Assembly: GCA_947494205.1 (NCBI GenBank)
Contig: CANLUH010000004.1
Coordinates: 340,773 to 404,772, forward strand
Reading direction: 5' to 3'
Origin: an uncultured Flavobacteriaceae bacterium
GTDB taxonomy: Bacteria; Bacteroidota; Bacteroidia; Flavobacteriales; Flavobacteriaceae
Length of the DNA: 64,000 nt
The notes beneath the pieces were generated by a model. The model had not been told where the DNA came from and did no database searches. It saw nothing but the letters and a program-made list of their open reading frames with translations. How positions within the stretch are numbered: the first letter of the stretch is position 1; each line of letters begins with the position of its first letter. Below are positions 1-64,000 of the stretch, in pieces. Both the position numbers and the translations under genes were made by a program.

Positions 1-1
1 T

Positions 2-3000
2 GGAGCTAGCGGTGGTTGGTATACAGCAACAATAGACTTACCTTCTCAAGGATTCGATAATCAAGACGATATTATATTTTCTCTGCAATTTGCATCAGAT
101 AATGTTTTTCAAGATGTTGGTGTTGCAGTAGATGATTTTACAATAACAGGGTACCCTATAACAGCAAAAGTATACCCAGATTGCGGTATTGGTATTGGAG
201 ATAAATTAGAATTATGGTTAAACCCAACTACATTATCGTCTTTAAGTGATGGAGATAGAGTTAGTAGATGGCCTAATCGATCTGGTATTAACCCAGATTG
301 GACAGACGCAACTTCATCTGGAGATTTAAGACCTACGTATAACAACGATGCAACTAACAATGTAAACTTTAACCCTGTTGTTAGTTTCGACAGTACAAAT
401 TCCATGTTTGGTAAACAAGGATTTTATAATAGCGATATATTTATAGTTATTAATCCAGGAGTTCCAATCTCATCTGCAGCAGCAACAGAAGATGTCTTTA
501 TGGGAGACGATTACCTAGAAATATCTCCGGGAGAAGATGTTACTGGTGTTTCCGTTAATGATACTTCGGTGAGATTTGGAGCTTTTCCAGATATTGTAGC
601 CTATAATCAAGGAGCAAATGACAGCTATGGTAGAGCCATAGTAAGTAGCACAATCGTTTACGATAGACCTGTAATTTTTAATGCACGTTTAAACGCTGCT
701 GGTAATGGAATGGATTTATTTTTAGATGGTATTAATCTAGGTGTTACACTAAACCCTGCTTTAGTAAGAGAAGAAAACATAAGTACTTTTAAAGATATTT
801 TAAATTCAAGATATTGGTTAGGTCGTTCGGAGTTTTTTGGGCCTAGTTTTAGTGGAGACATCTTAGAAGTCATGGCTTTTTCTGAACGTAAAAGTGATAT
901 AGACAGAAAACGTATTGAATCTTACTTAGGTATAAAATATGGTATTACGCTGGGGCTTTTCCCTGTTGCAGCACTAGGTTTACCTCACGTTCCAGGAGAG
1001 TATTATGACTCTGCAGGAAATGCTTTATGGAATGCTTCTTTACATACAAACTACACTTATAATGTTGCAGGTATTGGGCGTGATGATTGCTCGTTACTAT
1101 ACCAAAAACAAGCAAAAAGTATCGATCCAAATACATTTATTACTATAGGTCTAGGAGATATTTACGAAACAAATTCAGCGAACCCAAATACATTTGCAAA
1201 CAATGGAGATTTCTTAATTTGGGGAAGCACACTATCTACATTAACCGCTTTACCTACGCCACTATCTGTTAATTTAGGACCAAGTTTAGTGACCACTTTT
1301 ACAGATGTTTCAGAGCGTACATGGAAATTTGTAGAAACTACAGCTACAGATATACCACAAGTTAAATTATCTGTTTCTACAGCTGGCTTATCGTCTCTTC
1401 CTCCATTAACTGGCAACGATGCTTATGTAATGATTGTTGCAGATGATGATGCTTTTACAACAAATGTAGAAACCGTATTCTTAAATACTAATGGTGCATC
1501 TCAAGAATGTTTTTATGATTTTGATGGTACTAAATTTGTAAAATTTGGAGTGGCTCACGAAGTTGTTTCTTCAAGACATATAGAATTTGATGGTATTAAT
1601 GATTATGTGAAAATTGGAGACCAATTAGATCAAACAGGTGCTTTTAGTATATCTGCATGGGTTTACACAAGTGGTTCTAATGATGATACTTCAGAAAAAA
1701 CAATAGTTTCTAAAAGAGGAAGCGGAACAGATGGTTACCACTTTTACCTTTCAGATGCTAATAAGTTAGTGATGCAATATGGAGGTGTATCTTCCATGCA
1801 AATAGAAAGCAATACTACTTTAAATGAAAACCAATGGCGTTATGTTGCTTTTACTTTTGATGGTTCTAAAGGAAAGTTATACATAGATGGTGTAGAAGAT
1901 AATGAGAAAGCAATGCTATCGCCTACAACTAATACTAATGATTTTTGTATCGGTGCTCGTTATATAGACAAGACTAATATTATTAACCACTTTAAAGGAA
2001 ACTTAGAAGAAATTAGACTCTTTGATGATGCTGTATCTGTAGACGAATTGCGTTTTATAATGAATCAGGAAATTGCAAAAAATGGTACGTTAATAGAAGG
2101 CGCTATTATTCCTAATTCTATTACAAAAAATGATTTAAATGGAAGAACGTGGAGTACGCTACAGGCATACTTTAACATGAATACTTATATAGGTACACAT
2201 TTAAATGATGTCTCAGGAAATGGGCACAGAGGTGCTTTATTAGTTCCAGAAAACTTCAATATAAAAGAACAAACTGCACCGTTACCTTATGTTGCATCAA
2301 CAGATGGAAATTGGTCTACTATTGCCACTTGGAAAAATGGAAGTACACAATATTTACCGTATGATAAGAAAAATATTAATGGGGTAGATACAGCAATCGC
2401 ATGGAATATTGTAGAAACGCAAAGTGCTTTAAAATCTACTTCTAATCAAGTACTATTAGGATTAATGAATAGCTCGGATACTATATCTGTAGAAAATGAC
2501 ACTAAACTAGAAATTAGCCACTATTTAAAAATAGATGACCATATAGACTTAGTTGGAAAATCGCAACTAGTACAAACAGAAGATAGTGATTTAGATAGGG
2601 AAAGTGCTGGAACTATAAAAAGAGATCAGCAAGGACAAAGTAGTATTTATAATTACAACTACTGGTCGTTACCTGTAGGGAACCCTAACACAACATCTAA
2701 CAACAATAATTATAGCCTAGAAACAGTATTAAAAGATGGTACTACAGATTCTCCAGAGGATATTACCTGGATAGATGGTTACGATGGTATCGCTGGCTCA
2801 CCAATAAGCCTATCTCGTTTTTGGCTTTACAAATACGATAGTAATGACAATAGTTATTATAATTGGCAAGGATTTGATGAAACTGAAGGGTTAAAACCTG
2901 GACAAGGATTTTCAATGAAAGGAAGTAACGCTGCTACTGCTACCCAAAACTATTCATTTATTGGAAAACCTTTTAATGGTGTTATAACACATGCAGTTGG

Positions 3001-4108
3001 AGCAGACCAATCTATTTTAATAGGTAACCCTTACGCTTCTGCATTAAATGCAACCACTTTTATTAATGATAATAATACGTCTATTACTGGAACTCTATAT
3101 TTCTGGGAACATTTTAGTACTAATAGTACGCACATAACGGTTGACTATCAAGGTGGGTATGCCATGCGTAATTTAACTGGAGGTATTGCTCCTGTTTCTC
3201 CGACAGAATTATCTGGATTAGGGTCTAGCACTAAAGAGCCAAATCTATTTATTCCAGTAGGACAAGGATTTTTCGTTGCAGGAAGCGCAGCAGGAGGTAC
3301 TATTACATTTAATAATAACCAAAGGTTATTTATTAAAGAAGATAATGCGAGTTCTAACACTGTATTTAGAAATGAAACTAGTATAGCTAATAATGCAGAC
3401 GATACTTTTGAAGCACCAACCCATACAACATTAAGGCTTGGCATTACTGCCATTTCTGGACATAAAAGACAATTATTGTTAGGGTTTATAGATGGTGCAG
3501 CTACTAATAGTTACGATTATGGTTACGATGGAGAGTTATACGACGTCTTACCATCTGATGCTTATTTTACAGCAGACGAGCATAACTTAATTATTCAAGG
3601 TGTTGGTGCATTTAATAACGATGAAAACTACCCAATTACGGTAAAATCTAGCACACAAGGACTTATTACTTTTACTTTAGATGCATTAGAAAACAATACG
3701 GCTATTGAAGACGTTTATATTTATGATAACGAAACTAACTTATACTATAATATAGTGGCTGGTGAGGCTTCTATATTAGTAAATGAAGGTGTTACAGAAA
3801 ACAGATTTTCTTTACGCTTTAAAAATGAAAACGCTTTAAGTGTAGATGAACATGTTTTAGATGTATTTTCTATTCAATTTATACAAAACCAACACACAAT
3901 ACTTATTCAGAATACAACAAGTATGGAAGCGTTACAAAATGTAACATTAACTAATATTTTAGGACAAGAAATAACACGTTGGGATTTAAAAGGAACTACA
4001 GATTCTAGAATAGAATTACCTGTTAATAATGTTAGCTCTGGAGCGTATTTAATTCAGCTTAAAACACTAAGTGGCAAACTAAAAACGAAGAAAGTTATTA
4101 TAAACTAA
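2..4108 (+). CDS. Giant secreted LamG-containing protein with T9SS sorting domain (5' partial)
   Basis: The reading frame is open from the first complete codon at position 2, so this is the C-terminal 1368 residues of a longer protein; the ATG at 404 is internal. The first ~50 visible residues end in VGVAVDDFTITG, which looks like the end of a MAM/jelly-roll domain. A long stretch follows (through YLGIKYGITLG near residue 310) of the kind found in very large flavobacterial surface proteins. A LamG/concanavalin-like fold comes next (about residues 523-690, with IEFDGINDYVKIG and AFSISAWVYTSG). The last ~85 residues are a type A T9SS C-terminal domain ending in SGAYLIQLKTLSGKLKTKKV. Export through the T9SS to the cell surface is expected from the family. 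An adhesin or glycan-binding role is inference. A strong hairpin terminator follows the stop. Confidence 0.85.
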   Translation, partial: GASGGWYTATIDLPSQGFDNQDDIIFSLQFASDNVFQDVGVAVDDFTITGYPITAKVYPDCGIGIGDKLELWLNPTTLSSLSDGDRVSRWPNRSGINPDWTDATSSGDLRPTYNNDATNNVNFNPVVSFDSTNSMFGKQGFYNSDIFIVINPGVPISSAAATEDVFMGDDYLEISPGEDVTGVSVNDTSVRFGAFPDIVAYNQGANDSYGRAIVSSTIVYDRPVIFNARLNAAGNGMDLFLDGINLGVTLNPALVREENISTFKDILNSRYWLGRSEFFGPSFSGDILEVMAFSERKSDIDRKRIESYLGIKYGITLGLFPVAALGLPHVPGEYYDSAGNALWNASLHTNYTYNVAGIGRDDCSLLYQKQAKSIDPNTFITIGLGDIYETNSANPNTFANNGDFLIWGSTLSTLTALPTPLSVNLGPSLVTTFTDVSERTWKFVETTATDIPQVKLSVSTAGLSSLPPLTGNDAYVMIVADDDAFTTNVETVFLNTNGASQECFYDFDGTKFVKFGVAHEVVSSRHIEFDGINDYVKIGDQLDQTGAFSISAWVYTSGSNDDTSEKTIVSKRGSGTDGYHFYLSDANKLVMQYGGVSSMQIESNTTLNENQWRYVAFTFDGSKGKLYIDGVEDNEKAMLSPTTNTNDFCIGARYIDKTNIINHFKGNLEEIRLFDDAVSVDELRFIMNQEIAKNGTLIEGAIIPNSITKNDLNGRTWSTLQAYFNMNTYIGTHLNDVSGNGHRGALLVPENFNIKEQTAPLPYVASTDGNWSTIATWKNGSTQYLPYDKKNINGVDTAIAWNIVETQSALKSTSNQVLLGLMNSSDTISVENDTKLEISHYLKIDDHIDLVGKSQLVQTEDSDLDRESAGTIKRDQQGQSSIYNYNYWSLPVGNPNTTSNNNNYSLETVLKDGTTDSPEDITWIDGYDGIAGSPISLSRFWLYKYDSNDNSYYNWQGFDETEGLKPGQGFSMKGSNAATATQNYSFIGKPFNGVITHAVGADQSILIGNPYASALNATTFINDNNTSITGTLYFWEHFSTNSTHITVDYQGGYAMRNLTGGIAPVSPTELSGLGSSTKEPNLFIPVGQGFFVAGSAAGGTITFNNNQRLFIKEDNASSNTVFRNETSIANNADDTFEAPTHTTLRLGITAISGHKRQLLLGFIDGAATNSYDYGYDGELYDVLPSDAYFTADEHNLIIQGVGAFNNDENYPITVKSSTQGLITFTLDALENNTAIEDVYIYDNETNLYYNIVAGEASILVNEGVTENRFSLRFKNENALSVDEHVLDVFSIQFIQNQHTILIQNTTSMEALQNVTLTNILGQEITRWDLKGTTDSRIELPVNNVSSGAYLIQLKTLSGKLKTKKVIIN

Positions 4109-4130
4109 AAGAGATACTCTTATAAAGAGA

Positions 4131-4167
4131 AAAGGTGTAAACTAAAATAAGTTTACACCTTTTTTTT
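4131..4167. terminator. Bidirectional intrinsic terminator
   Basis: A 13-bp perfect stem (AAAGGTGTAAACT, 4131-4143, pairing with AGTTTACACCTTT, 4150-4162) has a 6-nt loop and runs into a T-tract. It sits between the T9SS protein (+) and the convergent histidine kinase (-), whose stop codon overlaps its right edge, and can serve both. Confidence 0.85.
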
Positions 4168-6376
4168 ATTGATCTAAATGACTTAAGATAGTACTTAAAA
4201 ATTGAGAGACATCATAAGGCTTAGGTAAAATATCATTCATTCCAGAATCTAATATTTCGGTACGCATGTCTTCTAACTCAACAGCTGTTAAAGCAATAAT
4301 AGGAATCTCTTTATTAAATGTTCTTATAACTTTAGTAGCTTCAATACCATTAACTTTAGGCATATTTATATCCATTAAAATTAAATCGTAAGATGTTTCT
4401 TTAGCTTTATCTATAGCCTCCTCACCATCATTTGCTATATGAGATGTTATCTTAACACGACTTAACATGTGCTGCGTTACTTTTTGATTTATTTTGTTAT
4501 CATCGACAACTAAAACTACAACATTTTTAAATTGAGAAATTATGGTATCTGTTATAACATTTTCTTTTAACTCTAATTGAGGCTGCTTTACACTTTTATC
4601 TTCTAATAATGCCAACGTAAAACTAAACGTAGACCCTTTACCCAGCTCACTTTTTAAATAAATATCACTATCATGTAGCTCTAATAATTTCTTTACAATA
4701 GGCAAGCCTAAACCTGTACCTTTATTATTATAGTTCCTCCCTATAACTTGCGAGAATTCTTCAAAAATAGTCGTTTGTTTATCTTTTGGAATGCCTATAC
4801 CATCATCTTTAACCACAAAATATATTTTACATAAACCATCGTTTGTTTTTTCTTTCAATTTAATGTCTAACCAAATGTTTCCATTTTCGTTAAACTTTAT
4901 CGCATTACCTATTAAATTCATTAATATTTGAGAGAATCTAACAGCATCACCTATAAGATAATTGGGTATAGTATTATCTATATTTAAATGTAATTTATTG
5001 TTATTTTGTTCCAAACGAAACTGAAAACTACTAACAATACCGTTAATTAAGTCTTGAAGTTGAAACTGTGTTTTCTTTAACGTAATAGCACCGGCATCCA
5101 TTTTATTTATAAGCAACACATCGTTAATTAATGCTAATAAATAATCTGCAGAAAATTTAAGCGATTTTAAATCTTTTCTATGGTTGGTTTTTAATGTTTC
5201 ATCCTCTTGAAGAATAGACGATAAACCAATAACACCATATAGAGGAGTCCTCAATTCATGACTTACAGTAGAAAAAAACTGTGTTTTAACTTTAGATAGC
5301 TTTTCTGCCTTGTCTTTAGCTTCAACAAGTTCTACATTTTTAGATTTTAATCTAGAAATATACTTTTTACGTGCCTTAAACATTAAAAAGAAACTTACAA
5401 CAGCTATTAGTAATATTATAGAAGCAATAATAAAAATGGTTTTAAGATCATTAGTTTTTTTAAATAACTGATCCGATAATTTTTTTGCTTCTAATGCTAT
5501 TTTTAAATCTTTCTTGTACTCCTTTAAATTATATTTCGCACTTGCTTTTTCAATTTCTTCAAGCTTTTCTATGGCATATACCTTTTTATTATAGTGGTTA
5601 AATTTCTCTATGGTTGAATACGCTTTTTCAAAGTCTTTCTTTTCAGAATAAATCTTAGCTAATAATTTATAATTATCGAATCCTATTTCAATAAGAGAAT
5701 CTCTATCTATAATTACAGAGGCACTTACTAATTTTTCTTCTGCATAATTATATTGCTTTATATTAAAATAATATTTACCAAATAAAAACTGAACATAAGC
5801 TTTATCCTCATCAGATAGCGGATGTTTCGTTTCAATACTTTTAATTTTCTTTAAATAACGATAAGCTTCCTCGTTTCTGTTATGGTCTAGATACGTCCAG
5901 GCAAGATTAATATAGATTAAAAGGATGTCTTTTATCTTATTATCTTTTTTATATATTTCTAAGCTTTTTTTGAGATAAACAATCCCTTTTTGGTAGAATT
6001 TTTTGTTGTCGGAAAGAAGACTTCCTAAGTTTGCATAGCTCCAAGATATTAAACTATCTACTTTGGTTTCTTTTGCTATTTCAAGCGCTTTTTCAGCATT
6101 AATTCTAGCCTGTATAGTATCGCCTAAAGCAGAATATAAAGTAGATTGAGAATCGTAACCTACAAACTCAAAATATTTATTTTCCCATGTAACTGCTCTA
6201 TCAATAACTTCTCCACTATACTTAATAACATCTTTATAATTCCCTTCATCGTATGCTTTAAGTGCTTTATCAGATAATAATTCTAAAGAATCATTTTGGA
6301 TTTTTTTTATATCCTGAGAAAACACAGTAGTAAATACAAAAAAGGAAAAGAAGAGAAAAAGGAATGACTTTTTCAT
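4166..6376 (-). CDS. Hybrid sensor histidine kinase, TPR sensor plus receiver (copy 1)
   Basis: This is a 736-aa hybrid kinase. Residues 1-20 form a signal peptide ending VFSQ, followed by about 250 residues of TPR-like helical repeats (presumably periplasmic) and a coiled segment. One membrane helix follows (TIFIIASIILLIAVVSFFL). The HisKA H-box SHELRTPLYGVIG places the phospho-acceptor at His373. The ATPase domain shows N-box NLIGNAIKFNENG, G1 DDGIGIP and G2 GTGLGLPIV. The C-terminal receiver has VVDDNKINQK, phospho-acceptor Asp669 in LMDINMP, and the conserved Lys in PKPY. It is a close paralogue of the next kinase at 6568-8772 and lies in the same orientation, so a local duplication is evident. 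There is no DNA-binding output domain; a phosphorelay partner would be elsewhere. The ligand is unknown. Confidence 0.92.
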   Translation of the reverse strand: MKKSFLFLFFSFFVFTTVFSQDIKKIQNDSLELLSDKALKAYDEGNYKDVIKYSGEVIDRAVTWENKYFEFVGYDSQSTLYSALGDTIQARINAEKALEIAKETKVDSLISWSYANLGSLLSDNKKFYQKGIVYLKKSLEIYKKDNKIKDILLIYINLAWTYLDHNRNEEAYRYLKKIKSIETKHPLSDEDKAYVQFLFGKYYFNIKQYNYAEEKLVSASVIIDRDSLIEIGFDNYKLLAKIYSEKKDFEKAYSTIEKFNHYNKKVYAIEKLEEIEKASAKYNLKEYKKDLKIALEAKKLSDQLFKKTNDLKTIFIIASIILLIAVVSFFLMFKARKKYISRLKSKNVELVEAKDKAEKLSKVKTQFFSTVSHELRTPLYGVIGLSSILQEDETLKTNHRKDLKSLKFSADYLLALINDVLLINKMDAGAITLKKTQFQLQDLINGIVSSFQFRLEQNNNKLHLNIDNTIPNYLIGDAVRFSQILMNLIGNAIKFNENGNIWLDIKLKEKTNDGLCKIYFVVKDDGIGIPKDKQTTIFEEFSQVIGRNYNNKGTGLGLPIVKKLLELHDSDIYLKSELGKGSTFSFTLALLEDKSVKQPQLELKENVITDTIISQFKNVVVLVVDDNKINQKVTQHMLSRVKITSHIANDGEEAIDKAKETSYDLILMDINMPKVNGIEATKVIRTFNKEIPIIALTAVELEDMRTEILDSGMNDILPKPYDVSQFLSTILSHLDQ

Positions 6377-6396
6377 TAAAAATTATGATAATGTAG

Positions 6397-6530
6397 GTTG
6401 ATTTAGTTGTCCTAAAAGTAAACATTCTTATATTAAGAAAGAAATAACTAAGTATTTTTTAATTATTACAACCTATCTTTTTTTAACTAAGTTAGCTAGA
6501 AAAAAACACCTAATGAGTTTTCCTCTATAA
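6397..6530. repeat. Duplicated kinase upstream region with decayed CNNM gene start
   Basis: This stretch aligns by eye along its length with 8792-8913, the divergent promoter region between kinase copy 2 and the CNNM gene. Shared blocks include CTAAAAGTA, TTTTTAATTATTAC and AACACCTAATGA. At the right end the ATG of the CNNM gene has a counterpart at 6513-6515, but its frame stops after five codons (MSFPL). I infer that the tandem duplication copied kinase, divergent promoter and the first bases of the CNNM gene, which then decayed. Confidence 0.65.
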
Positions 6531-6532
6531 TT

Positions 6533-6569
6533 AAAGATGCTATGTAAATTAAATTTACATAGCATCTTT
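6533..6569. terminator. Hairpin overlapping the stop of kinase copy 2
   Basis: AAAGATGCTATGTAAATT (6533-6550) is followed one base later by its exact complement AATTTACATAGCATCTTT. The stop codon of the minus-strand kinase (6568-6570) lies at the right end of the stem. The trailing T-run on the minus strand is short, so it may act as a terminator or as 3'-end protection. Confidence 0.6.
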
Positions 6570-8772
6570 ATTGTTTTAAATATCTAAAAATAGTACTAAA
6601 AAACTGTTTTATTTCATAAGGTTTAGATAAAATATCATTCATACCAGAATCTAATATTTTAATACGCATATCATCTAATTCTACAGCTGTTAAAGCTATT
6701 ATAGGAATCTCTTTATTAAACTTCCTTATAGCTATAGTAGCATCTATACCATTAACTTTAGGCATGTTAATATCCATAAGTATTAAATCGTAACTATTAT
6801 TTTTAACCTTATCTATTGCTTCTTGTCCATCACTAGCTAAAGCAGATTCTATTCCTTCTTTTTTAAGTGTACGTTGCGTTACTTTTTGGTTTATTTTATT
6901 GTCATCAACAACCAATATACAAACATCTTTATTCTCTAAAATAGAGGACGAAGAAACTCCTGTAACCTTATCACTATTAATAGTACTTATTATATCTTTA
7001 TTTTTTAATAAATCTAAAGTAAAACTAAACTTAGAGCCCTTACCCAAGTCGCTGTCTAAATGAATCGTACTATTATATAACTTTAATAACTTTATTACTA
7101 TAGGAAGCCCTAAACCTTTTCCCTCACTACTATTATCATTTATTACTTGTGAGAATTCTTTAAAAATAATCTTCTGCTTATCTACAGGTATTCCTATACC
7201 ATCGTCTTTAACCTCAAAATATATTTTATATAGATTCTCATTTATTTGTTCCTGTAATGAAATAGTTAACCAGATATTTCCATTCTCATTAAATTTAATA
7301 GCATTTCCTATTAAATTTATTAAAATTTGAGAAAAGCGAATTGGGTCTCCTATTAGATTATTAGGAACTTCTTTATCTACCTCTATATGAAGTTTATTAT
7401 TATTTTGATCTAAACCAAACTGAAAACTATTAACAACTCCATTAATTAAATCGTTTAGTTGAAAAGGAGAATTTTTCAATTTAATAGTACCAGCATCCAT
7501 TTTATTAATAAGTAAAACATCATTAATTAATGCTAAAAGGTAATCGGCAGAAAACTTAAGAGATTTAAGATCCTTATCATAACGTTCTAATATCATTTTA
7601 TCATCTCGTAGAATAGAGGTTATCCCTATAACACCATATAAAGGTGTTCTTAATTCATGGCTTACTGTAGAAAAGAATTGTGTTTTAACTTTAGATAATT
7701 TCTCTGTTTTTTCCTTAGCTTTTGTAAGCTCTAAATTTTTAGACTTTAACCTAAAGATATATTTTTTACGCGCTTTATTTAATAAAATGAAACCAATTAC
7801 AGCTAATAATAAAATGATAGATGCAATAATAAAAATAGTCTTAATATTATTTGTTTTCTTAAGCTCTTCATCGGAGCGCTTTTTTGCTTCTAACGCTTCT
7901 AAATTTCTCTTATACTCTTTTAAATTATATTTTGCACTTGCTTTTTCAATTTCTTCAAGTTCCTCTATAGCATATAATTTTTTATTGTAGTGATTATACT
8001 TTTCTAATGTAGAATACGCTTTTTCAAAATCTTTCTTTTTAGAATAAATCTCAGCTAATAACTTATAATTTTCACTACCAACTTCTATTAAAGAATCTTT
8101 ATCTATAATAAAAGATGCGCTAGACAATTGTTCTTCGGAAATATCATATTGTTTAGTATTAAAATAATATTTCCCAAACAAAAACTGCATGTAAGCTTTA
8201 TCTATTTCCGTGATAGAAACTTTTGCGTCTATCTCTTTAATTTTTTTTAAATAAACATAAGCTTCTTTATTCCTTTGATGATCTAAATACGTCCATGCTA
8301 GATTTATATAAATTAAAACCACATCCTCATGTTGGTCTTCCTTCTTATAAATCTCTAAGCTTTTTTTAAGATAAGTAATTCCTTTTTCATAAAACTCTTG
8401 GTTGTCCGAAAAAAGAGTACCTAAGTTTAAATAACTCCAAGCAATTAAACTGTCTACCTTAGTTTCCTTTGCTATTTCAAGTGCTTTTTCTCCATTAATT
8501 CTGGTATTTAAAGTATCACCTAAACAAAAATATAACGTAGATTGCGAATCGTAGCCAACAAACTCGTAATACTTATTGTTCCAAGCAACCGCTTTGTCTA
8601 TAGTTTCTGCACTGTATTTAATGGCATCTTTATAATTTCCTTTATTGTAAGCTCGGAGCGATTTTCTTGACAATGAATCTAAGGAATCTTCTCTGGTTTT
8701 TTTTATATCCTGCGAAAATACATTTGTAAATACTACAAAGGAAAATAACAGAAAAAGGTAGGTCTTTTTCAT
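6568..8772 (-). CDS. Hybrid sensor histidine kinase, TPR sensor plus receiver (copy 2)
   Basis: This is a 734-aa paralogue of the kinase at 4166-6376 with the same architecture. It has a signal peptide ending NVFSQ, TPR-like helices to about residue 260, a membrane helix (TIFIIASIILLLAVIGFILL), and HisKA with His372 in SHELRTPLYGVIG. The HATPase shows DDGIGIP and GKGLGLPIV, and the receiver carries Asp667 in LMDINMP. The start is set at 8772 because that ATG begins a clean signal peptide matching the paralogue; an in-frame ATG at 8838 would add 22 non-signal-like residues. The N-terminal sensor and the HATPase/receiver linker differ most between the copies, suggesting divergence in signal or timing. 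It is transcribed divergently from the CNNM gene. Confidence 0.92.
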   Translation of the reverse strand: MKKTYLFLLFSFVVFTNVFSQDIKKTREDSLDSLSRKSLRAYNKGNYKDAIKYSAETIDKAVAWNNKYYEFVGYDSQSTLYFCLGDTLNTRINGEKALEIAKETKVDSLIAWSYLNLGTLFSDNQEFYEKGITYLKKSLEIYKKEDQHEDVVLIYINLAWTYLDHQRNKEAYVYLKKIKEIDAKVSITEIDKAYMQFLFGKYYFNTKQYDISEEQLSSASFIIDKDSLIEVGSENYKLLAEIYSKKKDFEKAYSTLEKYNHYNKKLYAIEELEEIEKASAKYNLKEYKRNLEALEAKKRSDEELKKTNNIKTIFIIASIILLLAVIGFILLNKARKKYIFRLKSKNLELTKAKEKTEKLSKVKTQFFSTVSHELRTPLYGVIGITSILRDDKMILERYDKDLKSLKFSADYLLALINDVLLINKMDAGTIKLKNSPFQLNDLINGVVNSFQFGLDQNNNKLHIEVDKEVPNNLIGDPIRFSQILINLIGNAIKFNENGNIWLTISLQEQINENLYKIYFEVKDDGIGIPVDKQKIIFKEFSQVINDNSSEGKGLGLPIVIKLLKLYNSTIHLDSDLGKGSKFSFTLDLLKNKDIISTINSDKVTGVSSSSILENKDVCILVVDDNKINQKVTQRTLKKEGIESALASDGQEAIDKVKNNSYDLILMDINMPKVNGIDATIAIRKFNKEIPIIALTAVELDDMRIKILDSGMNDILSKPYEIKQFFSTIFRYLKQ

Positions 8773-8791
8773 GAGTAACAAGGTAATAGGG

Positions 8792-8913
8792 GTTCGTTTA
8801 GTTGTTCTAAAAGTACATATTCTTAAATTAAGAAGCAACTAAGCATTTTTAATTATTACTATCTATCGTTTTTTAATTAAATTAGCCAGAAACAAAAACA
8901 CCTAATGACTTTA
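8792..8913. repeat. Divergent promoter region, parent copy of the 6397-6530 duplicate
   Basis: This intergenic stretch between kinase copy 2 (-) and the CNNM gene (+) is the intact counterpart of 6397-6520. The shared block AACACCTAATGA includes the genuine CNNM start at 8905. Confidence 0.6.
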
Positions 8914-10026
8914 CTACTATTTTACGCCTTTGTATCTATATTTTTCTCTTTTTTATGCTCTATTTTAGAAGCCGTTTTACTTAGTGTTACCCCAACATTT
9001 ATAAATGTAAAAAAGAAAGAAGGCAAGGCTTTTGCTGATGAATTAGAATCCTTAAAAAAGGACGTAGACAGACCACTTATCGCCATATTAACATTAAACA
9101 CCATCGCCCATACTGTTGGTGCTATTTTAGTTGGTGTACAAGCTAAGGTAGCTTACGCCGAATTATATGGAACCGAGGCAAAATCTATATTTGGTCTATC
9201 ATTTACCGAAGATGTTATGGTAGGTGTCGTTTCTTCTGTAATGACCGTTTTAATATTAGTTGCTTCCGAAATAATACCTAAAACCATTGGAGCTACTTAC
9301 TGGAAAGGTCTTGCTAATTTTACTACAAAAGCACTTAAAGTGTTAATTTTCCCTTTACGTTGGACGGGGATTTTATGGATTTTACAATTAACCACAAAAC
9401 TTATAGGAGGTAAAGGGCATCATGGAAGTGTATTGAGTCGTGAAGATTTTCATGTTATGGCAGATATGGCTCAAGAAGAAGGTGTTTTCTTAGAAAGCGA
9501 AAGTAAAGTAATAAAGAACTTACTAACGTTTAAAGACATTGTTGCAAAGCATATAATGACGCCAAGAACAGTTATGAAAACTGAAAATGAGAATACAACT
9601 GTCGAGGATTTCTTTAATAAAAACCTAAATCTCCGCTTTTCTAGAATTCCATTATACTCAGACATAGAAGACAATATAAAAGGGCTTGTTTTAAAAGATG
9701 AAATTTTTAAAGAAATGGCCTTAGGAAATGGATCTAAAAAACTATCAGAAATAAAACGCGATATCATTATTGTAAATCGCGATTTAGCAATCCCAAGATT
9801 ATTTGAGCAATTAGTAGAAACCAGAAACCATATGGCTTTAGTAGTCGATGAATATGGTACTGTAAGTGGTTTAGTAACCATGGAAGACGTTATAGAAACT
9901 TTACTTGGCTTAGAAATTATGGATGAGAGCGATAATGTATCAGACCTACAAGTACAAGCCCGTAAAAATTGGGAAGCTAGAGCTAAAAAATTAGGTATTT
10001 TAGAAGACAATGACACTAACGAATAA
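8905..10026 (+). CDS. CNNM/CorC-type membrane protein with CBS domains
   Basis: This 373-aa protein has an N-terminal DUF21/CNNM transmembrane domain (about residues 1-170). It includes the motif LIAILTLNTIAHTVGAILVG and a conserved ASEIIPKTIGA segment. A CBS pair follows, beginning near HIMTPRTVMKT and running through MALVVDEYGTVSGLVTMEDVIETLLG. The family (once called hemolysin-like) is linked to Mg2+/Co2+ efflux or ion homeostasis. It is short because it lacks the C-terminal CorC_HlyC domain often seen in bacterial members. The gene diverges from a histidine kinase and is followed after 11 nt by the alkyltransferase gene. Confidence 0.88.
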   Translation: MTLLLFYAFVSIFFSFLCSILEAVLLSVTPTFINVKKKEGKAFADELESLKKDVDRPLIAILTLNTIAHTVGAILVGVQAKVAYAELYGTEAKSIFGLSFTEDVMVGVVSSVMTVLILVASEIIPKTIGATYWKGLANFTTKALKVLIFPLRWTGILWILQLTTKLIGGKGHHGSVLSREDFHVMADMAQEEGVFLESESKVIKNLLTFKDIVAKHIMTPRTVMKTENENTTVEDFFNKNLNLRFSRIPLYSDIEDNIKGLVLKDEIFKEMALGNGSKKLSEIKRDIIIVNRDLAIPRLFEQLVETRNHMALVVDEYGTVSGLVTMEDVIETLLGLEIMDESDNVSDLQVQARKNWEARAKKLGILEDNDTNE

Positions 10027-10037
10027 TTAACTTAATT

Positions 10038-10511
10038 ATGGAAACATGTTATATCAACTCTCCCCTAGGAATTACAAAAATTGAAGGTGATGAAAATGGT
10101 ATAACTTCGGTTTCTGTACTTAATACTGAAGAAACGGTTTCAGATGTTATTCCTGAAGTTTTAGAAGATTGCGTCTTTCAACTTAAAGAATATTTTGAAG
10201 GTAATCGTAAGCAATTCAGTTTAAAACTAAATCCACAAGGGACACCATTTCAAAATAGTGTTTGGGAAGCTTTATTAACCATTCCGTATGGTAAAACAAC
10301 TTCGTATTTAAGCCTTTCTAAACAATTAGGAGATGTAAAAGCCATTAGGGCTGTAGCAAATGCAAATGGAAAAAACCCCCTTTGGATTATTGTCCCTTGC
10401 CATAGAGTTATTGGTAGCGATGGAAGTTTAACAGGTTATGCCGGAGGACTTCACAGAAAAAAATGGCTTATAGAGCACGAAAGCCCATACAAACAACAAT
10501 CTTTATTTTAG
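10038..10511 (+). CDS. ogt: Methylated-DNA--protein-cysteine methyltransferase
   Basis: This 157-aa O6-alkylguanine-DNA alkyltransferase moves the alkyl group from damaged guanine to its own cysteine in a suicide reaction. The active site is IIVPCHRVIG with acceptor Cys121. The helix-turn-helix/arginine-finger segment is TPFQNSVWEALLTIPYGKTTSY, and GYAGGLHRKKWLIEHE closes the domain. The length is that of an Ogt-type single-domain enzyme with no Ada regulatory part. It lies 11 nt after the CNNM gene and 3 nt before the DUF4442 gene, so co-transcription is likely. Confidence 0.95.
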   Translation: METCYINSPLGITKIEGDENGITSVSVLNTEETVSDVIPEVLEDCVFQLKEYFEGNRKQFSLKLNPQGTPFQNSVWEALLTIPYGKTTSYLSLSKQLGDVKAIRAVANANGKNPLWIIVPCHRVIGSDGSLTGYAGGLHRKKWLIEHESPYKQQSLF

Positions 10512-10514
10512 AAC

Positions 10515-11039
10515 ATGTATAAAGTTCTCGCAACGTTTTTAAAGCGCTTTTTTAGCGATAGTCAGATCTATAAATATGGCTTTAATTGGTCGCCAATGTA
10601 TAGACGTACTACTGCTAGATTAATAGAGGTTAGTGACGATTTACATTATGTAAAAATTAGAATTCCTATTAACTGGAAAAACAGAAACTACGCAGGTTCT
10701 ATTTTTGGAGGGAGCATGTTATCGGCAACAGATCCCATTTATATGATTCAACTTATTCAAATTTTAGGAGACGATTTTGTGGTTTGGGATAAAACAGCCA
10801 GTGTTAAATACAAACGCCCTGCAAAAGAAACCATCTATGGCGAATTTGTGTTTTCTGAAGCAGAAATACAAGCTATTAAACAACAACTTTTAGAACAAGA
10901 CGAACTAGAAATAGCAAAAGCTATGACACTAGAAAACACCAAAAAACAAGTTTTTGCCGAAATTTCTAAAACCATATATATAGCCAATAAATCTTACTAC
11001 AAAGAGAAATTAAAACGAAGACAACAGTCTAAAAAATAG
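10515..11039 (+). CDS. DUF4442 family hotdog-fold (thioesterase-like) protein
   Basis: This 174-aa protein has the pattern of DUF4442. It reads NWSPMYRRTTARLIEVSDD followed by VKIRIPINWKNRNYAGSIFG and a glycine-rich loop with conserved TDP (GSMLSATDPIYM). The family has the hotdog fold of PaaI-type acyl-CoA thioesterases, but no substrate is established. The C-terminus is a basic helix. It begins 3 nt after the alkyltransferase stop and so belongs to the same transcription unit. Confidence 0.8.
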   Translation: MYKVLATFLKRFFSDSQIYKYGFNWSPMYRRTTARLIEVSDDLHYVKIRIPINWKNRNYAGSIFGGSMLSATDPIYMIQLIQILGDDFVVWDKTASVKYKRPAKETIYGEFVFSEAEIQAIKQQLLEQDELEIAKAMTLENTKKQVFAEISKTIYIANKSYYKEKLKRRQQSKK

Positions 11040-11089
11040 TATGCACGCATATTATTAATTTACTATCTTTAATTCCTAAACTTTGTGCA

Positions 11090-12241
11090 ATGAAATTCCT
11101 TAAAAAGCTATTTAAAATTATAGCAGTAGTATTCGCTTTAACTATCGCTGTTCTTTACATTACAGATACAGATTATTTAATTAAAGCCGTACGTACTATT
11201 TATATGCGTGGGTATACAACTGCTTTTCTAGACGACTATAAACGTTTTGATAATAGAACTTTAGGCGTTGGCACTCCACAAGCTTGGCCAAATCACAAAG
11301 ACTATAATAGTGTTATAGAAACAGAGGTTTTACAAAAAGCAAATAACGATTATGGAACTATAGCTTATGTTATTATAAAAAACGATAGTATATGGTTTGA
11401 GAACTATTACGATAATTACAATGCGAACTCTAAATCTAACTCTTTTTCTATGGCCAAAAGTTATGTTTCTGGATTATTAGGTAAAGCCATTATGGAGGGG
11501 CATATTAAAAGTTTAGATCAACCTGTAAGCGATTTTCTACCAACGTTTAACGAAGGCAAGGCTGCAAAAATGACTGTAGGCGATTTGTCCTCTATGGCAT
11601 CTGGTACCAATTGGGACGAAGCCTATTACTCGCCTTTATCTATAACTACACGAGCGTATTTTGATGATGATTTAGAAAAAGTAATGCTAGGCTTAAAAGT
11701 AGTAAACGAACCTGGACAAGCCTTTAAATACGCAAGTGGAGACACACAAATGCTTGCCATGGTTATAGAAAAAGCAACAGGTAAAAAACTATACAATTAT
11801 CTTGAAGAAAGCTTTTGGAAACCTCTAGGAGCAGAAAACGAAGCCTTTTGGCAAGTAGATAGCGACGACCATGATTTAGCTAAAGCCTATTGCTGTATAG
11901 CAAGTAACGCTAAAGATTTTGCACGCTTTGGAAAATTGTATAAAGATTATGGTAAATGGAATGGCAAACAAGTTTTAGACTCTGCTTTTGTTTCAAAATC
12001 CTTAAAACCTCGTTTTAGTAGTGTATACGGTTACGGTTGGTGGTTAAAAAAACATAATGGAAAAGACTTTAAAATGATGCGCGGTCACCTAGGACAATAT
12101 GTTATTGTACAACCAGAGGATAATGTTATAATTGTGCGCTTAGGTCACCAAAAGTCTCCAGATGCTGGTATAGGCTCTTATACTAGTGATATTTCATTAT
12201 ATATAGACGAAGCTTATAAAATGCTAAATTCTAAATCTTAA
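11090..12241 (+). CDS. Beta-lactamase-family serine hydrolase, membrane anchored
   Basis: This 383-aa protein has an N-terminal membrane helix (residues ~8-25), probably an uncleaved anchor, and a class C beta-lactamase/esterase-type domain facing the periplasm. The catalytic SxxK is SMAK with Ser120 and Lys123, and the second motif YAS begins at Tyr214. Near the C-terminus RGHLGQYVIV replaces the usual KTG/HTG box. Members include esterases, D-amino-acid peptidases and true beta-lactamases, and the sequence does not decide between them. It has its own upstream gap of 50 bp with a TATCTTTA promoter-like box at 11064-11071. Confidence 0.88.
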   Translation: MKFLKKLFKIIAVVFALTIAVLYITDTDYLIKAVRTIYMRGYTTAFLDDYKRFDNRTLGVGTPQAWPNHKDYNSVIETEVLQKANNDYGTIAYVIIKNDSIWFENYYDNYNANSKSNSFSMAKSYVSGLLGKAIMEGHIKSLDQPVSDFLPTFNEGKAAKMTVGDLSSMASGTNWDEAYYSPLSITTRAYFDDDLEKVMLGLKVVNEPGQAFKYASGDTQMLAMVIEKATGKKLYNYLEESFWKPLGAENEAFWQVDSDDHDLAKAYCCIASNAKDFARFGKLYKDYGKWNGKQVLDSAFVSKSLKPRFSSVYGYGWWLKKHNGKDFKMMRGHLGQYVIVQPEDNVIIVRLGHQKSPDAGIGSYTSDISLYIDEAYKMLNSKS

Positions 12242-12248
12242 TGTTTTG

Positions 12249-12271
12249 TTATTTAACATTCTGTTAAATAA
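12249..12271. terminator. Hairpin after the serine hydrolase gene
   Basis: The 10-bp arms TTATTTAACA and TGTTAAATAA are separated by TTC, 8 bp after the stop codon. No T-run follows directly (a T7 tract begins about 20 bp later), so termination is plausible but not certain. Confidence 0.45.
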
Positions 12272-12308
12272 AAACAAACTGTTATTAACCTTTTTTTGAG
12301 GAAACCAA

Positions 12309-12358
12309 TTTTTCGATAAAATAGTTTGTCTTACAGGGTAACAATTATATATTTTTTG
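12309..12358 (+). promoter_or_regulatory. Candidate promoter of the S41 protease gene
   Basis: The segment TTTTTCGATAAAA (12309-12321) resembles the motif upstream of the three metalloproteases at 21082, 23195 and 26528. It is followed by TTG (12326-12328) and, 21 bp on, TATTTTTTG (12350-12358), which is one base longer than the Bacteroidetes -7 consensus TAnnTTTG. Confidence 0.45.
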
Positions 12359-12413
12359 CCCCTATATGTTAAGGGCGCTGTTTTAAGCGTTAAGACATAA
12401 TACCAAGACAAAA

Positions 12414-14594
12414 ATGAAAAAACTATTCACACTCATTCCTATGCTTTTAGTTCTACTAGTACTTAAAGCACAAACTCCAAACAACTTAAACTTTGAAATT
12501 CTAAAAGACAACAAAGCCAAAGATTGGAAACTATTTGGTAGTAAAGCCTATTCTGGTGAACTAGATTCTGTTACTGTAAAAAGTGGAAACTATTCTGGTA
12601 TGTTAACTTCAGGAAACGAAAACTCAAATTTTAAAGCTTGGGCCTACAAAATTCCTGCTATTTATAAAAGTGGAACAATAAAACTAACAGGTTATATTAA
12701 AACTGAAAATGTAAGCGAAGGACATGCTGGTTTATGGATGCGATTAGACCCTCAAGTAGGATTCGATAATATGGAAAAACGTGGCATAACAGGCACAACG
12801 GATTGGAAAAAGTATGAGATTGTACTAAATATGACTAGCCAAACTGAAAACATAATAGTAGGAGGAATTCTTTCTGGGAAAGGAAAAATGTGGGTAGACG
12901 ATTTAGAAGTAACTATAAACGACAAGCCTCTAGAAAAAGCACCACTTAAAAAGTTATCTATTGCCGATAAGGACAGCGAATTTAATAATGGATCAAATAT
13001 TACCATACCAGAACTTAATGACACAAATCTAGCAAACTTAGAATTATTAGGTCGTATTTGGGGCTTTATAAAATACTATCACCCAGAAATAGCTACTGGA
13101 AATATTAACTGGGATTATGAGTTATTTAGAGTATTACCTAATTATCTCAATGTAAAAAACAATACAGAGAGAGATGCAGTAATTTTAAGATGGATTGAAG
13201 GGCTTGACGACATCTTACCTTGTAAAACTTGTAACACAATTAATAAAAAAGCTTTCATTACACCAGATTTAGCATGGCTAAACCAATCTGGTTTATCAAA
13301 GGATTTAAGTAGCAAGTTAAATTACATTAAAAACAACAGATTCCAAGGCAATCATTATTATGTAAAACCTGCTCCAGGTGTAGGAAATCCTATTTTTAAA
13401 AACGAAAAATCTTATGCTAATATACCAGAAACGGATCAAGGGTTTAAGTTATTGGCAGTCTACCGTTACTGGAATATGATTCAGTATTTTTTCCCTTATA
13501 AAAATGAAACAGATCAAGATTGGAATACCGTTTTAGCAGAAATGATTACTAAAATAATGAAAACAGATAGTGACATCGACCATCATCTAGCATTATTAGA
13601 AATGGTCGTAAAAATAGACGACAGTCATGGTTGGTTTACGACTAGAAAACTGAGAAAATATTTTGGGTTTAACACACTCCCTTTTCAATTCAAAATTATC
13701 GATGATAAAGTAGTCGTAACAGAACTTAAAAACGAAGAATTAACTGCAGCTGAAGATATTAAAATTGGAGATGCTATAGAAACAATAAACGGCACACCGG
13801 TAGCAAAACTATTAAAAGATAACAGTAAATATATATACGCTTCTAATCCCTCTGTAAAAAAACGAAATGCAAAAAGCTTAATTTTTAAAGGCGACGAAGA
13901 CTCAGTAAATATTACTTTTGAAAGAGATGGCCAAGTGAGTTCAAAAACGATTAAAAAATACACCTACGATGCTCTTAAATCTAATCTACCAGATAAAAAA
14001 ATATGGGATATTTTAGATGGAAATATAGGATATGTAAATATGGGCATCTTAACGGTAGAGCAAGTTAAAGAAACTATGGAAGCTCTAAAAAACACTAAGG
14101 GTATTGTTTTCGACATTAGAAACTATCCTAAAGGTACCATGTATGAAGTTGCTAAATATTTACACACAGAATCTGTAGAATTTGTTAAATTTACGAAACC
14201 AGATTATTCATACCCAGGAACATTTGTATGGGTAAATAGTTATAGCTGTGGAGGCGGTAAATTAAAAAATCAATATAAGGGTAAAGTTGTTATATTAGTA
14301 AATGAGACTACACAAAGTCATGCCGAATTTACTACTATGGCTTTACAAACGGCAAAAGATGCTGTTATAATAGGTAGTCAAACCTCTGGTGCAGATGGAA
14401 ATGTAAGTACCGTTCCTATTGTAGGAGGGCATAGCTCAAGTATTACTGGTATAGGGATTTATTATCCAGATGGAAAAGAAACACAACGTATAGGTATTGT
14501 ACCAGATATTAAAGTACTACCAACAATTAAAGGTATAAGAGCTGGTATAGACGAACCACTTGAAAAAGCAATAGAAGTTATTAATTCAAAATAA
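12414..14594 (+). CDS. S41 family C-terminal processing-like serine protease
   Basis: This 726-aa protein is secreted, with a signal peptide ending VLKAQ. Residues ~20-170 look like a carbohydrate-binding/jelly-roll module (CBM4-like). A helical linker follows (LLGRIWGFIKYYHPEI, a hallmark of Bacteroidetes S41 proteins). A PDZ-like segment near residues 440-510 (IKIGDAIETINGTPV) precedes the S41 domain. The catalytic serine is probably Ser635 in TTQSHAEFT, where many relatives have QSAGEFT. The closing segment is GIGIYYPDGKETQRIGIVPDI. No T9SS tail is present, so a periplasmic or outer-membrane-associated location is likely. Tail-specific processing of periplasmic proteins is the family role; the specific substrate is unknown. 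Confidence 0.88.
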   Translation: MKKLFTLIPMLLVLLVLKAQTPNNLNFEILKDNKAKDWKLFGSKAYSGELDSVTVKSGNYSGMLTSGNENSNFKAWAYKIPAIYKSGTIKLTGYIKTENVSEGHAGLWMRLDPQVGFDNMEKRGITGTTDWKKYEIVLNMTSQTENIIVGGILSGKGKMWVDDLEVTINDKPLEKAPLKKLSIADKDSEFNNGSNITIPELNDTNLANLELLGRIWGFIKYYHPEIATGNINWDYELFRVLPNYLNVKNNTERDAVILRWIEGLDDILPCKTCNTINKKAFITPDLAWLNQSGLSKDLSSKLNYIKNNRFQGNHYYVKPAPGVGNPIFKNEKSYANIPETDQGFKLLAVYRYWNMIQYFFPYKNETDQDWNTVLAEMITKIMKTDSDIDHHLALLEMVVKIDDSHGWFTTRKLRKYFGFNTLPFQFKIIDDKVVVTELKNEELTAAEDIKIGDAIETINGTPVAKLLKDNSKYIYASNPSVKKRNAKSLIFKGDEDSVNITFERDGQVSSKTIKKYTYDALKSNLPDKKIWDILDGNIGYVNMGILTVEQVKETMEALKNTKGIVFDIRNYPKGTMYEVAKYLHTESVEFVKFTKPDYSYPGTFVWVNSYSCGGGKLKNQYKGKVVILVNETTQSHAEFTTMALQTAKDAVIIGSQTSGADGNVSTVPIVGGHSSSITGIGIYYPDGKETQRIGIVPDIKVLPTIKGIRAGIDEPLEKAIEVINSK

Positions 14595-14604
14595 AATATA
14601 ATTT

Positions 14605-15318
14605 ATGATTTCGAAACTCAATTTAGAAAACATATTGTTCTTGGATATTGAAACCGTACCCGAAACACAACATTTTTCAGAGTTAAGTGAGACCAAACAA
14701 GAACTATGGGATTTAAAATCTAAATACCAACGCAAGGAAGAATTCTCTGCTGAAGAATTTTACGAACGTGCAGGTATTTGGGCCGAATTCGGAAAAATAA
14801 TATGTATATCGGTAGGCTATTTTACAATGCAAGGCGACATTAGATTATTTAGAACAACTTCCTTTTTTGGAGAAGAAGCCAAACTGTTAAAAGACTTTAA
14901 AAACTTAGTTATTTCCCATTTTAGCCAAGCAAAACATCTGCTTTGCGCGCACAATGGCAAGGAATTCGATTTTCCATACATTGCCAGACGTATGATTATA
15001 AATAATATAGAATTGCCTTATAAACTAAATCTCTTCGGAAAGAAACCATGGGAAGTACCACATCTAGATACTCTAGATTTATGGAAGTTTGGTGATTATA
15101 AAACCTACACTTCTTTAAAGTTATTAACTAATGTTTTAGGTATACCATCGCCAAAAGACGATATTGATGGCAGTGAAGTCTATAGCGTGTATTATGAAAC
15201 TAACGACATAGACCGCATCGTTACCTATTGCGAAAAAGATACGATTGCTGTCGCCCAAATTTTACTAAGACTTCGTGGCGAAGCTATTTTAGAGGACGAC
15301 GAAATTCTTCATGTGTAA
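14605..15318 (+). CDS. Predicted 3'-5' exonuclease, PolB exonuclease-like
   Basis: This 237-aa protein has the RNase H-like DEDD fold. Motif I is LFLDIETVPE near the N-terminus, motif II is CAHNGKEFDFPYIARRM, and motif III is YCEKDTIAVAQILLRL. It matches the predicted PolB-like 3'-5' exonuclease family common in Bacteroidetes, which stands alone without a polymerase domain. It starts 10 nt after the S41 gene. Its stop is separated by a single base from the stop of the convergent lipoprotein gene, with no terminator between them. Confidence 0.88.
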   Translation: MISKLNLENILFLDIETVPETQHFSELSETKQELWDLKSKYQRKEEFSAEEFYERAGIWAEFGKIICISVGYFTMQGDIRLFRTTSFFGEEAKLLKDFKNLVISHFSQAKHLLCAHNGKEFDFPYIARRMIINNIELPYKLNLFGKKPWEVPHLDTLDLWKFGDYKTYTSLKLLTNVLGIPSPKDDIDGSEVYSVYYETNDIDRIVTYCEKDTIAVAQILLRLRGEAILEDDEILHV

Positions 15319-15319
15319 A

Positions 15320-17062
15320 TTAGTTTCTCAGAAAATTGAAAACTTCCTTATTAGTATACACATTCCATGCACTCAACTGGTATAATAAATTAACCTGTTG
15401 TGGTGTAAAAGAAATACCATTAGAGAATCCGTTTTCAAAAATTAATTTATATAAAGGAAAGTCCGGAAAATCACCTCTAGCTCCTAACTTAATTTGTTCC
15501 TGTACAGGTTGCGGTAATTGATTTTCCCACTCTAAAACACGCTCATTATATACCCATAAAATTTCAACTTTATGCCCTTTAGGTATGCCCCATCTATCGT
15601 TTCTTACAGTTTCTAAATGCGTTTTAGTCATTACTGTTTTATTATTTCTTTTCGCCTCACTAAGTCCTTTGTAGACTTCTAAATAGGAATCTTTAGAGAA
15701 TACCTGGTTATGTATTTGATTCCCTAATGGGTAACCAAACAACGGAAATAAATCACTATCTATTTCATTTCCAGTTGGTGGATTGTTCCCATCGACAACA
15801 CAATCTATTAATAAGGGGGAATTCGTATTAATAAAAACTACTATTTTTTTCACTTCTCTTTGTAACAAAGTAATTAACCCGTAATTTTCTAAATTACCAC
15901 CATCGGTAAAACGGTATTTTTCTTCTTTATCTATAGAGCCATTTTCTTTTATAGGCCAATAGTTTTCTTCTGGAATTAAATTATTTAATGAAAAATCTGG
16001 TAGTATTTTAGATGGTAATTGCGCTAAAGTATTAGAGCTTACAATAGCACCGAAAGCAGCACTACTTGTTCCTGTAGCATCAACAATTTCAAATCGTTTT
16101 TTATCTAATTTAACGCGCAACGGTGTAGGCGTATTTCCTAATATTTTATGACGTTGCGATTTTAAAAGCTTCCCCCCAAACCCAAAAGGTTCTATAAAAC
16201 CACCTCCTACATTAAAGGTTACTAATTTTCCAGATACTAGATTTCTATCTGTAATACTAACAGGATTATTGGATCCTATATACAAAGGTGTATAGTTAAA
16301 TACCGATAAGTTTTCTGGATTACGAAGCGGTAAATCTTTAGAAGGTGCTAAAAGACTAGAATTAACTACTAAAAAAGGGCGTTTAATATCGCCTTCTTGA
16401 TTATGCACCATAATAAAGTCTTCTTTTTTCAACTTCTTATTTCGCTGTAGTATATCGTATCTCGTAGTTTCATCTAATGTGAAATATTTAGGATCTTCTG
16501 GATCATATAATCCAAACTGTTTTAAATAGGTATGTCCAATACCATCTATCCATATAAAGTCCATTTTTTGAAGCGCTCCAAACGAAATCAAATCTAAACC
16601 TAAACGCTCAAACAAATCCTTTTCTAGATTTCTAGTCATAGCTTGTCCCATAAAACCGTCTTCCATTTCATTAAGCTTAGCTAAGGTTAATTCATTTGGC
16701 GGAATTATAGTTCCTAATAATTCTTTATCGTTAGCTGCACCAGCGTTATAATAGGTAAATATAGTAGACGCCCAAGACCCGCCAGAGACAGCAGACACAT
16801 AACCAATGTCTTCCCATAGACCTAATTCCCATAAGCCTTTCATTTGTCCAATAGCACAGTTCATGGCACGTGTACCTCCTCCAGAAAAACAAACACCCGT
16901 AGATGGTAAGTTTAAACTTGCCTCTGGAAATTCATTTTTATTTTTCGCATGATCCCATGCTAAAATAGTAGCTTTAGTTCTACAACTTGTAAACAAGAAT
17001 ACAATAGAAGCAATTAATAATAACTGTAATGGTATTTTGCAAGGTATTTTAAAAAACGACAT
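15320..17062 (-). CDS. cPLA2/patatin-like phospholipase lipoprotein
   Basis: This 580-aa protein has a lipoprotein signal ending FLFTSC, so it is probably anchored to a membrane. The catalytic domain resembles the cytosolic phospholipase A2/fungal lysophospholipase group more than plain patatin. The oxyanion glycine loop is FSGGGTRAMN, the nucleophile elbow is AVSGGSWAS, and the catalytic aspartate lies in FTDGGNLENYGL. A Ser-Asp dyad acyl-hydrolase acting on phospholipids or lysophospholipids follows from the family; the actual substrate is unknown. A 5' gap of about 180 bp separates it from the metalloprotease terminator. Confidence 0.82.
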   Translation of the reverse strand: MSFFKIPCKIPLQLLLIASIVFLFTSCRTKATILAWDHAKNKNEFPEASLNLPSTGVCFSGGGTRAMNCAIGQMKGLWELGLWEDIGYVSAVSGGSWASTIFTYYNAGAANDKELLGTIIPPNELTLAKLNEMEDGFMGQAMTRNLEKDLFERLGLDLISFGALQKMDFIWIDGIGHTYLKQFGLYDPEDPKYFTLDETTRYDILQRNKKLKKEDFIMVHNQEGDIKRPFLVVNSSLLAPSKDLPLRNPENLSVFNYTPLYIGSNNPVSITDRNLVSGKLVTFNVGGGFIEPFGFGGKLLKSQRHKILGNTPTPLRVKLDKKRFEIVDATGTSSAAFGAIVSSNTLAQLPSKILPDFSLNNLIPEENYWPIKENGSIDKEEKYRFTDGGNLENYGLITLLQREVKKIVVFINTNSPLLIDCVVDGNNPPTGNEIDSDLFPLFGYPLGNQIHNQVFSKDSYLEVYKGLSEAKRNNKTVMTKTHLETVRNDRWGIPKGHKVEILWVYNERVLEWENQLPQPVQEQIKLGARGDFPDFPLYKLIFENGFSNGISFTPQQVNLLYQLSAWNVYTNKEVFNFLRN

Positions 17063-17189
17063 AGTTTGGTAGTTATATTAAACAGCAATTTAATTATCCT
17101 AAAAATAAGGATATTAACAAATATAATATTTACTAAAATCTAATTAACACGTATAACTACGTGAAAATAAATTGCATAAATTAAAACAA

Positions 17190-17216
17190 AAAGCCCCGAT
17201 TTACATCAGGGCTTTC
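17190..17216 (-). terminator. Terminator of the M36 protease gene
   Basis: AAAGCCC and GGGCTTT, with inner GAT/ATC pairing, form a hairpin 30 bp downstream of the minus-strand stop. On the minus strand it is followed by TTTTGTTTT. The same AAAGCC...GGCTTT design ends the two neighbouring protease genes. Confidence 0.8.
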
Positions 17217-17244
17217 TCAAATAAATTAATTGACTAATTATAAA

Positions 17245-20200
17245 TTACTCCTTAATAAATCGTTTTACAGTTTTAGTTTCTGCGTTAGAAAACTCTACAA
17301 GATACACTGCAGCTTCTAATTGAGAAACATTAATGTTATTTGTTGTTAATTTTCCTTGAGCAACGATTTGCCCTAAAGTATTATAAATTTTATATTCTAA
17401 ATTATCTGTAAACGTAGACACGTTTAATAGATTACCTTTTACCGGATTTGGATAAATCTTAATCTCAGACACACTATCATCTGTAAGTGCTTCTGTTGTA
17501 GCAAAGGTATTAAGTGCAGATGATGCTGTTAAGTTAATATTATCTATTGCCACATCCGATTGCCAAGTGCCACCTGTAATACGGTTAAAACGTAATTGAA
17601 CACCTCCGCCAACATAAGCAGAAAGGTTTAAAGAAACACTATTCCATTGGTTTCCTTGGTTTCCTGTTTGGTTCCAAATACTTGTCCAAGTTGCACCATC
17701 ATCGTTACTAGCTTCTAAATCTACACGCCCACCATCTGTAGACCCAAACATGTGGTAATCGAAAGAGAAAGTTGCAGCTGCAGCTCCATTAAGATCTAAA
17801 CATGGTGAGTTTATAATGGCACGTTTATTAGGGAATCCTGTTCCATTTCCAGACGCTTCAACATAAATGTAATTAGCTCCTTGCGATCCAGAAGACGGTC
17901 CTGTTCCATTAGATGGTGTTCCACTAGCATCACGTGTCCAATCTAAATCATCGCCACTCGCTTGTGTCCATAATCCAATATTTGTTTCAAATCCTTCACT
18001 GTAAGGAGCAGTTTGTCCTCCTACACATCCAGATGAAGTACCTCCACCAGAAACTAATCGTGCATTATCTAATGCAAAATCAGATTGCCAAGTTCCACCT
18101 GTAATACGGTTAAAACGTAATTGTACCGTACCTCCCGTGTATGCGTTTAAACTAATAGATTCTGTATTCCATTGGTTTCCTTGGTTTCCTGTTTGGTTCC
18201 ATAAACTTGTCCAAGTAGCTCCATTATCATCACTCGCTTCTAAATCAACACGTCCACCATCTGTAGATCCAAACATGTGATTATTAAAGATAAATGTTGC
18301 TTCTGTTTCTCCACTTAAATCAAAACACGGTGAATTTAAAATAGCTCTTTTGTTAGGGAACCCTGTACCGTCTCCCGAGGCTTCTACGTAAACATAAAAA
18401 GCACCATCTGCTCCTGTAGTAGGTCCTGTTCCGTTAGAAGGTGTTCCTCCAGAATCACGTGTCCAATCTAAATCATCTCCGCCAGCTTGCGTCCAAAGTC
18501 CAAAATTAGCTTCAAAACTTTCTCCGTATGGCAACGTACTTACTCCTGCTGTACAACTACCAGATGGTGGATTACCTCCTCCTGTTGTTACACTAAAAGC
18601 ATCTATTGCGATATCTCCTTGCCAAGAGGTATTAGTTGTCCCTCTAAATCGTAATTGTATTGTATCGCCTGCATAAGCAGCAAGACTAACACTTTGACTT
18701 ATCCATGCTACACCTTGATCTCCTGTTTGCGACCAAACCTCAGCCCAAGTTTGTTCTCCATCTAATCTAACTTCTAGTCTAATAGTCCCTACAGAATTAC
18801 CTGTCATTTGATAATGGAAATTAGCCGTTGGGCTAGAAACTCCCGTAAAGTTGAAACATGGCGAATTTAATATCGTACTTTTTCCTCCAAAATTAGGATC
18901 TGAAGCTTCTACATAAATATAATGTGTACCTTCAAAAGCACCAGAAGGTCCAGTACTATTAGACGGCGTTCCTCCAGTATTAAGTGTCCAGTTAAAATCG
19001 TCTCCAGAACCTTGAGACCAAGCACCTAAAGTATTCTCAAAACCTTCATTGTATGGGAAAGTAGTAACTGTAGAATCACAAGTTATTGGTGTTGGTGGTC
19101 CTGCACATCCGCTTACAAAAGATACTACTTGATCATTATTTGAGTTTGTACCTCCATTTGAATTTTCTACAGCATCTACACCTACACCTCTTTTTGCAAA
19201 GGCATCCCAAATTAAACAGTTGTATTGTCCTCCATATAAATCTTGATCTGCTTGAAGAATCCCATCTCTACCAGATACAAATCCTGGGTTGTTAGCTGTA
19301 TTTTTAAGTCCTTCAATAACAAGAGCCATCGCTATGTTGTTTCCTCCAGTACCAGTGTACTGGTTACTATCGTAACCTTCTAAATCTATAAGATCCCACG
19401 TCATATCCCAAAGAATTGTCGCGAAACCATACCCTACTCCATGAGGAATAGATAGACCAGAAATATCTCCATAGTCCGTTCCATTAACAGCTGTATCTGT
19501 AGAGTATCTAGTAGGACGAATCCCCGCTCCAGTTGTAGGTTGTCCTACTGCATAAGTACCAACTCCTCTAGCCGTATTTCTATCATCACCTGGACGAATC
19601 GTCATTACTAGTCCAAACCAATCAGACCATCCTTCTCCCATTTGCTCCGATCCTCCTAATGCATTTGTTCCTGGTCCTCCTACTAAACGTGTTGAGATAC
19701 CATGACCATATTCATGAGCAATAATTACATTATCTAAATCTCCATCTCTTGTTGGATTTGTAAATAAAAACATTTGCATTCTAGGGTTACTTCCATCTGG
19801 TGGTGTTCCAAAGTTTGCGTTATTTGTTCCACTACCATCTTGAGCATCTGCATTTACAGAATCGCTACCTGCTCCTCCTTTACCATAGTTATTTTCTTGA
19901 AAGTTCCCAGAAGCTTCATTAAAACCATACTCGTACCATACATCATGCATAATATTATTCCAATAGAATAAATTGGTAGTTGCTGCTGGTAAAAAACTAG
20001 ATGGTGCATTGTTTAAATTTAATGAAAAATCGAAGTTTAATGCACTTCCCCCATTAGGAGAAGTTCCTGTTCCATTATTTCCATTAGTATCTTCTTGTGC
20101 CCATACATTATTTCCTCTTGTAATTGTAAATTCTGCTCCTGCACTACCATTAGTATCATGCCATCCAAAAGGAGAAGCTGTTGCAGTTGCTGGATCTGTT

Positions 20201-20997
20201 ACTATAGTTCTATTTCCGTGATTAGGGCTTTCTATTCCTAAAGGGTATACATTATACGAACCACCACCAACAAAAGCTGCGGTAGTTGCTTTGTTTTCAT
20301 TTAAAAATGGGCCCATTTTTTCAGATGTTAGCAAAGATGCATTATCATGATTGTGGTTTTCATGATTTGAATCTTCAAAATTACATGAAATTACCCAATC
20401 ATCAGTGTATAGTATTTGCCCTGTATTGGCATCTATATTTTCGCTCCACCAATGTTTTCCATCATTTTGGTATAGACTAATATTCCAAACCAATTTTAGT
20501 TTACCATTATAAGTTTGGTACATTAATTTAGCCTTAATAGGTTCTGGGCTTATTCCAGAATTTTCATATTCGTAAACTCCATCTTTATTTTTAATACCTT
20601 TTAATGATGGACTAGCTAGACGATGCTTACTAACCATTTTTAATATTGCATTTTCTGGTGTCAATGAAGGTACTGCAGCATTCGCCTTTTTGGATACATC
20701 TGAAACGAATTGATTAATATTCCAAGTGACTTGATTATTTTTAACTGTTAGCTTATAACTAGCAAATTGAATTGGAATATTGTTATGATATTGTTGTACA
20801 TAAACATGCTGAATCTCGGGGTTTAAAGAGGGGACAACATCAGTAATTTTCCATTCTAATAAATCTGCTTTTTTAGAATCTGAAGCTTCAGAAATAGCGC
20901 TGAAATAATTCTGAACCACGCCTTCCATTTTTCGTTGAGAGAATGACATTTGTACTGCAAAGATTAGCAGTAAAAACAATTTGTAGTTGTTTTTCAT
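17245..20997 (-). CDS. M36 (fungalysin-type) secreted metalloprotease with MAM-like repeats and T9SS domain
   Basis: This is a 1250-aa secreted zinc protease. A signal peptide (residues 1-20, ending SFSQ) precedes an FTP/PepSY-type inhibitory propeptide to about residue 200. The M36 catalytic domain carries HEYGH at residues 428-432 and the glutamate ligand in GEGWSDWFG. From about residue 640 there are three consecutive ~165-residue jelly-roll (MAM-like) modules, each with a GFE...W...GTPSN..GP...YVEAS pattern. The last ~75 residues are a type A T9SS sorting domain (IKIYPNPVKGN...TVKRFIKE). The protein should be exported across the outer membrane and either released or anchored. Its third module and tail are nearly the same as those of the M4 protease at 23343. 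Confidence 0.93.
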   Translation of the reverse strand: MKNNYKLFLLLIFAVQMSFSQRKMEGVVQNYFSAISEASDSKKADLLEWKITDVVPSLNPEIQHVYVQQYHNNIPIQFASYKLTVKNNQVTWNINQFVSDVSKKANAAVPSLTPENAILKMVSKHRLASPSLKGIKNKDGVYEYENSGISPEPIKAKLMYQTYNGKLKLVWNISLYQNDGKHWWSENIDANTGQILYTDDWVISCNFEDSNHENHNHDNASLLTSEKMGPFLNENKATTAAFVGGGSYNVYPLGIESPNHGNRTIVTDPATATASPFGWHDTNGSAGAEFTITRGNNVWAQEDTNGNNGTGTSPNGGSALNFDFSLNLNNAPSSFLPAATTNLFYWNNIMHDVWYEYGFNEASGNFQENNYGKGGAGSDSVNADAQDGSGTNNANFGTPPDGSNPRMQMFLFTNPTRDGDLDNVIIAHEYGHGISTRLVGGPGTNALGGSEQMGEGWSDWFGLVMTIRPGDDRNTARGVGTYAVGQPTTGAGIRPTRYSTDTAVNGTDYGDISGLSIPHGVGYGFATILWDMTWDLIDLEGYDSNQYTGTGGNNIAMALVIEGLKNTANNPGFVSGRDGILQADQDLYGGQYNCLIWDAFAKRGVGVDAVENSNGGTNSNNDQVVSFVSGCAGPPTPITCDSTVTTFPYNEGFENTLGAWSQGSGDDFNWTLNTGGTPSNSTGPSGAFEGTHYIYVEASDPNFGGKSTILNSPCFNFTGVSSPTANFHYQMTGNSVGTIRLEVRLDGEQTWAEVWSQTGDQGVAWISQSVSLAAYAGDTIQLRFRGTTNTSWQGDIAIDAFSVTTGGGNPPSGSCTAGVSTLPYGESFEANFGLWTQAGGDDLDWTRDSGGTPSNGTGPTTGADGAFYVYVEASGDGTGFPNKRAILNSPCFDLSGETEATFIFNNHMFGSTDGGRVDLEASDDNGATWTSLWNQTGNQGNQWNTESISLNAYTGGTVQLRFNRITGGTWQSDFALDNARLVSGGGTSSGCVGGQTAPYSEGFETNIGLWTQASGDDLDWTRDASGTPSNGTGPSSGSQGANYIYVEASGNGTGFPNKRAIINSPCLDLNGAAAATFSFDYHMFGSTDGGRVDLEASNDDGATWTSIWNQTGNQGNQWNSVSLNLSAYVGGGVQLRFNRITGGTWQSDVAIDNINLTASSALNTFATTEALTDDSVSEIKIYPNPVKGNLLNVSTFTDNLEYKIYNTLGQIVAQGKLTTNNINVSQLEAAVYLVEFSNAETKTVKRFIKE

Positions 20998-21081
20998 GAT
21001 AATAATTTTGGATTAGTTAATATTCTGTTGATTAGATTATTAAGATATAAAAAATAGACCGAATAATTGTTCGGTTTTTTG

Positions 21082-21099
21082 TTTTTTCGATAAAAAGCA
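21082..21099 (-). promoter_or_regulatory. Motif shared upstream of secreted proteases
   Basis: TTTTTTCGATAAAAAGCA (plus-strand reading) lies about 85 bp upstream of the M36 start. The identical 18-mer occurs upstream of the M4 gene (26528-26545), and a near copy lies upstream of the M43 gene (23195-23212). The flanking GAATA...TCGGTT is also shared with the M43 copy. Confidence 0.55.
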
Positions 21100-21145
21100 T
21101 ATATTCTACTTAAACAGTAGGGTATTGTCATTTTTCATAAAAAAA

Positions 21146-21170
21146 AAGCCCCGATATAATCGGGGCTTCT
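21146..21170 (-). terminator. Terminator of the M43 protease gene
   Basis: AAGCCCCGAT and ATCGGGGCTT pair around a 3-nt loop. On the minus strand the hairpin runs into a long T-tract (A-run on the plus strand at 21139-21147), about 30 bp after the M43 stop. Confidence 0.9.
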
Positions 21171-21199
21171 TAACAATAATTTTGGTTGGTTGGTTATAA

Positions 21200-23110
21200 T
21201 TATTGCTTTATAAACTTTCTAGTTTCTATTGTATTATTTACGTTAAATTGAATCATGTATAATCCAGCTTCTAAATTAGCTACATTAACACCATTTGTAG
21301 ATGTCCCTCTAGCAACTTCTTGACCTAACATATTAACTACTGTGAATGGTAAGTTTTCAATTGTAGATTTAACAAATAATGTATTTCCTTTTACTGGGTT
21401 TGGATATACCGAAATCGTTTCTCCTAATTGTCTTACAGTACCTTCGTTTGTAATTTTTGCTGTACCACAAGCTCCTAAATTAGTCCATCCAGAATTTGTT
21501 CTTTCAAATAAGTTTCCTTGGTATGTTACTCTATCTCCAGGAGAGTATGATGTTGAACTGCTCCATGGTAAAACTCCTGCACATTTATCTGCTGGTGTAC
21601 TAGCTACAGCAATATTTACTGTGTAATCTTCTACTTCTCCATACTGGAAACTTTCGCAAGATGTTGGTATTCCATTATATTTCATAGATACACGCATTCT
21701 TGTTTCTCCAGTAGCTGCTCCTGTTGGGATATTAAACGTTCCAACAACTGGTGTTGTTTGCGATGCTGTTTTAGTCCATACAGTTTCGCCAGAATCTGTA
21801 AAATCTCCATCTTGGTTGTAATCTATAAATACAGCATAACCTTCGTTATATTTAGTTCCCGTCCATGTAGGTGTTACTCGGATAGTTACAGATTCTCCTT
21901 TAGTTAAATCTGTAGAAATATTAGTAAAGTTAGAATATCCTGTACTTGTTGTTCCTGCTCCAGATGATTTATTAATAGATTCTAATTGTACACGAGAAAT
22001 ATATTCATCGTTAGTACTATTTCCGTTAGATGCGCAATATTGATTTCCTGTTTGGCAAGGTGTACAAGATCCTCCACAGTCTACTCCTGTTTCATTTCCA
22101 TTTTGAACACCATCATTACAAGTTGGCTGAGCTACAGATCCACATTTATCTGATAAAGCTAAACTTCTTCTAAAACCTCCTTGCGCTAATACTGCACGCA
22201 TTCTATTTTTTTGACCTGTAGTAAACAAGTTCATACAAACATCATTAGAGTAATCCATGTAGTTTTGATACATATCTACAGAACCACAAGATGTTCTACC
22301 TGCTGGACAACCAGCATTAGATGTTTGGTGTGTTGGTGTATCACTTACAAAATCGTTACCACAATTTGAATCTCCCCAGATATGACGAAGATTTAAAAAG
22401 TGACCTACTTCGTGAGTTGTTGTTCTACCTCCATCGAAAGGAGCAGAAACTGCACCAACTCTACCAAAATAATTATATCCCATTACAACACCATCTGTAG
22501 ATGCTGCTCCTCCTGGAAATTGTGCATATCCTAAAATAGTTCCGCCTTGAGAGTTTAACATTTGTGGTACTACCCACATGTTAAGATATTCTGAAGTATT
22601 CCAAGGTGCAATTCCACCTGTAGATGTTCTTTTCATATCATTACTAGTTCCCCAGTTTCTTCTGGTTGTAGATTTTCTTGTAATTCCTGTAGTTGCATTT
22701 CCATTAGGATCTACAGTAGATAAACAAAATTCTATTTGTGTATCTGCTGCTTGAGACCATACATTATCTGCATCTGGATTAGTACGTCTAAAATCTTCAT
22801 TTAAAACATCTAGTTGAGACTGTATTTGAGCCACACTAATGTTTTCTGTACTATTTCTATATAATACATGTACTACAACAGGGATAGTTATAATATTACC
22901 TACAATTTTATTATGCTGCCCTTCTAATTGTTCAAATTCTTGCACTTTAGCTTTTGTATAATCTTCAATAGCCTGCATGCGAGATTCTAACTTTGGGTCT
23001 AATTGTTTTCTATGCTCTAAATCTTCCATAGTGGCACATGCACGTTGTTGTGCAAATGTTGCTAAAGCAAAAAGAAAACTCAATAATGATAAAGTAATTG
23101 TTTTTTTCAT
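21200..23110 (-). CDS. M43 (pappalysin-type) secreted metalloprotease with GEVED and T9SS domains
   Basis: This 636-aa protein has a signal peptide ending TFAQQ and a propeptide. The metzincin catalytic domain carries HEVGHFLNLRH at residues 233-243 and a Met-turn in QNYMDYSNDVCMN. After a short Cys-rich linker (NGNETGVDCGGSCTPC), a GEVED domain of about 135 residues contains FIDYNQDGDF and ends YGEVEDYTVNI. A small CBM5/12-like chitin-binding module follows (PWSSSTSYSPGDRVTYQGN), then a type A T9SS tail (VYPNPVKGNTLFV...ETRKFIKQ). Export to the cell surface or medium and degradation of protein in polymeric organic matter are expected. The GEVED module is very similar to that of the adjacent M4 gene. 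Confidence 0.93.
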   Translation of the reverse strand: MKKTITLSLLSFLFALATFAQQRACATMEDLEHRKQLDPKLESRMQAIEDYTKAKVQEFEQLEGQHNKIVGNIITIPVVVHVLYRNSTENISVAQIQSQLDVLNEDFRRTNPDADNVWSQAADTQIEFCLSTVDPNGNATTGITRKSTTRRNWGTSNDMKRTSTGGIAPWNTSEYLNMWVVPQMLNSQGGTILGYAQFPGGAASTDGVVMGYNYFGRVGAVSAPFDGGRTTTHEVGHFLNLRHIWGDSNCGNDFVSDTPTHQTSNAGCPAGRTSCGSVDMYQNYMDYSNDVCMNLFTTGQKNRMRAVLAQGGFRRSLALSDKCGSVAQPTCNDGVQNGNETGVDCGGSCTPCQTGNQYCASNGNSTNDEYISRVQLESINKSSGAGTTSTGYSNFTNISTDLTKGESVTIRVTPTWTGTKYNEGYAVFIDYNQDGDFTDSGETVWTKTASQTTPVVGTFNIPTGAATGETRMRVSMKYNGIPTSCESFQYGEVEDYTVNIAVASTPADKCAGVLPWSSSTSYSPGDRVTYQGNLFERTNSGWTNLGACGTAKITNEGTVRQLGETISVYPNPVKGNTLFVKSTIENLPFTVVNMLGQEVARGTSTNGVNVANLEAGLYMIQFNVNNTIETRKFIKQ

Positions 23111-23194
23111 AAGGATACTTTAATGATTTAATTAATTTTTTATTAGATATGCAATAAAAGTATTAAAATGCATCGAATATTCATTCGGTTATAC

Positions 23195-23257
23195 TTTTTT
23201 TCGATTAAAAACATCAATAAAAAAATCATTCGTTAAAAATTATGGTTTTTACCGTAA
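23195..23257 (-). promoter_or_regulatory. Shared protease upstream motif plus inverted repeat
   Basis: TTTTTTCGATTAAAAACA (23195-23212) is a two-mismatch version of the 18-mer upstream of the M36 and M4 genes. Further upstream of the gene lies TTATGG-TTTTTA-CCGTAA (23240-23257), a near copy of the perfect TTACGG-N6-CCGTAA upstream of the M4 gene. A shared AAAATCATTC precedes both inverted repeats. Confidence 0.5.
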
Positions 23258-23287
23258 TGCTAAATGACTCTAATAGCATAAATAAAA

Positions 23288-23313
23288 AAAGCCTCGATTT
23301 TCATCGAGGCTTT
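23288..23313 (-). terminator. Terminator of the M4 protease gene
   Basis: AAAGCCTCGAT and ATCGAGGCTTT form an 11-bp stem with a 4-nt loop. On the minus strand a T-tract follows, about 30 bp after the M4 stop. Confidence 0.9.
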
Positions 23314-23342
23314 TACAATAATTATTAGTTGGTTAGTTACAA

Positions 23343-26300
23343 TTATTGCTTAATAAATCGCTTTGTAATCTTAGTGTTTTCGTTAGAGAATTCTACAATA
23401 TATAAAGCTGCTTCAAGTTCTGAAACATTAATATTATTTGTTCTTAATTGTCCTTTAACGACTATTTGACCTAATGTGTTATATATTTTATAATCTAAAT
23501 TATCTACAAACGTAGACACATTTAATAGGTTACCTTTTACAGGGTTAGGATATATTTTAATATCAAAATCGCTTATAGTAACTTGTTCTGCTGTTGCAAA
23601 AGTAGTAAGTGTAGATGATGCCGTTAAATTAATGTTATCTATTGCAACATCAGACTGCCAAGTACCTCCTGTTATACGATTAAAACGTAATTGAAGTCCT
23701 CCTCCTACATAAGCAGAAAGGTTTATAGAAACAGAATTCCACTGGTTTCCTCGATTTCCTGTTTGGTTCCAAATACTTGTCCAAGTTGTTCCATTATCAT
23801 CACTAGCTTCTAGATCTACACGACCTCCGTCTGTAGAACCATACATATGATAATCGAAAGTAAAAGTTGCACTAGAAGCTGAATTAAGGTCTAGACATGG
23901 AGAGTTAATAACTGCTCGCTTGCTAGGATAACCTGTTCCATTTCCTGAAGCTTCAACATATATATAGTTAGCCCCTTGAGATCCAGAAGATGGTCCTGTT
24001 CCATTAGAGGGTGTTCCTCCAGAATCACGTGTCCAATTTAAATCATCTCCACTAGCTTGCGTCCAAAGTCCAATACTCGTTTCAAATCCTTCTCCGTATG
24101 GCGCGCTTTCACCGCCAACACATCCAGTGTTTCCTCCACCACCACCTCCAGTGGTAATGTTTACAGTATAATCTTCAACTTCTCCATATTGGAAGCTTTC
24201 GCAAGATGTTGGCACTCCATTATATTTCATAGACACACGCATTCTTGTTGTTCCAGAGGTTGCTCCAGTAGGCACTGTAAACGAACCAGAAACTGGTGTT
24301 GTTTTAGATGCAACTTTGGTCCAAACTGTTTCTCCAGAATCTGTAAAATCTCCATCTTGGTTATAATCTATAAACACCGCATAACCTTCATCGTAAACTG
24401 TTCCTGTCCAAGTTGGTGTTATTGTTATTGTAGAAGAGCCTCCTACAGATAAATCTGTAGATGTACTTGTAAAATCAGAATATCCAGTACTTGTACTTCC
24501 TACTCCAGATGTTTTATTAATAGATCCTAATTGTACACGACCAATATATTCATCGTTAGTACTGTTTCCGTTAGAGCTACAATATGTAACTCCACCACCA
24601 CCTCCAGTTGGGTAAGCGTCTCCTACACCAACAGCATGCCATGCATTAGTTACTGCAATTTCTTCTGCTCCACCAGCTCCATATAAATCTTTTGCAGATT
24701 GTATTGCTCCTGTTCTTGCATTTGCAAATGTAGAGTTAGCAGATAAGTAATTATTTAAAGTTCTGTAAGCAATTTTAGCTGCTTTATCCATCCCTATTCC
24801 AGAAACGTTAAATGCATTTCCTATATCGTTTGTACCAGCCCCACCTGCTACACTTAAATAAAACCAGTAGTTTAATACTCCAGAGTTTGTATGTACTCCA
24901 CAATAATCATTGGCTTGTGTTGGTGTCCCACAATTAGGGTTTTTCCAAAAAGTTCCTCCATAAGTATCTGGTTGATTTCTAGAATTAGGATCACTCATAG
25001 ATCGTAATGCAGATACTCCACTTCTTCTATCGATTTCTTCTCCTATTAACCAAGTATCTGCATTTGGCGAAGCGTCATTTCCATTACCTTTTCCGTAATG
25101 CTCTATCGCTGCTCCCCAAATATCTGAAAACCCTTCATTTAAACCTCCAGATTCTCTTCTGTATGCTAAGTTTGCTGTATTAGAAGTTACTGCGTGCCCT
25201 ACCTCATGTGCTGCAACATCTAACGATGTTAAAGCATCAAAATTCCCATTACCTTCATTTCCGTTAGATGATCCGTCACCATAGGTCATAACGCTTCCAT
25301 TCCAAAACGCATTATCATATCCTGCGCCTCCCGGCTGGTTGTCGTAATGTACCCAACTATTAATTGCTGCTCCAGATCCGTCGAAACTATTTCTAGAGTG
25401 CTTAGCTTGCCAGTAGTCGTAAGTTACTTCTGCTCCCCAATGCGCATCTAAGGCTGCGTTATCTTTATTTGAATTATTAAATTCGGCAGCAGTCCAATCG
25501 TTATTTGCATCTGTAAAGTTTGTATTTGGATAGCTATTTTGTCCGCCACTATTATAAGTATTAACTCCTCCACCTCTTGTATTATCTCTTAAGGCATAAG
25601 GTGATCCTACTTTTCTAGTGGTTATAGTTCTTGTTCCACTATAACGAGTTGCTGCATTCCCCGTTGCTCTGTATGCCATGGTATGTTCTTCGCTATGTGC
25701 AACATGTTCTATACTACCAAGATTAGCAACAGAATTAGCATGTTCTCCAACGTGTTTTATAACACTGTTATAAAATAATGGTGCTCCAGTAACTGCATCT
25801 ATATACAATACACCTCTACTTAATGGTTGAGTAGCATAAATATCGTATTTGTAAGCTAAATAAGCATTGTTAGCAGTATCTTTTCCTTGGTAATCTAGAT
25901 TAGGTAATAACACTAATTCTCCTTCTGGTTTTGTGTATCCTAATCTATTTGCAGCATCTGCATTATCCCATAAATAACTTTCTGCGCCTATATGGTTTAT
26001 TGCTGATTGAAACCCTTGTTCTTTTGTTATCTGTGGTATTGTATTTACATCTTTAAGATTGTAAAACTCTCCACTCATTGTATTTACTCTACCATTTTTA
26101 GCGTGTAAAGTATAAGTCGCAAACTCTACATCTATACCATCATGTTGTAATTGATATTTATGATGTACGTATCCTAGGTTATCTGTTTCAGATTTTATCT
26201 GAACAAATGTATCGTTATCCCCTGCTTGTAATTGATTCTTAAAAAGTGTGTTAGCATCTTGTAACTTGTAAGGTGATTCTTTTTGAAAAACTATTAAGCC

Positions 26301-26423
26301 AGGTTCTCCATTAGCATTATTAATTTTCTGAGAATCATTTTTTTGTTCTTGCCCATAACTTGATGCAGTAACTAGACCAGCAAGTAATGGAAGCGCAAAA
26401 ACACGAAGTAATTTTTTCTTCAT
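23343..26423 (-). CDS. M4 (thermolysin-type) secreted metalloprotease with GEVED, MAM-like and T9SS domains
   Basis: This 1026-aa protein has a signal peptide and an FTP/PepSY propeptide to about residue 240. The thermolysin domain carries HEVGH at residues 406-410 and the third zinc ligand Glu430 in GGLNEGFSDIWG. A C-terminal alpha-helical lobe follows, ending near DAYPTGGGGG. Next come a GEVED domain (FIDYNQDGDF...GEVEDYTVNI), one MAM-like jelly-roll module and a type A T9SS tail (IKIYPNPVKGN...TKRFIKQ). It is the third of three tandem, same-strand exported metalloproteases, each with its own terminator, so each is probably a separate transcription unit. Propeptide cleavage is expected for activation. 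Confidence 0.94.
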   Translation of the reverse strand: MKKKLLRVFALPLLAGLVTASSYGQEQKNDSQKINNANGEPGLIVFQKESPYKLQDANTLFKNQLQAGDNDTFVQIKSETDNLGYVHHKYQLQHDGIDVEFATYTLHAKNGRVNTMSGEFYNLKDVNTIPQITKEQGFQSAINHIGAESYLWDNADAANRLGYTKPEGELVLLPNLDYQGKDTANNAYLAYKYDIYATQPLSRGVLYIDAVTGAPLFYNSVIKHVGEHANSVANLGSIEHVAHSEEHTMAYRATGNAATRYSGTRTITTRKVGSPYALRDNTRGGGVNTYNSGGQNSYPNTNFTDANNDWTAAEFNNSNKDNAALDAHWGAEVTYDYWQAKHSRNSFDGSGAAINSWVHYDNQPGGAGYDNAFWNGSVMTYGDGSSNGNEGNGNFDALTSLDVAAHEVGHAVTSNTANLAYRRESGGLNEGFSDIWGAAIEHYGKGNGNDASPNADTWLIGEEIDRRSGVSALRSMSDPNSRNQPDTYGGTFWKNPNCGTPTQANDYCGVHTNSGVLNYWFYLSVAGGAGTNDIGNAFNVSGIGMDKAAKIAYRTLNNYLSANSTFANARTGAIQSAKDLYGAGGAEEIAVTNAWHAVGVGDAYPTGGGGGVTYCSSNGNSTNDEYIGRVQLGSINKTSGVGSTSTGYSDFTSTSTDLSVGGSSTITITPTWTGTVYDEGYAVFIDYNQDGDFTDSGETVWTKVASKTTPVSGSFTVPTGATSGTTRMRVSMKYNGVPTSCESFQYGEVEDYTVNITTGGGGGGNTGCVGGESAPYGEGFETSIGLWTQASGDDLNWTRDSGGTPSNGTGPSSGSQGANYIYVEASGNGTGYPSKRAVINSPCLDLNSASSATFTFDYHMYGSTDGGRVDLEASDDNGTTWTSIWNQTGNRGNQWNSVSINLSAYVGGGLQLRFNRITGGTWQSDVAIDNINLTASSTLTTFATAEQVTISDFDIKIYPNPVKGNLLNVSTFVDNLDYKIYNTLGQIVVKGQLRTNNINVSELEAALYIVEFSNENTKITKRFIKQ

Positions 26424-26887
26424 AATTTAATGAGGTTTTTGGTTGATTAATTAATTTTTATGAATTTTATTGAAAGATTATCAATAAATGTATTAAAACA
26501 CTAATCAATAAGTAGTTTTTATTTTGGTTTTTTCGATAAAAAGCACCTAAAAAAAAATCATTCTTCTCAAATTACGGTTTTTGCCGTAACGCTATTGTTT
26601 TCTCTTTTTTACTCACGTTTACGAAATAGATTTTGAATTTCCAAATTCTGAATTTTAAAGCAAAAAACAGATTTAAAAATCCCTCAAAATGAGATCAATA
26701 ACTCGTTTAAATAAAAATTTTAACACTTCTATTTATTCAAAAACATCTAAAAAAATGCTTTTCAAACTTTGTTTTAAGTTATTCATCGATTTTAATGCGT
26801 AAAAAGTAGATTTTAATATAAAAAGTGTTAAAAAATTACATTTTATTTAATAACTTGACTATCACTAACCAAAATCTAAATACTATA
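26424..26887. promoter_or_regulatory. Divergent intergenic region with protease upstream motifs
   Basis: This 464-bp AT-rich gap separates the M4 protease (-) from the OmpA-domain gene (+). It holds TTTTTTCGATAAAAAGCA at 26528-26545 and the perfect inverted repeat TTACGG-TTTTTG-CCGTAA at 26572-26589. Both are shared with the M43 upstream region and the former with the M36 one. Between 26600 and 26887 I see no coding region, hairpin or consensus promoter. Confidence 0.5.
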
Positions 26888-27823
26888 ATGAGTAAAAAAA
26901 CCAGTTATCTACTAGGGATTTTGCTGACTATTATTATCGGTACAATTTTGTATTATTATTTGTGTTGTAAATCTCATGAAGGAGACACAAATACGACTAC
27001 AAATATTGAAACAGTAGTCCCCAAAGCTCCCGAAATTAAAAATCCTACTAAAAATGATTTTTCTATTATTGATTCTAAAAGCGGTATGTCTTTTAAAACA
27101 AATGGTAATTTCAATTTTAATACCTCTAAATTTTCTATTCTTAACCCTATATCGGCAGGTTTAAATTCTGAAGTCAAGAAATTAACCAACTATCTAAACA
27201 ATAACAGTAATAAAACAATTGACATTACTGGTTTTTATACCAATGCGGAAGAGAATAATAGTGCATTTCCTTCTTTAGGATTAGCAAGAGCTAATGTTAT
27301 AAAAAATTATTTTATAACCAATGGTGCTTCGTCTAAATCCATTAACACTTTTGGAGTAGCAAACGATAGTTTAGTTCCTAATGATAAAGGTGTATTTTTT
27401 GGACCTGTAACTTACCAATTAAAAACGATGGAGGATGGAGACACTTCTGCTAGCGACAACTTATCAGCACTAAAAGAAGCCATTACAGCAGACCCTTTAA
27501 TCATGCATTTCGAAATAGGCAACACAAGTATAAACCTATCTCCAGAACAGCGTGAAAAAGTTGCTAATATTTCTAGATATGTAGATAAAACAGATAATAC
27601 TGTTATTCAAATTATTGGGCATACAGACAGTAAGGGAGATAGGGCTAGTAATATTGTATTAGGACAGAATAGAGCCAATGGAATTAAGGAATATTTTATG
27701 AAAAATGGCATCTCCGAATCTAAAATTAAAACGTCTTCTAAAGGCCCAGATCAACCCATTGCTGATAATAGCACTAAGGAAGGTCGCTTCAAAAATAGAA
27801 GAGTAGTTGTAACCATTAACTAA
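26888..27823 (+). CDS. OmpA-family protein with N-terminal membrane helix
   Basis: This 311-aa protein starts at ATG 26888, because an upstream in-frame ATG (26825) would put 21 polar residues before the membrane helix TSYLLGILLTIIIGTILYYYL. The C-terminal ~110 residues are an OmpA peptidoglycan-binding domain (IIGHTDSKGDRASNIVLGQNRANGIKEYF). The middle (KLTNYLNNNSNKTIDITGF ... LGLARANVIKNYF) looks like a second, degenerate OmpA-like domain. Tethering of a membrane to peptidoglycan is the family role. The helix-hairpin-helix gene follows after 15 nt, suggesting a two-gene operon. Confidence 0.85.
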   Translation: MSKKTSYLLGILLTIIIGTILYYYLCCKSHEGDTNTTTNIETVVPKAPEIKNPTKNDFSIIDSKSGMSFKTNGNFNFNTSKFSILNPISAGLNSEVKKLTNYLNNNSNKTIDITGFYTNAEENNSAFPSLGLARANVIKNYFITNGASSKSINTFGVANDSLVPNDKGVFFGPVTYQLKTMEDGDTSASDNLSALKEAITADPLIMHFEIGNTSINLSPEQREKVANISRYVDKTDNTVIQIIGHTDSKGDRASNIVLGQNRANGIKEYFMKNGISESKIKTSSKGPDQPIADNSTKEGRFKNRRVVVTIN

Positions 27824-27838
27824 AAAAAACAAAAAATT

Positions 27839-28414
27839 ATGTGGTGTATATTAATCCCATTACTAGTAGGACTTATTAGTGCTATACTAGGTTACTTAAT
27901 AGGAAAACTATCTAGTAATAATAACCAAAATAATAATGTAGACATAAATGTCTTTAAAAATAGAATTGCCATTCTAGAGGCCGATCTCGAGGCTTGTAAA
28001 GCAAGTAAACAAACGAATACTGGCATAGCTTCTGGAGCTGGAAACGGCGGACTCGGCTCTAACATGATGGCTTCTAACTTAACAGCAACAACTACAACAG
28101 CTGCTGTTAGCGCTGTGACGTTTAATGCAGATGCGGCAAAGGCAGCTTTTGGAAAACGTATTAAGGAAAATGACTTAACTGTAGTAGAGGGAATTGGCCC
28201 TAAAATACAAGAGTTATTTCATAATCATGATGTAAAAACGTGGGCAGAATTAGCGAACTGTAGTGTAGAAAAATGCCAATCTGTTTTAGACAGTGGTGGC
28301 GAACGTTTTAAAATCCATAAACCTGGTACTTGGCCAAAACAATCACTTTTAGCTTCCGAAGGGAAATGGCAAGAGCTTAAAGATTGGCAAGATGTATTGG
28401 ATGGCGGAAAATAA
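27839..28414 (+). CDS. Membrane-anchored helix-hairpin-helix-like protein
   Basis: This 191-aa protein has an N-terminal membrane helix (LIPLLVGLISAILGYLIGKL), a short coiled coil (FKNRIAILEADLEACK) and a flexible Gly/Ala/Thr linker. The C-terminal ~80 residues contain DLTVVEGIGPKIQELFHNH, the helix-hairpin-helix signature seen in several predicted nucleic-acid-binding or structural domains. The Trp-rich tail (TWPKQSLLASEGKWQELKDW) is conserved in Bacteroidetes relatives as far as I recall. Pairing with an OmpA protein suggests an envelope role rather than DNA binding. Its function is not established. Confidence 0.7.
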   Translation: MWCILIPLLVGLISAILGYLIGKLSSNNNQNNNVDINVFKNRIAILEADLEACKASKQTNTGIASGAGNGGLGSNMMASNLTATTTTAAVSAVTFNADAAKAAFGKRIKENDLTVVEGIGPKIQELFHNHDVKTWAELANCSVEKCQSVLDSGGERFKIHKPGTWPKQSLLASEGKWQELKDWQDVLDGGK

Positions 28415-28443
28415 AATCCCCAATACAAACAATTAAAATCTAT

Positions 28444-28477
28444 AAGGCGTTTCAAATTTTTGAAACGTCTTTTTTTA
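28444..28477 (+). terminator. Terminator of the OmpA/HhH operon
   Basis: GCGTTTCAAA and TTTGAAACGT pair with a very short loop, followed by TCTTTTTTTA, about 35 bp after the HhH gene stop. Confidence 0.88.
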
Positions 28478-28486
28478 TAGAAACTA

Positions 28487-29620
28487 TTAATTATACTTTA
28501 CCTTTCTTAATATTCTTATCGCTTCTTTATATCGCATGTATACATCTGCACTGTATACTTTTAAAAAGGGTTTTGCTTCTTTCAGTTTATCTATAGCTTC
28601 ATGAAATAAATTAAGGTAACATATTAAATACGTTACTGGTAAGTTTTGCAAATCCTTTACTTCTGTAGGGCTTAAGTCTTTTCCTTTTTTTAATTTTTCT
28701 AACAGCGCATTATTAGCATTATAAATATGATGCAGCATTTTTTTATCGTACTGTGGTGGCTGAAAAATTAAAGTACTTTCTATATTATAATTTGCATTAT
28801 TACCAAAACTAATTAAAGTTTCTTCTAGCGGATAATATTTAAAGTTATTTTGAAATCCTAGTTTTACATATTCAACAATCTTAAAGCTATTATCATCTAA
28901 GGTAATTGATACTTCATCTAAAGCAGAAAAAAACAAACGGACTTGCTCATTAATGAGCTCTATGTCTACTCTAGAATAAAACACCTCATCTTTAACTTCT
29001 TTTTTTTGTCCAGACCAACAGACTACAAAATACTCTTTAAATACTTTATATTTTGGATTATAATCTTGTCTGTTTTTCATAAAATCGAAAACACCATCTA
29101 GAGTATATTCTATATTATTCTGCGAATGATTTTCTATCGCTTCAACTATTTTAGAATTCACATCCTTTATATCGCTTTCAAATAGCTTAGGCATACTCAT
29201 GCTTCCGTCTCTAAAAAACACAGCCCCACCATAATATTTCCATATATTTTTACGAAGAGATGTTAACTGATCTATTGGACGTATAGTTACTAGGCCAACA
29301 ACTTTATGCTCTGGCAAATGCGGAAAGGGCACATTCTCGTATTGAACTATAGGAGGGTTTGTTAAATAGGCATTTATAAGATTTTGAATTTTACTATCGT
29401 CGAAAAAATCGACACCTATTATACTATTATCTGCATCTTCTACTCCTATAACTATAAACGAATTATTTTTAGGGTTACTATTAGATAAGGCGCAAACGTG
29501 TTTTAAAAATTTAGCTTTCCCTTCTTTTTGACCTATATCTATTTTACGTTTTTTATCATAAAAACTATTCTCGTCGTTATGAGCAAGTAAGTTTTTAATT
29601 AAAAGACGTTTATTAATCAT
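28487..29620 (-). CDS. AlbA_2 (Schlafen-like) ATP-binding domain protein
   Basis: This 377-aa protein has an N-terminal AlbA_2/Schlafen-type domain (about residues 15-130). It shows KIDIGQKEGKAKFLKHVCAL in place of the usual E-F-K entry, then NSFIVIGVEDADNSIIGVD and the closing GLVTIRP. The C-terminal two thirds have no domain I recognise. The family binds nucleotides or RNA and often occurs with regulators or in defence contexts. The gene follows the glycosidase gene by 12 nt in a minus-strand cluster. Confidence 0.72.
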   Translation of the reverse strand: MINKRLLIKNLLAHNDENSFYDKKRKIDIGQKEGKAKFLKHVCALSNSNPKNNSFIVIGVEDADNSIIGVDFFDDSKIQNLINAYLTNPPIVQYENVPFPHLPEHKVVGLVTIRPIDQLTSLRKNIWKYYGGAVFFRDGSMSMPKLFESDIKDVNSKIVEAIENHSQNNIEYTLDGVFDFMKNRQDYNPKYKVFKEYFVVCWSGQKKEVKDEVFYSRVDIELINEQVRLFFSALDEVSITLDDNSFKIVEYVKLGFQNNFKYYPLEETLISFGNNANYNIESTLIFQPPQYDKKMLHHIYNANNALLEKLKKGKDLSPTEVKDLQNLPVTYLICYLNLFHEAIDKLKEAKPFLKVYSADVYMRYKEAIRILRKVKYN

Positions 29621-29632
29621 TTAAATTCTAAT

Positions 29633-30373
29633 TCATTCTGTTACACCAATAATAACTCCAAAATCTCCTTCTAATTGTTCCCATGCTTTAGATGGCAAAT
29701 AGGTTTTAGATACAAATCCATCTAAATATAACGCATTTTTACAACCATTATCTTTAAAGTATGTTGCGAAATCATAAAAATTGATTTTCTTTTTAGACAT
29801 AGCAAATAACAATCTTCCATCTGGTAGTACACCCACACCATTTCTAATATTCAAATTCTTTGAACCTTTATTAAATTTTGAATGCAATACACCATCTATT
29901 ACTAACATTGGCCCAGATTGAGTGGCATACTTAATAGTATTATTAGATGTAAAGCTAGGAGTTGTAACTATTTTAGCATCCTTGGTATCGGTTATATAAA
30001 AAACGCCATTAGGTTGTAAATAGAAATTACCATAGCCTTTTTCTGTTCTATCAATTTCTGAAAGTATTTTAGAATCCTCAATGTACAAACCTTGTGGAGC
30101 ACCATTTTTTTTATACATACCTCCGTTTGTAGCAAATACTAATTGCTTCCCGTTTTTTTGAAGCGTCTCTTTTAATTGTTTAAAATTAGAGTAATTGGAA
30201 TCGTTTTCCTGTTTCCAGTAGCATTTTAATTCTTGGGTTTCTGGGTTTACTATGTAACTTAATATATTAGGGTTTTCGGTTAAAATAACTTCACTTTCCT
30301 TTTTACAAGAACAGAGCACAACAAAACTAGAGAGTGTTATAAAAGTAATATATATAGCTACTTTTTTTATCAT
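29633..30373 (-). CDS. NAGPA-domain phosphodiester glycosidase lipoprotein
   Basis: This 246-aa protein has a lipoprotein signal (FVVLCSC). The NAGPA (phosphodiester glycosidase) domain shows LVFATNGGMYKKNGAPQGLYI, NGVFYITD, a QSGPMLVIDG segment and the closing LYLDGFVSKTYLP. The family removes N-acetylglucosamine from phosphodiesters; bacterial members may act on wall or exopolysaccharide phosphodiesters. Its start overlaps the stop of the HD gene by 4 nt (ATGA), indicating translational coupling. Confidence 0.85.
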   Translation of the reverse strand: MIKKVAIYITFITLSSFVVLCSCKKESEVILTENPNILSYIVNPETQELKCYWKQENDSNYSNFKQLKETLQKNGKQLVFATNGGMYKKNGAPQGLYIEDSKILSEIDRTEKGYGNFYLQPNGVFYITDTKDAKIVTTPSFTSNNTIKYATQSGPMLVIDGVLHSKFNKGSKNLNIRNGVGVLPDGRLLFAMSKKKINFYDFATYFKDNGCKNALYLDGFVSKTYLPSKAWEQLEGDFGVIIGVTE

Positions 30374-30999
30374 AACGAATACAGTTCTTTAGTTATGTTT
30401 TCTCTTGCTTTTGCTTCAAATTGACTTTTAAAATACTCAGAAAAGTATAATGTTTCGCGTTCTAAAAACTGTTGTAATACTTTTTTACGCCCTTTATTGT
30501 ACATAAAATCGGGGTAAATACTATATTCCTTTCTTATATTATCACAATAGGTTTTATAAGTAGTCCAATCTGTACCTAATATCGATAAATCTATATCTAA
30601 TAAATAACCGTTATCTCCATTTTGAGAACGTAACACTTCATGTTTTTTAGTTGAAATGATTAAGTCCGATATCGTTTCTAGACATTTTTCTTCAATATTG
30701 AAAGATTTTAAGCGTTTTTTAGCAACAATTGCACTTTGTTCTTCATTGTCACTCTTAGCAGATTTATAAACAATATCATGATACCAAATTGCAAATTGTA
30801 ATACATCGAAATCTACAATACGTTCTTTAATATCTTCCGCTTGAAGTAACATATTGTAAATATGCGATGTGCTATGATAATGTCTCTTTTTACCTGTATA
30901 CGCTAATAGTATCTCTTGCCAAAAACGGTCTATGAGCTGTTGGTCTTCGCAATATTTTGAAGCCAAACAATTCCATTCCGTTTTTAACCAATCTATCAT
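30370..30999 (-). CDS. HD-domain metal-dependent phosphohydrolase
   Basis: This 209-aa predicted metal-dependent phosphohydrolase of the HD superfamily has HYHSTSHIYNML and FAIWYHDIVYKSAKSDNE as metal-binding motifs and a later aspartate in YLLDIDLSILG. Substrate prediction is not possible from sequence; relatives act on nucleotides. It overlaps its upstream (SDR) and downstream (NAGPA) neighbours by 4 nt each, so it is the middle gene of a tight operon. Confidence 0.85.
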   Translation of the reverse strand: MIDWLKTEWNCLASKYCEDQQLIDRFWQEILLAYTGKKRHYHSTSHIYNMLLQAEDIKERIVDFDVLQFAIWYHDIVYKSAKSDNEEQSAIVAKKRLKSFNIEEKCLETISDLIISTKKHEVLRSQNGDNGYLLDIDLSILGTDWTTYKTYCDNIRKEYSIYPDFMYNKGRKKVLQQFLERETLYFSEYFKSQFEAKARENITKELYSL

Positions 31000-31751
31000 A
31001 TATCTTTTTTAACAATGGTAGCAGTTGCTTGCGCTGTACAAAACATTAAAACATCTGCAATGTTTACATGAGGTGGTCTAGATACAGCAAAATAGATAAC
31101 ATCTGCAACATCTTCTGCCTGTAATGCTTTATAACCTTTATAAACTCCATCTGCTACGGCCTCTCCTTTAAAACGTACTTGAGAAAATTCGGTTTCGACT
31201 AATCCTGGGTTTACTGAGCCTACTTTAATTCCATAAGGGTTTAAATCTATACGCATACCTTCTGTTACTGCTACCACTGCATGCTTACTAGCACAATACA
31301 CATTACCTTTAGGATAGACTTCTTTCCCCGCAGACGAGCCAATATTTATAATTTGTCCAGATTGTCGTGCAGTCATTTGCGGTATTATGGCTTTGCTAAC
31401 ATAAAGCAATCCTTTTACGTTAATATCTAACATAGCATCCCAATCGTCTATATTCCCTGTTTCAATTGGGTCTAAACCATGTGCATTTCCTGCATTGTTT
31501 ATTAAAATATCTATTTGTTTAAATGCTTCAGGCAGTCCTTCAATAGCACTAAAAACAGCTTCTTTATCTCTTACATCAAAATTTAAAGTATGTATTTCTG
31601 TTTGTTTAGATAACGCATCTTTAATAGTATCTAAACGCTCTTGTCGTCTTCCACAAAGAATCAATTTAATACCGTGTTTTGCAAATTCATAAGCTGTTGC
31701 TCTACCTATTCCACTAGTTGCTCCTGTTATTAATGCTACTTTATTTTTCAT
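30996..31751 (-). CDS. Short-chain dehydrogenase/reductase, YdfG-like
   Basis: This is a 251-aa classical SDR. The NAD(P)-binding motif is TGATSGIGRA, followed by RRQERLD (Arg residues suggest NADP preference), NNAGNAHG, the catalytic serine in NIGSSAGK, and YCASK. The size and motifs fit the YdfG/serine-3-dehydrogenase-like group acting on hydroxy acids or aldehydes. It is the first gene of the SDR-HD-NAGPA-AlbA_2 cluster. Confidence 0.9.
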   Translation of the reverse strand: MKNKVALITGATSGIGRATAYEFAKHGIKLILCGRRQERLDTIKDALSKQTEIHTLNFDVRDKEAVFSAIEGLPEAFKQIDILINNAGNAHGLDPIETGNIDDWDAMLDINVKGLLYVSKAIIPQMTARQSGQIINIGSSAGKEVYPKGNVYCASKHAVVAVTEGMRIDLNPYGIKVGSVNPGLVETEFSQVRFKGEAVADGVYKGYKALQAEDVADVIYFAVSRPPHVNIADVLMFCTAQATATIVKKDI

Positions 31752-31756
31752 ATTTA

Positions 31757-31776
31757 TTTTCCACGAAAGTGGAAGC
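31757..31776. repeat. Degenerate interspersed hairpin repeat
   Basis: TTCCAC-GAAA-GTGGAA (31759-31774) is a 6-bp stem with a GNRA loop just upstream of the SDR gene. It resembles the elements at 52749 and 49396, which belong to a family of short inverted repeats scattered in flavobacterial intergenic DNA. Confidence 0.45.
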
Positions 31777-31873
31777 CTTTTTAATTAAACTTCTATTCTT
31801 TTTCATCTCTAAGTGACTTATATTTAAACTTAGAAACACAGCGTCTACTAGAAACTGCTAACTACCAATTAAA

Positions 31874-32749
31874 TTATGGTACTTTATGTCCTTGACAAGC
31901 TACTAATATTAAGAACCAATCTTCTAAATCTAAATCTATAGCTTCTGCTTTACTTGCATTACTAATTCTTTCTTTATTAGTTGTTCCTATTACAGGATGT
32001 ATACCTGCTGGATGTTTTAAAATCCATGCTAATAATAATTGATCTTCGGTAGCATTGTATTTATCCATAAGCGCACCCAATTGTTTATGTATGCGTCTAG
32101 TTTGCTCTGTGTCTTCTTTAAAAACAGTTCCTAAAGGCGACCAAGCCATGGGCCTACAATTATTAAGTAACATGTGATCTAATGTTCCATTATGCATTGC
32201 TGTATGTTGTGTTAAAGAAAATTCTATCTGGTTAACGGACACTTCAGCAAACTGAGATACCAAATCTGTTTGAGATGGTGTAAAGTTAGATACTCCAAAA
32301 TCTCTAATTTTGCCTTGCGTTTTTAATACAGATACTGCTTCGGCAATAGTTTCTGGATGCATTAACGGACTTGGTCTATGCAATAATAATAAATCTAAAT
32401 AATCGGTTTTTAAATGCTTTAGAGATTCTTCAGCAGACCAAATAATATAATCCTTACTATAATTATAATGTTTTACTCTATTATAATTTCTGGTTTCTCC
32501 AATATACTGAATGCCACATTTTGAGATTAACGTAATATTATCTCTAGCAATTCCGCTTTCAGCAAAAGCATTTCCAAAATCTGCCTCTGTTGTATAATCT
32601 CCATAAATATCTGCATGATCAAAGGTAGTAATACCATTCTCGAGGCAACAATGCATTCTATCAATTATCTCTTTTTTCGAAAATTGAGCGCCCCATTTTC
32701 CCCAAGTCATTGCCCCTGCAATTACCTTAGAATATTTATTATTAATCAT
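31874..32749 (-). CDS. Aldo/keto reductase, YdhF-like
   Basis: This 291-aa TIM-barrel oxidoreductase has FDHADIYGDYTTEADFG (catalytic Asp and Tyr), LISKCGIQ (Lys), LLLLHRPSPLMHPE (His) and a C-terminal IHPVIGTTNKERI segment for NADPH binding. The length and motif spacing fit the YdhF-type group. It lies 122 bp upstream of the SDR gene on the same strand, probably as a separate unit. Confidence 0.9.
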   Translation of the reverse strand: MINNKYSKVIAGAMTWGKWGAQFSKKEIIDRMHCCLENGITTFDHADIYGDYTTEADFGNAFAESGIARDNITLISKCGIQYIGETRNYNRVKHYNYSKDYIIWSAEESLKHLKTDYLDLLLLHRPSPLMHPETIAEAVSVLKTQGKIRDFGVSNFTPSQTDLVSQFAEVSVNQIEFSLTQHTAMHNGTLDHMLLNNCRPMAWSPLGTVFKEDTEQTRRIHKQLGALMDKYNATEDQLLLAWILKHPAGIHPVIGTTNKERISNASKAEAIDLDLEDWFLILVACQGHKVP

Positions 32750-32865
32750 TGTTTTGTTTTAGAAGTTTAAAAATAGGGAACTAAATAAGGTTAACGAGTG
32801 TTAACAAGCGGAATTTTTAACCAATTATTAACAACTTTCCATTAAAAATTTTAACAATTTGCACT

Positions 32866-32892
32866 TCACGAATAGGAATGTTAAATTCGTGA
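32866..32892 (+). promoter_or_regulatory. Inverted repeat in the Bat operon leader
   Basis: TCACGAAT (32866-32873) and ATTCGTGA (32885-32892) are perfect 8-bp arms 11 bp apart, ending 16 bp before the moxR start. A promoter-like ACAATTTG ends just upstream (about 32859). It could be an operator or a 5'-leader hairpin. Confidence 0.4.
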
Positions 32893-32908
32893 GTTTTAAA
32901 AATCAAAT

Positions 32909-33913
32909 ATGATGGAAGATACAGGTACAATTGATATTAAATCGATTAATGAAAAAATTGAAAAAGAAAGCGCATTTGTCGACTTGCTAACGCTAGAGAT
33001 GAATAAAGTGATTGTGGGACAAAAACACATGATAGAACGCTTACTTATTGGTTTATTAGGTCAAGGACATATTTTACTAGAAGGTGTTCCTGGTTTAGCA
33101 AAAACATTAGCTATTAACACACTATCTAAAGCAATAGATGGTAGTTTTAGTAGAATTCAGTTTACACCAGATTTATTACCTGCCGATGTTGTTGGAACCA
33201 TGATTTACAACATGAAGGATAATGACTTCACTATTAAAAAAGGACCTGTTTTCGCAAACTTTGTACTAGCGGATGAAATTAACAGGGCGCCTGCAAAAGT
33301 ACAATCTGCTCTATTAGAAGCCATGCAAGAAAAGCAAGTAACTATTGGAGAAGAAACGTTTATATTAGATAAGCCATTTTTAGTAATGGCAACGATGAAC
33401 CCTGTAGAACAAGAAGGAACATACCCTTTACCAGAAGCACAGGTAGACCGTTTTATGTTAAAAACAGTAATTGATTACCCTAAACAAAATGAGGAGCAAT
33501 TAATTATGAGAGCCAACCTTAAAGGTGCTTTCGAAAAAGTAAATCCTGTAGTTTCTGTATCTCAAATACTAAAAGCACAAGAAGCCGTTAGAGAAGTCTA
33601 CATGGACGAAAAGATTGAAAAATATATTTTAGATATTATTTTTGCAACACGTTATCCAGAAAAATACAAGCTTGCAGATTTAAAACCATTAATTTCTTTT
33701 GGTGCCTCTCCTCGTGGAAGTATCAATTTAGCAACTGCTGCTAAATGTTATGCTTTTATAAAACATAGAGGTTATGTAATACCAGAAGATGTTCGTGCTG
33801 TTGTATACGATGTATTACGCCATAGAATTGGTATTACATACGAAGCAGAAGCAGAAAACATTACTTCTGTAGACATTATAAATAAGATTGTAAACGAAAT
33901 AGAAGTACCATAA
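32909..33913 (+). CDS. MoxR-family AAA+ ATPase, first gene of the Bat operon
   Basis: This is a 334-aa MoxR AAA+ ATPase. Walker A is GVPGLAKT, Walker B is LADEINRAP, sensor 1 lies in MATMNPVEQEG, and the arginine finger region is PEAQVDRF. Two consecutive ATG codons open the gene. MoxR proteins act with von Willebrand A (VWA) proteins as chaperone-like machines for metal insertion or complex maturation. Here it heads moxR-DUF58-DUF4381-like-batA-batB-batC-batD-batE, the Bacteroides-aerotolerance arrangement. Confidence 0.93.
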   Translation: MMEDTGTIDIKSINEKIEKESAFVDLLTLEMNKVIVGQKHMIERLLIGLLGQGHILLEGVPGLAKTLAINTLSKAIDGSFSRIQFTPDLLPADVVGTMIYNMKDNDFTIKKGPVFANFVLADEINRAPAKVQSALLEAMQEKQVTIGEETFILDKPFLVMATMNPVEQEGTYPLPEAQVDRFMLKTVIDYPKQNEEQLIMRANLKGAFEKVNPVVSVSQILKAQEAVREVYMDEKIEKYILDIIFATRYPEKYKLADLKPLISFGASPRGSINLATAAKCYAFIKHRGYVIPEDVRAVVYDVLRHRIGITYEAEAENITSVDIINKIVNEIEVP

Positions 33914-33916
33914 TCA

Positions 33917-34000
33917 GTAAACAGTAAAAACAGTTTGCAGTAAGCAGTTGTTTACTCAAACCCTATAGCATAACCAATACTACAAACTGAGGACTCAAAA
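33917..34000 (+). other. Repetitive moxR-DUF58 spacer
   Basis: The spacer contains reiterated CAGTAAACAGT/GCAGTAAGCAGT units and ends in CAAACTGAGGACTC. It looks like simple low-complexity duplication. No promoter or terminator is evident, so transcription probably reads through. Confidence 0.4.
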
Positions 34001-34002
34001 AA

Positions 34003-34869
34003 ATGGATACTAAAGAATTACTAAAAAAAGTACGTAAGATTGAGATTAAGACACGTCGTTTGTCTGATCATATTTTTGGAGGAGAATACCATTCTACCTT
34101 CAAAGGTCGTGGTATGACGTTTAGTGAAGTAAGGCAATATCAATTTGGAGACGATGTTCGTAATATAGATTGGAATGTTACTGCGCGTTATAACGAACCT
34201 TATATAAAAGTTTTTGAAGAAGAGCGAGAATTAACCATGATGCTTATGGTAGATATTTCGGGGTCTGAACTTTTTGGGACAGAACAGCAATTTAAAAACG
34301 AAGTAATTACAGAGATTGCTGCAACATTAGCTTTTTCAGCAACGCAAAATAACGATAAAATAGGGTTAATTCTATTTACAGACGACATTGAGATTTTTAT
34401 ACCACCTAAAAAAGGGCGTTCGCATGTTCTTAGAATTATTAGAGAACTTATAGAATTTAAACCAAAAAGTAAACAAACCAATATTGTAGAAGCCTTTAAG
34501 TTTTTAAGTAATGTAATGAAAAAGAAAGCCATTGTATTTGTACTTTCAGATTTTATTGCAGACGATTATAAACAAACACTTAAAATAGCGGCAGGAAAAC
34601 ACGATGTTACAGGTATAAGAATTTACGATAAAAGCGAAGAATCTATTCCTAACTTAGGAATGGTACAAATGCAAGACGAAGAATCTGGAGAGTTAATGCT
34701 TGTAAATACAGCCTCTAAAAAAATACGCACCAATTACAGTAAGTTCTACAACGAAAAAGTAGACTATTACAAAGATAGTTTTGCCAAATCTGGAGCTGGC
34801 AGTATAGATTGCCGAGTAGACGAAAGCTATGTAAAAAAGCTTTTAGGCTATTTTAAAAGAAGAAATTAA
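34003..34869 (+). CDS. DUF58 domain VWA-like protein of the Bat operon
   Basis: This 288-aa soluble protein has the DUF58 signature FSEVRQYQFGDDVRNIDWNVTAR, followed by a VWA-like fold with a MIDAS-like DISGSE. A second acidic strand (VFVLSDFIADDY) fits the metal site. DUF58 proteins are encoded next to moxR in almost all such operons and are presumed MoxR partners. Confidence 0.9.
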   Translation: MDTKELLKKVRKIEIKTRRLSDHIFGGEYHSTFKGRGMTFSEVRQYQFGDDVRNIDWNVTARYNEPYIKVFEEERELTMMLMVDISGSELFGTEQQFKNEVITEIAATLAFSATQNNDKIGLILFTDDIEIFIPPKKGRSHVLRIIRELIEFKPKSKQTNIVEAFKFLSNVMKKKAIVFVLSDFIADDYKQTLKIAAGKHDVTGIRIYDKSEESIPNLGMVQMQDEESGELMLVNTASKKIRTNYSKFYNEKVDYYKDSFAKSGAGSIDCRVDESYVKKLLGYFKRRN

Positions 34870-34887
34870 ATTAATTACAATTTAAGA

Positions 34888-36597
34888 ATGACGCATAACG
34901 AATTAAATAACATGAAAAACAGATTACGCTTTAAGCCTAGACCGTCTAGTGTTTTAGCAACTATTGTTTTCTCTATATTATTTTCTCTAGTCTCTACACA
35001 GCTAACCGCACAAGTAAAAACATCTATAGACTCTACTTCAGTAAAAATTGGAGAACAGATTACTTATAAAATAGAAGTAGAAGTAGACACCACTTCTTTT
35101 GTAGTATTTCCAGAAGGGCAAACCTTTCTGCCTCTAGAAATGATAGAGTCTTACACCATAGACACCACTAAAAAAGATGCTAAATATAACTTAATTAAAA
35201 AATACGGATTAACACAATTCGATTCTGGTACTTATACAATACCAAAGCAAAAAGTTATTATTGACAATAAACCTTTTTTAACAGACTCACTACTTGTTGA
35301 AATTAAAAACATAGTAGTAGACACTACCAAACAAGGTCTATACGATATTAAACCGATTATAGCGGTTGAAAAAAGCACAGGCAATTGGTGGAAATATCTT
35401 TTACTAACACTATTAATTATTGGTTTAGCAGCCTTTTTACTGTATTGGTTTATATGGCGTAAAAAACCATTAACCGAAGAAGAAGAAATAGCATTACTGC
35501 CACCGTACGATAGAGCAAAATTAGCTTTACAAAAACTGGACAACTCTGGATATCTTGAAAATGAAGAAATGAAAGAGTACTATTCTGAATTAACTTTTAT
35601 TATTAGAAAGTATTTAGACGAAAAAGTATACGATCGCGCTCTGGAAAGTACAACAGACGAGTTAGTCTCTAGATTAAACCTTTTAAAAGAAGGTAACCAG
35701 ATAGAACTAAGCAAGGAAGATATTAGAAATATTGAAACTATTTTAAAACGTGCCGATTTAGTAAAGTTTGCCAAATCTGAACCAGATATTGCACTAGCAG
35801 AAATAGACAGAAAAACAATAGATTTAGAAATAGACCAAGTAAAAGAGGCCTTACCTGAACCTACAGAAGAAGAAAAGCTTTTAGACCAACAATACAAAGA
35901 AGAGCAAGCACGCAAACGTAAACGTAAAAAAATAATACTAACAGTTGGTATCGTTATATTTTTAATGATTGCATCATTTATAGGTTATGGTATTAAAAAT
36001 GGTTTTAGTTACGCAAAAGACACTATTCTAGGTCACGAAAGCAAAGAGCTACTGGAAGGCGATTGGGTAAATAGTGAATATGGTATTCCACCAATAACCA
36101 TTAGTACACCTAAAGTATTAAAACGTATGGAAGCCCCTATTCCAGACGACATGAAAGATAAAATAAACATGAGTTTATTTGGCTATGGTACTTTATTAGG
36201 TAAGTTTAATGTAATAGCAGCCACAACAACCTTTAAACAACAGCCGCAACAGCAGGAAAATCAAGGAGAAGATGGTGGCAGCAAAACTATAGATCTTAAT
36301 AAAGCTATAGATGGTAGTATACAAACCTTAGAGCAACAAGGTGTTAAAAATATTATTCTAACTAGAGAAAAATTTAAAACACCAAACGGCGCAGAAGGTA
36401 TTAAAACAATAGGAACTGCAGATGTTCCTACTGGAACAGAAGGCAAAACCGAAAAAGGAAAACTAACGTTTTTAAGTTTTTCTTCGGAAAATGTATTACA
36501 ACAAATTGTAATAACATGGAAAGATGACGATACCTATGCAGACCAAATTGTAGAACGTATGATTAACTCACTAGAATTAAAACCTAAAGAAGAATAA
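34888..36597 (+). CDS. Bat operon membrane protein, DUF4381-like
   Basis: This 569-aa protein has an N-terminal signal/anchor (SSVLATIVFSILFSLVSTQL) and an Ig-like periplasmic domain to about residue 165. A membrane helix (WWKYLLLTLLIIGLAAFLLYW) is followed by a cytosolic helical stretch with PPYDRAKLALQKL, as in DUF4381/BatD-like proteins. A second helix (IILTVGIVIFLMIASFIGYG) leads to a ~200-residue C-terminal domain I do not recognise. An alternative ATG at 34912 would shorten the signal and cannot be excluded. Its stop overlaps the batA start by 1 nt. Confidence 0.78.
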   Translation: MTHNELNNMKNRLRFKPRPSSVLATIVFSILFSLVSTQLTAQVKTSIDSTSVKIGEQITYKIEVEVDTTSFVVFPEGQTFLPLEMIESYTIDTTKKDAKYNLIKKYGLTQFDSGTYTIPKQKVIIDNKPFLTDSLLVEIKNIVVDTTKQGLYDIKPIIAVEKSTGNWWKYLLLTLLIIGLAAFLLYWFIWRKKPLTEEEEIALLPPYDRAKLALQKLDNSGYLENEEMKEYYSELTFIIRKYLDEKVYDRALESTTDELVSRLNLLKEGNQIELSKEDIRNIETILKRADLVKFAKSEPDIALAEIDRKTIDLEIDQVKEALPEPTEEEKLLDQQYKEEQARKRKRKKIILTVGIVIFLMIASFIGYGIKNGFSYAKDTILGHESKELLEGDWVNSEYGIPPITISTPKVLKRMEAPIPDDMKDKINMSLFGYGTLLGKFNVIAATTTFKQQPQQQENQGEDGGSKTIDLNKAIDGSIQTLEQQGVKNIILTREKFKTPNGAEGIKTIGTADVPTGTEGKTEKGKLTFLSFSSENVLQQIVITWKDDDTYADQIVERMINSLELKPKEE

Positions 36598-37601
36598 TGT
36601 TTGAAGGCATAGAATTTTTAAACAAACCCTTTTTCTGGTTGCTCACACTGCTGCCATTAGCTATAGTATGGTATATTTTTAAGCAGAATAAACAAACTGC
36701 AGAACTTAAAATATCTAGTTTAAAAGGGTTTAAGGTTACCAAATCATGGTTACCAAAATTAAAACACTTACTATTTGCACTACGTTTAATAGCGCTAGCA
36801 TTTTTAATAACAGCATTAGCTAGACCACGAACAGTAGATGTTTCTACAAAAACGAAAACAACAAGAGGTATAGACATTGTTATGGCTATAGATCTTTCTG
36901 CAAGTATGCTTGCTAAGGATTTAAAACCAAACCGATTGGAAGCTTTAAAAGCTGTTGCTGCCGATTTTATAAAAGGAAGACCCAACGATAGAATAGGAAT
37001 AGTAGAATACGCTGGAGAAAGTTATACCAAAACGCCAATTACCAGCGATAAAGCGATAGTATTACGTTCTTTAAAAGATGTTAAATACAACTCTATAATA
37101 GAAGGCGGTACAGCTATTGGTATGGGATTAGCGACGGCTGTAAACAGATTAAAAGACAGTAAAGCAAAAAGTAAAGTCATTATTCTACTAACAGATGGGG
37201 TAAATAATTCGGGATCTATAAACCCAAAAATAGCTAGTGAACTTGCGGTAGAATTTGGTATAAAAACCTACACTGTTGGCATAGGAACTAACGGTATGGC
37301 GCTATCTCCAATAGACATCATGTCTAATGGTCAATTTAGATACGGAAGAGTCCCTGTAGAAATAGACGAAAAACTATTAAAAGAAATAGCACAAGTAACA
37401 GGAGGGAAATATTTTAGAGCTACTAACAATAGTAAATTAGCAGCTATTTATGATGAAATTAATAAGCTTGAAAAAACAGAAATAGAAGAATTCAAATTCT
37501 ACAATTACGAAGAAAAATTTCGCTTATTTGTTTGGATAGCAGGATTAATTTTATTGTTAGAATTATTATTACGTTACACCATTTTTAGAAGCTTTGTTTA
37601 A
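36597..37601 (+). CDS. batA: BatA, VWA-domain membrane protein
   Basis: This 334-aa protein has N-terminal membrane helices (FFWLLTLLPLAIVWYIF and LIALAFLITALA). The VWA domain carries the full MIDAS (MAIDLSASM, threonine in TPITSDK, ILLTDGVNNSG), and a C-terminal helix (LFVWIAGLILLLELLL) closes the protein. The domain should sit between two membrane anchors. It starts on the last base of the preceding stop codon. Confidence 0.92.
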   Translation: MFEGIEFLNKPFFWLLTLLPLAIVWYIFKQNKQTAELKISSLKGFKVTKSWLPKLKHLLFALRLIALAFLITALARPRTVDVSTKTKTTRGIDIVMAIDLSASMLAKDLKPNRLEALKAVAADFIKGRPNDRIGIVEYAGESYTKTPITSDKAIVLRSLKDVKYNSIIEGGTAIGMGLATAVNRLKDSKAKSKVIILLTDGVNNSGSINPKIASELAVEFGIKTYTVGIGTNGMALSPIDIMSNGQFRYGRVPVEIDEKLLKEIAQVTGGKYFRATNNSKLAAIYDEINKLEKTEIEEFKFYNYEEKFRLFVWIAGLILLLELLLRYTIFRSFV

Positions 37602-37602
37602 T

Positions 37603-38118
37603 TTGAAAAAAGGAATCATCATACAAGCCAGTTCAAGAAGTAAAGGTAACACCTTTGCAATGGTTTCCTATTTACAAGAACTAACCGATTTTGATGTGGT
37701 TGATTTAAACACAAAACAAATTGGGCATTTCGATTACGAGTTTAAAAATCAAAACGATGATTTTAATGCGTTATTTAAAAATATAGTAACTAATTACGAC
37801 ACCATTATTCTGGCAACACCAATATATTGGTACACCATGAGTGGTATATTGAAAGTGTTTTTAGATAGGATTTCCGATTTTTTAAAGATTGAAAAGGACT
37901 TCGGAAGACAACTAAGAGGGAAACAACTAGCCTCGTTAAGCTGTAGTGGTTCAGACGAGATATTTGAAGGGTTTACAATGCCTTTCATTAAAAGTGCAGA
38001 CTATTTAGGAATGCTGTATAAAGGACACATCCATACGTGGCTTGAAAACGAAAGCATTTCCGAAGCAATGAAAATAAAAATTAAAACATTTAGTCAAAGT
38101 ATTATTACTGAACACTAA
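37603..38118 (+). CDS. Flavodoxin-like NAD(P)H-dependent oxidoreductase inside the Bat operon
   Basis: This is an FMN-binding flavodoxin-fold protein of about 171 aa. The phosphate loop ASSRSKGNTF is at the N-terminus and the flavin-contacting TPIYWYTMSGILKVFLDR lies in the middle. There is no ATG. TTG at 37603, directly after the batA stop, gives MKKGIIIQASS and is preferred over the TTG at 37594, which overlaps batA. Relatives are NADPH-dependent FMN reductases or quinone reductases. Its position between batA and batB suggests a redox role related to the operon, which is inference. Confidence 0.8.
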   Translation: MKKGIIIQASSRSKGNTFAMVSYLQELTDFDVVDLNTKQIGHFDYEFKNQNDDFNALFKNIVTNYDTIILATPIYWYTMSGILKVFLDRISDFLKIEKDFGRQLRGKQLASLSCSGSDEIFEGFTMPFIKSADYLGMLYKGHIHTWLENESISEAMKIKIKTFSQSIITEH

Positions 38119-38130
38119 AACAACATAAAT

Positions 38131-39171
38131 ATGTTCGATTTATTAGAAGAAAAAATATGGTTTTGGACAATATTGGTTATTCCAGTAATCGTAGTACTAT
38201 TTTTAGTGCTTCAACTCTGGAAACGAAGTGCACAAAATAAATTTGCTAATAGCACTATTATAAAACGATTAAGCCCAAACAAATCTGTTTTTAAGCCCGT
38301 ATTAAAACTTATTGTTTTATGCTTGGCATTTGCATCTTTATCTATAGCTTTAGTTAACCCAAAAAACGGTTCTAAACTAGAAACGGTAAAACGTGAAGGT
38401 GTAGACATTGTTTTTGCCGTAGATGTTTCTAAAAGTATGCTTGCAGAAGATGTAGCACCAAATCGTTTAGAAAAATCCAAGCAATTAGTAACTCAAATTA
38501 TTAATAACCTAGCAAGTGATCGTGTTGGTATTATTGCTTATGCAGGTAAAGCCTTTCCTCAGCTACCAATTACAACAGATTATGCATCGGCTAAAATGTT
38601 TTTACAGAACATGAATACCGATATGCTGTCTTCTCAAGGAACAGCTATAGACGAAGCTATAACATTAGCAAAAACGTATTACGATGACGACCAACAAACT
38701 AATCGTGTTTTAATTATAATATCAGACGGAGAAGATCATGGAGAATCATCGGCAAGTGTGGCAGAAGAAGCCAGCAAAGAAGGCATTCGTATTTTTACTA
38801 TAGGTGTAGGAGACACTAAAGGAGGACCAATACCAATAAAACGAAATGGTGTTGTACTAAATTATAAAAAAGATAAGCAAGGCGAAACTGTGATTACACG
38901 TTTAAATGAAGATACTTTAAAAAATATAGCAGACGAAGCCAATGGCGCCTACATAAACGGGCGTGTTACAGGGAATGTTGTAGGTGAAATAAAAGAAATA
39001 CTAAACAAAATGGATAAAACGGAGTTTGAAGCCAAGCAATTTGCAGATTTCGAAGACCAATTTCAATGGTTTTTAGGTATTGCAATTGCATTATTATTCA
39101 TAGATATTTTTCTTTTAGAGCGCAAAACAGCATGGCTTAAAAAACTAAATTTATTTAACGAAAATCTATAA
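38131..39171 (+). CDS. batB: BatB, VWA-domain membrane protein
   Basis: This 346-aa paralogue of BatA has two N-terminal helices (IWFWTILVIPVIVVLFLVLQL; LIVLCLAFASLSIALV). Its VWA domain has an intact MIDAS (FAVDVSKSM, TDYASAK region, IIISDGEDHGE), and a C-terminal helix (WFLGIAIALLFIDIFLL) closes it. BatA and BatB are thought to form a membrane complex. The gene is followed by a 97-bp gap before batC. Confidence 0.92.
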   Translation: MFDLLEEKIWFWTILVIPVIVVLFLVLQLWKRSAQNKFANSTIIKRLSPNKSVFKPVLKLIVLCLAFASLSIALVNPKNGSKLETVKREGVDIVFAVDVSKSMLAEDVAPNRLEKSKQLVTQIINNLASDRVGIIAYAGKAFPQLPITTDYASAKMFLQNMNTDMLSSQGTAIDEAITLAKTYYDDDQQTNRVLIIISDGEDHGESSASVAEEASKEGIRIFTIGVGDTKGGPIPIKRNGVVLNYKKDKQGETVITRLNEDTLKNIADEANGAYINGRVTGNVVGEIKEILNKMDKTEFEAKQFADFEDQFQWFLGIAIALLFIDIFLLERKTAWLKKLNLFNENL

Positions 39172-39268
39172 TTTATAAAATTGTTAACAAGAAAAAGAAA
39201 GATGATTTTATATCTTTAAAAGTCAGAAAAGTACGAATTTAAACAGACGCACTTTATAGTATAAAAAA

Positions 39269-40117
39269 ATGAAACATATAATAACCTACATATTTTTACT
39301 AACTACTATATTTTCTTTTGCACAAGAAGAAGATAAAGCATTAGAATTAGCCTCTAAAAGAGCTAACAATTTAGTGTACGATGCTAACGATTTAGCAGAA
39401 AATAATGATTTTGTTTCTGCCGAAATGGAATATCGCAAAGCGCTATCTGAAAAACCAACAAGTGTTTCAGGGACTTATAATTTAGCACATTCTTATTATA
39501 AAAAAGGCAATTACGAAGAAGCATTATATCGTAACAAGCAAGCTGCAAAACACGCAACAAGTAAAACCGAAAAACATAAAGCGTTCCATAACATTGGTAA
39601 TATCTTAATGCAAAATAAGAAATGTAAAGAAGCAGTAGAAGCTTATAAAAGCGCATTAAGGAATGATCCAACAGACGATGAGTCTAGATACAATTTAGGG
39701 ATTGCTAAAGACTGTGCAAAACAACAACAAGAAGACCAACAAGAGGAAGACAAAGACGGCGACAATAAAAAAGATAAAAAAGAAGACGAGAATAAAGACG
39801 ATAACAAGGACAAAAAAGATAAAGAAGACAAGGATAAAGAGCAAAAAGACCAAGAAGATAAAGGCGATAAAGACAAAAAAGAAGGAGACGACCAAAAAGA
39901 CGAAGACGGTAAGCCTAAAGATGAGAAAGAAGATAAAGGGAAAGAAGGAGATAATAAAAAAGAACAGCAAAAGCCACAACAGCAACCAGGACAATTATCA
40001 CCTCAGCAAATTAAAAACTTGCTAGAAGCAATGAATAATCAAGAACAAAAGGTTCAAGAGAAAATGAATGCTAAAAAGGCTAAAGGCGTTAAAATACAAA
40101 CTGAAAAAGATTGGTAA
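39269..40117 (+). CDS. batC: BatC, TPR protein with long charged tail
   Basis: This 282-aa protein has a signal peptide ending IFSFAQ, three TPR-like repeats (residues ~25-150; SGTYNLAHSYYKKGNYEEAL, ESRYNLGIAKDC), and then about 85 residues almost entirely of Asp, Glu, Lys and Gln. A conserved C-terminal LSPQQIKNLLEAMNNQEQKVQ follows. The charged run is expected to be disordered. BatC belongs to the BatA-B-C complex in the described systems. Confidence 0.88.
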   Translation: MKHIITYIFLLTTIFSFAQEEDKALELASKRANNLVYDANDLAENNDFVSAEMEYRKALSEKPTSVSGTYNLAHSYYKKGNYEEALYRNKQAAKHATSKTEKHKAFHNIGNILMQNKKCKEAVEAYKSALRNDPTDDESRYNLGIAKDCAKQQQEDQQEEDKDGDNKKDKKEDENKDDNKDKKDKEDKDKEQKDQEDKGDKDKKEGDDQKDEDGKPKDEKEDKGKEGDNKKEQQKPQQQPGQLSPQQIKNLLEAMNNQEQKVQEKMNAKKAKGVKIQTEKDW

Positions 40118-40190
40118 ACGAATGATGATAGACGAATTACGATTGTAAATTTTAAATCGTAACTCAAAAATCTAAAATCGTAAATTCAAA

Positions 40191-41966
40191 ATGAAACATA
40201 TAAAACACATAACATTAGTATTATTAATTTTCACTTCTGGTTTACTTTCAGCTCAAGTAAAGTTTGAAGCTAAAGTAAGTAAGAAAAAGCTTGGAGTAAA
40301 TGAACGCTTAAGAGTAGACTTCGTAATGGATAAAGACGGAGATAACTTTAACGCTCCTAATTTTGAAAACTTTAAAATTGTTGCAGGACCAAACCAATCG
40401 GTAAGCACATCTTGGATTAATGGTAAACGCACCTATAAAAAAACATATAGCTTTTTCTTAGCTCCAAAAAAACGCGGAAACTTTACAATAAAACAAGCTA
40501 CTATTGTCGTTAATGATCAAATTTATAAAACATCACCTATAAAAGTTACAGTTACTAAACCTGTAGAAAAACCTAAAGATGGTAATAATGCCGATTATAT
40601 AGCTTCAGAAAATATTCATTTAGTCGCTAGCGTTTCAAACTCTAATCCTTATTTAAACCAAGCTATAACTGTAGAATACCGCTTATATGTTTCACCGAAT
40701 ACCGGTGTTAGTAACTGGCGAGAAATAGACAATCCTACCTTCGATGGTTTTTGGAGTCAAAATACCAGTAGTAAAGGACAAAAAATAAAGAATGGCACAT
40801 ACAAAGGAGAAGATTACAGGTATGTAACATTACATAAATACACATTGTACCCTCAAAAAACTGGTAAGTTAGACATAGAACCTTTAAGTCTAGATATAAC
40901 TGTAGATGTTCCTACTAGTCGTAGAGATATTTTTGGAGGACGTTTAATGACACAAGTACACAAAACAGTATCGGCAGGCAAACGTACTATAAATGTAAAA
41001 CCATTACCAGAAGAAGGGAAACCATTAGATTTTACAGGAGCCGTTGGTGAGTTTAATTTTAACTTATCGACCTCTAAAACAGAATTAAATGCCACAGAAT
41101 CTTTACAAGCCAAAATAGAAGTTTCAGGAAAAGGGAATTTAAAATTATTTGAGCTCCCAAAACTAAACGTACCAAGCGCATTAGAAGTTTACGAACCAGA
41201 ACACCAAGAAGCAGTTAAAACCAATGCTTCAGGTATGCAGGGACGTATTTCAGACACCTACACCATTGTTCCACAATACAAAGGTAAATATCCTATTCCT
41301 AGTATTTCGTTTTCTTATTTCGATCTTAAAACCGAAACTTACAAACGACTATCTACTAACGAAACCGTAATTAATGTTTTAGAAGGACCAACTATTGCTA
41401 ACACGGATAATACAGAAAGCACTGCAAATAATACTAGTAAACAAGCTGTTGTTTTAAATAGCAATCAATTTGCGTTTATAAAAACAAAAGCAAATTTAAT
41501 CCCTAAAGAGGATACTCCATTCTTTAAATCTACAACTTTTTGGACTACCTTATTTGTTCCTTTTTTAGCAATACCATTAGCTATTGTATTTAGGAGAAAG
41601 AAAGCAGAACGCGATGCAGATGTTACAGGTAACAGAATAAGAAAAGCTGACCGTTTAGCAAAACGCTATTTAGGAGAAGCTAAAAAAGCGTTAGGCAATA
41701 AAGAAGCATTTTATATTGCTTTAGAGAAAGCTTTACATAACTATTTAAAAGCAAAACTTAATATAGAAACTAGCGAGTTTAGTAAAGACAGAATTAAAAC
41801 ATTATTAGCAGAACGAAAAGTAGAATCTTCTGTTATTTTAGATTTTGAAAGCCTTTTAGAAAGTTGTGAATTAGCAAGATACACGCCAATTACTTCGGTA
41901 ACCATGCAGCAAGATTATGATAAAGCAGCACAAACCATTAATAAAATAGACAAACAAATTAGATAA
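40191..41966 (+). CDS. batD: BatD family protein
   Basis: This 591-aa protein has a signal peptide ending GLLSAQ. A large periplasmic region of repeated Ig-like BatD domains follows (DFVMDKDGDNFNAPNFENFKI; EYRLYVSPNTGVSNW; LDIEPLSLDITV). One membrane helix near residue 450 (FWTTLFVPFLAIPLAIVF) and a cytosolic helical tail of ~120 residues complete it. It is likely the periplasmic scaffold of the Bat machine. The next gene starts 30 nt downstream. Confidence 0.9.
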   Translation: MKHIKHITLVLLIFTSGLLSAQVKFEAKVSKKKLGVNERLRVDFVMDKDGDNFNAPNFENFKIVAGPNQSVSTSWINGKRTYKKTYSFFLAPKKRGNFTIKQATIVVNDQIYKTSPIKVTVTKPVEKPKDGNNADYIASENIHLVASVSNSNPYLNQAITVEYRLYVSPNTGVSNWREIDNPTFDGFWSQNTSSKGQKIKNGTYKGEDYRYVTLHKYTLYPQKTGKLDIEPLSLDITVDVPTSRRDIFGGRLMTQVHKTVSAGKRTINVKPLPEEGKPLDFTGAVGEFNFNLSTSKTELNATESLQAKIEVSGKGNLKLFELPKLNVPSALEVYEPEHQEAVKTNASGMQGRISDTYTIVPQYKGKYPIPSISFSYFDLKTETYKRLSTNETVINVLEGPTIANTDNTESTANNTSKQAVVLNSNQFAFIKTKANLIPKEDTPFFKSTTFWTTLFVPFLAIPLAIVFRRKKAERDADVTGNRIRKADRLAKRYLGEAKKALGNKEAFYIALEKALHNYLKAKLNIETSEFSKDRIKTLLAERKVESSVILDFESLLESCELARYTPITSVTMQQDYDKAAQTINKIDKQIR

Positions 41967-41996
41967 GTTTTGTTTAGCATAAAGATTATAAAAGCA

Positions 41997-42749
41997 ATGA
42001 AATCATTACTATACCTATTACTTTTTATTTTTAGCGGACAGCTTATTGCACAAAACAATACTGTTGTTTTCGAGCAAGCCAATGCATTATACAATGAAGG
42101 TAAATATGCAGAGGCTTTAGATAAATACAACACCATTTTAGAAGGTGATAAACACTCCGCAGAACTCTATTATAATATTGCGAATGCGCATTATAAATTA
42201 AACCATATTGCTCCAAGTATTTATTATTATGAAAAAGCTGCCAAACTATCGCCTAATGATACCGATATACAAAACAACATTAGCTATGCTAATAATATGA
42301 AAATTGATGCTATAGAAACGTTACCAGAAATAGGTATTAAAAAGTTTATGCGAAACATAACTAACAGTTTCACTTTCGACGGCTGGGCAAAATTATCTGT
42401 AGCCTTAGTATTTAGTTTTGTTATTCTATTTCTGCTCTATTACTTTACATACGCAACAACAACAAAACGTTTATATTTTATAGGTAGCTTAGCCTCTATT
42501 TTTCTAGCTTGTATTGCTTTAGCATTTACCTTTCATAATTATAACTTAGTCCAAAAAGACCAAGCAGCTATTGTATTTACACAAGAAACTCAAGTTAAAA
42601 GCGAACCAAATACTAGAAGCGATGAAGCATTTACATTGCACGAAGGGACTAAAGTTCAGATTTTAGATGAAGTAAATGATTGGAAAAAAATAAAGATTGC
42701 AGACGGCAAAACTGGTTGGATTTCTGAAAAGGATATTAAGGAACTTTAA
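41997..42749 (+). CDS. batE: BatE, TPR and SH3-domain protein
   Basis: This 250-aa protein starts at ATG 41997, which gives a clean signal peptide (KSLLYLLLFIFSGQLIAQ); an upstream TTG at 41970 is less likely. Two or three TPRs follow (ALYNEGKYAEALDKYNTIL; ELYYNIANAHYKLNHI). Two membrane helices around residues 140-190 precede a C-terminal SH3b domain (VKSEPNTRSDEAFTLHEGTK ... KIADGKTGWISEKDI). It is the last recognised bat gene. Confidence 0.9.
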   Translation: MKSLLYLLLFIFSGQLIAQNNTVVFEQANALYNEGKYAEALDKYNTILEGDKHSAELYYNIANAHYKLNHIAPSIYYYEKAAKLSPNDTDIQNNISYANNMKIDAIETLPEIGIKKFMRNITNSFTFDGWAKLSVALVFSFVILFLLYYFTYATTTKRLYFIGSLASIFLACIALAFTFHNYNLVQKDQAAIVFTQETQVKSEPNTRSDEAFTLHEGTKVQILDEVNDWKKIKIADGKTGWISEKDIKEL

Positions 42750-42755
42750 TTCTTG

Positions 42756-43058
42756 ATGTTTCGCTCATTCAAAAACACACTCTTTTTTAAAACATTAAAA
42801 GTTATACTTCTATTTCAGAAAAAAATAGTCCTCATATCTTACTGTATTGCTATAGTATTGGGCATTTTATTTACTGAAAAACTAATTGTTGGCTTTAGCT
42901 ATTTATTAATAGCTCCACTTATTCATTTTTTTCTTTATAACATTAAGAGTAAATACGAATATTACTACTACTATAATTTAGGTATAAGTAATGCTACATT
43001 ATGGAGCTCAACAATTGTAATTGGCATATTAAATTTAATTATCCTAGCAATTATATGA
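42756..43058 (+). CDS. Small membrane protein coupled to an ABC ATPase
   Basis: This roughly 100-aa protein has three or four predicted hydrophobic segments (VLISYCIAIVLGILF; LIVGFSYLLIAPLIHFFL; SSTIVIGILNLIILAII) and a Tyr-rich loop (SKYEYYYYYN). The start is ATG 42756, 6 nt after the batE stop. It overlaps the following ATPase gene by 4 nt (ATGA), so the two should be made together. I do not recognise a family. It could be a reduced permease or an accessory subunit. Confidence 0.65.
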   Translation: MFRSFKNTLFFKTLKVILLFQKKIVLISYCIAIVLGILFTEKLIVGFSYLLIAPLIHFFLYNIKSKYEYYYYYNLGISNATLWSSTIVIGILNLIILAII

Positions 43059-43735
43059 GTAAACTTCAAGTAGAAAATATAAGGAAAGCCTATAAAAATA
43101 AAACTGTATTAAGTGAGGTTTTTATGTCTTGTGAAAAAGGCGAAATTAAAGGATTAATTGGACGTAATGGCTCTGGAAAATCTACGCTTTTAAAAATTGT
43201 TTTTGGAACCGAAAAGGCGGAATCTAAATTCGTTAGAATAGGACATAAAGTGATAAAAAATGTGTCTGACGGCAGGAGCCTAATTAATTATTTACCACAA
43301 GACAACTTTCTCCCAAATAATGTATCTATTAAAATAGTAATAAGCTTATTTCTTGATGAAGACAACAAAGCTATTCTCTTCGAAAACGACTATATAAAAC
43401 CGCTTTTAAATAAGAAAAATGAACACTTATCTGGTGGCGAAAAAAGAATCATTGAAATTTTACTAATGGTGCACTCTAAAGCTGATTTTGTTTTATTAGA
43501 CGAACCTTTTAATGGATTAAGTCCTATTCTTAAAGAGTACATAATAAAGTACATTAAAACAATAAAATCCTCTAAGGGTTTTATTATAACAGACCATGAT
43601 TACGAAACTGTAATTAGTCTAGCAGATAATATTATGTACTTACAAAATGGTTTTATAAGAGACATTACTGATACAAAAGAATTGGTTGGGTTGGGTTATA
43701 TAACAAGAACAGTGTATAATAGCATCTACAATTAA
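43055..43735 (+). CDS. ABC transporter ATP-binding protein
   Basis: This 226-aa ABC ATPase starts at ATG 43055, overlapping the preceding stop; an in-frame ATG at 43001 lies inside the upstream gene. All motifs are intact: Walker A GRNGSGKST, Q-loop YLPQDNF, signature LSGGEKRII, Walker B FVLLDEPFNGL and H-loop IITDHDYE. No full-size permease is nearby; only the small membrane protein is coupled to it. An exporter or a non-transport regulatory ATPase are both possible. Confidence 0.85.
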   Translation: MSKLQVENIRKAYKNKTVLSEVFMSCEKGEIKGLIGRNGSGKSTLLKIVFGTEKAESKFVRIGHKVIKNVSDGRSLINYLPQDNFLPNNVSIKIVISLFLDEDNKAILFENDYIKPLLNKKNEHLSGGEKRIIEILLMVHSKADFVLLDEPFNGLSPILKEYIIKYIKTIKSSKGFIITDHDYETVISLADNIMYLQNGFIRDITDTKELVGLGYITRTVYNSIYN

Positions 43736-43760
43736 TTATATATTTTCCTAATAATACTGC

Positions 43761-44438
43761 TTAAAATAGCTTATAAAGTGTCGTCATTATAATTCCTTTT
43801 CCATCACCCAAATCAATAGACAATAATTCTTTTTCTTCTTTAATGTTTAAATTAAATGGTGGTACTAATACATTTATTCCGCTTTGTTTTTTTAATCGAA
43901 TGCCCTGCCCCGAAATAATATCTTTATTAGGCGAAAAATCGCCTTTAGGAAGATGCTCCGTTAAAATAACATATTTAAAATGGGTAAGCTTGTTTACTAC
44001 GGCTTCAACTTCAGCATTCGATAAGTGTTGCAATACTTGTCTTAAAATAACACAATCTCCAGATGGCAAATTATCTTTTGCAATATCTAAGCAATAAAAC
44101 TCTAAATGATTAGCTTTAAAAGTCTCTTTATTATACGTAATAAGGTTTTCTACTATATCTACTGCATTATATTTTTTAGTGTATTGTAACAGCTGCTTCC
44201 CTATATTAAAATCACCACAACCTAAATCGCATACAGTAATCGGTGCTTTAAAAGACTTTAAAAACGCAGTTACAACTTCTATATAAGGATTTATTATCTC
44301 AGGAAGGTGAGAGCCTTCTCCCGAGTAAAATTTAGAATCATTATTTCCCCAAAGGTTCTTATCGTAAATTTGCTCCATGGCTGCTTTAGTGGGCCAAGGT
44401 GTTTTTATGCGTTTAGCTCCATTTTCTTTAGACTTCAT
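43761..44438 (-). CDS. Class I SAM-dependent methyltransferase
   Basis: This 225-aa protein has the Rossmann-type motif I VCDLGCGDFNIGK, an acidic strand-2 end (AVDIVENLI) and the post-motif DCVILRQVLQHLSNAEVE. The N-terminal AAMEQIYDKNLWGNNDSKFYSG segment is typical of a small-molecule methyltransferase subfamily. The substrate is unknown. It follows cvpA by 40 nt on the same strand. Confidence 0.85.
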   Translation of the reverse strand: MKSKENGAKRIKTPWPTKAAMEQIYDKNLWGNNDSKFYSGEGSHLPEIINPYIEVVTAFLKSFKAPITVCDLGCGDFNIGKQLLQYTKKYNAVDIVENLITYNKETFKANHLEFYCLDIAKDNLPSGDCVILRQVLQHLSNAEVEAVVNKLTHFKYVILTEHLPKGDFSPNKDIISGQGIRLKKQSGINVLVPPFNLNIKEEKELLSIDLGDGKGIIMTTLYKLF

Positions 44439-44478
44439 ATTATAAAATGGTTACTATTCTAAAAACAATCAATATTAA

Positions 44479-44997
44479 TTAAGATTCTGTTTGCTCTTCC
44501 TCTTGTTCTGTTTCCCCATCATTTATAATACTAGGAAAAATCATAGGCGCTAAAGACTTTACTGGTTTGTACAATATAGAATTGTTAATCTCTTCCTCAT
44601 TTACAAACGTAATCGTATTATTCATTTTATTAAAAACGATTAATACTACACTTAAAATTAGACCTATTTTAAGCGCTCCAAATACGCCACCAAGTAACTT
44701 GTTTAAAATACCTAAAGACGCAAAATCTGCTAATTTAGTTAACGCTTTTCCTGCTAAAGCAATAACCACAATAATAAGAACAAAAGTAATAGCAAAAGCT
44801 GTAATATTAATGGTTTGCTCGTTCCACTCCGTTTTACTTTCTAGATAAGACGCTGCAAAATTACTAAAATGTATCGCGCCATAAACACCACCAACTAAAG
44901 CAACAAGAGAAGCAACCTCAACAAAAAGTCCTTTCATAAAACCACGAACTAATCCAAACAATAATAACGCAGCCAAAACAATATCTATAACAGCCAT
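44479..44997 (-). CDS. cvpA: CvpA family membrane protein
   Basis: This 172-aa protein has four membrane helices (IDIVLAALLLFGLVRGF; VEVASLVALVGGVYGAIHF; ITAFAITFVLIIVVIALAG; IGLILSVVLIVFN) and an acidic C-terminus rich in Glu. The glycine pattern RGFMKGLFVEVASL is the CvpA hallmark. The family was named for colicin V production and is now linked to envelope homeostasis. Confidence 0.88.
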   Translation of the reverse strand: MAVIDIVLAALLLFGLVRGFMKGLFVEVASLVALVGGVYGAIHFSNFAASYLESKTEWNEQTINITAFAITFVLIIVVIALAGKALTKLADFASLGILNKLLGGVFGALKIGLILSVVLIVFNKMNNTITFVNEEEINNSILYKPVKSLAPMIFPSIINDGETEQEEEQTES

Positions 44998-45027
44998 AAT
45001 AATATATTTTAATGTGTAAATATAACT

Positions 45028-45080
45028 TAACTTTGCAACTATTATTTTTATAACGAAAAAAAAGATACCCTTTTAGGGTA
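45028..45080 (+). promoter_or_regulatory. Promoter and leader hairpin of the 45088 gene
   Basis: TAACTTTG (45028-45035) is an exact Bacteroidetes -7 element. The leader then carries the small hairpin TACCCT-TTT-AGGGTA (45066-45080), ending 7 bp before the start codon. Confidence 0.6.
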
Positions 45081-45087
45081 AATAAAT

Positions 45088-45444
45088 ATGTCTAGAGATC
45101 ACGAATTAAAAGAACGATGGGAGTTGGTAGTACAAAAACTATCTAGCCAATTTGCAGATGGAGATACCTTAGATTTAGATGCTATTATCTATTTAATAGG
45201 CGTACAAGAGTTAGGACAGTTAGAACGTAAGTTTAAGAAAGACCATAAGTTAGATTTAATGCATATTGCTATTTGCAAACTACTAACACCTTATGGTTAT
45301 TACGAATTCGATTTTGTAGACGAAGACGGTTGGCCACATTATAAAATAAAAGAAGAATTACCACATTTAAAAGCAGGAGAACAAAGTGTTTTAATGAAAG
45401 AAGCCATTGTAAACTACTTTTTAGAAACCGAGTTTATAAGTTAA
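45088..45444 (+). CDS. Conserved hypothetical protein
   Basis: This 118-aa soluble protein has no recognised domain. It is helical and charged, with DLDAIIYLIGVQELGQLERKF in the middle and a Trp/Pro-containing segment (FVDEDGWPHYKIKEELPHL). Such proteins occur near cvpA and pheS in flavobacterial genomes as far as I recall. No signal peptide or membrane helix is seen. Confidence 0.75.
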   Translation: MSRDHELKERWELVVQKLSSQFADGDTLDLDAIIYLIGVQELGQLERKFKKDHKLDLMHIAICKLLTPYGYYEFDFVDEDGWPHYKIKEELPHLKAGEQSVLMKEAIVNYFLETEFIS

Positions 45445-45502
45445 AAGTTATTCTTGGCATTCTGTTTCACGACTTTTTATAAAATAATTAAAAAAACAAC
45501 CT

Positions 45503-45925
45503 ATGAGACCATTAAAACTAGTGTTATTAAGTGTTTTTGCAGTTATCTTTTTAGTAAGTTTATCTAGCAATACTCCATTTCAAAAAAAACAAAATACTAT
45601 AGTTGGTACGTGGAAATTTTATAAATCTTTTGAAAATAACGTTGAAGATATCTTAAAACCATGCGAAGACAAAACCACCATGGCTTTTTCCGCAAATGGA
45701 GTATTTTCGGGCTCTAATTACAAAGATATCAATGGAGCTTGTGAATTAGACGATAACATTATTGGAACTTGGACAAAACGAGGGCGTTTTTATGATATTA
45801 GTTTTGAAGAAGAAATACAAGCCATAAAATTTATTTTTGAAGATAATAATACCTTTTATTTTGAATACAGCTATGAAAAAAAGGGTTCTACCATTACTTC
45901 TAAGGAAATGTTTAAAAGACAATAA
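45503..45925 (+). CDS. Lipocalin-like secreted protein
   Basis: This 140-aa protein has an N-terminal hydrophobic signal (LKLVLLSVFAVIFLVSLSS). The small beta-barrel-like domain begins NTIVGTWKFYKS and contains AFSANGVFSG and NIIGTWTKRG, the pattern of lipocalin-like proteins in Bacteroidetes. The ligand is unknown. Two cysteines (PCED and GACE) could form a disulfide. Confidence 0.7.
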   Translation: MRPLKLVLLSVFAVIFLVSLSSNTPFQKKQNTIVGTWKFYKSFENNVEDILKPCEDKTTMAFSANGVFSGSNYKDINGACELDDNIIGTWTKRGRFYDISFEEEIQAIKFIFEDNNTFYFEYSYEKKGSTITSKEMFKRQ

Positions 45926-46008
45926 GTAAAAGCCATTCTCGTAATTAAATTGAAAATATTTTTATACGAGATATTTTAAATAGCAAACGGTATTATGCAT
46001 AAAATGAT

Positions 46009-46016
46009 TAAATTTG
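46009..46016 (+). promoter_or_regulatory. pheS promoter -7 element
   Basis: TAAATTTG matches TAnnTTTG and is followed by CCC, 13 bp before the start codon. No clear TTG lies at the -33 position. Confidence 0.6.
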
Positions 46017-46029
46017 CCCTCATTTTATA

Positions 46030-47058
46030 ATGAGCATCATGATAGACAGGATAAAAGAACTTATCGCAGAAGCAGAAGCATTTAAAGCACAATCTAAAGA
46101 AGAGGTTGAAGCGTTCCGTATAAAATACTTAGGTAAAAAAGGATTACTAAATGACTTTTTTGCTGAATTTAAAAATGTAGCTAAAGAACAAAGGAAAGAA
46201 TTTGGTCAAACGGTTAATAAGCTTAAAAAGACTGCTGAAGACAAAGTAGCCGCTTTAAAAAACGAGTTGGAAGCTAATGAAGAAGATAAAGGGTTATTTG
46301 GCGATTTATCACGCCCTGGAGAACCTATTGCTTTAGGTGCACGCCACCCCATATCGTTAGTAAAAAACCAAATTACAGATATATTTTCTCGTATAGGATT
46401 TAATGTTAGTGAAGGTCCAGAAATTGAAGACGACTGGCATAACTTTACAGCATTAAACTTACCAGAATATCACCCAGCAAGAGATATGCAGGATACGTTT
46501 TTTATTCAAACAAATCCAGATATTTTATTACGTACACACACCAGTTCTGTGCAAGTGCGTTATATGGAGAATAACCAACCGCCTATTCGTACTATATCTC
46601 CTGGAAGAGTATATAGAAACGAGGCTATTTCGGCACGTTCTCATTGCTTTTTTCACCAAGTGGAAGGGTTATATATAGATAAAGATGTAAGCTTTGCAGA
46701 TTTAAAGCAAACCCTACAATACTTTACTACAGAATTGTTTGGGAAATCTAAAATTAGATTACGCCCATCGTACTTTCCATTTACAGAGCCTAGTGCAGAA
46801 ATAGATGTCTATTGGGGACTAGAAACCGAAACCGATTATAAAATTACAAAAGGTACAGGTTGGCTAGAAATTGGTGGTTGTGGTATGGTAGACCCTAACG
46901 TTTTAGAAAACTGTAAAATAGACTCTACCGAATATTCAGGATTTGCTTTTGGTGTTGGTATCGATCGTATTGCGATGTTATTACACCAAATAAGCGATAT
47001 TCGTTTACTAAGTGAAAACGATGTGCGTTTCTTAGAGCAGTTTAAGAGTGCTTTATAA
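46030..47058 (+). CDS. pheS: Phenylalanine--tRNA ligase alpha subunit
   Basis: This 342-aa class II synthetase subunit charges tRNA-Phe together with PheT. The N-terminal coiled coil binds tRNA. The catalytic domain shows motif 2 in RTISPGRVYRNEAISARSH and a downstream FHQVEGLYID, and ends with motif 3 at GFAFGVGIDRIAMLLHQI. A second ATG at 46039 would remove three residues only. pheT is not adjacent, as is common in Bacteroidetes. Confidence 0.97.
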   Translation: MSIMIDRIKELIAEAEAFKAQSKEEVEAFRIKYLGKKGLLNDFFAEFKNVAKEQRKEFGQTVNKLKKTAEDKVAALKNELEANEEDKGLFGDLSRPGEPIALGARHPISLVKNQITDIFSRIGFNVSEGPEIEDDWHNFTALNLPEYHPARDMQDTFFIQTNPDILLRTHTSSVQVRYMENNQPPIRTISPGRVYRNEAISARSHCFFHQVEGLYIDKDVSFADLKQTLQYFTTELFGKSKIRLRPSYFPFTEPSAEIDVYWGLETETDYKITKGTGWLEIGGCGMVDPNVLENCKIDSTEYSGFAFGVGIDRIAMLLHQISDIRLLSENDVRFLEQFKSAL

Positions 47059-47082
47059 AAGTAACAAATACTATATAATATA

Positions 47083-47120
47083 AAAACGCCAGATGTAATT
47101 ACATCTGGCGTTTTGTTTTT
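47083..47120. terminator. Terminator of pheS (bidirectional)
   Basis: The perfect inverted repeat AAAACGCCAGATGTAA / TTACATCTGGCGTTTT (47083-47114) is followed by GTTTTTT. It separates pheS from the convergent membrane-protein gene. Confidence 0.92.
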
Positions 47121-47149
47121 TCACTCCTGTACAAACAAGATATTTTTTT

Positions 47150-48283
47150 TTAACTTAACGTAATCTCATACACTTCTGTATTATCTAAAGCATAATTACC
47201 AGAGATATCTTCAATTTTCTTTTCGTTAGCATCATCAAAATACGTAATTCTAAATTGCTTAATCTGGTCTTCTGGATACGAATTAATATCTAGAGCAATA
47301 ACACCATTAGCGTCAGATGTTTTACTGGCTTTAAATTTATATTCGGTTAACACATCTACCGTTGCTTTTAAAGGGTTTCCTTTTAAGCTAATAAACTTTG
47401 CTTTAAAATGCTGAGTAATCTTTTCTGGTTCGTCTACATAATTTTTATGTTGTTGATTGGTGTTTTGATGTTTGTTTCTGTAAAACCCTAAGTGGATATT
47501 ATTAGATACATCGTCTAAAAAAGTATTATAACCTTTCTTTTCTGCATCATCAAAATACTTACAAGACTCACTAGTATGTAATCTAGAAAACTCTACTTCT
47601 TTACTGTATTTTTTTCTATTTCTCCAATTAGAAATCGCTACTACAGAACGTTTAAATAAGTAGAATACAAATAAACCAGCCAATACTTCTAACACATAAA
47701 ACAATACTGGTAAAATATCTTGTATTCCAAAAGCAGACTCACGTATACCTGCAGCTATTTCTCTTGCGACTCTTTCTTTAGAGAAGTAAAATATTGCTGC
47801 ACCAATAGCAACAAATAGAATAAAGCCAAAAACGGCTTGCCCTTTGGCATGTTTCATAACCCCTTTTCTAATATCGGAATCTGGTCTGGAGTTATTTGCT
47901 GGAATTTTCTTTTCTTCAAAAAAGCGTTTGTTTCTTATGTGCGAGCTTAAAATACCTACCAATAATTCGGCAATAACAATAGATATAAATATAATTCCTA
48001 TACCAATTACCCATGGCGCTTGTGGTAAAATGTCTCTATAAATTTCTCTACTAAAATAGTACTCTAAAATACAGATTACTACAAAAGCAATAGTAAATGG
48101 CACCACATAAGCATTAGACATTATTTTGTCCCATTGCATCAGTTTTTCTTCATTAGGCTTTAAAATATTAAACGTATCTCTTGCACGTTTAGAAGCCGAG
48201 TTTGCTCTTGATGCTACTTCATCTGAAATTGAGTATAAGTTTTCAGAATCGTCTGTAGAGGGTTTATTCCAGTTAATAATCAT
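47150..48283 (-). CDS. Membrane protein with four helices, partner of a VWA-like lipoprotein
   Basis: This 377-aa protein has a cytosolic N-terminus rich in Ser and Glu. Four membrane helices follow at about residues 55-230 (PFTIAFVVICILEYYF; WVIGIGIIFISIVIAELLVGI; AVFGFILFVAIGAAIFYF; PVLFYVLEVLAGLFVFYL). The C-terminal ~130 residues, ending VYEITLS, look beta-rich. I do not recognise a family. It starts 22 nt after the lipoprotein gene, so a two-gene operon is likely. Confidence 0.7.
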   Translation of the reverse strand: MIINWNKPSTDDSENLYSISDEVASRANSASKRARDTFNILKPNEEKLMQWDKIMSNAYVVPFTIAFVVICILEYYFSREIYRDILPQAPWVIGIGIIFISIVIAELLVGILSSHIRNKRFFEEKKIPANNSRPDSDIRKGVMKHAKGQAVFGFILFVAIGAAIFYFSKERVAREIAAGIRESAFGIQDILPVLFYVLEVLAGLFVFYLFKRSVVAISNWRNRKKYSKEVEFSRLHTSESCKYFDDAEKKGYNTFLDDVSNNIHLGFYRNKHQNTNQQHKNYVDEPEKITQHFKAKFISLKGNPLKATVDVLTEYKFKASKTSDANGVIALDINSYPEDQIKQFRITYFDDANEKKIEDISGNYALDNTEVYEITLS

Positions 48284-48305
48284 AGGTTAGTGTATTTATC
48301 TTTTT

Positions 48306-49088
48306 TTATAAGCATTCAAAATCTTCAACATAGCTAAAAAAGCCTTCTTTACCTTCAAATTCATTTATCTCCATACCATCGAATACCGAAGTATCTTTCC
48401 ATCCTACTAAAAACAGCTCTGCATTATCGGTAAGCGCTAATTGATTTGTAATGTTTTCAATTCTACCAGAACGTTTTGGTTCGTTTACACCATCTGTAAA
48501 TAAAACCACCATAATTTTATCGTAATCATCGATATTTGGCTCTTTTAATAGCTTATTAATATGCTCGAATGCTAAATCAATATTTGTAATATCGTTGCCT
48601 TTATAAGGTTTATATCCTAAAATACTCTGCTGTAATGTTTTAGATAAAAACGTATTAACTCTACTTGCATTTTTCTTTTTAATCTTATCGTTTTTAAGCT
48701 TTACTTTTTCGTTTGCCTTCTTTTGTTTCCCTTGCTCAGTTAGCGTAGGATTGTCTGACGTTAAAATGTTTTTATAAGGTTTTTGCTTGCTCACTTTAAC
48801 TCTAAAAATTTCTTTAGAGTTTGGTGCTGGATTTCCTATTATGGTTGAAGCAAAATAACCATGTCCGTTCTCTGTAATAACGTTTATAATACTTTCGTAA
48901 TCCTCTTTATTTAATTTCTGAATACTCTCTGAAGAGCCACTTCTATCGTCTCCAAGAATAATCATTATTTTACAATCTGGAATCTCTTCTTCTGCAACTG
49001 CTGTATGTGCTTTTGAAGGTGAATCGACACAAGAAAAAATAAATAAAAAGAGTAAACTCGTTAAGAAAAAGTGTTTGTTAATAGTCAT
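48306..49088 (-). CDS. VWA-like lipoprotein
   Basis: This 260-aa protein has a lipoprotein signal (FLFIFSC). A VWA-like fold starts at CKIMIILGDDRSGSSESI, where DRSGS resembles a MIDAS DxSxS with the aspartate preceding Arg. A later strand is KIMVVLFTDGVNEPKRS, a typical MIDAS aspartate segment. A lysine-rich insertion occupies residues ~130-160. Surface display of a metal-dependent adhesion or assembly domain is inference. It is paired with the downstream four-helix membrane protein. Confidence 0.72.
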   Translation of the reverse strand: MTINKHFFLTSLLFLFIFSCVDSPSKAHTAVAEEEIPDCKIMIILGDDRSGSSESIQKLNKEDYESIINVITENGHGYFASTIIGNPAPNSKEIFRVKVSKQKPYKNILTSDNPTLTEQGKQKKANEKVKLKNDKIKKKNASRVNTFLSKTLQQSILGYKPYKGNDITNIDLAFEHINKLLKEPNIDDYDKIMVVLFTDGVNEPKRSGRIENITNQLALTDNAELFLVGWKDTSVFDGMEINEFEGKEGFFSYVEDFECL

Positions 49089-49301
49089 TGGTTGTAAGTT
49101 TATGCTAATATATGTAATAAAAAGTAACTGAATGTTACACTATTTAATCAATAGAAGATATATTGTGAGTCCATCTTAACACATTTTATCTCATTTTTGG
49201 TTAAAAATAAAAAGTCAACATGAGTTCATTCTAAAAAATAACTTCTTCTTATTTTTGCAACATGAGTTCAACATAAATAAAAACATAAAACGTTATATTT
49301 T

Positions 49302-49352
49302 ATGTCGGGTTGAGCGCAGTCGAAACATATTATTCTATAAAATCTTTCGACT
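49302..49352. repeat. Flavobacterial interspersed palindromic repeat
   Basis: GGGTTGAGCGCAGTCGAAA is a short repeat type common in flavobacterial intergenic DNA. AGTCGAAA (49319-49326) is repeated inverted as TTTCGACT (49345-49352), so the pair can fold into a hairpin. Confidence 0.5.
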
Positions 49353-49395
49353 ATAGCTTGCCTTGAATTCATGATTATAGTATTACTAATTTAAA

Positions 49396-49421
49396 TGAGA
49401 CTCCTGTTTTCACAGGAGATG
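49396..49421 (+). repeat. Hairpin repeat covering the ribosome-binding region
   Basis: CTCCTG (49401-49406) pairs with CAGGAG (49413-49418), resembling the interspersed family at 52749. The right arm carries AGGAG, a Shine-Dalgarno-like sequence 6 nt before the ATG at 49425, so folding would sequester it. Confidence 0.45.
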
Positions 49422-49424
49422 AAT

Positions 49425-49820
49425 ATGAAAAAAGATATCGAAATTCCAAAAGTAGAAGATGTATATATTGCAGTAGTTAATGAGTATAATGATATTTATA
49501 AAACACAGGATTGGAATGCTTATATTATAAATGACAAAACAGAGGATTTAGATATTATTATAATAGTTACTAATGGGTATTCTGAAGATAAAATTACGTC
49601 CACATTTCGTAAAAAACTAGATAAGCTTCCCGCTAAAAGCTATGCAAAAATAGAATTAATGCAGGAAGAATTATTTGCACTTAATAACCAGTTTAAAGTG
49701 TCTTTTTTTCAAGGCAATCAAATGTTTGATAAAACGTACTTATTTAGAAAAAACACGATTAATTTAAAAGCGTTACAACCCATTCCTTTAATGGAAGCAA
49801 GAGGGGTTTTAGTGAAATAA
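49425..49820 (+). CDS. Hypothetical soluble protein
   Basis: This 131-aa protein is translated from ATG 49425 (alternatives at 49395 and 49419 lie in or before the hairpin repeat). It has no signal peptide, membrane helix or recognised domain. It begins KKDIEIPKVEDVYIAVVNEY and contains a central strand-rich part (LDIIIIVTNGYS) and a basic segment (FRKKLDKLPAKSYAKIELM). It lies upstream of the LytS-type kinase but separated by 111 bp, so linkage is uncertain. Confidence 0.65.
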   Translation: MKKDIEIPKVEDVYIAVVNEYNDIYKTQDWNAYIINDKTEDLDIIIIVTNGYSEDKITSTFRKKLDKLPAKSYAKIELMQEELFALNNQFKVSFFQGNQMFDKTYLFRKNTINLKALQPIPLMEARGVLVK

Positions 49821-49931
49821 TATATTTATATTACAATTCACTAAGCTAAAAATACCATTCACTATTTTTTATTTTTATAGCATACATACTTGGCTAATAT
49901 TTGTGTCATCAATATCAAAAAACAATCACTT

Positions 49932-51362
49932 ATGAACACATTTTTAAAAGCATTTAAGTATGCCAGTATTATTAGCTTATTTCTAACTCTTGTAAAAAAA
50001 TTAGTAGCACTATTAGTAGCAGATCCCTTATACACTTCTCCTGACTACATAGGTCTATTTTTTGAGGCTATTCCAATTTTTATTCCTTGTTTTTTTTCCA
50101 TCTATTTCTATAGACAAAAAATTTTATCGAGTATAAAAAATATAATTATATTTCTCGCAAAATCAATAGTGATTTCTTCTGCTTTCACTTATATCTTCGA
50201 TTCTTTACATTCTTTTGATTTTTATTCTCAAGCACCATCAAAACTCTACTTTCTTTCACTTCGTACAATTATATCTAACATAATCATAATAATCTTTAGC
50301 ACATTAATCTATTATTTAGTTGCCGAAAAATCTTTATTAAACAAAGAAACTAAAAAGGTTGTTTTTCCTATTAAAAATGTAATACTCATATACGTTGTTA
50401 TTAGCCTATTATATATGTTTTTTATATATAGAGAGAATATCACCAATCAATATCTCCTAATTATCTTATTAGGATTATTAGCTTCTCTTTCAATATATAT
50501 TATCATTAACTACTGTAAAGGCCAACATTTAAATAAGAACACAAAAATAACGCTATACACCATTACGTATCTTTTTAATATTATCTTAATTCCAATCTTA
50601 TTTCGTTATTTAGTTTCTTTTTTATACCCTTTGGAGGGTCCAAAAGGAGGTGTTTTAGAAATAATCCATGCTTTTACAATAGGTATTAATCTAATGATTA
50701 TTATACAATACTACTTAACAATAACCGTAGCTATTCATTTCTATTATATCTACTTAGTAAACAAACAAGAAAAGGAAAAATTAAAACAAATAGGAGTAAC
50801 CGCATCTTTAAAATACCAGCAATTAAAAGCACAATTAAGTCCTCATTTTCTATTTAATAATATTAGTGTATTAACAGGGCTTATAGAAGAAGACCAAACG
50901 AAAGCTATACATTTTTCAGAAAATTTATCCAATATCTACCGATATTTTTTAGACCAAGAAAAACAAGATATAGTAACTTTAAAAGAAGAAATGATCTTTG
51001 CTCGCAAATATTTAGATCTTTTAAAAGTAAGATACGAAAATGCATTAACTGTAAACAATATTGTTATTAACAGTGAAGACTATTATATTTTACCAATGGC
51101 ATTACAACAGGTTTTTGAAAACGTTATTAAACATAATGAAATTAGTATAGAACAGCATTTAACTATAGACATAAGTAACGACAAAGAATATCTTACTATT
51201 ACAAATACTATTAACCCAAAAATAAACCCGCAAGCAAGCTCACAAACAGGTTTAGAAAACATTATTAATCGCTATTCCTTTTTTACAGATAAAAAAGTCA
51301 TTGTTACTAAAGACACAACAAATTATACTATTAAATTACCTTTATTAAAAATTGAAGCTTAA
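49932..51362 (+). CDS. LytS-type sensor histidine kinase
   Basis: This 476-aa protein starts at ATG 49932; a TTG at 49890 would add 14 unneeded residues. About eight hydrophobic segments fill the first 300 residues. The His_kinase domain contains QLKAQLSPHFLFNNISVLTG with the phospho-acceptor His, and a HATPase with VFENVIKHNEIS and TGLENIINRY. It pairs with the LytTR regulator, whose ATG overlaps its stop by 1 nt. Confidence 0.9.
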   Translation: MNTFLKAFKYASIISLFLTLVKKLVALLVADPLYTSPDYIGLFFEAIPIFIPCFFSIYFYRQKILSSIKNIIIFLAKSIVISSAFTYIFDSLHSFDFYSQAPSKLYFLSLRTIISNIIIIIFSTLIYYLVAEKSLLNKETKKVVFPIKNVILIYVVISLLYMFFIYRENITNQYLLIILLGLLASLSIYIIINYCKGQHLNKNTKITLYTITYLFNIILIPILFRYLVSFLYPLEGPKGGVLEIIHAFTIGINLMIIIQYYLTITVAIHFYYIYLVNKQEKEKLKQIGVTASLKYQQLKAQLSPHFLFNNISVLTGLIEEDQTKAIHFSENLSNIYRYFLDQEKQDIVTLKEEMIFARKYLDLLKVRYENALTVNNIVINSEDYYILPMALQQVFENVIKHNEISIEQHLTIDISNDKEYLTITNTINPKINPQASSQTGLENIINRYSFFTDKKVIVTKDTTNYTIKLPLLKIEA

Positions 51363-52105
51363 TGAGAGTAGTCATTATAGAAGATGAATTACCATCAAGT
51401 AGAAAACTTGAGCGTATGCTAAGTGATTTTAATTATGAAATTACAACAACACTCGTCTCTGTAAAATCTGCAATTAAATGGTTTAAAACACAACCACATC
51501 CCGATTTGTTGTTTTTAGATATTCAATTATCCGATGGGTTGTGTTTTGAAATCTTTAGCGCTGTAGATATTAAAAGCCCTATAGTATTTACTACCGCTTT
51601 TAGTGAGTATAGTATAAAAGCTTTCGATTACAATAGCATTTCTTACCTATTAAAACCAATACAAAAACCACAGCTTAAAAAAGCTATAGAAAAAGCAAAA
51701 ACATTTCATGATAACGAAAAAGAACTATTTGCATTAAAAGCTGCATTAGAAAACCAAAAAATAGCTTCGTACAAAACGAAGTTTGCGGTTAAAGTGGGTA
51801 AAAAAATAAAACTAATACATACTGAAGCTATTGAATGCTTTTTTAGCTTAGATAATGCTACCTATTTAAGAACAGACACCTCTAGCTATATTATTAATTC
51901 AGCTTTAACGCTACTTGAAGAAGAATTAAATCCTGATGTGTTTTTTCAAGTTAATCGAAAATTCATTATTAATATGACAGCCATAAAAAACATAGTCTCG
52001 TATACTAATAATAGGCTTAAAGTAACATTAAATAATTATAGTGAGTTAGATATTATTGTAAGCAGAGAACGTACTAAAGCATTTAAAGAGTGGTTAGACA
52101 AATAG
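51362..52105 (+). CDS. LytTR-family response regulator
   Basis: This 247-aa protein has an N-terminal receiver (IIEDELPSSRKLERML; phospho-acceptor Asp in LLFLDIQLSDG; Lys in YLLKPIQK). The C-terminal LytTR DNA-binding domain shows FFSLDNATYLRT, FFQVNRKFIINM and NYSELDIIVSRERTKAFKEWL. It is the output partner of the upstream kinase. Its stop lies 1 bp from the convergent RNase H stop. Confidence 0.93.
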   Translation: MRVVIIEDELPSSRKLERMLSDFNYEITTTLVSVKSAIKWFKTQPHPDLLFLDIQLSDGLCFEIFSAVDIKSPIVFTTAFSEYSIKAFDYNSISYLLKPIQKPQLKKAIEKAKTFHDNEKELFALKAALENQKIASYKTKFAVKVGKKIKLIHTEAIECFFSLDNATYLRTDTSSYIINSALTLLEEELNPDVFFQVNRKFIINMTAIKNIVSYTNNRLKVTLNNYSELDIIVSRERTKAFKEWLDK

Positions 52106-52106
52106 C

Positions 52107-52745
52107 TTATTTCCTACCAAAATCGGCAGGAATTTCGCCCCAAGCTTTTGTTTCCCACTTTACAATAGTTGTGGTATAAGTATTATTTTTAAGCCAAATT
52201 TCGGCACGGTCTACTAAATCGTAAACAGGTTTGTTTTTAGCATTACGCTCTAATTTAGAGTTGCACTTTTTTTTACGTACCCAACTCATTGCTGTTCTAG
52301 AATCTGTGTAGATAATACGTTCGCTTTTATGCTTTTTAAGAAAACTTAATCCATGTACTAAAGCTAAAAATTCACCAATATTATTGGTACCTTGATCAAA
52401 AGGTCCTTGAATAAATAGCTGTTTCTTACTTTTAGTATCTACGCCACGATATTCCATAATACCAGGATTTCCACTAGAAGCGGCATCAACAGCAATAGAA
52501 TTATAATTAGGTTGTCCTATTTTTTGAAGTTGTTGTGCTGTTAACTCACTTTTAAAGCTTTTATTCTTTCCTATATAATCAAAATAATTCCCCTCTAAAG
52601 CTTTTTTAGCAGCTTCTAAAGAATCGAAAGACTTGTATTGTGCGCCTTGAAAATCTTTAATTTGCTTCTTACAAATATTCCATTTTTCAAAAACACCAGT
52701 TTTGTGTCCTTTCCAAACCGTATAGTATTTTTTCTTTTTAGACAT
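52107..52745 (-). CDS. rnhA: Ribonuclease H with viroplasmin-type N-domain
   Basis: This 212-aa protein has an N-terminal caulimovirus viroplasmin-like domain that binds RNA/DNA hybrids (KKYYTVWKGHKTGVFEKW ... SFDSLEAAKKAL). The RNase HI domain carries the acidic residues in AVDAASSGNPG, NIGEFLALVHGL, YTDSRTAMSWV and GEIPADF. It degrades RNA in RNA-DNA hybrids. Confidence 0.92.
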   Translation of the reverse strand: MSKKKKYYTVWKGHKTGVFEKWNICKKQIKDFQGAQYKSFDSLEAAKKALEGNYFDYIGKNKSFKSELTAQQLQKIGQPNYNSIAVDAASSGNPGIMEYRGVDTKSKKQLFIQGPFDQGTNNIGEFLALVHGLSFLKKHKSERIIYTDSRTAMSWVRKKKCNSKLERNAKNKPVYDLVDRAEIWLKNNTYTTTIVKWETKAWGEIPADFGRK

Positions 52746-52748
52746 TCT

Positions 52749-52776
52749 TTGTCATTTCCGCGAAGGCGGTAATCTT
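52749..52776. repeat. Interspersed hairpin repeat
   Basis: TGTCATTTCCGCGAAGGCGG followed by TAATCTTTT matches a common flavobacterial intergenic repeat with an inverted TTCCGC-GAAG-GCGG(T)AA core. It lies just upstream of the RNase H gene. Confidence 0.55.
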
Positions 52777-52801
52777 TTAATTTATATATTTAAAATTCTT
52801 T

Positions 52802-53121
52802 TTATATAGGATTTTCTACTTGACTAATTTCTCTTAAAAGACTTGCCAATCTATCAAAATCAACATAAGTACAAGGTCTTTCTTCATCTGCGATTAATTT
52901 CCTCAACTCATTTAAATCATCTCCCAAATCCCCTAAATCAATTTCCGAAGCAGAAAACCAGTCTTCAGGAGTACTAAATGTATTCCATTTTTCAGTAGAT
53001 ATTAATCTGTAAGCACTTGTTTTAATATTAATAGCTCCTTCTTTACCTTTTTTTCAGCTTCATGTTTATCGATAACTCGGCTAAATAAAAACTTCAATTC
53101 AGAAACTTTAATATTGTTCAT
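52802..53121 (-). pseudogene. Small hypothetical gene split by a -1 frameshift on a slippery heptamer
   Basis: ATG at 53121 opens a frame reading MNNIKVSELKFLFSRVIDKH and then EAEKK, which terminates at 53002 after 39 codons. The -1 frame continues coherently from the same point (KGKEGAINIKTSAYRLISTE...) and ends ...LLREISQVENPI at 52802. The switch lies at the codons GAA AAA AAG (53055-53047), which contain the heptamer A AAA AAG in the correct zero frame. The full product would be about 106 aa, acidic, with no signal or known domain. It could be a homopolymer mutation, a sequencing error or programmed frameshifting. Its start is 9 bp downstream of the purN stop, suggesting the two form one transcription unit. 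Confidence 0.7.
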
Positions 53122-53129
53122 AATATTGA

Positions 53130-53693
53130 CTATTTAAGTAGCTCCTCAACCACCTTTGGAAAGTGTTCCATTTCCAATTTGTGGATTTTTGCAGCTACAT
53201 CTTGGGCAGAATCTGTAGATGACACGTCACATTTTGCTTGAAAAATGATTGCACCTTCATCATAATGCTCATTTACGTAATGAATTGTTATCCCTGTTTC
53301 TTTTTCTTTTTGTGCCACAACAGCTTCATGAACATGCATCCCATACATCCCTTTTCCACCAAATTTAGGAAGCAATGCAGGATGTACATTTATCACTTTA
53401 TTAGGGAATTCGTTAATAATATGTTCAGGAAACTTCCATAAAAACCCAGCAAGAATAATTAAATCTGGCTTTGCTAACTTTAAAATATTAAGTACATCTT
53501 CTGTACCTGTAAAAGCTGTTCTATTAAAAGATAATGCGCTAACTTTCAGTTTTTTACACCTATCCAATACTTTGGCATGAGGATTGTTAGTAAGAACTTG
53601 AATGACAGAAGCATTATCTCTGTTGTGAAAAAACTTAATTAAATTTTCAGCATTAGTTCCACCTCCGGAAGCAAAAATTACAATACGTTTCAT
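53130..53693 (-). CDS. purN: Phosphoribosylglycinamide formyltransferase
   Basis: This 187-aa GAR transformylase uses 10-formyl-THF in step 3 of purine synthesis. Motifs are ASGGGTNAENLIKFF (phosphate loop), LAGFLWKFPEHII, the catalytic NVHPALLPKFGGKGMYG and ETGITIHYVNEHYDEGAIIFQ, with the aspartate completing the Asn-His-Asp set. It stands alone from other pur genes here. Confidence 0.95.
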   Translation of the reverse strand: MKRIVIFASGGGTNAENLIKFFHNRDNASVIQVLTNNPHAKVLDRCKKLKVSALSFNRTAFTGTEDVLNILKLAKPDLIILAGFLWKFPEHIINEFPNKVINVHPALLPKFGGKGMYGMHVHEAVVAQKEKETGITIHYVNEHYDEGAIIFQAKCDVSSTDSAQDVAAKIHKLEMEHFPKVVEELLK

Positions 53694-53817
53694 TTTACAG
53701 ACTATAATGTTAAAATTCTTCGAACAAAAAAAAGAATAATTATTAACAATTACGGGGTAAAAGCCAATAACTTAAACTTTATTTAGTAATTTAGAAACAC
53801 ATTTTCACAGTAAACTG

Positions 53818-53846
53818 TTGTTTTAAAATAAAGTTTTTTATTTTTG
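53818..53846 (+). promoter_or_regulatory. acpP promoter
   Basis: TTG (53818-53820) and TATTTTTG (53839-53846) are separated by 18 bp, a full match to the Bacteroidetes -33/-7 promoter. The leader to the acpP start is about 25 nt. Confidence 0.75.
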
Positions 53847-53876
53847 CGTCTTAATTAAAACTAAAAAATTAAAATT

Positions 53877-54113
53877 ATGTCAGACATTGCATCAAGAGTA
53901 AAAGCGATAATCGTAGACAAATTAGGAGTGGATGAAAACGAAGTTGTAACTGAAGCAAGCTTCACAAACGACTTAGGAGCAGATTCATTAGATACTGTAG
54001 AGTTAATTATGGAATTCGAAAAAGAATTCGATATTCAAATTCCAGATGACCAAGCAGAAAACATTGCAACAGTAGGTCAAGCAGTTTCTTATATTGATAC
54101 TGCAAAAAAATAA
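53877..54113 (+). CDS. acpP: Acyl carrier protein
   Basis: This 78-aa acidic ACP carries fatty acyl chains on a 4'-phosphopantetheine arm attached to Ser37 in [15 protein letters not shown]. Size, charge and motif are standard. It is followed after 12 nt by fabF, and then rnc, the usual flavobacterial order. Confidence 0.97.
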
Positions 54114-54125
54114 GCACTAAAATTT

Positions 54126-55376
54126 ATGGAACTTAAGCGAGTTGTAGTTACAGGACTAGGAGCACTTACGCCAATTGGAAACACCAAGGATGAATACTGG
54201 GATGCTCTAATTAATGGAAGAAGTGGCGCTGCGCCTATAACTTATTTTGATACTGAAAAGTTCAAAACTAAATTCGCTTGTGAGTTAAAAAACTTTAACG
54301 TGACCGATTTCATTCATAGGAAAGACGCACGTAAAATGGACAGGTTTACACAGTACGCAATGGTCGCATCCGATGAGGCTATTGCGGACTCTAACCTAGA
54401 TTTAGATACCGTTAACAAACTACGAGTTGGCGTTATCTGGGGAGCAGGAATTGGAGGTTTAGAAACATTTCAAAACGAAGTATTAAACTTTGCAGAAGGA
54501 GATGGAACACCTAGATTTAATCCATTCTTTATCCCAAAAATGATTGCAGATATCGCTCCAGGAAACATTTCTATAAAAAATGGTTTCATGGGACCTAACT
54601 ATACAACCGTATCTGCATGTGCCTCTTCTGCTAACGCCATGATAGATGCCTTAAACTATATTCGTTTAGGACATTGTGACGTTATTGTAACAGGAGGAAG
54701 TGAAGCAGCAGTTACTATTGCAGGAATGGGAGGTTTTAATGCTATGCATGCCTTATCTACTAGAAATGAAAGTCCAGAAACAGCCTCGAGACCTTTTGAT
54801 GGAACCAGAGATGGTTTTGTATTAGGAGAAGGTGCTGGAGCAATTATTCTAGAAGAATATGAGCACGCAAAAGCTAGAGGCGCTAAAATTTATGCAGAAG
54901 TTTTAGGTGGCGGATTATCATCTGATGCGCACCACATGACTGCACCACACCCAGAAGGTATTGGTGTTGTTGCAGTAATGCAAAACTGTCTACAAAATGC
55001 TGGTTTAAAACCAGAAGATGTAGATCACATTAACACACACGGTACTTCTACACCATTAGGAGACGTTGCCGAGTTAAAAGCTATTTCGCAAGTTTTTGGA
55101 GATCACGCCAAAAACATAAATATTAATTCTACAAAGTCTATGACGGGGCATTTGTTGGGAGCTGCAGGAGCTATAGAGTCTATTGCCTCTATATTAGCTA
55201 TGGAGCACGGTATAGTGCCACCAACAATAAACCATACAACTATAGACGAAAACATAGACCCAGAATTAAATTTAACACTTAACAAAGCACAAAAAAGAGA
55301 TGTTAAAGTCGCCATGAGTAATACTTTTGGATTTGGAGGACATAACGCTTGTGTATTATTCAAAAAACTAGATTAA
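54126..55376 (+). CDS. fabF: Beta-ketoacyl-ACP synthase II
   Basis: This 416-aa condensing enzyme elongates fatty acids. The nucleophile Cys165 is in VSACASSA, and the two histidines lie in NTHGTSTPLGD and MTGHLLGAAGA. The N-terminal VVVTGLGALTPIG and C-terminal NTFGFGGHNACVLF are family signatures. Confidence 0.97.
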   Translation: MELKRVVVTGLGALTPIGNTKDEYWDALINGRSGAAPITYFDTEKFKTKFACELKNFNVTDFIHRKDARKMDRFTQYAMVASDEAIADSNLDLDTVNKLRVGVIWGAGIGGLETFQNEVLNFAEGDGTPRFNPFFIPKMIADIAPGNISIKNGFMGPNYTTVSACASSANAMIDALNYIRLGHCDVIVTGGSEAAVTIAGMGGFNAMHALSTRNESPETASRPFDGTRDGFVLGEGAGAIILEEYEHAKARGAKIYAEVLGGGLSSDAHHMTAPHPEGIGVVAVMQNCLQNAGLKPEDVDHINTHGTSTPLGDVAELKAISQVFGDHAKNININSTKSMTGHLLGAAGAIESIASILAMEHGIVPPTINHTTIDENIDPELNLTLNKAQKRDVKVAMSNTFGFGGHNACVLFKKLD

Positions 55377-55383
55377 AGCTCGA

Positions 55384-56130
55384 ATGAAACGCATTCGAAA
55401 CATATTCGGTACTCGTTCTAAAGACAACGGGGACTTCTTTATGGCCATTTCTAAAATTTTAGGCTTCAAACCTAAAAATTTAAAACATTTCGAAACTGCG
55501 TTTACACATCGTTCTATGAACATAAAAAACAGTCAAGGACATACTGTTAATTATGAACGACTAGAATTTTTGGGCGATGCCATGCTAAGTGCAGTAATAG
55601 CAAACCATTTATACTTAGAAGTTCCTAGCGGAGACGAAGGCTATTTAACAAAAATGCGATCTAAAGTAGTGAGTAGAGAACATTTAAACGAGTTAGGTCG
55701 TGGTTTAGGACTTATAGACTTAGTACAAAGTAAAATCCCAAAAGGTCAATTTGGAGATAATATACATGGTAATCTGTTTGAAGCTCTTGTGGGTGCTATT
55801 TACTTAGATAGAGACTATAAATACTGCGAAAAATTTATCTATAAGCGCGTCATCACACCCTATGTAGATATAGAAAAACTAGAAGGTAAAGTAATAAGCT
55901 ATAAAAGTTTATTAATAGAATGGTGCCAAAAGGAGAAAAAAACCTTCAACTACAATGTTTATGAAGACACGGGAAACGACAATACCCGTCATTTTTCTGT
56001 AAAATTATCTATAAACGAAAAAATAGTATCTAAGGCGAGAGCTACTTCAAAAAAGAAAGCCGAAGAAAAAGCCTCTAAACGCGCCTTCTTTGTCTTTCAA
56101 AATCAGATATCTAAAACCCTTTTAATGTAA
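55384..56130 (+). CDS. rnc: Ribonuclease III
   Basis: This 248-aa double-stranded RNA endonuclease processes rRNA and mRNA. The catalytic signature is NYERLEFLGDAMLSAVIA, with the second acidic cluster in FEALVGAIYLDRD. A C-terminal dsRNA-binding domain follows (SYKSLLIEWCQKEKK ... ARATSKKKAEEKASKRA). It lies 8 nt after fabF. An internal ATG at 55441 would drop an N-terminal basic stretch, so the first ATG is kept with moderate certainty. Confidence 0.95.
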   Translation: MKRIRNIFGTRSKDNGDFFMAISKILGFKPKNLKHFETAFTHRSMNIKNSQGHTVNYERLEFLGDAMLSAVIANHLYLEVPSGDEGYLTKMRSKVVSREHLNELGRGLGLIDLVQSKIPKGQFGDNIHGNLFEALVGAIYLDRDYKYCEKFIYKRVITPYVDIEKLEGKVISYKSLLIEWCQKEKKTFNYNVYEDTGNDNTRHFSVKLSINEKIVSKARATSKKKAEEKASKRAFFVFQNQISKTLLM

Positions 56131-56257
56131 TATATAAACTATTTATAGTATTACTTAAAAAGCTAACAATACTATAACGTTTGCGTAACTATTTCGTGCA
56201 AAATTGTGTAATAGTAAGGCTTTTATGTGCTATATTTACAATTAATTCTAGCAATAA

Positions 56258-56746
56258 ATGGCGATTCGTAAACTCGTTTTAGATGACTTTTTAGAAACAG
56301 AAGTATATACTTTAATTGGTATACATTGCACTATAGAAGACTACAGATTAGCATATCTTTTAAATAAGGCATTACAAATAAACCTTAGCAGAAAACCAAA
56401 AGATTTAGACAACTGTAACCTTAAAACTACGTATCCAATTTACGAGTGGGAAAACCCAGCACAATTAGCCACATGGAATTTAGTAGCTAACAGTTGTAAG
56501 GTAAAAAGTGACCCAGACACTAATACTTTAAATTCGCTATTTAATGCGCAGCAAGCTAGTACCAAAGTATACCATTTGGTACCAGAATACAAAAAAGTAA
56601 ACTATTTATTAAAAATAGAAAATGAGTTAAGTAGCAATAGAGAAAAACTCATTTTAAACAATATACTAAACATACCACAAGTTGTAACCGCCTATACTAT
56701 AGACGCAGAACAACTTAAATCGAAAGACAATTTAATATTTTACTAA
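56258..56746 (+). CDS. IPExxxVDY family protein
   Basis: This 162-aa soluble protein belongs to the Bacteroidetes family named for the motif IPExxxVDY, here present as VPEYKKVNY. It also contains YTLIGIHCTIEDYRLAYLLNK near the N-terminus and IPQVVTAYTI near the end. Family members are typically encoded directly before pyruvate kinase; here the stop overlaps the pyk start by 1 nt. Its function is unknown. Confidence 0.88.
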   Translation: MAIRKLVLDDFLETEVYTLIGIHCTIEDYRLAYLLNKALQINLSRKPKDLDNCNLKTTYPIYEWENPAQLATWNLVANSCKVKSDPDTNTLNSLFNAQQASTKVYHLVPEYKKVNYLLKIENELSSNREKLILNNILNIPQVVTAYTIDAEQLKSKDNLIFY

Positions 56747-58173
56747 TGTTAAAAAGAAAAAAAACCAAAATAGTAGCAACGTTAGGTCCAGCTACAAGCA
56801 CTAAAAGAGTATTGAAAGCAATGCTTGAAGAAGGTGCTAACGTATTTAGAATTAACTTTTCTCATGCCGATTACGAAGATGTAAAAGAACGTGTACAAAT
56901 GATACGCGAACTAAACGAAGAGTTTGGCTATAATGCTTCTATTTTAGCCGATTTACAAGGTCCTAAACTTCGAGTTGGGGTAATGAAAGGAGAAGTTATT
57001 GTAAACCCAGGAGACGAGATTATTTTTGCAACAGGAGAACGTTTTGAAGGCACTAAGCAACGTGTTTACATGACCTACGATAACTTTCCACAAGATGCAA
57101 AACCAGGAGAACGTATTCTTTTAGATGATGGTAAATTAATATTCGAAGTTGTTTCTACAGACCAAAAGAGCGAAGTAAAAGCCAAAGTAATACAAGGTGG
57201 CCCACTAAAATCTAAAAAAGGAGTAAATCTACCAAATACCAATATCTCGCAACCTGCATTAACAGAAAAAGATATAGAAGATGCTAAATTTGCTTGCGAA
57301 CTGCAAGTGGATTGGATGGCATTATCTTTTGTACGTCATGCTGAAGATTTAATGGTATTACAAGAATTAATAAAGGAACATAGCGAACATAAAATACCAA
57401 TCATTGCAAAGATTGAAAAACCAGAAGGTGTAGCCAACATAGATAAAATTGTGGCGTATTGCGATGGTTTAATGGTAGCACGTGGAGATCTAGGAGTAGA
57501 AATACCTGCAGAAGAAGTACCATTAGTACAAAAGCAATTAGTATTACGCGCTAAAAAGGCTAGAATACCAGTAATAATTGCCACGCAAATGATGGAAACT
57601 ATGATTAATAGTTTAACACCAACACGAGCAGAAGTAAACGATGTTGCTAATTCTGTAATGGATGGTGCCGATGCCGTAATGCTATCTGGCGAAACCAGTG
57701 TAGGGCAATATCCAGTACAAGTAATACAACAAATGGCAAGTATAATTCGCAGTGTAGAAGACTCAGACTTAATACAAGTACCGCAAGAGCCACCACACAT
57801 ACGTACCAAACGTTACATTACAAAATCCATCTGTTACCATGCCGCACACATGGCAAACGAAATAGATGCAAAAGGGATTTCTACATTAACCAATAGTGGT
57901 TATACCGCCTTTCAAATATCGGCATGGAGACCAAAATCGCATATATTAGTATTTACGTCTAACAAACGTATACTAACACAATTAAACCTACTTTGGGGTG
58001 TAAAAGCTTTCTTCTACGATAAGTTTGTAAGCACTGACGAAACCATAGAAGATGTAAACCAAATAGCGCAAGACAAGGGCTATTTAGAAAAGGGAGACAT
58101 GCTAGTAAGTCTAGCTGCCATGCCAATACAAGACAAAGGGATGGTAAACACGCTTAGAGTAACGGAAATATAG
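56746..58173 (+). CDS. pyk: Pyruvate kinase
   Basis: This 475-aa enzyme makes ATP and pyruvate from PEP and ADP. The N-terminal RKKTKIVATLGPATST and FRINFSHADYED, the catalytic lysine in IPIIAKIEKPEG, and MVARGDLGVEIPAEEVP with IIATQMMETMI are all standard. The effector domain is complete. It ends with LRVTEI and is followed by a strong terminator at 58334. Confidence 0.97.
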   Translation: MLKRKKTKIVATLGPATSTKRVLKAMLEEGANVFRINFSHADYEDVKERVQMIRELNEEFGYNASILADLQGPKLRVGVMKGEVIVNPGDEIIFATGERFEGTKQRVYMTYDNFPQDAKPGERILLDDGKLIFEVVSTDQKSEVKAKVIQGGPLKSKKGVNLPNTNISQPALTEKDIEDAKFACELQVDWMALSFVRHAEDLMVLQELIKEHSEHKIPIIAKIEKPEGVANIDKIVAYCDGLMVARGDLGVEIPAEEVPLVQKQLVLRAKKARIPVIIATQMMETMINSLTPTRAEVNDVANSVMDGADAVMLSGETSVGQYPVQVIQQMASIIRSVEDSDLIQVPQEPPHIRTKRYITKSICYHAAHMANEIDAKGISTLTNSGYTAFQISAWRPKSHILVFTSNKRILTQLNLLWGVKAFFYDKFVSTDETIEDVNQIAQDKGYLEKGDMLVSLAAMPIQDKGMVNTLRVTEI

Positions 58174-58215
58174 TAAGCTGTGCTTACTCGTAACTCTACA
58201 ATAAAAATAAATAGG

Positions 58216-58251
58216 GAGTTACTAAAAGGGTCGCCCTTTCAGCAGTAACTC
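58216..58251. repeat. Structured hairpin element after pyk
   Basis: GAGTTACT (58216-58223) pairs with AGTAACTC (58244-58251), enclosing AAAGGG-TCG-CCCTTT. The flanking CTCTGCGAGG and GCGCAGACGAAGTG are more GC-rich than the surroundings, suggesting a repetitive extragenic element. Confidence 0.5.
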
Positions 58252-58333
58252 TCTGCGAGGAGTTCCAACAAAAAACCTCTACTTAGCGCAGACGAAGTGT
58301 TTAATTGTTAACGCAAAAGAACATTACATATAA

Positions 58334-58369
58334 AAGAAGACCTGTTATAATAGTATAGCAGGTCTTCTT
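58334..58369 (+). terminator. Terminator of pyk
   Basis: AAGAAGACCTG and CAGGTCTTCTT form an 11-bp stem with a 14-nt loop, followed by ATTTTAT. It is the nearest strong terminator downstream of pyk, which ends about 160 bp upstream. Confidence 0.75.
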
Positions 58370-58397
58370 ATTTTATATAAAAACTATAGAATATATT

Positions 58398-58472
58398 TTA
58401 CACAATACCTTCAATAAAGATTGCTCCATTATCGTCTTTGTTTAAAATGTAAAATCGAACACCATCGAAATT
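58398..58472 (-). pseudogene. Possible 3' gene remnant
   Basis: The minus strand encodes FDGVRFYILNKDDNGAIFIE followed by GIV and a stop at 58398-58400. An in-frame TGA lies just upstream, so no start can reach it. The composition looks protein-like, but the stretch is short and may be chance. Confidence 0.25.
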
Positions 58473-58578
58473 TCATATAAATTAAAATGTGTTTTAACCC
58501 TTCTAAGTTAGTACATCTAGAACCTTTCATTATAAATAAAATAGCTCAAGCATTCCATTTTTTAGGGTTTTTTACCTC

Positions 58579-58622
58579 AAAACTGTTAAATTAATAACAA
58601 TATTCACATAATTAACAGTTTT
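58579..58622 (+). promoter_or_regulatory. Inverted repeat upstream of the 58697 gene
   Basis: AAAACTGTTAA (58579-58589) and TTAACAGTTTT (58612-58622) are perfect 11-bp arms 22 bp apart, in the region expected to hold the promoter of the next gene. TTCACATA also occurs twice nearby. Confidence 0.35.
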
Positions 58623-58696
58623 ACGTGTAATTATTCACATATAAATCACACTAAAGCTTCGATTAATGAAATAAGTAAAATTAAAACCTGAAGATT

Positions 58697-58984
58697 ATGA
58701 TGACAGATACAAGAATACAAACCATAGAAAAAGAGCAAATAAAATTTTTAAAATTCCCTAAAGAAGAAGTGTTAAGTTCTAAAACCGAAAAAGCAGAAAG
58801 AACCGTAACGTTAAGAAGAGCTTTAGCCTTAGGTAATTTAGAACATGGAAAAGTAGGTATCTTATTTATGGATAACGATGGCTTTAAAAAAGTAGAAACC
58901 ACCGTTTGGGGTGTCACCGACAAATCGGTAATATTAAAAGAATCTACAATAATTCCTTTAGAACGTATTTTGTGGGTGTCTTAA
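58697..58984 (+). CDS. Small conserved hypothetical protein
   Basis: This 95-aa soluble protein has no recognised domain. It opens with two ATG codons and contains TVTLRRALALGNLEHGKVGI and a beta-rich second half (VETTVWGVTDKSVILKEST ... IPLERILWVS). It has a good codon pattern and its own upstream region, so it is probably real. Confidence 0.65.
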   Translation: MMTDTRIQTIEKEQIKFLKFPKEEVLSSKTEKAERTVTLRRALALGNLEHGKVGILFMDNDGFKKVETTVWGVTDKSVILKESTIIPLERILWVS

Positions 58985-59031
58985 TTATCTATGAGATTTT
59001 TTAAATAACCTCAGTAACCTTTATAAATATA

Positions 59032-59141
59032 TAATTTTGCCCCAAAAAACCTCTATAAAAAAAATAGTCACATCATTTATTTTCGGTATCACATTATTGT
59101 TTTTATTATTTTTTGTAAAAATTCTTTTTAAAATTCAATAA
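59032..59141 (+). other. Promoter-like element with a possible small hydrophobic ORF
   Basis: TAATTTTG (59032-59039) is an exact -7 box but no -33 TTG is evident. A frame beginning at TTG 59037 would encode a 34-aa hydrophobic peptide (TSFIFGITLLFLLFFVKILF) ending at 59141, but that start coincides with the promoter itself. A terminator at 59170 would end a transcript of about 160 nt. Confidence 0.3.
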
Positions 59142-59169
59142 AATCTAGAGGATACTTATACTACTTAAA

Positions 59170-59204
59170 AAAAGATAATAGTTAAATACTTAACTATTAT
59201 CTTT
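59170..59204. terminator. Bidirectional terminator
   Basis: AAAGATAATAGTTAA and TTAACTATTATCTTT form a 15-bp stem with a 4-nt loop (59171-59204). On the minus strand it runs into a T-tract 45 bp after the lipoprotein gene stop. Confidence 0.8.
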
Positions 59205-59246
59205 CAGTAATTTGTTATTTCTTCTTTTACAATACAAAAATAAAAT

Positions 59247-59996
59247 TTAACAATGATCGGCAGCACCAGATAAAGCTCCTCCAATTGCTCCAAGAATGCC
59301 TCCAGCTGCACATCCTCCTACTGCACCTGCTGCAGTACCAGGGCCAGGAGCTGCTACAGTACCAACAGCAGCACCAACAGCAGCTCCTACACCGCAACCA
59401 GCTACACTACCTGTTACACCTCCTCCAAGAGTACCTGCAACACATTTTCCCCAACAGTCCCACCAACCTTCACATTCACTTCTTAATAATAACCTTTCTT
59501 CAGAATTAGCTTCATCTAAAGTACCCATCCAATCTACAAAAGCAATCATAATACCTATGCTATCTACTAATATTTGCTGTTCTAAAACTGCAATATTTGA
59601 ATTTAACACCTCATTATTAAGATCCATTAAATAGTTTTTATACTCTTCCTTTGTTCCATAAGAATTGGTCTGCGCTATAGTATTTGAATATTCAATAAAC
59701 TCATTAGAAAAAGAGACTTCTTCATCTGTTTTTGCTAAATGATTATTTAAACTCATATCTACAATCTTCAAACCTTGTTTTTTAGATTCATTAATAAATA
59801 TATCTCCAAGTTCTGTCTCGTTTAGATTAGTATTTTCTATTGATTTTTTTAATGTTAAATCAAATGATTTTATAAGCTTACTAATGTTTTCAGAATTATC
59901 TACTAAATTTTGTTGCTCTGCTAATTGATCTTCATTGCATGCAAAAAATGTTAAACTAAGTATTAATGCAATTGTAATTTTCGATAAATGTTTCAT
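59247..59996 (-). CDS. Lipoprotein with glycine-zipper, cysteine-rich C-terminal tail
   Basis: This 249-aa protein has a lipoprotein signal ending LTFFAC. About 145 residues of polar helical sequence follow. The tail of ~80 residues starts at CEGWWDCWGKCVAG and is dominated by Gly, Ala and Val with repeated GxxxG spacing (GSVAGCGVGAAVGAAVGTVA; GILGAIGGALSG). Seven cysteines lie in all, six of them in the tail, including one at the very end (ADHC). Such tails resemble class II bacteriocin or glycine-zipper membrane-active segments. No family is recognised with confidence. It lies downstream of a double-glycine-leader peptide gene on the same strand, 126 bp away. Confidence 0.7.
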   Translation of the reverse strand: MKHLSKITIALILSLTFFACNEDQLAEQQNLVDNSENISKLIKSFDLTLKKSIENTNLNETELGDIFINESKKQGLKIVDMSLNNHLAKTDEEVSFSNEFIEYSNTIAQTNSYGTKEEYKNYLMDLNNEVLNSNIAVLEQQILVDSIGIMIAFVDWMGTLDEANSEERLLLRSECEGWWDCWGKCVAGTLGGGVTGSVAGCGVGAAVGAAVGTVAAPGPGTAAGAVGGCAAGGILGAIGGALSGAADHC

Positions 59997-60091
59997 TTTT
60001 TAATGTTTTATTTAAGGCATAATTAATTATTGTAGGAATCTATGCCAATACTCCTTATGTAATAAAAGATAATCTCTTCCTATTTTTAATA

Positions 60092-60117
60092 GTGTAATAC
60101 TATACTGTGATACTATA
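60092..60117. repeat. Tandem 13-bp direct repeat upstream of the lipoprotein gene
   Basis: GTGTAATACTATA (60092-60104) is followed directly by CTGTGATACTATA (60105-60117), differing at two positions. It lies about 95 bp upstream of the lipoprotein start and could be an operator or a simple duplication. Confidence 0.4.
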
Positions 60118-60122
60118 TTTTT

Positions 60123-60335
60123 TTATACTATTGTACCTTCCTGTGTACCAGTAGTTGGATTTTGAAAAGAAATAAAACTTACTGTTGGTATATTAGCAGA
60201 TAAAACGCTCACTAAAGTTTCACCACCAGATGAGTCTCCCCATTGGCAACCTCCGTTAACTTTTCTTATTTCAACATCTGTAAGTTCTGTCACAGTTTCT
60301 TTTGTAAATACTAATTTTGTTTTGTCTTTTTTCAT
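60123..60335 (-). CDS. Double-glycine-leader peptide, RiPP/bacteriocin precursor-like (A)
   Basis: This 70-aa peptide has an acidic/basic leader of about 29 residues (KLVFTKETVTELTDVEIRKV) ending in NGG. The leader pattern with LTD-x-E-x-x-x-V-x-GG is that of Bacteroidetes RiPP or bacteriocin precursors processed by C39 peptidases. The core (CQWGDSSGGETLVSVLSANI...) is rich in Ser and Thr with a single Cys, so more than one thioether ring is impossible. No LanB, LanC, LanM or C39 transporter gene is in the window. A signalling or communication peptide is an alternative. Confidence 0.7.
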   Translation of the reverse strand: MKKDKTKLVFTKETVTELTDVEIRKVNGGCQWGDSSGGETLVSVLSANIPTVSFISFQNPTTGTQEGTIV

Positions 60336-60681
60336 CGTGATTATGTTTAATTATTAATATTTCTTGTTACGTTATTAGCATATACAAATGCTAAAAGAAC
60401 AACTAAGTAGAAATCCATTTAAGCTTAAATTAGATTGTAACAATATGTTTAAACACTTATTTGTTGGGGTCAAAATAATCGTAAAAAAAAGTGTAATACA
60501 AGGCATAGTCACCTAATATTTATAAAAGATAAGGCAATAATTAAAAACATAATTATTTGATTTTCAATTATTTAAAAGCAAAATATTAATTGTACTCTAA
60601 GAAGGCATAACATAAGGTACAAACACCGACTATTTATAAAAACGCGGGAATGAAGGAGTAAAAAAGATTTTTAATAAAGCA
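60336..60681. other. 346-bp gap with short repeated motifs
   Basis: This gap lies upstream of peptide A and downstream of the AraC-type regulator. It holds AGTGTAATAC at 60490-60499, also found at 60091-60100, and AAGGCATA at 60500-60507 and 60602-60609, also found at 60014-60021 near the lipoprotein start. No gene or clear promoter consensus is seen. Confidence 0.4.
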
Positions 60682-62412
60682 CTATAAATTCTCGTTTTGA
60701 ATTTTTTTAATGTAAACTGAAGGCGTTAATCCTGTTTCTGCTTTAAAATATCTACCAAAAGCATCAGAATTTTTATAACCTATCTCTTCGGCTATAGCTT
60801 TTATAGAATATGCTCTTAAACGTTTATTGTTCTTTAATTCTACAATAGCATAATTTATTCTTAGCTCATTAATATAGGTGCTAAAAGATTTTTCTAAATG
60901 TGTATTAACTATTTTAGATAAATAAGACGTGTTCGTTTTTAATTTTTTAGCTGTAGTGTGTAAGGAGCAATCTTTACGTAAAAAATAGTTAGTACTTTCT
61001 AATTTTTGAAGCTTATCTAATAAAGCCTTAACTTTGTCTGAATCCAGCTTATATTGCGAGTTTTTAATCCCTTCTGCTGTACCTTCTTTAACTTTAGTAC
61101 TTGTCAATGCATTATTAGCTTTATTCAATTTATTTTCTTCTAAAGTCTTTACTTTAACCATTAACTCATTAAAGCGTTTTTGGTTTTCTCTTGTCTTCTT
61201 TTTTAAATAAACAGTAATAGCAAATATTATAATAAGTAAGATAAAACTAAGTCCTGCCCAAAACCATTTTGTTTTTTTCTCTCCTTCTTTTTCTAAAATC
61301 TCTTTTTCTAAATCAGATTGATGGTTCTTCTTTAAATATTGAACGTTTTCATTTAAAGTAATTTCATATATTTTATCTATAATGTTAAAATAGTCTTTAA
61401 AGTAAACTTCTTTAGCTATACTATGTCTTGAAAAGTATTCATTAGATAGTTCAACAGCTCCAATCTTTTTATAAGCCTCTGCAAATAATTTATAATTTTT
61501 ATGCAATTGAAAGGCTGTTGCTTTAGAGTCTGAATTTTCTATTTCTTTTAAATATGTAATAGTCTTATTGTAATCTTCTTGTTTATAAGCAATACTAGCT
61601 AGTTCATATTTTGCTTGCTTAATAAATGTTATATTTTTTAATGTATTTGCACAAGTTAAAGCGTCTTCAAAATCGGCTATAGCTAATGCTTTATTATTTT
61701 TCACAACATGTATTTTTGCTCTTGAGCTAAGCATATAATACATAAATTTTAAATTATTTTTAGCTTTCGCTTGTGCAATCCCTTTTTCCACAAGAGGCAA
61801 TGCTTTATCTGTTTTATTAGATTGTAAGTAAGCATCTATTAGCTTTTTTCTAGTAAAACGTTCTCGTTTAGAATCTTTTGCTTTTAAAGCGTCTTCATAC
61901 AACTCTTCTAACGAAAAAATTACATTTTCTGGCACAGCTTTATGAGATTCCACCTTACTTTTAATTATTTCGATTGCAAAATCAATATAATCTGTAGAAT
62001 ACCCCTCTTTTTGTTTTCTAGCCAGCTCCAATAACTTTCTATAAGATTTTAATGCCTTATTGTATTTATAATTATTGTCATAAATTCTAGCGATGAAATA
62101 TATGTTTACTATAGAATCTACTGGTTTGTTAAATAAACTAGATCTTTTAAAATAATAGTAAGGGATACTATCCAAATCTCCTTTATTTTCTTGAGCAATA
62201 GCCATAGCTGCATAAGCCATAGACAGATTACTTACATTGTTAGCCTCTTCGTTTAACTTTATATATTTATGACAAAATGTTATTGCCTTTTCTGGATTAC
62301 TATAAATATGCTTTTTTATAGAGTCTCCAATTGTTCTTATAGATTCTTGGGCAGAAACATTAAGAATAAAGGTAGCAACTAATAAAATAAATACAATTCT
62401 TTTAAGAGACAT
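60682..62412 (-). CDS. TPR-containing membrane-bound AraC-type regulator
   Basis: This 576-aa protein starts at ATG 62412, which gives a proper signal peptide (LKRIVFILLVATFILNVSAQ). About 330 residues of TPR-like helices (presumably periplasmic) follow. One membrane helix (FWAGLSFILLIIIFAITVYL) precedes a coiled region. The last ~95 residues form an AraC-type double helix-turn-helix (TAKKLKTNTSYLSKIVN; IKAIAEEIGYKNSDAFGRYF). It is a one-component sensor-regulator of the Bacteroidetes type. It lies between two double-glycine peptides and diverges from peptide B across a 32-bp palindrome, suggesting control of this locus. Confidence 0.88.
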   Translation of the reverse strand: MSLKRIVFILLVATFILNVSAQESIRTIGDSIKKHIYSNPEKAITFCHKYIKLNEEANNVSNLSMAYAAMAIAQENKGDLDSIPYYYFKRSSLFNKPVDSIVNIYFIARIYDNNYKYNKALKSYRKLLELARKQKEGYSTDYIDFAIEIIKSKVESHKAVPENVIFSLEELYEDALKAKDSKRERFTRKKLIDAYLQSNKTDKALPLVEKGIAQAKAKNNLKFMYYMLSSRAKIHVVKNNKALAIADFEDALTCANTLKNITFIKQAKYELASIAYKQEDYNKTITYLKEIENSDSKATAFQLHKNYKLFAEAYKKIGAVELSNEYFSRHSIAKEVYFKDYFNIIDKIYEITLNENVQYLKKNHQSDLEKEILEKEGEKKTKWFWAGLSFILLIIIFAITVYLKKKTRENQKRFNELMVKVKTLEENKLNKANNALTSTKVKEGTAEGIKNSQYKLDSDKVKALLDKLQKLESTNYFLRKDCSLHTTAKKLKTNTSYLSKIVNTHLEKSFSTYINELRINYAIVELKNNKRLRAYSIKAIAEEIGYKNSDAFGRYFKAETGLTPSVYIKKIQNENL

Positions 62413-62460
62413 TGAAATTAAAAAATAAGATATTGTTAATAAAGCTATTAGACAGTAAAA

Positions 62461-62492
62461 CATAACCCAATATTTATAAATATTGGGTTATG
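62461..62492. promoter_or_regulatory. Perfect 32-bp palindrome between regulator and peptide B
   Basis: CATAACCCAATATTTA (62461-62476) is followed immediately by its exact reverse complement TAAATATTGGGTTATG (62477-62492). It lies 49 bp upstream of the AraC-type regulator start and 57 bp upstream of peptide B, between divergent genes, so it is not an ordinary terminator. The plus strand continues TTCTTTTAAATT, which could allow attenuation. Confidence 0.6.
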
Positions 62493-62549
62493 TTCTTTTA
62501 AATTATCAGACAAAATTAAGCATATTTGTCCAAAACAAAATAACAAAGT

Positions 62550-62771
62550 ATGAAAACTCAAGCAAAGCGTATTTTAGAATTTAAAAAAAGTGGAATTATA
62601 GAACTAAATAACGATCAATTACATCGCATTAATGGAGGTACTGGCAATACAGCTACCACTACCGAGCTAACTGGCACTGGAATTACTTCGACTATGCCTT
62701 GCATAGTAACAACAACACTCACTATAGATTCTAACGGATCTACATTTCTTTGTGACCCTGTTGGTCCTTAA
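62550..62771 (+). CDS. Double-glycine-leader peptide, RiPP/bacteriocin precursor-like (B)
   Basis: This 73-aa peptide has a leader (RILEFKKSGIIELNNDQLHR) ending in INGG, the same LNxxQLxxxxGG pattern as peptide A and other Bacteroidetes precursors. The core of 43 residues is dominated by Thr, Ser and Gly (TGNTATTTELTGTGITSTMP) with two cysteines. This fits a dehydrated or thioether-bridged peptide, but no modifying enzyme is in the window. It is transcribed away from the AraC-type regulator. Confidence 0.72.
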   Translation: MKTQAKRILEFKKSGIIELNNDQLHRINGGTGNTATTTELTGTGITSTMPCIVTTTLTIDSNGSTFLCDPVGP

Positions 62772-62786
62772 AAGCAAAATCAACTA

Positions 62787-62826
62787 TATTCCCAAACGAG
62801 TATTTATTTATGCACGTTTGGGAATA
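62787..62826. terminator. Hairpin between peptide B and dinB
   Basis: TATTCCCAAACG (62787-62798) pairs with CGTTTGGGAATA (62815-62826). There is no strong T-tract on either strand, so it may be a weak terminator for the two convergent genes. Confidence 0.55.
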
Positions 62827-62862
62827 CTTACTTTACAAAAAACAGAAGTTGATTAACAATTA

Positions 62863-63963
62863 TTAAAACTCAAACCTCAACTGCACAGTTACGGCTTTGG
62901 GTTTTTCTTTTTTAACGACTTTCTCTGTATTTAAATTAGATAACGAAATGCCTAATAAACGTACAGAATTATTCAATTTATCTTGGTAGAGTAAATCTTT
63001 TGCTGTTTCTAAAATTAAAGACTTATCGCTAATAAAGTAAGGCAGCGTTTTACTACGTGTTTGTAATGTAAAATCGCTGTACTTAATTTTTAAAGTTACT
63101 GTTTTTCCAGCTACTTTACTTTTGTTTAAGCGTCTAGCAACTTCTTCGGCAATATGGTCTAGTTTTTCTAGCATAAAAATCTCTGAAGACAAATTCTCAT
63201 TAAACGTACGCTCTGCCGCTAACGATTTTCTAATGCGATTGGGTTTTACTTCACTATTCTGTATACCACGAACTATGTAATAATAGTACTTCCCAGATTT
63301 CCCGAAGTTAGATTCTAAAAACTCTATAGATTTTGCTTTTAAATCCACACCTGTAAAAATGCCTTTTTGGTACATTTTTTCGGCAGTTACTTTACCAATA
63401 CCGTAAAATTTTCTAATATCTAAAGCTTCTAAAAAATCGAGAACCTCTTCTGGGTTTACTGTTTTTTGTCCGTTAGGTTTGTTATAATCGCTGGCTACTT
63501 TAGCAATAAACTTATTTATAGAAATCCCTGCCGATGCTGTTAAACCGACTTCATTAAAAATACGAGTGCGTATCTCTTCGGCAAGCATAGACGCACTGGG
63601 GTTTCCTTTTTTGTTTTCGGTAACGTCTAAATAGGCTTCATCTAGAGATAGCGGTTCTACCAAATCTGTATAATCATGGAAAATAGCACGTATTTTTTTA
63701 GAGATTTCATTGTAACGCTCATACCGTGGGCGTACAAACAACAAATCTGGACACAAACGTCTTGCTTTTACACCGCTCATAGCACTACGCACTCCAAATA
63801 CGCGTGCTTCGTAACTTGCAGCACTAACTACACCACGTGTACCACTCCCTCCAACAGCTAACGGCTTTCCTTTTAGTTCAGGATTATCCATCTGTTCTAC
63901 AGATGCATAAAAGGCATCCATATCTACATGAATAATTTTTCTAATTGGTAAATCGCTTTGCAT
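62863..63963 (-). CDS. dinB: DNA polymerase IV
   Basis: This 366-aa Y-family translesion polymerase has catalytic acidic residues in IIHVDMDAFYASVEQ and SLDEAYLDVTENK, and the steric-gate region follows the first motif. The little-finger domain runs from about residue 230 (RKSLAAERTFNENL). The C-terminus QLRFEF resembles a clamp-binding motif. It has roughly the usual length for the family. Confidence 0.96.
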   Translation of the reverse strand: MQSDLPIRKIIHVDMDAFYASVEQMDNPELKGKPLAVGGSGTRGVVSAASYEARVFGVRSAMSGVKARRLCPDLLFVRPRYERYNEISKKIRAIFHDYTDLVEPLSLDEAYLDVTENKKGNPSASMLAEEIRTRIFNEVGLTASAGISINKFIAKVASDYNKPNGQKTVNPEEVLDFLEALDIRKFYGIGKVTAEKMYQKGIFTGVDLKAKSIEFLESNFGKSGKYYYYIVRGIQNSEVKPNRIRKSLAAERTFNENLSSEIFMLEKLDHIAEEVARRLNKSKVAGKTVTLKIKYSDFTLQTRSKTLPYFISDKSLILETAKDLLYQDKLNNSVRLLGISLSNLNTEKVVKKEKPKAVTVQLRFEF

Positions 63964-64000
63964 GGTGTAAATTTACAATATTACTAATATAGTGTCTAAA

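Follow-up and report, generated by a model that had tools for sequence, protein, structure and literature searches.

In Gram-positive Blp/Com-type regulons, double-glycine pheromone and bacteriocin peptides go together with a histidine kinase and a response regulator, and in RRNPP receptors a TPR sensor is joined to a DNA-binding domain. RRNPP receptors, which serve peptide quorum sensing in Firmicutes, are intracellular according to PMC10075063. In Bacteroidetes, LxLxKx5L/GG leaders (NF038153) mark class I lanthipeptides, and pinensins are given as the only lanthipeptides isolated from the phylum in the passages of Walker et al. 2020 (PMC7268733) that deal with this group, where LanJA-type zinc-dependent dehydrogenases are also described as reducing dehydro residues to D-amino acids. 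The locus described here shares features with each of these systems and departs from each of them.

The window, a 64,000-nucleotide stretch of DNA from an uncultured Flavobacteriaceae bacterium, had been thought in a sequence-only reading to hold an orphan locus with two GG-leader peptides, a TPR-AraC regulator and a lipoprotein. All four open reading frames were found where that reading had placed them:

59247..59996, minus strand: lipoprotein with a Cys-containing glycine-zipper tail, accessory and not conserved with the repeated unit
60123..60335, minus strand: precursor 1, with an L1a/GG leader scoring above the NF038153 cut-off and a core that begins CQWGDSSGG
60682..62412, minus strand: TPR-AraC regulator, with a hydrophobic N-terminal segment, a TPR region, a hydrophobic stretch and a C-terminal AraC HTH
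62550..62771, plus strand: precursor 2, with an L1a/GG leader (MKTQ...RINGG), divergent to the TPR-AraC regulator

Comparison with RiPP precursor models, as the sequence-only reading had advised, led to a class I family: judged by their sequences, both window peptides have the class I lanthipeptide leader of Bacteroidota (NF038153, lant_leader_L1a), peptide 1 with 26.3 bits (cut-off 22) and peptide 2 with 14.1 bits, which is under the cut-off. The leader of peptide 2 aligns with 15 other leaders of its own genome, and both window leaders end in NGG, the GG cleavage site. At E<=1 a leader HMM matched these two peptides and no others in the window; it was trained on 17 leaders of the same genome, both window peptides among them, so that their scores are partly circular. 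The core of precursor 2 has 43 residues, is rich in Thr and Ser and contains two Cys. CQW/CQF..SSG cores like that of peptide 1 were found in 5 other genomes (6 with its own).

The sequence-only reading had also noted that LanB, LanC and a C39 exporter are absent from the window and had suggested a RiPP-type system with its enzymes elsewhere. Whole-genome searches agreed on both points: they placed no LanB, LanC or C39 match in the window and found a single LanB on contig C3, a 1039-aa protein with both the N and C domains (PF04738, 412.6 bits; PF14028, 225 bits). Its neighbours are an MDR dehydrogenase, a C39-ABC exporter and HlyD, which are thus in trans to the window peptides. Close by, as parts of this main cluster, lie three proteins paralogous to the window regulator and an array that holds more precursors. 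The part of the proposed genome search that came back empty is LanC (PF05147), which was found neither anywhere in this genome nor in the 7 distinct genomes carrying the system, some of whose assemblies may be incomplete; the same search found LanC in 8 of the 9 other family genomes with an L1a leader. A passage of PMC9889658 mentions that lanthionine rings can form in the absence of LanC when the pH exceeds 7.5. The MDR enzyme has an alcohol-dehydrogenase GroES-like domain, and in the PDB its sequence has a single match at 1e-5 or better, to a "ripening-induced protein" (4e-7).

Set against the Bacteroidetes class I lanthipeptides as treated in those passages of Walker et al. 2020, the system has the same leader family, GG site, full-length LanB (in trans to the window) and C39-family protease in the cluster. 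With their GG cleavage site and a C39-ABC protein in trans, the window peptides also fit a GG-leader class with C39 export. It differs from them in that no LanC was found, in its large precursor arrays with unlike cores, in its far-off satellites, in its interleaved TPR-AraC regulators and in a shared promoter element. With the LanJA-type systems of the same source it shares an enzyme with an alcohol-dehydrogenase GroES-like domain beside LanB, here a putative reductase, whereas no cyclase was found. The best reading is that the products would be LanB-dehydrated, perhaps reduced, peptides.

The system recurs in 7 genomes of the Bizionia/Lacinutrix type, which are related (L038 and L039 are nearly identical) and partly uncultured assemblies, so that counts across them are not independent events. 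A divergent precursor lies just upstream of the regulator at 20/20 regulator genes, including that of the window; this figure is made up of 14/14 genes in a first set with their upstream side covered, a fifteenth, and 5/5 in genome G332, where the arrangement had been predicted beforehand. The unit thus consists of one or more divergent precursors, the TPR-AraC regulator and, in most units, co-directional precursors. Of the four-gene arrangement that relatives might have shared, this precursor-regulator unit recurs, and the lipoprotein is not conserved with it.

The lipoprotein lies 126 bp downstream of precursor 1 on the same strand, and it does not belong to the conserved unit. As a conserved fourth part it was rejected, as matches at E<=0.001 were found in only 8 of 299 family genomes, its own included; one (L130, G179) is a similar-tailed lipoprotein adjoining an AraC gene that lacks TPRs, another (L132, G143) is a glycine-zipper stretch within a longer, different protein, and the remaining five appear unrelated on inspection. 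A second search at E<=0.001 in the open reading frames of 74 sources (the window, L028-L073, L139-L158 and L174-L180) returned the window copy alone.

Flank comparison delimited a stretch that is absent from two same-genus relatives:

58985..62862, no strand assigned: stretch missing at the corresponding site of both relatives, which have the flanking 95-aa ORF and dinB almost side by side

No orthologue of the window locus was found among 60 genomes searched, its own included, and its function is therefore argued from paralogues. Instead of an orphan, the locus looks like a satellite copy of the repeated unit of a larger LanB-dependent RiPP system with LanB, C39-ABC and HlyD. Another satellite with a flanking site lies in G332 at C1:2050736.

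The non-coding parts of the window contain the following candidate promoter features:

60471..60478, minus strand: TTATTTTG, -7-like element of precursor 1, by sequence pattern
60519..60526, minus strand: TTTATAAA, candidate operator of precursor 1, at standard spacing
60633..60640, minus strand: second TTTATAAA copy, about 40 bp past the regulator stop codon, with TTTG at non-standard spacing
62460..62493, no strand assigned: perfect 34-bp palindrome, candidate operator between precursor 2 and the regulator
62523..62528, plus strand: TATTTG, -7-like element of precursor 2, by sequence pattern

The palindrome is centred on TTTATAAA (62473-62480), and the TTTG of precursor 2 starts 44 bp past this TTTATAAA. 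When gapped 4-mers were counted in promoter regions, TTTA-TAAA came top upstream (20/20; rough shuffles up to 13), alongside other A/T-rich words; the element was spotted by inspecting these matches and then checked against Markov simulations, for its orientation and in control genes. It was found on the same regions in which it was counted, and the HlyD and C18 lone-precursor sites were examined afterwards. TTTATAAA is the commonest 8-mer both upstream of the regulators and after their stop codons, occurring in 20/20 upstream regions (500 Markov simulations: mean 3.0, max 9) and in 19/20 regions past the stop (mean 1.1, max 5). The oriented pattern TTTATAAA-N41..45-TTTG precedes the divergent precursor in 14/20 cases, exact TTTG being missing at 6/20 upstream sites (18/20 with TTT[GA]), and is present downstream of the regulator in 18/20, the two exceptions being L040 (no site) and L157 (other spacing); reversed, it occurs once in 20 upstream and once in 20 downstream regions, and in control genes once in 121. 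TTTATAAA also lies 140-188 bp ahead of HlyD in 4/4 clusters examined, each time within the full pattern, and in the main cluster the full pattern precedes the HlyD/C39-ABC/LanB/MDR operon. Arm symmetry of the sites is significant upstream and borderline downstream (p=0.054), and the arms of palindromic sites vary between units. Among far TPR-AraC proteins, by plain count, TTTATAAA is found in 12/38 upstream and 9/38 downstream regions, so that sharing is not clear, and the full pattern follows the stop in 1/20. A sigma-70-type promoter scan, whose coverage excludes Bacteroidota promoters, gave 19 matches against a shuffle mean of 22.7. At the level of sequence, these counts show that the precursor sets and the export/LanB operon share one predicted promoter element, which covers most precursors.

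Could TTTATAAA be bound by another factor, such as an alternative sigma factor or a global regulator, with the TPR-AraC genes as mere members of its regulon? Its centre is identical although the TPR parts of the regulators vary, its operator role is that of a candidate, and the strict spacing to the -7 element would also suit a promoter-class signal. We nevertheless consider this unlikely, as the sites flank regulators, satellites included (the window and G332 C1:2050736), their arms vary between units, the pattern occurs in only 1 of 121 control genes, and AraC domains with a mean identity of 77 % could suit one core site. The operators also bear on whether the window locus is a decaying relic, copied from a main cluster and no longer expressed, as the lack of an orthologue in relatives, the empty site in two same-genus genomes and the score of peptide 2 under the NF038153 cut-off might suggest. 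Every frame is open, however, candidate operators stand correctly spaced ahead of both precursors, one of them a perfect 34-bp palindrome, and the core type of peptide 1 occurs in 6 genomes, its own included, which makes such decay very unlikely.

The window regulator, first read as 60682-62463 on the minus strand, more likely starts at Met18 (62412), since the perfect palindrome encloses the first ATG (62463). A domain profile search gave HTH_18 above cut-off and weak TPR matches, and the AlphaFold2 model (pLDDT 87.7, pTM 0.63) shows a helical-repeat superhelix and an AraC domain, with a long helix running through the second hydrophobic stretch. Identity to the three main-cluster paralogues is 45, 39 and 35 %. 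Hydropathy reaches 2.1 around residue 16 and 2.5 around residue 402, with KKK after the second peak, and suggests a membrane protein with its sensor outside; the hydrophobic stretch separating TPR from AraC is present in 20/20 regulators, and an N-terminal peak of at least 1.6 in only 12/20. Fold matches of the TPR model include peptide-binding superhelices (LGN), with the quorum sensor NprR at rank 34; such matches to TPR superhelices are generic. The regulator resembles RRNPP receptors in its TPR sensor and DNA-binding domain, in the adjoining secreted-peptide gene and in the NprR fold match, and differs from them, intracellular as PMC10075063 describes them, in that its hydropathy points to an external sensor with a C-terminal AraC HTH and in that its peptide comes with a GG leader and with LanB in trans. 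As in Blp/Com-type regulons, signal and products would share leader and exporter and there are several peptide genes per regulon, whereas a one-component membrane regulator would replace the histidine kinase and response regulator, and LanB modification is added.

That the regulator belongs with the peptides, as the sequence-only reading had supposed, was borne out in essence: the linkage is specific, because 20/20 regulators have a divergent precursor and the cis-element is shared. Attempts to match individual peptides to regulators gave less. The core motif [ST][ST]x[IL]C, counted on the very set in which it was noticed, occurs in 18/20 divergent peptides against 8/100 others (leader matches weaker than E=1e-4 left out; one counted row has an empty core owing to a contig end), and as a signal-peptide mark it was rejected since it did not replicate in G332 (3/7 vs 9/41, one-sided p=0.23). 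Similarity of TPR part and divergent core gave a Mantel r of 0.67, which stems from close orthologues only, because r was 0.08 over the 183/190 pairs below 60 % TPR identity; TPR-core coevolution was therefore also discarded. Faster divergence of TPR than of HTH was dropped because far TPR-AraC proteins show it too. Some of these far proteins (Kordia) may be peptide-linked themselves.

It is quite possible, if short of probable, that the peptides are ordinary class I lanthipeptide-type antimicrobials and that the regulator answers stress or nutrients, with no peptide signalling. Bacteroidetes class I LanAs are known to have this leader family and to pair GG with C39 (in the passages of PMC7268733 on them), TPR-AraC genes are common (10 matches in this genome at 1e-20 or better, some of them fragments of one gene), and both matching tests failed; against this stand the divergent precursor at 20/20 regulators, the cis-element common to precursors and export operon, and the fact that no LanC was found. 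This alternative overlaps with the part of our explanation that the sequences show, and what it disputes is confined to the sensing step and to how specific the link is.

We favour the view that the window locus is probably a satellite of a LanB-dependent RiPP regulon, LanC being undetected, under membrane-bound TPR-AraC proteins. The regulator would sit in the inner membrane, its TPR superhelix lying in the periplasm, and ligand binding there would let the cytoplasmic AraC domain bind the palindrome upstream of the -7 element, which would turn on both the precursors and the far-off operon for biosynthesis and export. Ser/Thr of the cores would be dehydrated by LanB, reduction by the MDR enzyme may turn dehydro residues into D-amino acids, and cleavage after GG as well as export of the peptides would fall to the C39 transporter. 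The divergent peptide is the first candidate ligand (autoinduction) because it is encoded beside its own regulator, and its sensing by that regulator is plausible. Our broader proposal, which we put forward tentatively and hold to be somewhat less than probable, is a one-component Bacteroidota pheromone system in which periplasmic TPR domains, joined across the membrane to AraC domains, would read LanB-modified divergent GG-leader peptides and, by way of the shared palindromic element, would switch on arrays of dehydrated or D-amino-acid peptides together with the shared maturation/export operon, in several parallel channels per genome, some of them inserted satellites. We found no peptide-signalling circuit of this kind described in the literature.

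On this view the two peptides, which look like an orphan pair, would make up one of several channels of a regulon that has a named cis-element and one LanB, and for which no cyclase was found. Should the divergent peptides be what the regulators read, Bacteroidota would gain a signalling circuit open to genetic tests channel by channel, and LanC-free peptides, perhaps with D-amino acids, would come within reach.

All four open reading frames named in the sequence-only reading were present in the window (C4:340773-404772, from a 5.06-Mb genome in 86 contigs): peptide 1 (60123-60335, minus strand), peptide 2 (62550-62771, plus strand), the TPR-AraC regulator gene (60682-62412/62463, minus strand) divergent to peptide 2, and a lipoprotein (59247-59996, minus strand). 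Searching both peptides against RiPP precursor models placed peptide 1 over the cut-off of the NF038153 (L1a) leader family and left peptide 2 under it (14.1 versus 22 bits). Walker et al. (PMC7268733) describe Bacteroidetes class I LanAs with LxLxKx5L leaders, many ending in GG, whose clusters frequently encode a C39 protease. The same NF038153 search over the whole genome gave 21 matches at E≤1, 10 of them over cut-off: nine on contig C19 and, as the remaining one, peptide 1. Precursors and three TPR-AraC genes occupy the C19 end, with 15 leader matches there at E≤1e-4, and the start of contig C3 carries, in order, another copy of the C19-end precursor, an MDR dehydrogenase, LanB (both domains), C39-ABC and HlyD. 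The peptides are thus not orphans, contrary to the sequence-only reading; LanB and C39 genes were found in the genome outside the window, and a LanC (PF05147) search found none. Because the end sequence is repeated and because the related genome G332 has array and enzymes in neighbouring stretches of one contig, we infer that C19 adjoins C3.

Enzyme genes and lone precursors outside the window:
C3:3213-5159, LanB, the sole one in this genome (profile search)
C3:7026-7424, C39 domain, one of five in this genome (profile search)
C9, locus L030 6421-6579, lone L1a precursor, under the NF038153 cut-off
C18, locus L031 5323-5487, lone L1a precursor, under the NF038153 cut-off

The C9 precursor follows a co-directional tRNA-Leu gene at a distance of 136 bp.

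A scan of genome contigs with the four regulators of this genome returned 39 loci, six of which (L035-L040, from five genomes of Bizionia and Lacinutrix) contain the system; with G332, added later, the comparison set comprised seven distinct genomes, our own included, and 20 regulators. The unit is conserved: an L1a precursor was found on the opposite strand just upstream of 20/20 regulators, which are not 20 independent events, some genomes being close (L038/L039). This held for the 14/14 regulators with upstream sequence in the loci of the scan, for a fifteenth whose upstream sequence was added (of three leader matches there, one is good and two are weak) and, as predicted beforehand, for 5/5 regulators of G332. 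Most units have further precursors 3' of the regulator and on its strand, an exception being our own L028_10238, where the next precursor is on the other strand. LanB with MDR, C39 and HlyD was found in all five clusters with LanB in the sequence analysed (own, L036/L158, L039, L040 and G332). In the complete genome of Lacinutrix neustonica, MDR, LanB and dinB appear as fragments in different frames (L158 2556-8174; L128), possibly sequencing or assembly errors. The G332 array ends with a second MDR gene (L176 7563-8675), separate from the one adjoining LanB. Near-identical tandem precursor runs were seen in L175 (17728-18924), in L039 (13914-14919) and at the C19/C3 contig ends, and the breaks of several assemblies fall within such arrays.

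The window unit looks like a satellite of the main cluster. Since the flanking 95-aa ORF and dinB are only about 40 and 75 bp apart in the same-genus genomes G195 and G299, and since about 115 bp separate pyk and dinB in L. neustonica, 58985-62862 was probably inserted in our lineage. G332 likewise has its fifth regulator about 190 kb away from the main cluster. With its three C19 paralogues the window regulator shares 45, 39 and 35% identity, and it groups in a tree with our own L028_13262 and Bizionia L035_9938 (support 95/92). The CQW/CQF..SSG core type of peptide 1 was found in five other genomes and in none of our own main-cluster precursors. Among 120 unique cores, 44 have no Cys; Cys-containing cores make up 19/20 of the divergent ones versus 57/100 of the others.

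The 8-mer TTTATAAA was the commonest both upstream of the regulators and after their stops. It occurs in 20/20 upstream regions of 400 bp (500 Markov simulations: mean 3.0, maximum 9) and in 19/20 regions of 160 bp past the stop (500 simulations: mean 1.1, maximum 5), frequently at the centre of a palindrome; arm symmetry compared with 95 background sites gave p=2e-6 upstream and p=0.054 downstream. One such palindrome, perfect over 34 bp, is 62460-62493 of the window; a pattern scanner also scored it as terminator-like, but two divergent genes have their 5' ends there. Towards the precursor, TTTATAAA is followed by TTTG at 41-45 bp in 14/20 divergent promoters (18/20 allowing TTT[GA]) and in 18/20 regions downstream of regulators, the reverse orientation occurring in 1/20 upstream and 1/20 downstream. 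The Bacteroidota -7 element is TAnnTTTG, and we read the spaced TTTG as this putative element. TTTATAAA also lies 140-188 bp upstream of HlyD in 4/4 clusters examined, each with the full pattern, and the full pattern precedes the lone C18 precursor; the upstream scan of the C9 precursor contained no TTTATAAA. A control set of 121 genes, drawn from window 1-58500, from other parts of our own genome and from two stretches of same-genus genomes, includes 14 with TTTATAAA in the 300 bp upstream and one with the full pattern, which occurs elsewhere in the scanned stretches too, for example three times on the minus strand of window 1-58000.

Candidate operators with standard spacing:
62473, candidate operator of peptide 2
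60519, candidate operator of peptide 1

A hydrophobic stretch separates TPR and AraC parts in 20/20 regulators (19-residue mean of 1.8 or more), and 12/20 have an N-terminal hydropathy peak of 1.6 or more. The predicted model combines a TPR-like superhelix with an AraC domain; the solved structures closest to it in fold are peptide-binding TPR superhelices, NprR ranking 34th, a likeness that is suggestive and not specific. Mean identity over the 20 regulators is 77% for AraC domains and 35% for TPR parts, and far TPR-AraC proteins show a similar asymmetry. In the proposed mechanism, a ligand would be read by the TPR part on the outer side of the inner membrane, after which the AraC domain would activate from the palindrome. 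The obvious candidate for this ligand is the divergent peptide; two tests able to support this role gave it no support.

Within a sample of 299 Flavobacteriaceae genomes, 11 had NF038153 matches at E≤0.001, our own and G195 included. Since profile searches found no PF05147 in any of the seven system genomes (relatives searched as seven handles, G195 and G323 apparently being one genome, plus G332) and the same search found LanC in 8/9 of the other genomes with NF038153, the system should not be filed as lanthipeptide, but as LanB-dependent with an MDR enzyme of LanJA-like type. According to PMC7268733, the zinc-dependent dehydrogenases found in lanthipeptide clusters convert dehydro residues to D-amino acids; the MDR enzyme here may do the same.

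From those nine genomes, 18 regions were fetched, covering 25 of their 34 NF038153 matches. In 6/18 (L142, L144, L145, L148, L152 and L153, the last read in two frames), a precursor and a TPR-AraC gene are no more than 1 kb apart. Weak leader matches (E≤1) were found at 8/9 far loci of Kordia. Flavobacteriaceae bacterium R38 has four tandem TPR-AraC genes without a recognised precursor (L043 9077-16599), and in G179 a lipoprotein whose glycine-zipper tail resembles that of the window lipoprotein lies near a TPR-less AraC gene (L130 154-2162), possibly a distinct lipoprotein-AraC pairing. The literature searched, mostly open-access, held no account of lanthipeptide-type precursors accompanied by TPR-AraC regulators in Flavobacteriia, or of the TTTATAAA element; the closest remark, in PMC10352776, concerns two Bacteroidales RiPP clusters that contain TPR genes and mentions pheromone binding in other bacteria. 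Because TPR-AraC genes adjoin LanB in an uncultured Croceitalea (a split LanB directly before the regulator, L063 5814-10420) or share a 20-kb region with LanC (L144 of G138, L153 of G177), regulators of this kind may also work in ordinary LanB/LanC clusters of the family.
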